From Gammaproteobacteria bacterium (GTDB lineage Bacteria; Pseudomonadota; Gammaproteobacteria; Steroidobacterales; Steroidobacteraceae): DNA of 35,310 bases. The DNA lies in the NCBI GenBank assembly GCA_025355165.1, contig JANYAD010000146.1:1-35310 (forward strand). The letters run 5' to 3'. Below the pieces are notes generated by a model, which was not told the DNA's origin, ran no database searches, and was given only the letters and a program-made list of their open reading frames with translations. Positions 1-35,310 of the stretch are shown here, in pieces (positions within the stretch are counted from its first letter, which is position 1; every line of letters starts with the position of its first letter). Position numbers and translations under genes: made by a program.

Positions 1-2
1 CT

Positions 3-515
3 CCGTCCATCTTGGAGAACCAGGCGCTCAAGGAGATCCCGCGGCAAACGGTATCCGTAACGCAGTCGCTCGCAAACGATTGGACGATCATCGTGCCAAA
101 GCCGGACGTCCAAGTTCCGCCGGCTCTGGTTCCAAAAGACGATGTGTCGACGAAGCCCAGCGAGACCCTGATCGAACCGTATCGGCCTGTGGTCGCGCCG
201 GTCATACCGACTCGAGTGGTCGCGCGGGTTGCGGGAGGCGCGGGTCCCGGGTTTCCGGACACAGTTAACTTCTATCCGTCCTCCTCGATTCGTGCGCAAG
301 AACAGGGATTGTCTACCGTCCGAGTCTGTGTCGATCGTCAGGGTAGACTCACCTCCAATCCGACGATCGTCCAAGGCAGCGGGAGCTCCCGACTCGACCA
401 AGCCGCGGTGAAATTGGCGCGTGCCGGGTCTGGGCATTATCGCGCCTCGACCGAAGATGGACAGCCAGTGGACTCCTGCTATCCGTTGGGTATTCGGTTT
501 CAATTGAACAAGTAA
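3..515 (+). CDS. TonB-family C-terminal-domain protein, 5' partial
   Basis: The reading frame is open to the left edge, so the true start lies outside the window; the first possible start inside is TTG at 12. The visible part has a proline/valine-rich linker (about residues 25-70 counted from that TTG), typical of the periplasm-spanning arm of TonB-like proteins. A C-terminal domain follows with the TonB-C pattern: FYP near the start, then GLSTVRVCVDRQGRL, then SSRLDQAAVKLA, ending in a beta-strand (GIRFQLNK). In the family this domain contacts TonB-dependent receptors or works as an energy-transducing or envelope protein. Two cysteines in the domain could form a disulfide. No neighbour is close enough to define a partner, although a TonB-dependent receptor lies 26 kb away. 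Good confidence for the domain, low for the exact role. Confidence 0.75.
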   Translation, partial: PSILENQALKEIPRQTVSVTQSLANDWTIIVPKPDVQVPPALVPKDDVSTKPSETLIEPYRPVVAPVIPTRVVARVAGGAGPGFPDTVNFYPSSSIRAQEQGLSTVRVCVDRQGRLTSNPTIVQGSGSSRLDQAAVKLARAGSGHYRASTEDGQPVDSCYPLGIRFQLNK

Positions 516-1007
516 CGCACCTCGGTCCGGGGTGGGGCACATCATCTTCTGAAACAGTAGTGCGTCCAGATGCTGTCCGCCGACGAAGTCTTTCTGCCCG
601 TTTGGCCCCGAGAACAGCGTGTGCGCTCGACCTACTGAAGTTTTCGGCGAATGAACTGAAAATCGTCTTCGTTGCCGTAAGTACATCCGACGGGTTGCGT
701 GCCTTAGAGACGGACGGTCAGGTGGCCAGCCGCTGTGGAGCAACTCTTAATCCCGCGCTGGATCGAGACCGACGCATTCCGAGCGTTTGTCGTTGCCTAG
801 GGGAATCTCTTGTCGCTGCGAGAGGCGTCCCCGTTTGGGGGATTCCGGAAATGATTCGCGCCTTGATTACACAAAGTGACGCGATCACGCGCCCGGGACT
901 TGCAAGTACGGTCGTAACCGGCATCACGGCCAACCATTGGCGCCCGCTCGAGTCTTCCTCGCAATGTTCTGATAGTCAAGGAGATAGCATTCGCCGATTG
1001 CCAGCCG
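516..1007. other. Intergenic region between convergent genes
   Basis: About 490 bases between the end of the TonB-like gene and the end of the FixJ-like gene. The open frames here have no recognisable protein pattern; the long plus-strand frame starting near 560 is mostly an antisense shadow of the regulator. No gene is called. Confidence 0.5.
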
Positions 1008-1034
1008 GTCTGAGATTTTTAAGATTTCTCAGAC
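1008..1034 (-). terminator. Stem-loop spanning the stop codon of the FixJ-like gene
   Basis: Perfect 8-base inverted repeat: 1008-1015 pairs with 1027-1034 (GTCTGAGA/TCTCAGAC), with an 11-base A/T-rich loop. The stop codon at 1019-1021 lies in the loop. There is no clear U-run behind it, so it may be a weak terminator or an mRNA 3'-end stabiliser. Confidence 0.4.
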
Positions 1035-1648
1035 ATCGTGATATGCATTTTGACCAGGTGCGCCACCGAGCGAGCGCCCATTTTTTCCATCACCTTGGCA
1101 CGGTGAATTTCCACCGTTCGCTCACTCAAACCCAAATCGATGGCCATCACCTTGTTGGCTTGGCCCTCGACTACCAAGTCCATTACTTGTTTCTCGCGCG
1201 GCGTCAGCATCTCGGCTCGCCGCTGAACCTCGGCACGCCGCGCCAGATCCTGGCGGTTTTCACCGTCGGACAGCAGCGCGTGGTTAATATGGTCCAACAG
1301 ATCCTGATCGCGAAAGGGTTTCTGGATAAATTGAAAAGCGCCTTCTTTCATTGCTTGCACAGCCATCGGGACATCGCCATGACCGGTGATGAAAATGACA
1401 GGCAGCATCGCACCGAGGCGATTGAGCTGTTGCTGCACCTCCAGGCCGCTCATCTCTGGCATTCGAATATCCAAGATTAAGCACCCAGGCTCGTCTGCTT
1501 TGAAGCGGGCAAGAAACTCACTCGGCAGGCCGAACAACATGGGTTTGTAGCCAACGGTACTTAGCAGCGTGCCAAGTGCGCGGCGCATTGCGTCGTCGTC
1601 GTCAACCACAAATACTGTCGCGGCCGATGATGGCTTTTCCTGTACCAC
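1019..1648 (-). CDS. FixJ/NarL-type two-component response regulator
   Basis: 209 residues. The N-terminal receiver domain (about 10-125) has the acidic cluster VVDDDD, the phospho-acceptor Asp60 in LILDIRMPEMSG, the conserved Thr in ITGHGD and the Lys in QKPF. A LuxR-type helix-turn-helix follows (about 145-205, starting LTPREKQVMDLV). The arrangement and the sequence before the HTH are those of the FixJ/StyR/TodT group, so it should bind DNA when phosphorylated. GTG is taken as the start because it begins four bases after the stop of the kinase gene, with a GAGAG-like ribosome site inside that gene's end. It forms one transcription unit with the kinase at 1653-2408, its likely partner. The target genes are unknown. 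FixJ itself controls nitrogen fixation in rhizobia, but nothing here suggests that role. Confidence 0.9.
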   Translation of the reverse strand: MVQEKPSSAATVFVVDDDDAMRRALGTLLSTVGYKPMLFGLPSEFLARFKADEPGCLILDIRMPEMSGLEVQQQLNRLGAMLPVIFITGHGDVPMAVQAMKEGAFQFIQKPFRDQDLLDHINHALLSDGENRQDLARRAEVQRRAEMLTPREKQVMDLVVEGQANKVMAIDLGLSERTVEIHRAKVMEKMGARSVAHLVKMHITMSEKS

Positions 1649-1652
1649 CGCT

Positions 1653-2408
1653 TTAAGCTCTCTGTTCCGCAGACACAGGCAGGCGAAACCAAAACCGGCT
1701 GCCTCCCGACGGTAAGTTCTCGAAGCCTATTGTACCCTCGTGTGCCTCGACAATGTTTTTGCTCGAAGCCAGTCCGAGGCCCGTACCGCGCGACTTGGTG
1801 GTAAAGAAAGGTCGAAACAAATTACTTTGCGCGCTTTCCGATACCCCGCTACCCCTATCACTGACTGCGCATTCAACCATATACCGATCGCTCGAGGTCG
1901 CTACGCCTATCCTGGGCGAGGCTTTGCCATTAGCGCTCGCGTCACACGCATTTTGTACCAACGCTACAATTACGTGCTGAATTCGCAGCCGATCCGCATT
2001 GACGGCAGGCAGTCCGGGGGCTATATCGAGCGATAAATGGCCGCCGACACGCTGCGCCAGTAACTCAAGCACCGGTTTGATCTCATCGATCAGTTCCGCT
2101 ATTTGGCAACTCGATCGTGCGGCAACATCCTGGTCAAACAGTTGTCGGATGCGTCGGATGCCCTCACCGGCTCCTAACGCAGATTCATTGATCTGGCGCA
2201 ACACATCGAGGGTCTCGCTGACCATAGGATCCGCGCGATTGAGCATCCGCGTGCCCGCCTGAGCGAAGGTTGCAATGGCGCCCAGCGGCTGATTCAGTTC
2301 ATGGGCGATCCCGCTCGCCAATTCGGTCAACGCCGAGACGCGTGCGACCTCCATCAGTTGACTCAAGATCTGCGGCGACTCGATGCCCTGTGATTTATGT
2401 TCCGCCAA
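1653..2408 (-). CDS. Sensor-less FixL-like histidine kinase
   Basis: 251 residues containing only the kinase core. The dimerisation/phosphotransfer helix carries His36 in IAHELNQPLGAI. The ATPase domain has an N-box (ALVQNACDA, Asn153), a G1 box (DRGSGV) and a G2 box (SRGTGLGLA). This HELNQP style belongs to the FixL/DctB-like group. There is no PAS, GAF or membrane segment, although kinases of this type usually carry one upstream. The start is probably TTG at 2408, preceded by AGGTGGG at good spacing; the frame stays open a little further upstream but shows no domain. It is co-transcribed with the regulator at 1019-1648. The input signal may come from a partner protein such as the PAS-containing hybrid kinase at 3501-5048 (inference), or the sensor part was lost. 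Confidence 0.88.
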   Translation of the reverse strand: MAEHKSQGIESPQILSQLMEVARVSALTELASGIAHELNQPLGAIATFAQAGTRMLNRADPMVSETLDVLRQINESALGAGEGIRRIRQLFDQDVAARSSCQIAELIDEIKPVLELLAQRVGGHLSLDIAPGLPAVNADRLRIQHVIVALVQNACDASANGKASPRIGVATSSDRYMVECAVSDRGSGVSESAQSNLFRPFFTTKSRGTGLGLASSKNIVEAHEGTIGFENLPSGGSRFWFRLPVSAEQRA

Positions 2409-3500
2409 GTGCCCACCTATTTTACCGAGATTGTCCGTCGACTTATCGTCAGTATTCCAACCAAGACAGCTTATACTCGTGGCACGCGCTAGGGCTGCAG
2501 CACTAAAAAGTCATTAACTTTGCACACCCCTCGTACGGCCACGCCAACAACGCAACATTATTGCGTTGCTGATCGGGCTGGACGCGCCCTCTCAGTCTTA
2601 CCGCACCATCAACTCAATCTATAATCGGTAGGCGGCACGAAATCCTCAAGTAAATCCACAATCAATTCCAAGGCGGGTGTTACCCGCGGTACCGGGGTAC
2701 GGCGGTGGTTTTTTCGTACCCTCATATAGGCATTGCTCTGATCTTCAGGTTCGTTACAGTTGTCGGGCGCCCTGCACCTAAGCATCGTCGGTTGTGAGCC
2801 TCTGTACTATCCGTAGTTTCCCTCATCGTCTACGGTGAGGCGCAATCACGCCCAAGACGCTTCGTCTACGGGTACTCTCAGGCTCGCGTAAGTCGGCACT
2901 CAGTGAGCGATTGGTACTGCTGCTGGACGCCGTACGTGTGCGCCCAGACCGAGAGCATAAGCGCCGGGCGAGTCCAGCGCCGGGACAGACTTGCGATGCG
3001 GCGACGCTGCCTGATTTTTATAGTGTCCCGCGCAACCAGCAAACTTGCGCGCGGCTGCCAGTGTAGCGCGTCAATCAGGATGAGAAAAAAATCTTCGAAG
3101 TCAGTTTCTGGTGCGTTTAGGCTATAGAAGCCCTTAGAAGGTGACGAATTGGCCTTTTGAGGTCTGACTCGTCGGTGATCGTAGCCGATGCAGTATTTAG
3201 GACGTGTGCCCAAAGACGGAGTACGTGCCCGATGCCCGGTCGACACATAAAGGGTCACCAGATGATGAGGCTTTACATAAAATCCAGGATGACTGAGCGC
3301 TGAGGGCAACGACGCCTGTCGGGACGGTGCGCTGTGCCGGTACGATGCCGCATCGCAATGCCGGTCTAAGCAGTAAAGGACATCAGACCGTCGCGGCACC
3401 GATAGCCGCAATTGTACGCTGCCTATGGCCTAAATGATTTGCCTACGCTATCCGGAATGCTACGTAAAGGAGTAACTTGCCAGCGCCATGCCTCGTCGGC
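2409..3500. other. Long region without a recognisable gene
   Basis: Roughly 1.1 kb between two kinase genes. A 177-codon open frame on the minus strand (2878-3411) has no recognisable domain, no good ribosome site and unusual composition, so it is not called. The region holds two adjacent hairpins at 2673-2721 (listed separately) and must contain the promoter of the kinase-regulator pair near 2409-2500. No decayed gene was recognised. Confidence 0.45.
2673..2721. other. Two adjacent hairpins in intergenic DNA
   Basis: Hairpin 1 is a perfect 6-base stem with a 3-base loop (GCGGGT at 2673-2678, ACCCGC at 2682-2687). Hairpin 2 is a perfect 7-base stem (GGGTACG at 2695-2701, CGTACCC at 2715-2721) whose 13-base loop contains a run of six T. 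The function is unknown: a small-RNA terminator or a repeat remnant are both possible. Confidence 0.4.
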
Positions 3501-5048
3501 TCAGCCGAGCAGCGTTGCGATCAGTCCCAGCATTTTGTCCGCATCGACCGGCTTACTGATGATGCGCAGATTCGCATCCTCTGACACTTTGCGTACCACC
3601 ACTGAGGTGTCGCCGGTGATCAGCAAAACCTTCAAATCTCGCCCCACGAGATCACGCATTGCGGCGATAACCGCGATGCCTGTTTCGTCGCGCAAGTGAT
3701 AGTCGGTGACAAGGAGGTCTATCTTTTCGCCCCCGCGTGCAGCTTGCTGCGCCTCGGCGAGCGATGCCGTCGCTGTGACCGAATATCCTTCCACCGAGAG
3801 CAACAGTCGCGCCGCATTTCGCACCGCCGGATCGTCCTCGACCAAAAGCACCCGCGCGCGGCGTTTTGTTGCGTGCACCGCGGACTGCTCGGACGTCTTG
3901 TCAAGCGCATGGCTTTCCTGACCTGGCCCGACGGCAAACGAGAACGTCGATCCCTGTCCTGGCTCAGAGTGCACTGAAATGCTCAAGCCCAGCAAAGCTG
4001 CAATTCCTTGCACAATGCTTAGGCCTAAACCGTAGCCTTCTCGCGCGCTGTTGGTCGAAACACCGACTTGGTAAAACTCGTCAAAAATAAAAGAGATCTG
4101 GTCCGCCGGAACACCAATACCCGTGTCACGCACCGCGAAGCGGATCTTCTGCGCATCGCGTCGACACTCAATTCTTACAGAGCCCTTTTGTGTGTACTTG
4201 ATTGCATTCGAGATAAGATTGCGCAACACCTCTTCCACCAAAGAGGGATCGGTGTGAACCCACTCGTCGTGCTCCACAACCTCCAGCGCCAAACCCTTGT
4301 CACTCGCCAGGCTTGAGAACTCCCGGCGCAGCTCGCCAAACAATTTGGCTACAGAAAAGTCCGAAAGCTCCGGTCGTATCGTCCCCGACTCAATTTTGCT
4401 GATATCGAGCAGCGCATTGAGCAGCCGTGACATCGATGCGATTGTTTGTTCTTGTTGCGCCAATGCTTCCGTCGCTTCAGCACCCTTAACCAGGCTGCGC
4501 AGTGAACGATTGAGAAGCGACAGTGCCTGCAGCGGTTGGCGTAGATCATGGCTGGCCGTCGCTAAAAATCGGCTCTTGCCCAAATTGGCTCGATCGGCGC
4601 TAATGCGTGCTTGTTCCGCGAGTTCGCGTGCCTGCTCGGCGGCCTGCCGGGTATCTATGAGTTCCTTTTCGATGCGTTTGCGCTCGGTGATGTCGCGGAT
4701 GGCGGCCGCGATCAGCATCTTTGCTTGACCATCAATCGGGCTCAAGCTGATCTCAACGGGAAATTCGGTGCCGTTCTGCCGGCGCGCCAGCAGCTCCAAG
4801 CCAAAGCCCATCGGACGCACATGTGCGGCCCCGGCGTAGCGATCGCGGTGGCCAACGTGGCGCGTTCGAAATCGCTCTGGCAAGAATTGTTCGACGGGCT
4901 TTCCGATGATCTCTTGGTGGGGGTAGCCAAAAAGTGCAGAGACTTGCCGATTCGCAAAATGTACCACGCCGCCGGCGTCAACGATCAGCAGTGCATCGGG
5001 AGCGGCATCCAGCGCGCTTTGCGCAAGCTCGGGAGGTATTGAGCGCAT
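3501..5048 (-). CDS. PAS hybrid histidine kinase with C-terminal receiver
   Basis: 515 residues from the ATG. In order: a PAS domain (about 8-120: AAPDALLIVDAGGVVHFAN, then PVEISLSPI and RDITERK); a short coiled-coil linker rich in Ala, Glu and Gln; a HisKA helix with His167 in ASHDLRQPLQAL; a HATPase domain (NLISNAIKYT, DTGIGV, GYGLGLSI); and a receiver domain (about 398-515) with Asp449 in LLVTDYHLRDE and Lys in ISKPVD. The SHDLRQPLQAL form is typical of the NahK/ErcS'-like hybrid kinases that act through phosphorelays. No membrane segment is seen, so it should be cytoplasmic. A TTG 18 bases upstream (5066) is an alternative start; the ATG is preferred because a GAG lies about 8 bases ahead. 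It is transcribed alone, in the same direction as the kinase-regulator pair further down. Confidence 0.92.
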   Translation of the reverse strand: MRSIPPELAQSALDAAPDALLIVDAGGVVHFANRQVSALFGYPHQEIIGKPVEQFLPERFRTRHVGHRDRYAGAAHVRPMGFGLELLARRQNGTEFPVEISLSPIDGQAKMLIAAAIRDITERKRIEKELIDTRQAAEQARELAEQARISADRANLGKSRFLATASHDLRQPLQALSLLNRSLRSLVKGAEATEALAQQEQTIASMSRLLNALLDISKIESGTIRPELSDFSVAKLFGELRREFSSLASDKGLALEVVEHDEWVHTDPSLVEEVLRNLISNAIKYTQKGSVRIECRRDAQKIRFAVRDTGIGVPADQISFIFDEFYQVGVSTNSAREGYGLGLSIVQGIAALLGLSISVHSEPGQGSTFSFAVGPGQESHALDKTSEQSAVHATKRRARVLLVEDDPAVRNAARLLLSVEGYSVTATASLAEAQQAARGGEKIDLLVTDYHLRDETGIAVIAAMRDLVGRDLKVLLITGDTSVVVRKVSEDANLRIISKPVDADKMLGLIATLLG

Positions 5049-5391
5049 ATCGAGTTCTCGGTTCAATTAGGCGGTGTTAAACCAAAAACACGAGGGCAGT
5101 TAGTTTCGCTCGCACCACGGGAAAAGTCTAGGCACGGTCAGCCCAGCTAAAAGCGATTGAAAGTTATTCTGACAAACCGTTCAGAACGAGGCGTTCGCCA
5201 TACATCAATCTGCAAGCAACGCAGGACTCGTTATGGCGCGGTGTCCTGAGGCTCACATACTCTTATAGGTTTGACGGTCTTCATCCAGTGCTGCAATCAA
5301 GAACACTAGGAATAGATCACACCGGATTGAACGGCATCTGGGCAAAGGATGCCTCGCGTCATGCTCTTGTCGCTTCCTGGAGGCTCCCTGC
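5049..5391. other. Intergenic region upstream of the hybrid kinase
   Basis: About 340 bases between the c4-like cytochrome stop and the kinase start. It must hold the kinase promoter, but no convincing -35/-10 pair was picked out. A weak stem (CTGGAG/CTCCAG) overlaps the cytochrome stop codon. No gene is seen. Confidence 0.4.
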
Positions 5392-6015
5392 CTAAATCGA
5401 CTCCAGATAGGCGGCCACCGCCAGCATTTGATCTCGCGTCAGTTCCTTCACCACGCCGTGCATGACCGGTGCATTGCGCAGGGCGCTCTGAATCACAATG
5501 AGCTGCTTTAACAGGTACGGCGCGTGCTGTCCCGCAAGCCGTGGAAAGGCGGCCATGCCCTGGGCATGGGCGCCGTGACAGGTGGCACACGCGGGAATCT
5601 GTGCCGCCGGAACACCCTGCTCGAAGACCTCTTTCCCGCGAGCGATCAACGCTGAATCTGAACCCGTACCCTTAGCAGCTGCCTGCTTCGCGTAATACGC
5701 CGCGAGTTCGCCAATCATGGCCTCGCTCAAGGGCGAGGCCATACCCCACATGTAGGCCTGCGCGTCTGGATCGCCGCGCGTTTGATCCTTGAAGGCCTTT
5801 AATTGTGCTTCGATGTAGGAGGCGGTCTGCGCCGCGAGATTCGGAAATGTCGGGGCGATGCTGCGCCCGTTTGCCCCGTGGCACGCGGCGCACGTCTGCA
5901 CGGTGTTTTGCAAGGCAGGATCGACCTTTTCGGTCGTGACACCTGCGGCATTCACCAATCCGCTAAGTCCCGGCAGCGTGCCAAGACTCAAAGCAATGAA
6001 GTGGCTCATTTTCAT
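5392..6015 (-). CDS. Dihaem c4-type cytochrome
   Basis: 207 residues from the ATG at 6015, which is preceded by GGAGGGAG at about 8-10 bases; a TTG at 6054 in the same frame would add 13 residues and overlap the upstream gene. An N-terminal signal peptide of about 23 residues ends near VNAAG. Two haem-c sites are visible: CAACH (Cys42, Cys45, His46) and CATCH (Cys143, Cys146, His147), one in each of two similar halves. Probable axial methionines are Met89 or Met92 and Met185 (NAPVMHG). Repeated FPNLAAQ/FPRLAGQ patterns and the YI.AQL.AFK helix are hallmarks of cytochrome c4. It should be a periplasmic electron carrier. It lies 23 bases behind the porin-like cytochrome at 6039-7436 and is surely co-transcribed, so the two probably exchange electrons (inference). 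Confidence 0.9.
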   Translation of the reverse strand: MKMSHFIALSLGTLPGLSGLVNAAGVTTEKVDPALQNTVQTCAACHGANGRSIAPTFPNLAAQTASYIEAQLKAFKDQTRGDPDAQAYMWGMASPLSEAMIGELAAYYAKQAAAKGTGSDSALIARGKEVFEQGVPAAQIPACATCHGAHAQGMAAFPRLAGQHAPYLLKQLIVIQSALRNAPVMHGVVKELTRDQMLAVAAYLESI

Positions 6016-6038
6016 AAAGTTTGCTCCCTCCAAAATGC

Positions 6039-7436
6039 CTAGAAGTTGATCCAACCCAGCAGGTACAGAGTGTTATTGTCCGACGCGTTGCGGCCCGCGC
6101 CGTCGTAATTGCTGGTTCCGCCGTTGAATTTGTTGTAGCGCACATACTGCAACTGCAATTTGGTATTGAGCCACGGCAGGTAGTTCAGCTCCGCAGTCAT
6201 CCCGCTCGAGTCAGGATCACTGTTCGCACTGCCGCCGACCGGCGCCGGAGCATAGAGCAATGTATCCGTACTGCCAGAGATATGGAACAAACCCAAGGCA
6301 GCGCCAAGCCTGCGCTGGTAGTAATACTCGCCCATCAGCTTGAGGGTCTTGAGGGTGTTGCTCGAATTTCCCGCGAGCGAGTTTAAGAAGCTTGCATTGA
6401 GCTTTTGATTTTCGTGGATATAGGTCGAGATCACGGTGAACAGATGATCCTCGCCGATGAACTGGTACTGCGCATCCACCGCCGTATCGGTGTACTGATC
6501 GGTGATGCCCTGCAAGGCCATGCCGTTGCCGGGGTGCTGCTTGGCGACGAGACCGTAGGTGCCGAGTTCCAAAGAGTTCCGGTCCCAGCGCTTCTCATAG
6601 GCAACGCGCCAGTAAGGCAGGACACCATGCGCCACACGCGCTTGCGCGCTGTCGAGCGGATGTGCGCCGCCGACGATGGCCGCCGTATACAGGGTTAGCT
6701 CGGCGTAAAGGCTACTGTCGAACCATGCATAGACACCGGCACCGGCGACATTTTGCCCGAGGCCGCCCCCGCCACTGTCGATTCTTGCCGAGGTTGCCGG
6801 CGCCGGAGCCGTGCTGCTTCCAGAGTACGGAAAGCCCCACGCCGGGGTCGTATTCCAAACATCCTGCACGGTAGGATTGTTGTTGACGGTGATACCGACG
6901 ATCAGCGTATGTCCGCTTGAATCACCGTCGCCACCGAGGGAGAAATGCCTTGCGTAGCGTATGTCCGTGTTGTCGATGCCGAAATGATCTTTGACACCAT
7001 TATAAGTCAGTTGCATGAACGCGCCGAACTCTTCGGCTATCTTCCCAGCATAGAAGAGGCTTACCTGCTGCGGAAACAAAACCTCGCCATCCTTCGCGAG
7101 CGCACCGCTGGCCGCGCTATCTGGCAGAGCGGCGCCGGTGTGGGTATAGGAGATCTGCGCCATGACGGAAAGCGGCGGAATGGAGTTTAACGAGAGAGTT
7201 TGGCGGTTCGCCGTGTCGATTCCCGTTATTTGCTTGATGTTGTCCGTCACGTATCCGTTCAGTTTGAATTCCCGTCCAAACGGAGTAAGTTCCGGATACA
7301 CCGTGTGGCAGGCCGCACAGGCCATGCCAGTCTGTCGCGCGAAACTCGGCACCGCGTGCGCCCTCGGCGCGGCAAGACCGAGAATCATCACCACCGGCAC
7401 TATCCAGCGGCGGCCAATCGAATATACATAGCGCAT
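6039..7436 (-). CDS. Porin-like outer-membrane beta-barrel with an N-terminal haem-c site
   Basis: 465 residues. A signal peptide (about 1-28: twin Arg near residue 9, hydrophobic core WIVPVVMILGLAA, then RAHA) is followed at once by one haem-c site, CAACH (Cys40, Cys43, His44), in the context FARQTGMACAACHTVYPEL. The remaining ~400 residues are strand-rich, with alternating aromatic/polar patterns, Gly/Asn/Ser-rich turns and a terminal strand ending in Phe (LYLLGWINF), as in outer-membrane porins. Proteins of this build occur in proteobacteria and are usually labelled cytochrome c family or hypothetical. The start was set at the ATG at 7436 because AAGGAG lies 11 bases upstream; in-frame ATG 7460 and a further upstream start are possible. 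The downstream partner is the c4-like cytochrome. A role in moving electrons near or across the outer membrane is inference. Confidence 0.8.
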   Translation of the reverse strand: MRYVYSIGRRWIVPVVMILGLAAPRAHAVPSFARQTGMACAACHTVYPELTPFGREFKLNGYVTDNIKQITGIDTANRQTLSLNSIPPLSVMAQISYTHTGAALPDSAASGALAKDGEVLFPQQVSLFYAGKIAEEFGAFMQLTYNGVKDHFGIDNTDIRYARHFSLGGDGDSSGHTLIVGITVNNNPTVQDVWNTTPAWGFPYSGSSTAPAPATSARIDSGGGGLGQNVAGAGVYAWFDSSLYAELTLYTAAIVGGAHPLDSAQARVAHGVLPYWRVAYEKRWDRNSLELGTYGLVAKQHPGNGMALQGITDQYTDTAVDAQYQFIGEDHLFTVISTYIHENQKLNASFLNSLAGNSSNTLKTLKLMGEYYYQRRLGAALGLFHISGSTDTLLYAPAPVGGSANSDPDSSGMTAELNYLPWLNTKLQLQYVRYNKFNGGTSNYDGAGRNASDNNTLYLLGWINF

Positions 7437-7526
7437 GATTCGTCTCGCTCCTTGATTCATCAACGGCGTCTCTTGGTACTGCAAGCCACTGCGGAGCTTA
7501 GGAAAAATGCGTGGCATTTGGCGATA

Positions 7527-7551
7527 CGGGAATCCCGAAGATACATTTCGG
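7527..7551 (-). promoter_or_regulatory. Overlapping inverted repeats upstream of the cytochrome pair
   Basis: Two overlapping dyads lie about 90-115 bases before the porin-like cytochrome start: CGGGA-A-TCCCG (7527-7537) and CCGAA-N7-TTCGG (7535-7551). Such dyads often bind regulators. No regulator family is assigned. Confidence 0.3.
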
Positions 7552-8146
7552 TTAATCGCGCCCGTTAAGCTAGAAGAATTTTCCTAAATTTTGCTGTGCA
7601 GAGCCCGCAGCCAATCTCTAGAGGACTTGATTGTGGTTCAGCGCCCCGAGCGGGAACCACCAAAGCCCTTTTTCGAGAATTATCCACCCGGTCTGTTCCG
7701 ACCTACCAAGCGCGCGACGCCCTCGCCACCAACACGACTGGATCGATCTGCGTGCCGCAGCGATCGCCGGCAGCACACACTCCAGCTGCTCGCGTCGCAC
7801 AGTAACCAGGCGACCGTCGGCCTAGATCGATGGGGCTCAGATCCTCAACGACGGGCAACTGCTAATGCGATCGATGGCCGCAGGTGACGTGGCGTGGAAA
7901 GATGTCCTCGCCTGGCATAGATCTAGGCGGGATGGCGAGCAATGGTGTGGGTTTAGAGCGGCTAAGCATACTAAAGAGTGCTTATAAATGTCCGCGTCAA
8001 ACCGATACGGCCAGTTGTGAACAAGCGCTTTCCGCATCCAATCGGTCAGCAGGCAGCCGAAAGTTGTAAGCGAGGTGCCATGGATCGTAGCAGTGACAAC
8101 TGCTGTTGAAACAATTCCCGTCGCTTGCGCCGGTACGCTGGACGGC
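7552..8146. other. Intergenic region with no gene seen
   Basis: About 600 bases between the cytochrome operon promoter and the 3' end of the peptidase gene. Several overlapping open frames of 60-115 codons exist on both strands, but none has a domain-like pattern or supporting ribosome site. The promoter of the cytochrome pair probably lies in the left part. Confidence 0.4.
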
Positions 8147-9862
8147 TCAGTTTGCGCCGCTAATGCCATAAGCCTGCACAACCTCAGCTTTCATGTAGTC
8201 CCATGGTAGGTAAATATAACCCCCGTCAGAGAAGCATGAACCCCAACTATTCTTGACGATGAAGTAACCGCCACCAGAGGCGGGTGGTGCGTTTGGCATC
8301 ACCGCCTGCAGATCTTGGTTCGATACGAAGCTCACCACGTGCACGGCGTGACCACCCAGCGGAGTCTTGGCCAGATCCGCTGGATCGTAGGTCACAAAGC
8401 CGTTTGACGGCGCTTCAAAAGCCGGCGAGACCGTCATCGCAACCACGACGGCATTGTTAAAAGCCAGCTGAAGAATCATGTACTCCACCGACAGCTCAGG
8501 ATCGGCGCTGTTCCAGAAATATCCGGCTGCGGTTGGTTGATGCGAGGAACCGTGGATGCCCGCCTCATATAACATGCACCACAGCGAGCCGAGAAACTCG
8601 CCGCAAGCCTCGGGCGACTGCGGTGAGGTGTCCGAGCACGGCTCCCCAGACACGTTGTCGCAAGAGTGCGTAAATGGGGTCGTGCTGGTGTCCCGTCCGT
8701 AGGCGGGATTGTAATCCCAGTGATTTTCGTAGGGAAAGAAGTAGTTGTTGCTCAACGCACCATTGATTTCTTCCCATGGATCGCCGGCGTCATCGTATAG
8801 AGCGCGGTTCCACACAAAGCGATAGTGCTCCATTAGATCCTGCTCGGACAGATTGACCTTGATGCCGTGATTGAGCGAAATTACTTCCTCGACGGCGGAG
8901 GTATTTGCAAATGAATGACAAGTACCGCGGCCGCCCTGGTCCTTCACGCAGGTCGGGTAAGTTTTATTGGTAAAATTGAGCTTCGAATACAATCCACCGG
9001 GTATTGGCCCGCATGATGGCGGGCTGCCCGTGCGATCACCATAACTGCCGCTGCGCGGCGATGCGCCGATTTCACCATCACAGCCTAACGGTCGGAGCGG
9101 GATAATCGGCTTAATCTCGCTAACGATGCTGGCCCAGTTGCTTCCAATGAGTCCAAGTGCGTTACGGATCGTCGCAAGATTCGCGTCGGCAAGACTTCCT
9201 GGGGTTGGCAAGTTCGCGGTCAAAATCCCGACCGCGCCTCGCGGGAGCTTCTCATAGACGCTGGTATATAGATCAAGCTGCGCTTGGCGGCTGCGCGAGA
9301 AGAGGATCGAATTATAGACCCACGAGAGCTCGGCGGAGCGTCCCATCATTTCCACCGGATGAGAAACTCCGGCTGGTTGAATAGACCGAGTCCCGTTACC
9401 ATTTCGCGTCGCTCCATGAGCCGGCGCTGATTCGGCGTTAACGAGATGGGCGAGCTGGGTAAGCTGGGGTTGCTCGAGTAAGAATGCTCTCACAACGCGC
9501 TCGTGCAACGCATCGTCGCCTAGCGTCAGATTGTCATCAGAGTCTCGGCGTCTGCCTTCATCGTCTTTGGAATCACGCGGCGCAATAGGTACGGCACCGC
9601 CAATGAGCAGATCAAGAAATTGGTTTAGATCGACTTGTTTGGCCCCCGCGGGCAGCGGCGTCCCCGACGGTCCGTAGGGCCGAAAGCCCTGCAACAATGA
9701 TTTTAACGCGTCTTGTCTCGCGTTGGCATCGCCAGCCGTCCGACCGTCATCATTTCGGTCGCCGTCACGACCTGCGAACGCTGGGGATGTAAAGGTGAGG
9801 CTCAGCTGAACTATCAAAAGCCCGAACAGACTTTGTCGTATGCGTGAGCGAGTAATACTCAT
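8147..9862 (-). CDS. Secreted papain-like (C1 family) cysteine peptidase
   Basis: 571 residues. The signal peptide ends near TFTSPAFA (residue 30). A long charged propeptide-like segment (31-290, rich in Asp, Arg and Gly near 95-115) precedes the catalytic domain. The C1 triad is complete: Gln309 and Cys315 in CVKDQGGRGTCHSFA, His505 in LGGHAVHVVSF, and Asn538 in VKNSWGSCF. The residue after the catalytic Cys is His where papain has Trp. Several extra Cys pairs suggest disulfides and export. The start is ATG 9862, with GGAG six bases before it; an ATG 12 bases upstream and a TTG at 9898 are weaker. The gene stands alone. Likely roles are extracellular protein digestion or a self-processed surface protein (inference). 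Confidence 0.88.
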   Translation of the reverse strand: MSITRSRIRQSLFGLLIVQLSLTFTSPAFAGRDGDRNDDGRTAGDANARQDALKSLLQGFRPYGPSGTPLPAGAKQVDLNQFLDLLIGGAVPIAPRDSKDDEGRRRDSDDNLTLGDDALHERVVRAFLLEQPQLTQLAHLVNAESAPAHGATRNGNGTRSIQPAGVSHPVEMMGRSAELSWVYNSILFSRSRQAQLDLYTSVYEKLPRGAVGILTANLPTPGSLADANLATIRNALGLIGSNWASIVSEIKPIIPLRPLGCDGEIGASPRSGSYGDRTGSPPSCGPIPGGLYSKLNFTNKTYPTCVKDQGGRGTCHSFANTSAVEEVISLNHGIKVNLSEQDLMEHYRFVWNRALYDDAGDPWEEINGALSNNYFFPYENHWDYNPAYGRDTSTTPFTHSCDNVSGEPCSDTSPQSPEACGEFLGSLWCMLYEAGIHGSSHQPTAAGYFWNSADPELSVEYMILQLAFNNAVVVAMTVSPAFEAPSNGFVTYDPADLAKTPLGGHAVHVVSFVSNQDLQAVMPNAPPASGGGYFIVKNSWGSCFSDGGYIYLPWDYMKAEVVQAYGISGAN

Positions 9863-10163
9863 TGAGCTCTCCATGTCCGAAATTCTGAGAAAACACAACG
9901 CCGCGGCCGATCTCCGGATGCATCAAATTGTAATTAGCAATGTTGTCCGAATGACCATAATGTCGCGTGACATAACCTAATGGCTTCGGTCTTCGGCCAC
10001 CTGACGACGGGGTCTCTCTTTTTTTATCGCCGCGCGACCAGATGCTCATTTTGTGAAGCCGATCACTGCGAACGGTGCTTGATGCAAGGTGGAGCTAATT
10101 TCAGCTTGCCGATTGCGGGCAAGTTGTCCACGGCGGCAGAGGGGTCGATACACGACGCGCATA

Positions 10164-10454
10164 GGTGGGGCTAGAGTGATCGCGATCTATGAAATATTGC
10201 ACAATTGCCGCGTCGCGAAGCCCGCAGACATCGACGCCGCCGTTGCAGTCATGGTCAAGAACGGATATGGACTCTACGGACTCGTCAACAATGCCGGTGT
10301 TGTCACGATCGGCCCGCTCATCGACACAAAGCCTGAGGAATTTGATCTGGTGATGACGGTGAATGTCTACGGTCCGTATCGCATGACCAAAGCCTTCACC
10401 ATTACAGCTCACGCGTCGATTCGCTTCCTCGATCAAGATTTGGCGCTGGAATAA
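10164..10454 (+). pseudogene. Remnant of a short-chain dehydrogenase/reductase (SDR)
   Basis: The frame shows the middle of a classical SDR: GARVIA (beta-2), KPADIDAAVAVM, the NNAG motif in LYGLVNNAGVVTIGPLIDTKPEEFDLVMTVN, then VYGPYRMTKAF. Missing are the N-terminal glycine-rich nucleotide motif and everything after about residue 130 of the family, including the YxxxK catalytic pair. The sequence after AFTITA no longer resembles the family. It is called a truncated, non-functional fragment. A VOC-family remnant lies on the opposite strand just downstream. Confidence 0.7.
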
Positions 10455-10578
10455 CCATTGTCGTCGATCCGCAGCGAACTACTTCGATGACGAACCGTCA
10501 CGACGTGCCCAGCATTCAATGTAACCGTCAGACCTTGACGGTCGTCTCGTGAGCTTTACAGCCTCGAGGCTAGGGACG

Positions 10579-10790
10579 TTACTCGTGGCGGGCGATCATA
10601 ACCACGAAGCCTTCGAGGTCACGAAGTCAGATCTCCCCGTCCTGGGGCCGGGTTTATGTAGGGGCCTTCGATTACCTCAGCGATTAAGTTACCGCTCTAG
10701 GGCCGCGTCAACGTCCTCGGCTTGGAACCAGAGGACCACACGGCGACCGACTGCTGCAGCGTAGGCGTTGACGAGACTTGCGTGATCTCC
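10579..10790 (-). pseudogene. Frameshifted remnant of a VOC/glyoxalase-like protein
   Basis: The C-terminal half of a vicinal-oxygen-chelate domain can be read in three successive frames on the minus strand. First comes VVLWFQAEDVDAALER (about 10692-10741), then EVIEGPYINPAPGRG (about 10634-10678), then DLEGFVVMIARHE and a stop (10579-10620). The order matches the usual VOC ending (…VLWFEVDD.DAA..RA, EGP.VNP.AG, D.DGYVVV.A). Two frameshifts and a stop separate the parts, so the gene is dead. The N-terminal half is not recognisable. Confidence 0.45.
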
Positions 10791-11059
10791 ACATCCCATG
10801 CGTGTAGTTGAAGAACAACCGACCGAAGCGTGAGTTTTGATCATGGATGTCACGATGGATATGTTCTTGCAGGGTGTCTGCGGCAAGAAGTTTGCATTAC
10901 CAGCGACTACCCCCTTACATCGCGAAAGCTACCAGCGGTCGGTTCTGCGCACGGCCTCGTTCCGCGCGGGCAAGTTCACAAAGCGCTCATTGGCCGCGGC
11001 TCGCACTTTCGTCGGCGGGCGTTTACTTATTCGAGCAAGGTCAGGGAAAATCGCGACGA
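10791..11059. other. Degraded DNA without a recognisable gene
   Basis: Short overlapping frames only. It continues the zone of SDR and VOC remnants and may contain more eroded sequence, but nothing can be named. Confidence 0.35.
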
Positions 11060-11689
11060 TCAACTAACCTGCGCATTCGAGCTAACTCTGGACGCGCCGC
11101 GAGCGCGGCGTGTGTAAAGTACCGCAAGGCCGCCGAATAACAACGTCAAACCAGTACCCCATGAGTCCGGGTCCATTTCTGGCGCTGTCGTAGCTGTCCA
11201 TACGCCTGAACCGCCACCGTAAATCTGTGTCCCTACTCCAGTGCCGGGGGAAAAGTGACCGACTGAAAAGGAATCTCCGGTCAAAGAGATATTAAGCAGG
11301 GCATCGCCCGCTCCATTTCCCGGTTTTTCGGTGTATAGAAAAGTCGCGCCGGTTATTACGTCGCCTGTCGCGATTAGAGACAGTTCGCCACCCGCCAAAA
11401 GCCAGTTCGATCCGCCTTGATTAGCGAGTGAAGCTCCACTAATGCTCACCGGACCAGCAACACTGTACGAGGCAATTGAGAGGTTGTTGGCAGCGACCGA
11501 CCCATCTACAACGACCTCTGCAGTGAAAGTGCCCGTAAAGGGAGATGTTGTGGGCGGATCATGGCCATCAAACGTATTTACGATGCCATTAGCAGACCCT
11601 AGATAATCGAGCGTTGTGACCTGGGCATAGGCCGCGACTGGCGCAGCCAATACTCCAGTAGTGAGCCACCCCAACAAATTCCATTTCAT
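11060..11689 (-). CDS. Exported protein with a PEP-CTERM-like C-terminal sorting signal
   Basis: 209 residues. The signal peptide (1-22) ends APVAAYAQ. The middle (about 25-165) is rich in Gly, Ser, Thr and Asn and in beta-strand pattern with almost no Cys, as in secreted or biofilm proteins. The C-terminus is tripartite: a short motif PEMDP (APEMDPDSWGTG), a hydrophobic helix (LTLLFGGLAVLY) and a basic tail (TRRARGA). This is the architecture of exosortase substrates in which the motif is PEMDP instead of VPEP. Such proteins are cut and passed on at the membrane by an exosortase, which is not in this window. ATG 11689 has AAGGAG eight bases upstream. No operon partner is seen. Confidence 0.75.
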   Translation of the reverse strand: MKWNLLGWLTTGVLAAPVAAYAQVTTLDYLGSANGIVNTFDGHDPPTTSPFTGTFTAEVVVDGSVAANNLSIASYSVAGPVSISGASLANQGGSNWLLAGGELSLIATGDVITGATFLYTEKPGNGAGDALLNISLTGDSFSVGHFSPGTGVGTQIYGGGSGVWTATTAPEMDPDSWGTGLTLLFGGLAVLYTRRARGASRVSSNAQVS

Positions 11690-12266
11690 TTTCTGAACTC
11701 CTTTACTCGGAAATTTTTATCGGAATTCTGATGCCTAATTGATTGTAAGGCCAAAGACAGCTGCGTAGATGCTCCGCGGCCTGCGAGAAGTCAGATTCGG
11801 TTGTCAGCAATATCCTGCATAACAATAATTCGTTATTGCACCGCAACCGCGTTTCTGCTCCTGTTCGAATCGCGACGCGTGGGCTACTGTTTTGTGGTTT
11901 GGCTGGCGATTCGCTACCCATACTGGTCCAAGACCAAGCTACGACTCTCCCTCCGCCTCTGGCCGAGAGCACAACTGGATAGCGATCCACAGCGGATTAC
12001 TCAGGGCCGATGGAAGCGAATAGTCGAATCGAGTATTGCCGCCGGCACTATCTGACGGGGTGTTCCCCCCGGCAAACCAACACAGGTGTTGCACCGAGCA
12101 AGCCGATCGCAGGGATCAGTATCGGATGAGACATTTATTAACCATATGCTTTTCAGCAAGTTGAAGCGAGAAATCGGCGTGAATGCCAGCCGTGGATTTG
12201 CGTGAGTCGCAGAAATTATTATGGATTCCGGACGTATAGGACTCGCGCATGCGCAGCCGACAGGCG
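11690..12266. other. Intergenic region upstream of the PEP-CTERM-like gene
   Basis: About 575 bases between two leftward genes. A near-perfect dyad CAACAC-AG-GTGTTG is at 12078-12091 and a palindrome GCGCATGCGC at 12245-12254 near the MFS stop. Open frames here show no protein pattern. The promoter of the PEP-CTERM-like gene should lie here. Confidence 0.4.
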
Positions 12267-13718
12267 CTAATCAATCCGCCGCATTGCGCGGCGCATTTCC
12301 TGGGATAAGCCGATGGCGCCTACGAGATAGTGAATGGCCGCCCACGCATAGAGAAGCACGGTCACGATGATGCCCTGCCGAGAGGACAGGGCAAGCGTGG
12401 ACTCGCATGCCTGTCTTAGCACCGCGGTCGCCGCCAGCGCTTTCTCAGAACCACAAATCAATTTGAAGGAGCCCTGCAGCGCCCCAGCGCTGAAATTGTT
12501 TTCTGCAAAGCGATCGATGAGCCAGCCGGTAAAAGGAGGACCGCATCCCAGACAAACCACGGTCAGAAGAATGTACACCAGAGCCGTCGCCGTTGTGCGG
12601 CGGCGCGAGTCCACGATGTTTTGCACCACAGCCACGGTGGGACCAAAGGATAAGTATTGAAAGAATCCTGCGGCGCCCAGGAATAGCGCGCTTAACTTCC
12701 AATCGGCCTGCAGAAAGGCCAGTATGTATAGGGGCAACGCGATGCTAAGCCCAGCCGCGGGAACGAGTGCGTACCACTTCGCGTTGCGTGCGCCCAGCGC
12801 ATCGGTGGCAACTCCGCCCGCCGCGAGGCCCAAGCCCACGGTGAGGCCCCCTGTGGCGGCCGAAATGATGCCTATCGTCGCGTAGTCTAGACCGAAAGCG
12901 CGGCTGAAATAGGCGGGCGCGAATGCGTACGAGCCCTGCGCGGCGAATGAGGCCACGATCAACCCCGCAAGCATGTTAGCGATGGGCCGCTTCAGAAACA
13001 GCGTTCGTGCCACGTGCATCACTTCTTGGAATTCAGCTTTGAAACCAAGGTGACGAGAGCATACTGCGGGCTGCGATTCTGCCGGAAACGGGGCCGAATT
13101 CACCGCGGGGTCCGAATAGCCTCGCGGCGGCTCTTTGATCAACCAGCGCAAGAGCAGGGCAACGCCAATACCCGGCAGTCCGACCACCAAGCATGCGATC
13201 CGCCAGCCATAGTGAGCAGCGGCGTAGCCTCCCACAGCGGCACTCAATATGTAGCCCAATGAGATTCCGCACGAATAGATCGACAACGCGGTACCGCGAC
13301 GCGTTGGCGCGAAGTAATCCGATATTAGGGAGTGAGCCGGAGGGGTGCAGCCGGCCTCGCCCACGCCCACTGCCATCCTCAGCATGAGCAGTTGTGTGAA
13401 GTTCGCCGCCGCCCCGCACAAGGCCGTGAGCGCCGACCACACAGCTAACGCGGTTGAGATGATGATAATCCGGTTAAAGCGTTCGGCCAGGCGGGCGATG
13501 GGTAGACCGCTGAAGGCATAGAGCGTCGCGAACGCAGTGCCGATAAGAATACCGAGCTCAGCGTCGCTTAGATGCAGTTCTTTCTTCAGAGGCTGGCCGA
13601 TGATGGCGATCAGGGTGCGATCCGCCGAATTGAGCGTATAGGCCAGTGTCAGCAGCAAGACAACGGAGCGCTTGTAGGCGACCGAATAGTTGAGGCGGTC
13701 GGGTTTAAGACCGCTCAA
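12267..13718 (-). CDS. Spinster-type major facilitator superfamily transporter
   Basis: 483 residues with about 12 hydrophobic segments. The N-terminus has the Spinster-like stretch YTLNSADRTLIAIIGQPLK, then LGILIGTAFATLYAFSGLPIARLAERFNR (the loop 2-3 motif) and GVGEAGCTPPAHSLISDYF, characteristic of the Spns/AraJ-like MFS branch found beside catabolic genes. It starts with TTG, whose last two bases overlap the TGA of the dioxygenase gene (TTGA, 4-base overlap), so translation is coupled. The substrate cannot be read from sequence. Since it is locked to a PhyH-type dioxygenase and divergent from a C-P-cleaving oxygenase pair, import of the substrate or export of a product of those enzymes is a fair guess. 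It is one of two transporters in the block, and the only intact one. Confidence 0.85.
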   Translation of the reverse strand: MSGLKPDRLNYSVAYKRSVVLLLTLAYTLNSADRTLIAIIGQPLKKELHLSDAELGILIGTAFATLYAFSGLPIARLAERFNRIIIISTALAVWSALTALCGAAANFTQLLMLRMAVGVGEAGCTPPAHSLISDYFAPTRRGTALSIYSCGISLGYILSAAVGGYAAAHYGWRIACLVVGLPGIGVALLLRWLIKEPPRGYSDPAVNSAPFPAESQPAVCSRHLGFKAEFQEVMHVARTLFLKRPIANMLAGLIVASFAAQGSYAFAPAYFSRAFGLDYATIGIISAATGGLTVGLGLAAGGVATDALGARNAKWYALVPAAGLSIALPLYILAFLQADWKLSALFLGAAGFFQYLSFGPTVAVVQNIVDSRRRTTATALVYILLTVVCLGCGPPFTGWLIDRFAENNFSAGALQGSFKLICGSEKALAATAVLRQACESTLALSSRQGIIVTVLLYAWAAIHYLVGAIGLSQEMRRAMRRID

Positions 13719-14596
13719 GCGGGATCATGCGCACGCGCGGCTCGGGCTTCCTCGGTCCAGTCCGCCTCGATATAGAAGGGCCCCGGTTTTTCCCGCAGTT
13801 CCTCGTATTTGCAGATCTCGGGCTCGGGTCCCAACGGAGTGGACACGCCGCCGCGAAAAGTCCACTCGCCGCGATCGCTATCCATCGCGCGAACGTAGCT
13901 GCTGATCAGGAAGCGCCGATCGTAATTACTGACATTCGGCGCGGAGCCGTGCACCGTGTATAAAGTCCACAGCAACAAATCTCCGGGTTCCATGGTACAG
14001 GTCACTATCGACGCCGGATCGAGTCCCACCCGAACCAAATCTTGGTCCGGAGTCTGCCCCGTCATCAGAGTCTGATCTTCCGACAAGCCCAGATAGCCTC
14101 GCAGATGACTGCGCGGAACCACGCGCAGTGCGCCGTTCTCTACCGTCTGTCGATCGATAGCAAGACCGGTATTGATACTGCCGTAGAGCAGGTTGCGAAG
14201 CGCCGAGCTGTTGCGAAATTTCGCATCCTGATGATAGCGATAGTACGTGTATTTTGCTCCCGGAGGTTTCCAGTGCAGCTGGTGCGTAATCTGCTTGATG
14301 TCCGCCCCCAGCAACGGTTCGAGCAATTCGAGATATTTAGGGTGACGGCGCATGCTTTCCAAGTAGGAACTGATCCAAGCCGTCCAGTGAGCCTGAATGA
14401 CCACGCGGCGGCGCGCCTTCGGATCGTCGATTATCTCTAGCAGCAGGTTCTTGTGGCGATAAGTCGCGTGATGCTTGACGGCTTCCTGGTAGATCCTGTC
14501 GGTTTCGAGACCGATTTGCTGCATATGCTTAGCATCAAAGAATCCCCGCACGATGGCGTAGCCTTCCGAATGAAGTTTTTGTTGGATATCGTGCAT
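13715..14596 (-). CDS. PhyH-family Fe(II)/2-oxoglutarate dioxygenase
   Basis: 293 residues, usual length for the phytanoyl-CoA dioxygenase family. Visible features: the family opening EGYAIVRGFFD (10-21); the iron ligands His122 and Asp124 in RYHQDAKF and His216 in VHGSAPN; the 2-oxoglutarate-binding Arg a few residues on (RRFLISSYVR); and PRSHLRGYL between them. It should hydroxylate a small substrate using O2 and 2-oxoglutarate. PhnY, which hydroxylates 2-aminoethylphosphonate for PhnZ, belongs to this family, so the link to the HD oxygenase at 17112 is tempting, but assignment to PhnY is not possible from sequence alone. The gene is divergent from the OPA transporter with under 70 bases between them, so a shared promoter region is likely. 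It is the first gene of the leftward pair. Confidence 0.88.
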   Translation of the reverse strand: MHDIQQKLHSEGYAIVRGFFDAKHMQQIGLETDRIYQEAVKHHATYRHKNLLLEIIDDPKARRRVVIQAHWTAWISSYLESMRRHPKYLELLEPLLGADIKQITHQLHWKPPGAKYTYYRYHQDAKFRNSSALRNLLYGSINTGLAIDRQTVENGALRVVPRSHLRGYLGLSEDQTLMTGQTPDQDLVRVGLDPASIVTCTMEPGDLLLWTLYTVHGSAPNVSNYDRRFLISSYVRAMDSDRGEWTFRGGVSTPLGPEPEICKYEELREKPGPFYIEADWTEEARAARAHDPA

Positions 14597-14665
14597 AGAA
14601 GTCTCAAAGCGCCTTTAGGACCGAATGCTACGATGCACGCCAGCAAGAAGCAAAGAGCGATCCCA
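14597..14665. promoter_or_regulatory. Divergent promoter region of the oxygenase block
   Basis: Only 36-69 bases separate the leftward dioxygenase start (14596) from the rightward transporter start (ATG 14633 or 14666). Both promoters must lie here or overlap the coding ends, suggesting joint regulation. No clear operator dyad was found. Confidence 0.4.
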
Positions 14666-15973
14666 ATGAGGCGCGTCGAGGCTGCGAAACTTCCTTTGCG
14701 CTTTCGCCAAGCGAGCGTCGTTGCACTGTTGTTCTGCGGCTATGCGTCGCTGTACTTCTGCCGGGCGGACCTGTCGGTATCGATGCCGCTGCTGGTCGAT
14801 GAACTCGAAGCGCGCGGCCTCAACCATGCCGATGCCATCCTGCGCATGGGCCAGGTCGCCTCGCTGGGCGTGCTGGCCTATGCTCTCGGGAAGCTATTCT
14901 TGGCAGGCTTGGGCGACCTGTGGGGTGGGAGAGTCAGCTTTCTCATCGGCCTGGCGGGCGCAGCTGCGTTCACCCTGCTGTTCACGGTCGGCGAAACTGT
15001 GCCGCTGTTCATGCTCGCCTGGATCGGCAACCGGCTCACGCAGTCCATTGCCTGGGCGGGTCTCATCAAAGTCTCGTCGAAATGGTTCGATTACACCTTT
15101 TACGGCAGCGTCATCGGCGTACTCAGCATCAGCTATTTAGTCGGCGACGCGGGGGCCCGTCAATGGATGGGTATGCTGATTGAACACGGCTTCCACTGAC
15201 GAGCGCTGTACTACTTAGGGGCGGCCGTGGCAGGTACGATGTTGCTTTTCAATGCGCTGTTCTTGCGCGAATCGCGCCTGGACCTGAAGTTTGATGAAGC
15301 CAAACCCAATCCGTTGAATTTGTTTGGCGGCGAGGAGTCGCGGCCCAGCGTGCGCAGCCTTCTGCTAGCGCTGCTGCGCAGCCGTGCATTTGTGCTGATA
15401 TGCTTTCTGTCGCTGGGCTGCACCATTATTCGGGAAACCTTCAATATTTGGACACCCGTGTATTTGCGCGAATACTTAGGCTACGGCTTGAGCGATGCTG
15501 CGCGGATGAGTTCGATCTTCCCGGGAGTGGGCGCCGTGTCCGTCGTTACTTCTGGTTGGGTGAGCGATCGGATCGGCGTGAATGGCCGCTCGCTGGTGCT
15601 GTTTCTGGGATTGACGGCCACCGCAGCCGCGCTATTGCTGTTGATGTTGATGCCCTCGAGCGCGGCCGGCTCGCCGCTGCCACTGATTGGGATCGGCATC
15701 ATCGCGTTCTGCTTGTTGGGGCCCTATTCATACCTCGGCGGCGCTTTTGCCGTGGATTTCGGCGGCAAACGCGCTGCGGCAGCCTCCTCGGGCATCATCG
15801 ATGGCATTGGCTACTTGGGCGCGGTGGCGGCCGGCGACAGTGTGGCGAGACTGTCCGTATCATTCGGCTGGCAAGGCGTATTTGTGACACTCGCGGCAGT
15901 CAGTGGCGTGGCGGCTGTGGGATCAGGGTATTTGTTCTACTTGAGTGCCCGCGCCTCACGTGCCGGACGATAA
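14633..15973 (+). pseudogene. OPA/GlpT-like MFS transporter interrupted by an in-frame TGA
   Basis: Read through, the frame gives about 446 residues and 12 hydrophobic segments. The start resembles organophosphate:phosphate antiporters (CGYASLYFCRADLSVSMPLL, then ALGKLFLAGLGDLWGGR). A single TGA at 15197-15199 splits the gene after LIEHGFH; the same frame continues at once with RALYYLGAAVAGTMLL and stays open to 15973. In the family this loop usually reads G-x-W-R-x-L/x-F, so TGG to TGA is the likely change. There are no other lesions and the second half keeps normal codon use, so the lesion is recent, a sequencing error, or read through. ATG 14633 was chosen; ATG 14666 has a better GAG spacing. 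By family it would import phosphonates or phosphate esters, which fits the two oxygenase genes that follow (6-base gap). Confidence 0.85.
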
Positions 15974-15978
15974 CTGTT

Positions 15979-17121
15979 ATGAAAAAACCAATCCTGAGGG
16001 CGGTTCTTGCGAATACCGATTCGCTGACCTTGCACTGGGCAGACGGTCGCATCAGTGAGTTCGCCGCCATCTGGTTGCTCGACAACCAGCCCCAGCAGCG
16101 TGATGCCCACAGTGGTCAACGTTTGATCGACGTCGCCGATATCCCTTCGGCGCCGAAGATTCGCTCAGCCTCGATGCACCTAGGAATCGTGAAAGTGCAC
16201 TGGGAGAGCGAGCCGCACATCACCACGTTCGATGTGGGCTGGTTCGCTGCTCAGTTGGATGCGCCGTTCGAGCACGTGCCAAGGCAGTCCTGGCTCGGCG
16301 GCTCCTTGGACGCGATGCACGATTTTGCCTGGTTGAGCTTGCCTCAGGCCGAAGAACAGGCGGCTGGTCGCTCGCGTTGGCTTACACGCCTGCTGAGCGA
16401 TGGCATCGCCTTCTTGAGCGACGTGCCGGCTACCGACAACGCCATACTCGAAGCCATGTCCTTCGTCGGCCGCGTGGCCGAGACCAATTATGGGCTAGTG
16501 TTTGATGTGCGCTCGGTGGCCCAACCTGAGAACCTGGCGTTTTCCGATTTAGGATTGGGTTTGCATACCGACAATCCCTATCGAGAACCCGTGCCGGGCT
16601 TTCAAGCTCTGCACATGTTGATCGCGGCACCCGACGGTGGCGAGAGCCTGTTTGCCGACGGCGTGGCACTGGCCGAGCACCTGCGCCACTCTGAACCGGA
16701 GGCCTTCGAACGATTGACCCGCACGCCCGTGCCGTTTCGGTATCAGGCCAAGGATGCGGACCTCTATGCCGAACGGCCCTTGATCCAGTTATCGTGCGAC
16801 GGTGCCGTGACGAGCGTGCATTACAATAATCGATCCATAGCGCCGTTGCTGCTCTCGCTTGAGGAAACGCCGGCGTTTTACGGCGCGTACCGCAGGTTCG
16901 CGTTGCTATTGCGCGATCCTAAGTTTCAACTAAAATTTCTATTGCGAGGCGGAGATCTCGTGGTGTTCGACAACCAGCGCGTCCTGCACGGTCGCACGCC
17001 GTTCTCGTCGGCGAAGCAGGCGCGCCATGTGCGCGGTTGTTACTTGACGCGAGACAGTGTCTACAGCGAATCGGCGCTGCTGCGCCGTCGCTTTAGCGCG
17101 ATGGCACCTACATGCGACTAA
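15979..17121 (+). CDS. tmpA: Gamma-butyrobetaine-hydroxylase-like dioxygenase (TmpA type)
   Basis: 380 residues. An N-terminal DUF971-like domain (about 10-95: LHWADGRISEFAAIWLLDN, then SGQRLIDVADIP) precedes a TauD/GBBH catalytic domain. Iron ligands are His196 and Asp198 in GLHTDNPYREPVPGFQ and His337 in NQRVLHGRTPF, with Arg349 or Arg352 in RHVRGCY for 2-oxoglutarate. HYNNRS (281-286) is also typical of the GBBH/TMLH family. The zinc-binding Cys cluster of animal enzymes is absent. ATG 15979 sits six bases after the transporter stop. GBBH-like enzymes next to a PhnZ-like HD gene are the signature of TmpA, which hydroxylates 2-(trimethylammonio)ethylphosphonate. The symbol rests on this pairing; a plain betaine hydroxylase is the alternative. 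Confidence 0.72.
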   Translation: MKKPILRAVLANTDSLTLHWADGRISEFAAIWLLDNQPQQRDAHSGQRLIDVADIPSAPKIRSASMHLGIVKVHWESEPHITTFDVGWFAAQLDAPFEHVPRQSWLGGSLDAMHDFAWLSLPQAEEQAAGRSRWLTRLLSDGIAFLSDVPATDNAILEAMSFVGRVAETNYGLVFDVRSVAQPENLAFSDLGLGLHTDNPYREPVPGFQALHMLIAAPDGGESLFADGVALAEHLRHSEPEAFERLTRTPVPFRYQAKDADLYAERPLIQLSCDGAVTSVHYNNRSIAPLLLSLEETPAFYGAYRRFALLLRDPKFQLKFLLRGGDLVVFDNQRVLHGRTPFSSAKQARHVRGCYLTRDSVYSESALLRRRFSAMAPTCD

Positions 17122-17660
17122 CCGATGAGATTTTCGCGGTTTTTAAAGCGCGCGGCGCGGCGGCGTACTACGGTGAGAGCGTGTCGATGACCGAACACAT
17201 GCTGCAGGCCGCGTACTTTGCGCATGCCGAAGCCGCGCCCGCGACGCTGATTCTCGCTGCATTACTCCACGATGTGGGACATTTGCTCGAAACGGTGCCC
17301 GAGGATATCGCCGATTGGATTAGCGATGCGCGACATGAGGAAGTGGGTAGCCGCTGGCTGGCCCAACGGTTTCCCGCGGCCGTTTCCGAGCCCGTGCGCC
17401 TGCACGTTCCTGCGAAGCGCTACCTTTGCGCCACCGAGGGCGCCTATTTCGCGAAGCTCAGCCCGGCTTCGGTCCTCACGCTCCAGCTTCAGGGGGGTCC
17501 GATGGCGCGCAGCGAGATAGTGCGCTTCGAGACCGAAACGTTTTATCGTGACGCGGTGCGCGTCAGGCGCTGGGACGACGCCGGCAAAGTCGCCGGTTTG
17601 GCGGTCCACCAACTCGAGAACTATTGCGCACTGATCAATTCAATGAATGAACTGACCTGA
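17112..17660 (+). CDS. tmpB: PhnZ/TmpB-type HD-domain mixed-valent di-iron oxygenase
   Basis: 182 residues, normal for the family named phosphonate-degradation HDIG protein. The residues that separate these oxygenases from HD phosphohydrolases are present: Tyr19-x-Gly-Glu22, His29 (MTEH), His53-Asp54 and His57 (LLHDVGHL), His75 (DARHEE), His98 and Lys102 (LHVPAKRYL) and Asp155/156 (RRWDD). Their spacing matches PhnZ (remembered as Tyr24, Glu27, His34, His58/Asp59, His62, His80, His104, Lys108, Asp161) to within one residue. Such enzymes cut the C-P bond of a 1-hydroxy-phosphonate with O2, releasing phosphate and, for TmpB, glycine betaine. The start overlaps the dioxygenase stop by 10 bases, so translation is coupled. 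TmpB is preferred over PhnZ because of the GBBH-like neighbour. Confidence 0.82.
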   Translation: MRLTDEIFAVFKARGAAAYYGESVSMTEHMLQAAYFAHAEAAPATLILAALLHDVGHLLETVPEDIADWISDARHEEVGSRWLAQRFPAAVSEPVRLHVPAKRYLCATEGAYFAKLSPASVLTLQLQGGPMARSEIVRFETETFYRDAVRVRRWDDAGKVAGLAVHQLENYCALINSMNELT

Positions 17661-18287
17661 TGGCATTTGCCAGTCCACTGATGGTGTCGCCCCGTTTGAG
17701 GCCTGATTAGTTCGGACCATGGGTTGAGGATGTTTGCAGTTTGAACTCGACCTGAGTTGGCAGTTGCTCTCCTAAGCATTGGCTGGGCCACGGCGGCGAA
17801 TAAGTTCGCCCATCGGCGTTATCATTTCGGTGTCAAAACGCCTCCGAGAACGGCGGTACTTCGCGCTTGATCGGTGAGCGCGAAGTGGTCCGGTCGGCAA
17901 GAGGGTGAAAGACTTTACATCTTCATCGCTGCGCTCAGAACAGCACAATAAAGACGACTTTGAGCAGGATGTACTCCGTGCCGCTGACTTCATAGTTGTC
18001 AGTGCCTTACCGAAATGGGCAGACGAACATCGCGCATACAGTTCGCATATGGCATTTGCGCTCTATCGATTTAAATATTCGATAATTCAATAACTTGTCT
18101 AGAACATCAAAGACCAGTAGGAAATGTACAGGCCCTCGAATTGAGAAATGTTTGCGCCCAATATGCTATGGGCGTACAACTTGGACATCTCGAAGAAAAA
18201 TTTCCGCAGGAAGGGCAAACGCGACCCCCTATCGGCACACGCAGTGCAAAGTCTTAGTAAACAAACCTAACGGACCGGGGAAATCAC
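17661..18287. other. Intergenic region, AT-rich towards the right
   Basis: About 625 bases. Short frames on both strands lack family patterns. The stretch 18060-18100 is markedly A/T-rich and may carry the promoter of the secreted protein at 18288. No terminator was recognised behind the HD oxygenase gene. Confidence 0.4.
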
Positions 18288-19622
18288 ATGCAAAACAACA
18301 CGTATCGTGTCTTCGCGGCAATCGTTGCATTTGCTATCACAACCATCGTAAGTGCGCAAAACACCAATTTGCAAACGCATGCTCAAAGGCTGCCGATTAC
18401 CGTTGGCTCTCCACGTGGCATGCCAGAATCCGCTAAGCATAATCTCAATGCTGCCACGCGAACGGCCGGACACGGTGGCCCCTTGAATATCTCGGCAGAG
18501 TCGTTCGACGGATTCTTCGCCGGCCCTACCTTGCCTTTCTGGACTTTCAACATCAAAGGGTCCAGGGACAACGACCATCACCTCGGAGTGATGGTGGGTC
18601 ATGATCCGTTCAAACATCCAGGCACGGATAAAATTCCAACATACATCGTGCCGTTGATTATCCGCACGCACAGGATTGCTACTGCCTACGATCCCACGAC
18701 TGGCAACTACACGACAGTAGCGGGCGACACGACGATAGATCCGACGCAGCCCGATAACACCTGCCTCACTAAACCAAACAACGTACCCGTGAAGCTGATC
18801 CAGCAATCTCCCATCGTTAAATCCGCACCGTTTTCGTTCGGTGGCACGTTTGTTGGAAATACACAGTACGTGGACGCCTTCCAGCGTGCGAACTTCTGGA
18901 CAGTGTTAGGCGATCGGGCAGAGGACTACCACGTACTGCTCAAGCCCGTGATAACACTTGCGCCGGTGATCATCGATGTACCTGCGACCGCTGGCATGGC
19001 GCTAACGGATCCGAAGCTCTTCGAAACCGCTTACGGATTCACGTACTGCGCCCCAATGCTGTTAGTAGACATCAACTGGTTCGACTCCTACGTGACTGGA
19101 ACAGTCATTCCCGAGCTGGCGGATGCTCAAGTGGACCCGGCCACCTTTCCGATCTTGTTGACCTACAACGCGGCATGGACGATCGGGGAGGTCACCTTTA
19201 TCGGCAATTGCTGCGCCATTGGCTACCACGGTGCAACCGGGGTTCCGATCGTCGATCAGACCTATGGGGTGGTCGATTTCGATACCACAGGTTGGTTCAA
19301 TGGACCGGCGAATGGTCTTGGAACGTCCGTCATGGCGCACGAAGTCGGCGAGTGGATGAATGATCCCTTCGGCAGTAACGAAACTGCGCCGTGGGGAGGT
19401 ACCGGCCAAGTATCCTCTTGCCAGGCGAACCTTGAGGTGGGCGATCCCCTGTCAGGAACGCTTGTGCCTTCCGTCACCATGTCGAACGGGTACAGCTACA
19501 GTCTGCAGGAGCTGGCATTCTTTTCGTGGTTTTACGGAGCGCCATCCACTGGAGTTAATGGCTGGTTTTCCAACAACGGCACGTTCACGACCGATGCTGG
19601 ACCAAACTGTCCCACTAGCTGA
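18288..19622 (+). CDS. Secreted protein of unknown function with an HEVGEW motif
   Basis: 444 residues with a clear signal peptide (hydrophobic 8-21, cleavage after VSAQ). I do not recognise a named family. Near the C-terminus MAHEVGEWMNDPFG (His351, Glu352, Glu355) is followed by GQVSSCQANLEVGDPLSG. A His-Glu pair on a helix with nearby acidic residues looks like a metal site, but the second His of the HExxH zincin motif is missing. Cys pairs (CC at 308-309 and single Cys near 160, 254, 405 and 441) suggest disulfides. ATG 18288 follows GGGGAAATCAC. The gene stands alone and is followed by a strong hairpin. A degraded or specialised metallopeptidase is one guess, a lectin-like or surface protein another. 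Confidence 0.8.
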   Translation: MQNNTYRVFAAIVAFAITTIVSAQNTNLQTHAQRLPITVGSPRGMPESAKHNLNAATRTAGHGGPLNISAESFDGFFAGPTLPFWTFNIKGSRDNDHHLGVMVGHDPFKHPGTDKIPTYIVPLIIRTHRIATAYDPTTGNYTTVAGDTTIDPTQPDNTCLTKPNNVPVKLIQQSPIVKSAPFSFGGTFVGNTQYVDAFQRANFWTVLGDRAEDYHVLLKPVITLAPVIIDVPATAGMALTDPKLFETAYGFTYCAPMLLVDINWFDSYVTGTVIPELADAQVDPATFPILLTYNAAWTIGEVTFIGNCCAIGYHGATGVPIVDQTYGVVDFDTTGWFNGPANGLGTSVMAHEVGEWMNDPFGSNETAPWGGTGQVSSCQANLEVGDPLSGTLVPSVTMSNGYSYSLQELAFFSWFYGAPSTGVNGWFSNNGTFTTDAGPNCPTS

Positions 19623-19682
19623 TGGCGTAATTTTCTGGCGATATCTCGGGGTGCAGCAGTCCTAGCAGCGGGCGACTCACGA

Positions 19683-19714
19683 AGCCTCCGCACGTCAACG
19701 AGCGTGCGGAGGCT
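19683..19714 (+). terminator. 12-base-pair hairpin behind the HEVGEW protein gene
   Basis: A perfect 12-base stem (AGCCTCCGCACG at 19683-19694, CGTGCGGAGGCT at 19703-19714) with an 8-base loop, about 60 bases behind the stop. The downstream sequence is only mildly T-rich, so it may act in either direction. Confidence 0.7.
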
Positions 19715-19841
19715 GAATTGATTCTCCCGGATAAAGATCGTTTGAGTCAGGCAGGGCGCGTCTATTGAAACTCCGTGATTCCTCCACAGCGTGGTGTTAC
19801 ACCACTGATAACCATCCACCCCTGCTTACCTGCGCCGCAGA

Positions 19842-20640
19842 AATTCGTGGAAAGTCTTCAAGGCTCCTCTCGCCGGCGGGGCGACAACGACGATTGCGAG
19901 CGGGATCTCGAGCAGTATGGCGCGCATCGCAGTCGAGGGGTCGCAGGTTTATATCCTCGACGGCGACTTCATCAAGACGGTGCCCACGGCGGGCGGTACC
20001 GTCGAGAAGATTGCGGTAGCACACGGGGACCTCGGCGACTTCTCGCTGGTCAACCAGGACATCGCGGTCGATGTCACAAGTGTCGATTGGACCATCAAGG
20101 GTATCGCCGGCGGCCCGACAGTGCAGAAGGTCGCACTCACTGGCGGCGCACCGGTCACACTCTCAATGGACACCACTCTGCCGAATCCGCAAGACGGTGG
20201 CGCATCGCGCTTGACTCGCAGAACTTATACTAAAGTGCGGGATCGAGCCAGTTCCCTGAGGGCTGCAGGATTAGGAAGGTGCCGCTGAATAGCGGCACCA
20301 CGACGACTCTGGTCGATTACGTTGCGCGCCGACTTCACCATTGACGGCACCCACGTGTACTTCTCAGAGCTCAATCCGGGCTCGATCCAGCAGATGCCAA
20401 TCGCCGGCGGCACCCCGACGCCGCTGGCGCCCGGCGCGCTCGGCACGGTCCTCGTAAACGACACCGCGCATCTGTACTGGATCGATCCAGCGTTAGCGCA
20501 GGTGTTGCAGTTCCCCAAGTCGGGGGGCGCATCGACAAACCCGGTTGCCTTCCCACTGGCATCGGCGACCGATCCATCGCTCGCACTGGACTGCCTGGCC
20601 GTCGACTCCAACGGTCTTTACTTGCAGCGAGGTGCAGGCC
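19842..20640 (+). pseudogene. Beta-propeller repeat protein, broken by frameshifts
   Basis: Repeats of the type VYILDGDFIKTVPTAGG, AVDVTSVDWTI, QKVALTGGAPVTL, RKVPLNSGTTTTLV and IDGTHVYFSELNPGSIQQ run through the region, as in PQQ/NHL-like propellers (V.VD…VYW….I..VPL.GG..T.L). They are split across frames: frame 3 from about 19842 to 20200, frame 2 (with a TAA at 20231 after ALDSQNLY) to about 20320, then frame 3 again to about 20640, ending in non-homologous sequence. At least two frameshifts and one stop are needed. The 5' end (signal peptide, start) is not found. It probably was a secreted repeat protein of several blades. Confidence 0.7.
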
Positions 20641-20881
20641 GGGAACATCGAATTCTTTTTCTAGCGTCCCGGTTTCTCCATGAGAACGCAAAAAGCGGAA
20701 GCTGCCGTCACCTAGTTACGACCTGCGCTCGCTGATGGTCTGCCCCATAAGATTGGTCGACCTGACTACTTTGCAAATACAACATAGCATAATCAATGTG
20801 TTATTATCGCACTACGCCTTATGTTAAATCTCATATTGTGATACAAATGCTACAGAGTGAGACATGTGCTACTCTCTGCCG
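20641..20881. promoter_or_regulatory. AT-rich leader of the toxin-antitoxin pair
   Basis: The stretch 20760-20860 is far richer in A/T than its surroundings. It carries a short dyad TTGT-GAT-ACAA (20836-20846) and a repeated TGCTAC (from 20848 and from 20868) just before the antitoxin start. Phd-type antitoxins bind dyads here to repress their own operon, so this is a plausible operator, though the dyads are short. Confidence 0.4.
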
Positions 20882-21130
20882 ATGAACCGAATCATTAATC
20901 AGCGCGAGCTTCGTAATCAGTCCGCTGCTGTCCTGCGCGAGGTAGAGGCCGGCGCCACCATCGTAGTGACGCGCAACGGGACGCCGGTTGCAGAGCTGCG
21001 TCCAATTCGGGCGCGACGATTTGTACTGCGAGCAACGATCTCTCAGGCAGCGAGCCGCGCACCTCGGATTGATGCCGGCCGCTTTCGCGCGGACCTTGAA
21101 GCAGTGGTCGACCAGCGTCTAGATGACTGA
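20882..21130 (+). CDS. Phd/YefM-family antitoxin
   Basis: 82 residues from ATG 20882 (an ATG 18 bases upstream is possible). The N-terminal fold is typical of the family: NRIINQRELRNQSAAVLREVEAG, then TIVVTRNGTPVAELRPI. In this family that part dimerises and binds operator DNA, and the disordered C-terminal tail (here about 50-82, with FRADLEAVVDQRLDD at the end) wraps and blocks the toxin. The 8-base overlap with the PIN gene and the order antitoxin first, toxin second are standard. No good Shine-Dalgarno sequence is seen, so the mRNA may be leaderless or weakly translated. The organism's chromosome or a past mobile element could be the source. Confidence 0.88.
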   Translation: MNRIINQRELRNQSAAVLREVEAGATIVVTRNGTPVAELRPIRARRFVLRATISQAASRAPRIDAGRFRADLEAVVDQRLDD

Positions 21131-21524
21131 ACCAACGAAAGGACTTCTCGACACATCGGTGGTTATCGACCACGACGTGATTGATGCAGCATTGCTGCCC
21201 GACGAATCTGCAATTTCCGCAATTACCCTCGCCGAACTCGCCGCGGGTCCTCATGCCACACAAAATGCCGATGAACGCGCTCGACGCCAGGACCGATTGC
21301 AATGGGCGAGTTTGATGTGGGATCCGCTGCCATTCGATGTAGACTCCGCGCGCGCATACGGCAGAATGTTCGCAGCTGCACGAGCCGCCGGACAGTCGAG
21401 TCGCACACGTTTCGCGGACTTAGCTATTGCTTCAACTGCCGTGGCAAATAGCTTACCTCTGTATACGCGAAATCCATCCGACTTCGACGCTCTAAAATCA
21501 ATCATTAAATTGGTTCGCGTATAG
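21123..21524 (+). CDS. PIN-domain toxin (VapC-like ribonuclease)
   Basis: 133 residues. The PIN acidic residues are in place: Asp10 in GLLDTSV, Glu38 in ITLAELAAG, Asp99 in RFADLAIASTA, and Asp120 in LYTRNPSDFDAL. Such proteins are Mg-dependent ribonucleases that stop growth by cutting tRNA or rRNA when free of antitoxin. The gene starts eight bases inside the antitoxin end. The residue layout (YTRNPSDF) is that of the VapC group usually paired with Phd/VapB proteins. It is intact and probably functional. No further gene belongs to the unit. Confidence 0.9.
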   Translation: MTEPTKGLLDTSVVIDHDVIDAALLPDESAISAITLAELAAGPHATQNADERARRQDRLQWASLMWDPLPFDVDSARAYGRMFAAARAAGQSSRTRFADLAIASTAVANSLPLYTRNPSDFDALKSIIKLVRV

Positions 21525-21901
21525 CGCCAGTCATCCGCGCGCGGATCCTCAGATAGCCAGTTGGTTCGAGCAATTGGAGCTGCCCGTTTGGACCGAATCG
21601 CAGGAGCTGCGTCGATTCATAGCCGGTTACCTCACTGATCGGATTATCGATGTACTTCGGCGGGCCGCGTTGCAAGGAATCGCAGATAAGACTCAGAAAG
21701 TCGGACTGGTTCAGCGGCGGGTCGTCGGGGCGAAAATGCCGTCTGTCGTGGGTCAACGCGCCTAGATTTTTCCTTTAGGACATCATTAAAGCAAAAGAAG
21801 ACACGATGAAGGAAAACTCACATCGGTACGCAGGCGCGAAGTTAGGGTTTAGGGCTATTGTTGCCTTAAGTTCGCGAACTCCGATTGGATGAATCGCTTC
21901 C
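21525..21901. other. Intergenic region without a clear gene
   Basis: About 380 bases behind the toxin gene. Frames on both strands up to 83 codons show no family pattern. The right part leads into the hairpin pair at 21902-21964. Confidence 0.4.
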
Positions 21902-21964
21902 ACATCAGCAGCTTCGTGAAGAGCTGATGTTCCTGGTGAGGAGCCGTTCTTAAGGATACGGCTC
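21902..21964 (-). terminator. Two tandem hairpins at the end of the receptor operon
   Basis: Hairpin A: ACATCAGC (21902-21909) pairs with GCTGATGT (21923-21930), with an inner CTTC/GAAG that lengthens the stem. Hairpin B: GAGCCGT (21941-21947) pairs with ACGGCTC (21958-21964). They lie 14-76 bases beyond the amidohydrolase stop. There is no long U-run, so termination may be Rho-aided or bidirectional. Confidence 0.6.
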
Positions 21965-21977
21965 GGTTCGGGTGGCG

Positions 21978-23318
21978 TCAGTGGGCGGCGTACTCATCCC
22001 GATCATCGCGCACTACAACGCCGCCTTTCATCACGAAGTGGATGGTGCGCAGCGCGTGAATGTCCGTCAGCGGGTCGGCATCCACAGCTACGATGTCGGC
22101 GAATTTACCGGCGCTGATGTTGCCTACATCGTCTTGCATGGCGAGCATCGCCGCCGCCTGCGTGGTAGCGGACTGCAATGCCTGTAGCGGCGTCATACCG
22201 GCTTTCACGTAGAGCTCGGCTTCGGCAACCGTCGCGGTCGTACCGTCGTTCGGTTCGAACGGAAACTGATCTGTGCCGAGCGCAATTTTCACGCCAAGCT
22301 GAATTGCATTCTTAAGCATGGCCCAATGATCGGCGCCGGTGATTCGCACGCGTTCCAAATACCAGGGCGGGGAACCGATCTTGGTGTAAAACTCCAGGGC
22401 TCCGGGTTGCGTGACCACGATAGTCGGTACCAACCAGACTCCCCGTGCCTTCATCTCCTTCAACACCGCAACCTCAAGATGATAACCGTGCTCGAAGCCG
22501 TCAATACCGGATCGCAATGCCTGGCGCGCGGCCTCATTGGAGCCGTTGTGAGCGGTCACCTTGATGCCGTTGCGATGCGCGACCTCGATCAGTGTGGACA
22601 TTTCCTCATCCGTCATGGGGGCCGCCGAGATGCTGCCGCGCGTATCGGAAATTCCACCCGAGATGGCTATCTTGATCCAGTCGGCACCATCCTTGATCTG
22701 CTTGCGAACGACGTGAGCAAGCGCGTAAGGCCCGTCCGCCTCGAGCGAGCCATGGCCCCCAGTGGGTACGATCACCTCTCCGGCCGTTTTGATGCGGGGC
22801 CCCAATACCTCGCCACGCTCGATGGCCGCGCGCAGCGCGAAGTCGGTTCCATGATCTTCTCCCACCAGCCGCAGCGTGGTGACACCCGAGAGCAACGACA
22901 GGCGCGCGTTGCCTGCCATACGCAGCACCTCTTCGGTGTCGCTCTCAGTCGCCAATGAGTCGCCGGCCGCGCCTGGCAACTTCAAGCCGAGATGCACGTG
23001 CATGTTCATGAGGCCGGGAATGAGCCACTTGCCTTTCATGTGAATGATCTTGCAGTGCTCCGGTAGCGCAATCGAATCCGCAGCCCCGACCTTGAGGATG
23101 CGCTCGCCCTTGATGAGCACCACGCCATTCGTGAGTGTCGCGCCGCCGTCCATCGACACCACGGATCCTTCGATCAGCGCGACGGTGTTGTCGGGTGAAT
23201 GGCTGTCCGAGGCAACTGGGGATGCGCCAGCACTCGCTGCAGCGCTGAGCAGGGCGAGCAGAGCAGCGTGAAGCGGCCGTCTAGCAGAGTCGATCCGTCC
23301 CAGCTGAGTTGCTGTCAT
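21978..23318 (-). CDS. Secreted metal-dependent amidohydrolase (imidazolonepropionase/prolidase-like)
   Basis: 446 residues. The N-terminus (about 1-32) is an export signal (LLALLSAAASAGA). The amidohydrolase metal sites are visible: His107 and His109 in GLMNMHVHLG, a Lys216 candidate for carboxylation in DWIKIAISGG, His257 in KVTAHNG, His277 in GFEHGYH and Asp350 in ALGTDQFPFE. The C-terminal part ends with the usual beta-sandwich return (GKFADIVAVDADPLTDI). Members beside TonB-dependent receptors and peptidases are often Xaa-Pro or other dipeptide hydrolases. It follows the DUF885 gene after 14 bases and is the last gene of the operon. Cyclic-imide or acyl-amino-acid substrates cannot be excluded. 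Confidence 0.88.
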   Translation of the reverse strand: MTATQLGRIDSARRPLHAALLALLSAAASAGASPVASDSHSPDNTVALIEGSVVSMDGGATLTNGVVLIKGERILKVGAADSIALPEHCKIIHMKGKWLIPGLMNMHVHLGLKLPGAAGDSLATESDTEEVLRMAGNARLSLLSGVTTLRLVGEDHGTDFALRAAIERGEVLGPRIKTAGEVIVPTGGHGSLEADGPYALAHVVRKQIKDGADWIKIAISGGISDTRGSISAAPMTDEEMSTLIEVAHRNGIKVTAHNGSNEAARQALRSGIDGFEHGYHLEVAVLKEMKARGVWLVPTIVVTQPGALEFYTKIGSPPWYLERVRITGADHWAMLKNAIQLGVKIALGTDQFPFEPNDGTTATVAEAELYVKAGMTPLQALQSATTQAAAMLAMQDDVGNISAGKFADIVAVDADPLTDIHALRTIHFVMKGGVVVRDDRDEYAAH

Positions 23319-23332
23319 GAGTCCCGCCCCTT

Positions 23333-26300
23333 TCAGTTATTGAGTGTGGGTTCTGCTCGAGCGGCGGCGATCCAACGATCTATCCCCTGCTCGAGAATGG
23401 TCAGCGGCATGCTGCCGCCGAGCAAAATCTGGTCATGGAAATCCTTTAAATCGAACCGCGTCCCCAATTCCTGTTCGGCCTGCCGCCGCAGATCGCGAAT
23501 CTTCAGCTCGCCGAGTTTGTAGGAAAGTGCCTGTGCGGGTATAGCGACGTAGCGCTCTACCTCCGCGGCGGCTTGATCGCGCGTCATGGAAGAGTGCTGC
23601 ATCATCCACTCTACGCCGGCCTCCAGGTCCCATCCCAGAGCGTGAAGGCCGGTATCGATTACCAACCGATTGGCGCGCAAGATGGCATAGTTTAAGTGGC
23701 CGTAGTAATCCCAGGGCTCCTCGAACAGGCCCATCTCCTTGCCCAGCGATTCGGCGTAAAGCGCCCACCCTTCACCGTAGGCGTTGGTGAAATCGAAGCG
23801 CCGGAAGGACGGCAAATGCGCATTTTCCTGCGCTACCGAGGTCTGGAAATGATGGCCCGGCAAGCCCTCGTGCAAGGTCAATGTCATCACATTGAATTTA
23901 TCGCTGACACCCGGCGCGAAGAGGTTGATCCATAGGATTCCCGGACGTGAGCCATCGATGCCAGCCGCAGCGTAGTAACCGTTGGCCTGCGAGTTTCGCC
24001 AGGATTCGGGTAGAGCGCGTATCTGAAACTGCGCCTGCGGCAAGACATCGAACAGTTGCGTGAGTTTCGGAACGATTTTCTGCCGGGCGATTTCGAAGGC
24101 AGGAATGATCTCTTCGCGCGCCGTGAATTTTTGCTTGGGATTGTCGCGTACCTGGGCAAAGAACTCCTGCAGAGTGCCCTGAAATCCGAGAGCCGCTTTA
24201 ACCTTCGCAAGCTCGCCCTCAATTCTCGCCACCTCGGCACGCCCGAGCCCATGAATTTCTGTTGGGGTTAAGCCTGTGGTGGTGTGGAATCGCACGTCGT
24301 AGTCATAGAGTGCCGCGCCGCCAGGCATAGCCCCAAGACCGACGCTGTTGCGGGCATGCGGCAAGTAATCCTCCTTCAAGAACTTGAACAGGCGCGCATA
24401 AGCAGGCTCAATGACCTTCTCGATCTTCATTCGGTACTGGCGCTCAAGGCGCTGCCGGTCCTGAGCTGAGAACGTGACGGGGAGATTGACAATCGGGCGC
24501 CAAAACTCGGTCTTTTCTGCAGGCAGATTGGTATGCACCCGAAGCTGCGGCAGCATGCGCTCGACGATCATGCGCGGCAACACGACGCCCACCTTGATTC
24601 CCTGTTGCATGCGTTCGATAGCTTGATTGATCCAGCTTGAAAAATGATCGGCGCGCGCCAGTGCTCGGCGGTAATGCTCGAGGGTCTTGAAAGGGTAGTC
24701 TCCCGCTCCCCCGGCCTGCGCGGCAAAAGCCGTATGCTCGCCATCGAACTGATTGATCGGGAGCATGCGCTGAGTCTCAAACAGGGGACTCGAGTAGAAA
24801 TGCTTGGCGAGCGTTATCTGCTCGCGCAACATGGTCAGACTGGTGCGACCTGCTGGCGCGAGAGATTGGGCCTGGAATGCAGCGCTGGCCTGCAGGTACT
24901 CATCGAGCATCGCCAGCATGCGTGCGCGCCAGCCGTCCTCGAGCGACTCATCGAAGCGATCGAGATGGCGTTCATCACCGTGCGACAGGGCGAGTGCGGG
25001 TTGCAGCTCGAGCAAGTCTTGCCAGTACTTCTCCAGCATCTCGTGCAGCGCCGAGGAGTCGCCCTGCGGGGTCTGTGCCGCGGACTTCGACTGAATGTAC
25101 GCATCGATCTTCTGCGACAGAGCCCACAACGGGATATAGCCGCTGCCGAGCGCCGCCGCGTGATATTCGCGCAAGTCGAAGCGCGGGCCCAGCGCCTGGC
25201 GCGCGCGCTCCCGCTCGGCGACGAAGCGGCGCATGCCGAGCATGAACGAGGTGGCTTGTCCGGGCACCGCCAGGTAGCGATCGACCGCGCGCTCATTGGT
25301 CTCTTGCGCTGCAGCGGTGTTGCTATTCAGATACTCAATCGCCTGTTCGCGCGTCCAACGTTTGTAATGCAGCCCACTGTCCACGACCAAACGGCTGGCG
25401 CGCCACAGCTCGCCGGAAAGCAGACCCAATTCTGAGTACGGGTCCTGATAGGCGCCAAGGTCTTTGGCAAGACGCTCGGCGTACAGACCCCAGCCTTCAA
25501 CGAAGGCGCTGTCCTGCCACCATTCATTTACCTTGCGCAGCCGCGGGATGGAGCGGTCCACGAGAATCGTGGATATCTGCATGTGGTGACCGGGAACGCC
25601 CTCGTGATAGAGCAGGTCTTCGAGCTCATTCAACGGGCACAGCCGCATGTTGGCCAAGTTGAGATTCACTGTGCCCGGACGGCTGCCGTCGGCAGGGCCG
25701 GGCTCGTAAAATCCCGGCGGCGAGGAGGCCTCCTTATAGGAATCCGTGCGCACGACCCGAAGCGGCAAGGGAGCCGGCGCCGCGAATGCTTGTGTGACCT
25801 TATCCTGCATGGCGGAAACTATATTGCGGGCGCGTGTGAGATAGGCCTGGCGCCCGGCTTCATCGTTCGCGAAATAGTTTTCCGGGTCCGATTTGACCTT
25901 GGCCACGAACTCGCGCAGCGTGCCGGTGAATCCAGTGCGCCGCATGAGCGAGGCAATGTCCGCTTGGCTGCGCGCGACTTCCGCCAATCCCATCTCGTGG
26001 ATCTGTGCCGGTGTCAGATCAGTGGTGGTGAACTGACGAATCAAGAATGCATAGAATGCGTCCCCATCCGGAAGCTGCCAGACGCCGCTGGTGATTTGAG
26101 TTCGTGCCGATTGCAGCCGTAAGAGCTCAATGAGTTGCCGGTAAGCGGGCTGCAGGTCAGAGAGCAGCGCCGCCCGCGCGTTTTCCACCAGCACCCGCTT
26201 GCGCGTGGCTGGGATGTCGAGCAAGGCAATCCGCCGCTTAAAATCGCCAAAGATCGGGCTGTCCGGTCCTGCATCGTGCGGCGCGCCCGAAATGACATTG

Positions 26301-26959
26301 CGTGCGCCCTCGATCAGCAGAGGATAAACGCTCTTCGGCATCATGACGCCATGAGCGGCCTGCTCGCGCATCTGCGCCACTAAATCTCGAAACGCCGAGC
26401 GCACCGCGCGAATGCGCCTGATATAGGCCAGCGCGTCCGCCTCGTTTTCCAGGGGTTGCTTTCCAGTCAGCGTGCCAGGCACGTCAAGGTGCAGTCCGAC
26501 GATCTGATTCAGCGGATAGAGGTGGTCGCGCCAGCGGTAGCGGTCGAGGAGCAGTTGCTGCTCATCGAGAAAGACCCGGTATTGTAGCTGCGCTGCGCCA
26601 TCGAACTTCTCGTAATCGAAGCGGCTCCTCGCAGCGTCGAGCTGGTCGCGCACCTTCGCGGCGGCAGCCGCCAACGCGCGCTCCGACCGATCGTCCCAGC
26701 GGTCATAGCCCGCCCTCGATCCGAACTCGGTCGCCAACTGCGGACTTTGCGCCAGCCGCTGTTGATAGACAGCCTCGAGAAAGTCTGCGAAGCGGGCGGA
26801 TTCATCTCCGGTCGAGGGCGCTAACGCAGCATCGGAGGCTCGCATGGGCGGCCCCGTCCGCTCGGGCTGCGCTGCCGGCGCGCCGAAGACGCCCGCCGCG
26901 CAAAGCAGGCCGGTCCACAGAATACTCGCCGGCCAACCTGTTCGACCGGGCTTGCGCAT
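23333..26959 (-). CDS. Tandem double-DUF885 metallopeptidase-like protein
   Basis: 1208 residues, about twice the normal DUF885 length, and clearly two complete copies in one frame. Copy 1 (about 55-625) has HEGVPGHH (His452, Glu453, His458, His459) and VEGWGLYAE (Glu488). Copy 2 (about 635-1200) has HEGLPGHH (His1030, Glu1031, His1036, His1037) and GEGWALYAE (Glu1063). Both also keep the G.DGSRPG and RL.VD.GLH segments, so both look active. A signal peptide (residues 10-30) predicts periplasmic or outer-surface location. DUF885 proteins are thought to be zinc carboxypeptidase-like enzymes. The gene begins four bases after the receptor stop. The two copies differ strongly, so the fusion is not a recent duplication. 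Confidence 0.92.
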   Translation of the reverse strand: MRKPGRTGWPASILWTGLLCAAGVFGAPAAQPERTGPPMRASDAALAPSTGDESARFADFLEAVYQQRLAQSPQLATEFGSRAGYDRWDDRSERALAAAAAKVRDQLDAARSRFDYEKFDGAAQLQYRVFLDEQQLLLDRYRWRDHLYPLNQIVGLHLDVPGTLTGKQPLENEADALAYIRRIRAVRSAFRDLVAQMREQAAHGVMMPKSVYPLLIEGARNVISGAPHDAGPDSPIFGDFKRRIALLDIPATRKRVLVENARAALLSDLQPAYRQLIELLRLQSARTQITSGVWQLPDGDAFYAFLIRQFTTTDLTPAQIHEMGLAEVARSQADIASLMRRTGFTGTLREFVAKVKSDPENYFANDEAGRQAYLTRARNIVSAMQDKVTQAFAAPAPLPLRVVRTDSYKEASSPPGFYEPGPADGSRPGTVNLNLANMRLCPLNELEDLLYHEGVPGHHMQISTILVDRSIPRLRKVNEWWQDSAFVEGWGLYAERLAKDLGAYQDPYSELGLLSGELWRASRLVVDSGLHYKRWTREQAIEYLNSNTAAAQETNERAVDRYLAVPGQATSFMLGMRRFVAERERARQALGPRFDLREYHAAALGSGYIPLWALSQKIDAYIQSKSAAQTPQGDSSALHEMLEKYWQDLLELQPALALSHGDERHLDRFDESLEDGWRARMLAMLDEYLQASAAFQAQSLAPAGRTSLTMLREQITLAKHFYSSPLFETQRMLPINQFDGEHTAFAAQAGGAGDYPFKTLEHYRRALARADHFSSWINQAIERMQQGIKVGVVLPRMIVERMLPQLRVHTNLPAEKTEFWRPIVNLPVTFSAQDRQRLERQYRMKIEKVIEPAYARLFKFLKEDYLPHARNSVGLGAMPGGAALYDYDVRFHTTTGLTPTEIHGLGRAEVARIEGELAKVKAALGFQGTLQEFFAQVRDNPKQKFTAREEIIPAFEIARQKIVPKLTQLFDVLPQAQFQIRALPESWRNSQANGYYAAAGIDGSRPGILWINLFAPGVSDKFNVMTLTLHEGLPGHHFQTSVAQENAHLPSFRRFDFTNAYGEGWALYAESLGKEMGLFEEPWDYYGHLNYAILRANRLVIDTGLHALGWDLEAGVEWMMQHSSMTRDQAAAEVERYVAIPAQALSYKLGELKIRDLRRQAEQELGTRFDLKDFHDQILLGGSMPLTILEQGIDRWIAAARAEPTLNN

Positions 26960-26963
26960 CAGC

Positions 26964-29279
26964 TCATTTGGTCCGAACCGTTAGTCGCAAGCCGATGTTG
27001 CGGTAGCCCGGCTCAATGAACATGCCGCCGACGAAGGCTTTCTCGTAGGCATTGGTGTAGTACTTCTTATTGAAAAGATTCTCGTCGAATGCGGTGAGGG
27101 TCCAATTGCTGTGCGAGTAGCCGGCCCTCAGATTCCAGAGGTTGTACGAAGCTACGTCCCAGGGAAATCCGGTGTGGAATTCGGAGTTCTGATCCGGCTT
27201 GATGCCACCTTTGTAGTGCCACTCCAGGCGCAAGAAGCCCGATTGCTCGGCTGCGAAGTTATGCGTGTACTGGCTCGCGGCGTGCGCGGTCCACTTGGGT
27301 GAATTCGGCAACGTCGCGCCCGAGAGATCGCCGCTCGTGCCAAGACCGCTCTGTGCATTCGGGAAGCTTGCATAGTACGCGCGGTTATAGCCCGCACCGG
27401 CTTCGACCGTGAGTCCGGTGGCTACCAGCGCACTCGCCTGCGTCTCGAAGCCATAGCTGCGCGCCGAGGCTGCATTGGCGACACCGGTGATGAACGACAC
27501 CCCGCCGCCCGTCACCTGCCCGATGGCGTAGTCCGCTTGAATGTCCTTCCAATTCATGTAGAACACATCGGCATCGAAGCGCAAGCGTCGGTCTGCGCTC
27601 TCGCTCTTCACGCCGAACTCGTAGTTCGTCAAGGTTTCCGGCTTGTACAGCTGGTTGCCGCCACTCGCCACCGGCTGCGCCTCGACTCCCCCCGCCTTAA
27701 AACCGCGGGAGACCGTGGCGTACACATTGGTCTGATCGTTGATGGCGTACAGTGCCGTCAATCTAGGGGAGAAGTTGCTGAAGGTCGCCCTGCCGTTGAC
27801 GAAGTTCAGCACTTGCGTGCCAGACGTGTTGTAGCCGTCATTTGAGACGGTCTCGCGCGTGTAGCGGGCGCCTAGCGTCAACGACAGCCCCGGCGCAGCA
27901 TGCCAAATCGCCTCTCCGAACAGCGCGTTGCTGTAGTCCGAGGAGTCGCCGAGCGACGATGTGAGCTGAGTGCCATTCGGCAAGCCGAATAGGGCGCCGC
28001 CATCGACTCCTGCGAACGTGTATTGGTTGACGTGGCCGTAGTCGTGACCGTAGAAGAAGCCGGCTGTCCAGTCGAAGGGGCGACCCGCGGCCGGTATCGA
28101 TTGGATGCGCAGCTCCTCGCTTATCGAATTGCGCTTTATCGACTCCGATTCATAAAACAGATCGAGGCCCGATCCGTCGATGTCGCCGCCTTCGAACTCA
28201 TCAGAATGCAGGTACCCGACGACGTTGGTAACCGTGAAAGTATCAGCGGCAAATTTGATTCGGTTGGCGACATAATTGAAATGCGTGCCATCGTCCTGAC
28301 CGCGGTTGAAGTTCACCGTATTGACGTTGCGCGGATAAACGCCAAGACCATCGGGGCCGGTCGGCAGGTAGGGGCAAACAAACGGGGTGCGGGTGGCACC
28401 GAGATAGCCGGGGTTGACCTGACTGTAGGGCGAGCCGCCGTAGAGTTCGCATCCGAAGTCACCGAACACTCCGGAGGGCACGCCATTGCGCATGCCAAGA
28501 TGCTCGCCGGTCGCCACGCCGGTGAGATCGATGGTCAGCTGCTCATTCGGTGTGTATCGCAGAATGACCTTGCCATAAGTGTACTTGCTGTTGTCACCGC
28601 CGCCTATGGCATTGACGTTTCTGATATTGCCGTCGCTCGTTTCATCGCGCGCCACGAGGCGAACGGCAAGCACATTGTCTATCAATGGCAGGTTTAGGAT
28701 TCCGTGAACATCCACTGTGTTGAAGCTCGAGTATTGAACGCTTGCTTGCGCGAAGAAATCGTTGGTGGGTTGCTTAGTCGTGATATTGATGGCGCCGCCG
28801 ACGGCGTTGCGGCCGAAGTAGGTGCCCTGTGGGCCGCGCAGCACTTCGATCCGATCGATGTCCACGATTTCAGGGTTGGACGTGCCCTGCGCAACGTTGA
28901 ACTCGTCTATGTAGAAGCCGAAGCTGCCTTCACGGATGTTGTTGTCCGGGGAGAGTTGATCGCTGACGCCGCGCAGCGACAATTCCTTGCGGTCGCGAGT
29001 GCCCTGGGTCGTGAAGCTGACGTTGGCTGTCTCGGCGAAGTAATTCTCGACACCCTGGAAATTCTGCTGCTCGATCTCTGCGGCGCTGAACACCGTCAGG
29101 CTGATTGGCACGTCGCGCGCATTCTCCGCGCGGCGCTGCGCCGTGACGGTAATCTCATCGAGCGAATCCGCAGCGCTTACATCAGCGAGGGTAGAGGGCG
29201 AATAGGCCGCGGCGAGCAGGGCGGCCGCACCGCATACGGCGAGCCGCAAAGTCGCGCGCCGGTTGAATTCATGAATCAT
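26964..29279 (-). CDS. TonB-dependent outer-membrane receptor
   Basis: 771 residues from ATG 29279 (ATG 29285 is too close to the AAGGGGAG ribosome site). The signal peptide ends near LAAAYSPSTLA. A TonB box-like stretch (LDEITVTAQRR) is followed by a plug domain (about 50-170: DVPISLTVFSAAEIEQ, FYIDEFNV, IEVLRGPQGTYFGRNAVGG) and a 22-strand barrel ending in LRLTVRTK. The LRGPQGTYFGRNAVGGAI motif marks the FecA/CirA-like group used for siderophores, sugars and peptides. No N-terminal signalling domain and no anti-sigma partner are present. Because the next genes encode peptidases, the ligand is probably a peptide or amino-acid conjugate (inference). It is preceded by an NTF2-like gene in the same direction (about 75 bases). 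Confidence 0.93.
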   Translation of the reverse strand: MIHEFNRRATLRLAVCGAAALLAAAYSPSTLADVSAADSLDEITVTAQRRAENARDVPISLTVFSAAEIEQQNFQGVENYFAETANVSFTTQGTRDRKELSLRGVSDQLSPDNNIREGSFGFYIDEFNVAQGTSNPEIVDIDRIEVLRGPQGTYFGRNAVGGAINITTKQPTNDFFAQASVQYSSFNTVDVHGILNLPLIDNVLAVRLVARDETSDGNIRNVNAIGGGDNSKYTYGKVILRYTPNEQLTIDLTGVATGEHLGMRNGVPSGVFGDFGCELYGGSPYSQVNPGYLGATRTPFVCPYLPTGPDGLGVYPRNVNTVNFNRGQDDGTHFNYVANRIKFAADTFTVTNVVGYLHSDEFEGGDIDGSGLDLFYESESIKRNSISEELRIQSIPAAGRPFDWTAGFFYGHDYGHVNQYTFAGVDGGALFGLPNGTQLTSSLGDSSDYSNALFGEAIWHAAPGLSLTLGARYTRETVSNDGYNTSGTQVLNFVNGRATFSNFSPRLTALYAINDQTNVYATVSRGFKAGGVEAQPVASGGNQLYKPETLTNYEFGVKSESADRRLRFDADVFYMNWKDIQADYAIGQVTGGGVSFITGVANAASARSYGFETQASALVATGLTVEAGAGYNRAYYASFPNAQSGLGTSGDLSGATLPNSPKWTAHAASQYTHNFAAEQSGFLRLEWHYKGGIKPDQNSEFHTGFPWDVASYNLWNLRAGYSHSNWTLTAFDENLFNKKYYTNAYEKAFVGGMFIEPGYRNIGLRLTVRTK

Positions 29280-29354
29280 TAACATCTCCCCTTATCGTTT
29301 AGATTGGACGAACGGCGCGCAATGGCGACACTGCCCCTCCCCTTCCTCATCCCG

Positions 29355-29855
29355 TTATTTTTGGTTTTCGCCGTCGCCCAACGGTGGGTCAGGCACGCTG
29401 ACGAAATTGATCAAGGAAATCTTGCCGTTTTCGATCGCAGCGAATCCCATCACTCGCTCGCGGCTGTTCTTGCCGTTCTCCCGCGCGACCACGAAGTGGT
29501 GAGTGAATATCCGATCGCCTGCCGGGGAGGTGAACTCATCCAGGAAAGGCAGCTCGATGGCGACCATCTCAGTATGCGCTTGGATGTCGCGGAAGTGGCT
29601 GGCTAGATCTTCGACTCCCTTGGAGCGGTCCTTGCCATTGATCCGCATGACCGCCCCGGGCGTGAAATATTTGGAAAAAGACTCGGCGGTAAATCCATCC
29701 TTCCGCAGGTATGCAGCATTCCACCAGATGAACATCGCGACGAGCGGGTCTTGTTTATCGACGTCGGTGTTGCGCGACGGGCCTGCGGTCGCGACATTCA
29801 GCAAGGCAAGTCCCAGCGAAACAGCAACCAAGGCGCGAAAGTTGCGATTGAACAT
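29355..29855 (-). CDS. Secreted NTF2/SnoaL-like protein
   Basis: 166 residues. The signal peptide (1-24) ends NVATAG. The body is a single alpha+beta cone (NTF2-like): an opening helix (DPLVAMFIWWNAAYLRKDG), SFSKYFTPGAVMRINGK, then strands HTEMVAIELPFLDEF, FTHHFVVARENG and VMGFAAIENGKISLINF. No classic SnoaL catalytic His/Asp pair can be assigned. RBS GGGAGGATGAAGC before ATG 29855 is good. It heads the receptor operon, 75 bases ahead of the receptor. It may bind or modify the ligand in the periplasm (inference); a polyketide-cyclase role is unlikely without a biosynthetic cluster. Confidence 0.85.
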   Translation of the reverse strand: MFNRNFRALVAVSLGLALLNVATAGPSRNTDVDKQDPLVAMFIWWNAAYLRKDGFTAESFSKYFTPGAVMRINGKDRSKGVEDLASHFRDIQAHTEMVAIELPFLDEFTSPAGDRIFTHHFVVARENGKNSRERVMGFAAIENGKISLINFVSVPDPPLGDGENQK

Positions 29856-30114
29856 GCTTCATCCTCCCCGAATGAGTTCATATTGCCGTCCGCGCGCGCG
29901 CAATGCAATCCACTGGTGTTAAGTTGAGGACGAGTCCATTCCATCTTTATCCTGCACCAGGGTTTCTTCGAACCAGGATTTGACTTTGCTAGTTTCTCGA
30001 TACATCCAAACGAGAGGGACTGCTAGGGGATGTTTGCAGCGAGACTGAGAATGGCCCGATGTCATAGCAAGCCGGTACGCACATCAATCCAAAATAGGTG
30101 AGACGTTTTGGTGA
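29856..30114. promoter_or_regulatory. Upstream region of the NTF2/receptor operon
   Basis: About 260 bases, expected to hold the operon promoter. On the minus strand CCTGGT occurs twice, 16 bases apart (within about 29955-29978), with a TTCGAA core between. No standard -35/-10 pair stands out and no gene is seen. Confidence 0.35.
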
Positions 30115-30795
30115 TCAACGGACCGCTTTTTGTATGCTGTCGATAAGCAAATCGATGTCTGCATTGGGGTTGGCCGTCACCATTCGAAACCAGCGTTCTC
30201 CTGCGATGTCGATCATCGAGGCGGCGCCTGCGGGAAGTTGCGCCGCTACCCGACCAAATATTTCGCTGTCCCGCGGTTTCCAGACAACTATCCCGGTTTT
30301 TGGTGCAGCCAGTAGCCGTACACGCGGATCGCTGCCCAAGATCTCAGCCAGATGCTCCGCGAGACTCCTACAGCGCTCAATTCTGGCCGCGATACCGCTG
30401 CGACCCCAGGCGAGCAGTGTTGCCAGCAGTGGAACTGCCATTGCGCCATGGGATCCCAGAATTCCAACGTTCGGCACGGCGAGATAGGGCCCGGCGAAAC
30501 TGATGGCGGCGTGCGCAGTCGCCGTATCGCGGAACAGGATCAACGCGGACTCCTTTGGCTGGAAGAGCCACTTGTGCGCCGAAACAGAGACAGATTCGGC
30601 GCCCTCGATGCCAGCCAGCCGGTTGGCATGCGCGCTCAGGCGTAGAGGCCCAGCCCAAGCTGCATCGACATGCGTGCATGCGGCACGAGCGGAGAGTTCG
30701 AGTGGATCGATTGACCCCGTGGCCGTGCCCCCAGCGGTGAGAACCACCGCCGTTCGCCCGAGATCACTGGGGAGGGAATCCGCCGCGAGCGCGGC
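30115..30795 (-). pseudogene. 5'-truncated PLP-dependent decarboxylase (group II-like)
   Basis: The C-terminal half of a fold-type I PLP decarboxylase. Visible are VVLTAGGTATGSIDPLE, the Asp of THVDAAWAGP, the PLP lysine motif SVSAHKWLFQPKES, and a small C-terminal domain to the natural-looking end. The family normally has about 450-500 residues, but only about 227 codons remain. Beyond the TGA at 30796-30798 the same frame gives GYLEDA and then TAA, and no N-terminal half is recognised. So the gene is truncated and has at least one internal stop. Start codons inside the remaining frame exist but would give a protein lacking most of the cofactor-binding region. A chance role as a small protein is unlikely. 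Confidence 0.75.
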
Positions 30796-30816
30796 TCATG
30801 CGTCCTCTAAATAGCC

Positions 30817-31290
30817 TTAGACGCCGCCGTAAAATATTGCGGATGAATTAGCCGGCTCTTAAGCGGACTCTACTCCCGCGCTGCAATACAAATTCGCATC
30901 AACATCAATCGGCATCAAGGCGACAGGTCAGGTCGCACATGAGGAGAGTCCGCTCTTAGAAGCTTTACGCGTGCGCCGCCGTAGCGACGAGAGCGGATTG
31001 CGGTGAAGTCCGATCCAAAATGGTTATTACAAATGCGATCACCAGTATGGACACCGTCTGTCCATCCGGTTCGGAAGTGCAACGGCCTTGTAAAGTGGCC
31101 GGTGACCATGACATCGGACCGGACGCAGGCGACGAAAATGGAGTCACAATACAATGTGGCCCGCCAATTTATCAGCGTTCGGCGGCCATGCATGCCGCGC
31201 GTGCAGCTCTATGTTCCCATAGCTTGAGCCCAGGTCTAAATTCTCGAGTTCTTAGTCGCGTCTGGGGCTTTGAATCCGCTGGGTTCTGGA
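30817..31290. other. Intergenic region with an inverted repeat
   Basis: About 470 bases with no gene pattern. A perfect 10-base inverted repeat (AGCGGACTCT at 30862-30871, AGAGTCCGCT at 30945-30954) encloses 73 bases and sits beside the truncated decarboxylase. It might mark a lost mobile element, but no transposase trace is found. Confidence 0.4.
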
Positions 31291-32796
31291 TCAGAGCGAA
31301 TTGAGAAACGCGACAAGTTGATTTTTCTGCCGTTCGCTTAGCGTCATCTGGAATCGCAGATTGTAAAAATTCACTAACTCGTGCAGATTTGCCGCAGCGC
31401 CATTGTGAAAATAGGGTGCACGCGCGGCAAGACCGCGCAGTATGGGTCCCTTGACGCGATTGAAGTCGGCGCAATTGCCAGAGACGAGCGCCTTACCCGG
31501 ATCGGTCGTGTAGAAAGACTCCGCCTGCCCTTGGTTGAACGGATTCGGGCAGCCGGAGATCAGGAACACCGGCAGGTCCGCCATGCTCAACTCGCTCACC
31601 GCAGCAGCGATTATCGGGTCCGACTCGAATTCGGGGTTCGACGTATGGGTCGTACCAATGTCGAGCGGCAGCGGCAATGAATGATTGCCAATGTTCGGCG
31701 TATCGTGGCAGGTCGCGCACGTGCCGGCGAAAGTCGAGGGCTTATTCAACGCGGCGTTGTCATTGAGGCCGCGTACGTTGCTGATCGTCATTGGCGCACT
31801 GTTGAACAATTGTTCGCCCGCTGCAATGTTGGCGCGGGCATTGGATCGATCATCCTCATATTCGCCGCGCTGATCGCGCTCGGACTGATCCCATGCCGAA
31901 TAAAGCGTCATCGACACCGGGGTGAAGGGCATGCCACTCGGGTCGGCGCCAAGGGTGTCGTTGACGCCGGGGTGATAAAGCTGATCGGAGAGATTGAGCG
32001 GTCCACCCTTCGCCTGGTCATCGCTCAGCAATCCCGCCTCACTGTCCCACACTTGCCCTGAGTAAAGTGCGAGCTCAAAATCGACGATCGCATTGAGCTG
32101 CGCATCGGTTGGGGTCACCGCGGCTTGCGCATGACCCAGAGTTGCGTCCATGGCTTGATGCAGGAGATCGGTGCGCCGGTTCGCATTAACCGTTGCGGCG
32201 CTGGTCAAAGGTACAATGGTTTCCCTGCCGTCGAACATAATCGCGCTCAGAAAGGCAAGGTTTGCGCTCGGCAGCGGACGCCGATAAACCGAGGCCGTCA
32301 ATACGTGAGTTGTGGGATCAATTTGCAATGCACACCCGTATGGGTCATGGACCACGGAGATCGAGTAAGCGGCTTTCTCCGGTACCGCGATGGCGATCCT
32401 GATCAGCCCGCTGTTGAGCAGCAGGCTGTGAGCGGCGCGATCGTTGCGTGCAACGGTTGCGCAGTTGGCGCCATCGACACTCGCGAATAGAGGATCCGCG
32501 CCGTGCGTTTCGTCATACAAGCGCCGCGCGTGCGCGGGTGTAAAGCTCATCGCCTCCGTGGCGAGATGACAAGTTCCGCAGCTGCGGCCGTTGGAGCCTA
32601 GGCTCTGGAAGAATACGCTTTGCGTGTCGATTGGACCGTCGATCTTATAGGTGCCCATAAGGCCCGTTGGATCGATTCCGACCGTCAGCTGTGGATTCAA
32701 CAACGATGGGTCTGCGTGGACAAAGGCTGCGACGCAGAAAGCACCGAGCAATCCAGACAAGACGCGGCGCGAGGCCGGAAATGTATACATCTTCAT
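31291..32796 (-). CDS. Dihaem cytochrome c peroxidase/MauG-like protein
   Basis: 501 residues. The signal peptide (1-28) ends FVHA. Two haem-c sites: CGTCH (Cys73, Cys76, His77) in the N-terminal domain and CATCH (Cys360, Cys363, His364) in the C-terminal domain, with PYFHNGAAANLHELVNFYN near the end as in bacterial dihaem peroxidases. The interdomain part is longer than in classical CcpA (about 330 residues), so it belongs to the larger MauG/CcpA-like secreted cytochromes of unknown substrate. ATG 32796 has GGGAG at about 10 bases. It is transcribed alone. Peroxide reduction or oxidation of a bound protein or small molecule are both possible. Confidence 0.88.
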   Translation of the reverse strand: MKMYTFPASRRVLSGLLGAFCVAAFVHADPSLLNPQLTVGIDPTGLMGTYKIDGPIDTQSVFFQSLGSNGRSCGTCHLATEAMSFTPAHARRLYDETHGADPLFASVDGANCATVARNDRAAHSLLLNSGLIRIAIAVPEKAAYSISVVHDPYGCALQIDPTTHVLTASVYRRPLPSANLAFLSAIMFDGRETIVPLTSAATVNANRRTDLLHQAMDATLGHAQAAVTPTDAQLNAIVDFELALYSGQVWDSEAGLLSDDQAKGGPLNLSDQLYHPGVNDTLGADPSGMPFTPVSMTLYSAWDQSERDQRGEYEDDRSNARANIAAGEQLFNSAPMTISNVRGLNDNAALNKPSTFAGTCATCHDTPNIGNHSLPLPLDIGTTHTSNPEFESDPIIAAAVSELSMADLPVFLISGCPNPFNQGQAESFYTTDPGKALVSGNCADFNRVKGPILRGLAARAPYFHNGAAANLHELVNFYNLRFQMTLSERQKNQLVAFLNSL

Positions 32797-33151
32797 GGTC
32801 AGATACTCCCTGGCAGTCGAATTCAGTGACTAAACCTTAAGACGCATTTCCTCGTCCAAACATGACATCCCGTTAAAATAGTTGAGGGCGTAAACCTACC
32901 GATCATGTGAATCCGCGCGTCGCGTTCCACTTCCCTTGTCAGATACCAACAATCGAAACCGGTCGACATCTAACAGCAAGCGCGGATCCGCGAGGTCTGT
33001 GCTCGCGTAAGTGACAGCTAAGGGCCATATCAGCGTACGTAAAAATCCGCTTCTTGAAGTCGCCCCGATAGCGTTGGTTCTCTGGCGAACGGTCGCGAAT
33101 TTGAATGAAGTCATCACCCCTCCAGGAAGAGGCACTGAGTTGCAGATCGAT
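32797..33151. other. Intergenic region between peroxidase-like and cupin genes
   Basis: About 355 bases. It should hold the promoter of the peroxidase-like gene (nearest A/T-rich stretch 32830-32890). No coding pattern is seen. Confidence 0.4.
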
Positions 33152-33743
33152 CTAGGCCCTGCCCCTCAGTTGCCGCCCCTCCAACGAGGATCTGAGCCCG
33201 GGGCAGAGTCCGGAATCGGTTGCGGAGATCACCCGGGCGAGTCCAGTCGGGATGATCCGGAAAGCATAGACCTCTAGCGTTTCTGTTGTGCTTGCGTTGC
33301 TGACCAGGCTGACGTGCTTGCCGCCGGCCCTCGATCAAGCCAGTGCCAGCTGGGTAGCTTCGCTGTACACAGTTTGTGTCTTCGATCTCGTACACGGTCG
33401 CGATGCCGCCCTTCACCGCTACGACGCTCGGCCCCGGGTGCGTGTGCCAGCCGCTGTTGCCGAGCGGCTCCACAATGACGTGGTTGACGGAGGTGTTGGA
33501 GGGCTCGTTGGACTGGATCTTCACGACGGCGTCATTGTCGCTATCGGCGACTTTCGCATGGACTCTGATGCGCTCGAAGCAGGCCTTCGCAGGCGGCTTG
33601 TCGGCGTGCCAGCCGGCGTTGGGGTCGGTCGCGCCGGCCGTTCCGCTCGCACCCACGAGCGCGAGTCCGAGGAGCGCCGGTTCGAGGCCGGACGGAATTG
33701 CGCGCGGGAGGCTCGCGAAAGTGCGTTGGATATTGCGATTCAC
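33152..33743 (-). pseudogene. Secreted cupin interrupted by a frameshift
   Basis: Starts with GTG 33743, eight bases behind CAGGAG, and a signal peptide ending GTAGA. The cupin core is clear: NHVIVEPLGNSGWHTHPGPSV (metal-binding His-x-His), VKGGIATVYEIED, then SYPAGTGLIEG. At about 33336 the frame changes: the original frame runs into Arg/Gln-rich nonsense, while the next frame gives GGKHVSLVSNASTTETLEVYAFRIIPTG and a TAG at 33152, the expected cupin end. The total length (592 bases) is one base off a multiple of three. A single-base insertion or deletion in the GGCCGGCGGC run is the simplest cause. A repaired protein would have about 197 residues. Confidence 0.75.
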
Positions 33744-34189
33744 GGTCTTACTCCTGGGCGATTCGCCTGATTTCCACGCGCCGTGTGGGATGCGCCAGCC
33801 TTGATGTCCTGGCCGAGCGCCGCAAGTGGCAAAGCACGGCATCCCCGCCCGTGTCGTACATTGACGTCGATTGCCGTGGCTCCGCGTCTAGCGGAGAATC
33901 TCCAGTCGATCTGACTGCATCGCACGGGCGGACGTTTATGGACGCCACTTCGTCGCCCGCCGCCGCGCGAGGGGGGCCGCCTCGACTCCTAAAAGAAGAT
34001 CGCGATCCATTTTTGGCGCCACGTCAGAACCGTGCAACGCGGGGAACGGCGTGAGGGCATGCCGGTCCACCGACATCTGCACGCGAAGCAGGGATCTGGC
34101 CATGCGGAAGCGACGCAGCAAAGTACGTGGTGGGAGAGTCGCCGCGCGATCTTGGCGGCGACGTCAGGGGGCAAGGCCTAACACGCCTA
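33744..34189. other. Region without a recognisable gene
   Basis: About 445 bases. Several overlapping frames exist on both strands, but their sequences (Arg/Ser/Pro-rich) have no family pattern. It may hold the eroded 5' part of the propeller fragment that follows. Confidence 0.35.
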
Positions 34190-34540
34190 TCCTCGCCCGC
34201 AGGCGTGCACTGCCACTTTCCGCTCTGGGCTCCGCACGACGCATTCATTTATTTCGTCCGCGGCGCTGCGCCAGATGTGTGGGACGTATGGCGCAAGCGG
34301 CCGTCTGGAGCGGATCCTGAGCGCGTCACGTTTTATAACGCCGCGGTCAGCTAGCCCACACTGTTCGATGCGAATGCTACCTCGCCACGGATGTCCAGGG
34401 GGACGGCCCCTGGATGTATGCTACGGACGCCAGCGGAGGGTGGCTCATCGCGTGAGCGTCGGTCTAGAGCATTACACCTCCCGCGCGGGAAGCGCGGACG
34501 GCACCCGCCTGGTTGCCGCCGTCGCGCACACTTGGTCCAG
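34190..34540 (+). pseudogene. Decayed TolB-like beta-propeller fragment
   Basis: Read in three frames the region shows WD40/TolB-type blades: GVHCHFPLWAPHDAFIYFVRG, WDVWRKRPSGADPERVTFYNAAVS then a TAG (34352-34354); after a shift TYLATDVQGDGPWMYATD; after another shift RVSVGLEHYTS and GSADGTRLVAAVAH. The order matches propeller domains attached to bacterial transcription factors or Ser/Thr kinases. No start or kinase/DNA-binding part is found, so this is a remnant. Confidence 0.6.
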
Positions 34541-34581
34541 GTCGTAGCAACTCGCGCTTTTCAGTGCCGCCAGCGCCTAAA

Positions 34582-35310
34582 TCAGGTCGCCTTCGCCGCA
34601 CTCGATCGGAAGGCCCGCACTCCCTCGATGAAGGCGTCGATCTGCGGATCGGTCCCGATGGTAATGCGGCACCAATTCTCGTAAGGTGAAAAACGCCGCG
34701 CGACAACGATATTCCGATGCCGCATGAACTCGGTGAACTGCTTGATCGGCACGCCCGTGTCGAAGAATACGAAATTGCCATGAGGCTCGGCGTACGAAAA
34801 GTGCAGTCGCGCCAGCTCCGCGGTGAGGCGGGCGCGGCTGGCCAGGATCCGCCGTCGACAGTCTGCCAGGAACTCCTTGTCACCGAGGCTCGCATACGCC
34901 CCGCGCACAGCGAATATGTTGGGCGTCGACATGCGCGCGGCGGAGACTTCCTCGATGACCTCGGGTCGGGCGATTCCATAGCCGTACCGAACCCCAGCCA
35001 TGCCGTGAAGCTTGGAGAATGTTCGCAACACGACGACACGCTTTGGCCCCGCGACCAGGCTGGCCGACGAAGGTGTGCCCTCTACGAATTCCATATAGGC
35101 CTCATCGATGACGGTCGTCACATGATCCGGAAGCGCGGCGACGAATGATGCGATTGTCGCGGAATCGACCATCGTGCCCGTCGGGTTGTTCGGATTGCAG
35201 ATATAAACAACGCGCGTCTTGGCGGAGACCGCCGCGTGCATCGCGCTCAAATCGTGGCGCAGCTGTTTATCGACGGCCACCATCTTCAGGGTCGCCCCAG
35301 TATGCCGGGC
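34582..35310 (-). CDS. Histidinol-phosphate-aminotransferase-like enzyme, 5' partial
   Basis: At least 242 residues; the frame is open to the right window edge, so the N-terminus is missing (an ATG at 35283 is probably internal). Typical fold-type I aminotransferase features: VVYICNPNNPTGTMV, the Asp-Glu-Ala-Tyr pattern VIDEAYMEF, the PLP lysine in LRTFSKLHGMAGVRYGYGIA, and the C-terminal Arg segment NWCRITIGTD. The pattern is that of HisC and related aminotransferases, which transfer the amino group of histidinol phosphate or aromatic amino acids. No other his gene is visible, so a role in histidine synthesis is not supported by context. Family confidence is high, substrate low. Confidence 0.85.
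   Translation of the reverse strand, partial: ARHTGATLKMVAVDKQLRHDLSAMHAAVSAKTRVVYICNPNNPTGTMVDSATIASFVAALPDHVTTVIDEAYMEFVEGTPSSASLVAGPKRVVVLRTFSKLHGMAGVRYGYGIARPEVIEEVSAARMSTPNIFAVRGAYASLGDKEFLADCRRRILASRARLTAELARLHFSYAEPHGNFVFFDTGVPIKQFTEFMRHRNIVVARRFSPYENWCRITIGTDPQIDAFIEGVRAFRSSAAKAT

Follow-up and report, generated by a model that had tools for sequence, protein, structure and literature searches.

The window, by which we mean the whole stretch of DNA analysed, is 35,310 nt long and comes from a Gammaproteobacteria bacterium of the Steroidobacteraceae (GCA_025355165.1, contig JANYAD010000146.1). The genes discussed here are listed in Table 1. The HD gene starts 10 nt inside the TmpA-like dioxygenase gene. 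Best E-values were 1.2e-101 for the TmpA-like dioxygenase, 1.3e-60 for the HD protein and 1.1e-22 for PhyH; chance matches are excluded for all three, and the genes are real. The preliminary description of this DNA was correct in its PhyH, MFS, TmpA-like and HD genes, but the reading frame of the OPA-like transporter is interrupted. The label "Spinster" for the MFS protein holds as far as MFS goes (there is an MFS_1 match), but Spinster was that description's own name, and the OATP match lies just under its cut-off.

Table 1. Positions of the genes and of the internal stop codon in the window.
Feature	Position	Strand	Evidence
MFS transporter	12267..13718	-	PF07690 169.3 bits; 4-nt overlap with PhyH gene
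PhyH-family Fe/2OG dioxygenase	13715..14596	-	PF05721 81.9 bits (cut-off 22)
OPA-like (GlpT/UhpC/PgtP-like) MFS transporter gene, interrupted	14633..15973	+	Profiles and homology to relatives' transporters
In-frame TGA stop inside OPA-like transporter gene	15197..15199	+	
TmpA-like (GBBH superfamily) Fe(II)/2-oxoglutarate dioxygenase	15979..17121	+	PF02668 159.1 bits (cut-off 27)
TmpB/PhnZ-like HD-domain oxygenase	17112..17660	+	PF01966 24.9 bits (cut-off 22)

The TmpA-like protein had been described as a GBBH-like dioxygenase with the iron ligands H196, D198 and H337, and this triad is invariant in all 36 aligned sequences, including the window. The protein scores highest against the TmpA profile (NF049936, 340.2 bits, below the curated equivalog cut-off of 400) and second against GBBH (TIGR02409, 276.4 bits, also below its cut-off of 414.75), while the trimethyllysine dioxygenase profile gives 166 bits. 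A PDB search ranks them in the same way, with 6npb TmpA at 8.7e-69 and GBBH at 1.3e-30. The aromatic residues for the trimethyl group are kept (Y171, F175, F188 and Y355), at four positions that we take to be equivalent to those of GBBH. The window residues N185, N284 and R285 correspond to N187, N287 and R288 of TmpA, where the phosphonate-binding Asn/Asn/Arg and the shared aromatics are described in PMC9296572. N185 and R285 occur together in 35/35 dioxygenases encoded next to HD, a set that contains the window protein and Leisingera TmpA, and in 0/7 related dioxygenases that are not beside an HD gene, a small group with some long branches. Position 284 is N in 28 of the 35, S in 5 and A in 2. 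In the tree, the TmpAs of the family form a clade of 23, apart from the Leisingera TmpA clade (support 100/100 each), and are 33-36% identical to HD-adjacent TmpAs from outside the family; the window branch, at 0.58, is the second longest of the 23.

The HD protein, reported to overlap the dioxygenase and to carry a Tyr-x-Gly-Glu loop and di-iron residues, does so: Y19-x-G21-E22 together with H29, H53, D54, H75, H98 and D155 is invariant in the 52 aligned sequences, window included. The motif given in PMC8177086 for HD-domain C-P oxygenases consists of H...HD...H...H...D ligands and a YxxE loop. Also present are K102, S120, Q127 and an extra histidine, H57. The alignment (A3) omits 7 of the 58 HD sequences (L128, L131, L133, L138, L141, L149 and L150), and one partial HD protein (G283:C205) stands outside the set. 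A further alignment (A4) does not contain L126, which has 31% identity. The only NCBIfam families matched at E 0.001 are Phn-HD (TIGR03276, 204.0 bits, cut-off 214.6), TmpB (NF049941, 190.6 bits, cut-off 300) and PhnZ (PhnZ1, 163.2 bits, cut-off 300), all below cut-off. The protein is therefore not placed with the phosphohydrolases by its best profile scores; the tree was made without MIOX and HD hydrolases. In a PDB search TmpB (6npa, 1.1e-37) came ahead of PhnZ (5.5e-29). Only 3/296 genomes in the order pass the TIGR03276 cut-off, so the whole lineage scores low; in the phylum the number is 17/398. The window HD protein and TmpB have Met at position 26, where PhnZ has Gln; the residue is Met in 26/32 HD proteins partnered by TmpA and Gln in 14/20 others.

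The OPA-TmpA-HD arrangement is conserved. In a draw of genomes from the order, TmpA is beside HD in 23/29 HD loci and missing from the other 6/29. An OPA gene is present close in sequence (defined as at least 56% identity to a reference one) in 17 of the 23 TmpA-HD loci and as a distant match (24-28%) in 2, and 4 have none (L088, L089, L094 and L095). The HD gene is carried by 65/200 sampled genomes of the family. In a phylum-wide draw TmpA lies within 1.5 kb of HD in only 10/29 loci, and TmpA is thus not an obligate partner of the HD family. A search for a Pho box upstream of the transporter (18 loci) and of PhyH (10 loci), with the window in both sets, found no signal in common; no null fraction fell below 0.02, a value given by one locus of the 28. 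Among the matches listed, titles and abstracts on TmpA/TmpB, PhnZ/PhnY, 2-trimethylaminoethylphosphonate, and Steroidobacter with phosphonate do not describe an OPA-TmpA-HD operon, and no literature joining PhnZ with a transporter was found.

We consider it likely that positions 15979-17660 encode the oxidative phosphonate pair of an OPA-TmpA-HD operon, and that PhyH and its MFS gene are a separate module. The TmpA/TmpB-like reading first put forward is supported by the profiles, trees, residues and conserved operon. In the usual form of this operon, found repeatedly in the Steroidobacteraceae, an OPA transporter gene comes first and these two genes are second and third. Judging from the sequences, the substrate, direction of transport and chemistry of this operon would be as follows. 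The OPA-like antiporter would bring a zwitterionic phosphonate of small size into the cell; its carbon next to phosphorus would be hydroxylated by the TmpA-like enzyme with O2 and 2-oxoglutarate; and the HD protein, as a mixed-valent diiron oxygenase, would cut the C-P bond, releasing phosphate and leaving a carboxylate, which for 2-trimethylaminoethylphosphonate would be glycine betaine. The probable outcome of the three-gene set in the window is the release of phosphate from a phosphonate, as with TmpA/TmpB. If so, the pathway would extend to another lineage, in the form of a TmpA/TmpB-like operon that includes an OPA-like importer. The locus is most likely an oxidative operon that acts on a quaternary-ammonium phosphonate, has an unrelated module as its neighbour, and possesses an importer that is either broken or mis-sequenced.

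The importer needs comment. The two halves of the gene (14453-15199 and 15227-15973) share one frame and are split by the TGA, and other in-frame starts are possible at 14453, 14570 and 14668. A 439-aa transporter from a relative aligns over both halves at 69%, with one TGA inside the alignment. Because of this codon the gene does not qualify as an OPA-type transporter with an intact open reading frame, and the original description of two transporters is weakened. Either the stop is a sequencing error, or uptake here has been lost or proceeds by other means. The locus may be decaying in this strain, with the transporter already a pseudogene and the enzymes to follow. We regard this as a real possibility, though not the favoured one. 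The in-frame TGA and the long TmpA-like branch are in keeping with it, as is a search of the genome for a close intact copy of the transporter, which found none (the sole other match has 27% identity and 22.7 bits). However, neither enzyme is truncated and each has its full set of catalytic residues, and the two transporter halves are about equally conserved, at 65-68% before the stop and 61-70% after it in comparison with four intact transporters of relatives. The stop is therefore either recent or an error.

The marine enzyme pair TmpA/TmpB, as represented by Leisingera caerulea (6npb and 6npa), resembles the window pair in having a dioxygenase and an HD oxygenase as neighbours, and in its iron and phosphonate residues, aromatic positions and HD Met26. 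It differs in belonging to a separate clade, in that the window pair falls below the equivalog cut-offs, and in that the window pair has an OPA-like transporter as operon partner, whereas the known case is described in PMC10574752 as a two-gene operon. We use the name "TmpA/TmpB-like" because the pair is under the NCBIfam cut-offs and its TmpA clade is separate from that of Leisingera TmpA. As the scores are under the TmpA, TmpB and Phn-HD cut-offs, the substrate may also differ. The pair could be phosphonate-specific but act on something other than 2-trimethylaminoethylphosphonate, such as a dimethyl or longer-chain quaternary aminophosphonate. The separate clade of 23, its 33-36% identity to outside TmpAs, the two sub-threshold scores and the variable position 284 all point this way; the retained aromatic positions and phosphonate ligands, and the Met26 shared with TmpB and with most TmpA-partnered HD proteins, point the other way, and we think a different substrate possible but on the unlikely side.

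PhyH was originally described as part of a "mixed arrangement" of PhyH, GBBH-like and HD enzymes. The neighbourhood survey shows that this arrangement is not conserved: beyond the window, TmpA or HD is near PhyH in 0/29 PhyH loci in the flanking DNA covered, and PhyH is beside HD in 0/29 HD loci. The MFS gene, on the other hand, adjoins PhyH in all nine loci with close orthologues (PhyH 65-76% identical, MFS 49-59%), and in 7/7 loci of a second set drawn partly from the same genomes. PhyH and MFS are thus a conserved unit of their own, separable from TmpA-HD. The window's other genes of at least 130 aa have no match above 33% identity in the related loci (L064-L155), and GC is even across the short gap between PhyH and the transporter. 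The window is a caution that dioxygenases lying side by side are not by that fact one pathway, and that a "mixed" system should be claimed only after a survey of gene neighbourhoods.

The PhyH residues H122, D124, H216 and R227 are invariant in 29/29 sequences. The folds most similar to its AlphaFold model (mean pLDDT 92.4) are those of two free amino-acid hydroxylases, GriE and the proline hydroxylase H11, with EctD and human PHYH/PHYHD1 within about 2 Z units of these. The identity to GriE and H11 is 18-21%, and the shared fold says nothing certain about substrate. PhnY is not among the fold matches listed, which has no bearing on PhnY identity. PhyH was considered as a PhnY and rejected, as it gives 32.3 bits against the PhnY profile (NF052437, cut-off 500) and is not beside HD in relatives. 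The same profile run over 150 genomes of the phylum gave one weak match (L170, 166.9 bits); a search next to it found no HD, and at E 0.01 it showed no similarity to PhyH of the window. The PhnY*/PhnZ and Gimesia GmPhnY/GmPhnZ systems share with the window the HD oxygenase family and a nearby PhyH-fold dioxygenase, but the window PhyH is far from the PhnY profile, and the window's HD protein is nearer to TmpB than to PhnZ. PhyH probably has a separate function, and in related genomes is usually located elsewhere. With amino-acid hydroxylases as its fold neighbours, the module probably hydroxylates another small metabolite, and may have come to lie beside TmpA-HD by rearrangement or assembly.

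The suggestion that PhyH makes the TmpA substrate is speculative. A looser, genome-level form of the original idea, in which PhyH and the MFS would serve the same HD oxygenase as a second arm for uptake and hydroxylation, seems improbable to us, but has some evidence in its favour beyond the divergent neighbouring modules of the window. HD is present in 8/9 genomes with PhyH at 65-76% identity, compared to 65/200 in the family, and in 10/11 PhyH-positive genomes of the 200-genome draw, counting the window's own; without that genome the association has a Fisher p of 1.8e-4. The next closest PhyHs, from alphaproteobacteria (53-57%), are in genomes with HD in 4/4 cases, and at the two HD loci examined there (L179 and L180) HD adjoins TmpA. 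Against this, p is 0.027 when stratified by genus, with kinship inside genera uncorrected; 11/12 genomes with more distant PhyHs (41-45%, L113-L124) have no HD; TmpA/HD is never adjacent to PhyH in the loci surveyed elsewhere; the PhnY score is low; and the fold neighbours are leucine and proline hydroxylases. PhyH genomes do carry HD above expectation, a mild argument that the two modules are not wholly independent, and a shared role is therefore open but weak. It is doubtful, and in our view quite improbable, that PhyH-MFS is a mobile second phosphonate arm, namely a new hydroxylase of a phosphonate or phosphonate precursor that belongs to a PhyH subfamily distinct from PhnY, is served by an importer of its own, acts in trans with TmpB-like HDs encoded elsewhere in the genome and has come to adjoin them only here.

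It is very improbable indeed that the pair has nothing to do with phosphonates and consists of a gamma-butyrobetaine hydroxylase and a neighbouring HD phosphohydrolase, since the 276-bit GBBH match and the fact that most HD proteins known so far are phosphohydrolases (PMC8177086) are set against the higher TmpA score, the confinement of HD matches in NCBIfam to Phn-HD, TmpB and PhnZ, the kept YxGE loop, and N185 with R285 in 35/35 against 0/7. Gamma-butyrobetaine and trimethyllysine dioxygenases do share the TauD superfamily and aromatic positions with the TmpA-like protein, but score lower (276 and 166 bits, compared to 340). Elsewhere in the phylum, at eight hand-picked loci with TIGR03276 HD proteins, 8 of the 9 neighbour proteins scanned belong to phosphonate genes, which include phosphonoacetaldehyde dehydrogenase, AEP transport genes, PhnE and HpnW.

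The genes around the HD oxygenase are laid out as in the preliminary description: the end of the dioxygenase gene overlaps the HD gene, an OPA-like transporter lies ahead of both, and a PhyH-family dioxygenase and an MFS transporter are divergent from them. The gap from the OPA gene to the dioxygenase gene is 5 nt, followed by a 10-nt dioxygenase/HD overlap, and this spacing fits a single operon of three genes. The window is one entire contig (C134, 35310 bases) of a genome of 4.16 Mb in 271 contigs.

Genes of the predicted phosphonate operon and the divergent pair (window positions)
Gene	Position	Strand	Remark
MFS transporter	12267-13718	minus	
PhyH-family dioxygenase	13715-14596	minus	overlaps MFS gene by 4 nt
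OPA-like transporter	about 14633-15973	plus	divergent from PhyH and MFS
TauD/GBBH-family dioxygenase	15979-17121	plus	
HD protein	17112-17660	plus	

The dioxygenase/HD pair had been read as TmpA/TmpB-like, and this reading is supported by profile ranks, structure matches, residues and the recurring operon. The dioxygenase scores 340.2 with the TmpA profile (cut-off 400), 276.4 with GBBH and 166.4 with trimethyllysine dioxygenase, and its structure matches are 8.7e-69 for TmpA vs 1.3e-30 for GBBH. The HD protein scores 204.0 with Phn-HD (cut-off 214.6), 190.6 with TmpB (300) and 163.2 with PhnZ1 (300), with structure matches of 1.1e-37 for TmpB and 5.5e-29 for PhnZ. TmpA ranks ahead of GBBH and TmpB ahead of PhnZ, yet the scores lie under the curated cut-offs, so the pair is labelled TmpA/TmpB-like.

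According to PMC9296572, TmpA binds the phosphonate through N187, N287 and R288 (numbering of the solved chain runs 6 higher), which correspond to N185, N284 and R285 in the window protein. N185 and R285 occur together in all 35 HD-adjacent rows, including the window and Leisingera TmpA, and in 0/7 other rows; at position 284 the 35 rows have N (28 rows), S (5) or A (2). In the dioxygenase tree (42 rows) the window falls within a 23-row clade of its family (support 100/100), whereas Leisingera TmpA belongs to a separate 10-row clade (100/100). A constraint that groups the 35 HD-adjacent rows passes the AU test (p 0.6), at a slightly higher likelihood.

The HD tree (54 rows, with MIOX and HD hydrolases left out) likewise groups the window with its family, in a clade of 28 rows (95/91) that includes five HD proteins without an adjoining TmpA. 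A different clade, of 9 rows (100/96), unites TmpB with relatives that have TmpA as partner, and PhnZ is distant. The metal ligands and YxGE loop are invariant (52/52 aligned). HD residue 26 (window numbering) is Met in 26/32 TmpA-partnered rows and Gln in 14/20 others; it is Met in TmpB but Gln in PhnZ, and is possibly a marker for quaternary vs primary amine substrates.

The OPA-TmpA-HD operon is conserved. Among 29 HD loci beyond the window, drawn from 296 genomes of the order, a TmpA-like gene adjoins HD in 23; in these a close OPA gene is found in 17 (16 upstream, 1 downstream), a distant one (24-28% identity) downstream in 2, and none in 4. All eight HD loci fetched from genomes with a close PhyH carry OPA, TmpA and HD together. 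HD is present in 65/200 family genomes, the window's own included, and is rarer in the phylum (38/398), where TmpA lies within 1.5 kb of HD in 10/29 loci fetched. We regard the finding as ordinary to mildly new: a probable phosphonate operon of the TmpA/TmpB-like type that occurs in another lineage and has an OPA-like transporter as partner.

HD occurs without TmpA in the other 6/29 loci of the order, two of them with OPA. At L068:4275-6171 and L070:7941-9824 an OPA-like transporter and HD occur with no TmpA-like gene in the fetched DNA; an active HD enzyme there would have to draw its hydroxylated substrate from another source.

The OPA-like transporter itself is interrupted in this assembly. 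Its homology bears out the earlier assignment, which had missed a TGA at 15197-15199 that splits the gene into two same-frame parts. A relative's 439-aa transporter aligns through 431 residues at 69% identity, with the one TGA inside the window gene. Since identity to four intact relatives is similar ahead of the stop (65-68%) and behind it (61-70%), the stop is either a recent event or an assembly error. No close second copy was found in the window's genome, the sole other match being weak (27%, 22.7 bits).

A mixed PhyH, GBBH and HD system had been proposed, and is not conserved: the window's PhyH is found in none of the 29 HD loci of the order. Two modules side by side are most likely. Full separation of the modules is counted against by co-occurrence at the genome level, which is suggestive only. 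HD is present in 8/9 genomes with a close PhyH, 4/4 with alphaproteobacterial PhyHs (53-57%), 2/3 with actinobacterial PhyHs (weak matches, about 1e-19), 1/12 with distant PhyHs (L113-L124) and the L126 genome, or 16/29 PhyH genomes together. In the 200-genome family draw, 10/11 PhyH-positive genomes carry HD, the window's own genome counted; leaving it out gives Fisher p 1.8e-4. Stratified by genus, HD is found in 10/11 PhyH genomes against 6.9 expected (p 0.027, kinship inside genera uncorrected). The strata were three genera, with HD in 16/22 (own genome left out), 25/58 and 14/15; the 11 genomes were the ten others of the family draw plus the L105 genome, assigned to its genus through matching HD contig positions, PhyH having been searched in only part of that genus.

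A second HD oxygenase in the window's genome (L067:5118-5663, contig C220) is 71% identical and neighbours an MFS transporter and a TonB-dependent receptor; the 12.6 kb contig that carries it gave no match to TmpA. In 3/29 HD loci (L072:4341-5582, L083:7397-8638, L087:7367-8605) the HD oxygenase has a fused C-terminal domain, which in L087, the one fusion scanned, is a HAD phosphatase (HAD_2, 85.7 bits; best NCBIfam match, beta-phosphoglucomutase family). Such a fusion could possibly be a two-step phosphorus-scavenging enzyme.

A protein of about 700-775 aa adjoins the OPA gene in five loci (L084, at 3182-5509, L068, L070, L091 and L092), with a Pfam match to a carboxypeptidase-regulatory-like domain in L084 and L068. 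A like protein of this size lies 4 kb ahead of TmpA at L095:506-2842, and none is present beside the window's operon. Elsewhere in the window, inspection by eye found apparent remnants of a short-chain dehydrogenase gene (10089-10454) and of one repeat protein (19775-20735), a short protein that we take to resemble PIN-domain (VapC-like) proteins (21123-21524), and a 1208-aa protein (23333-26959) whose halves resemble two copies of one peptidase-like domain.
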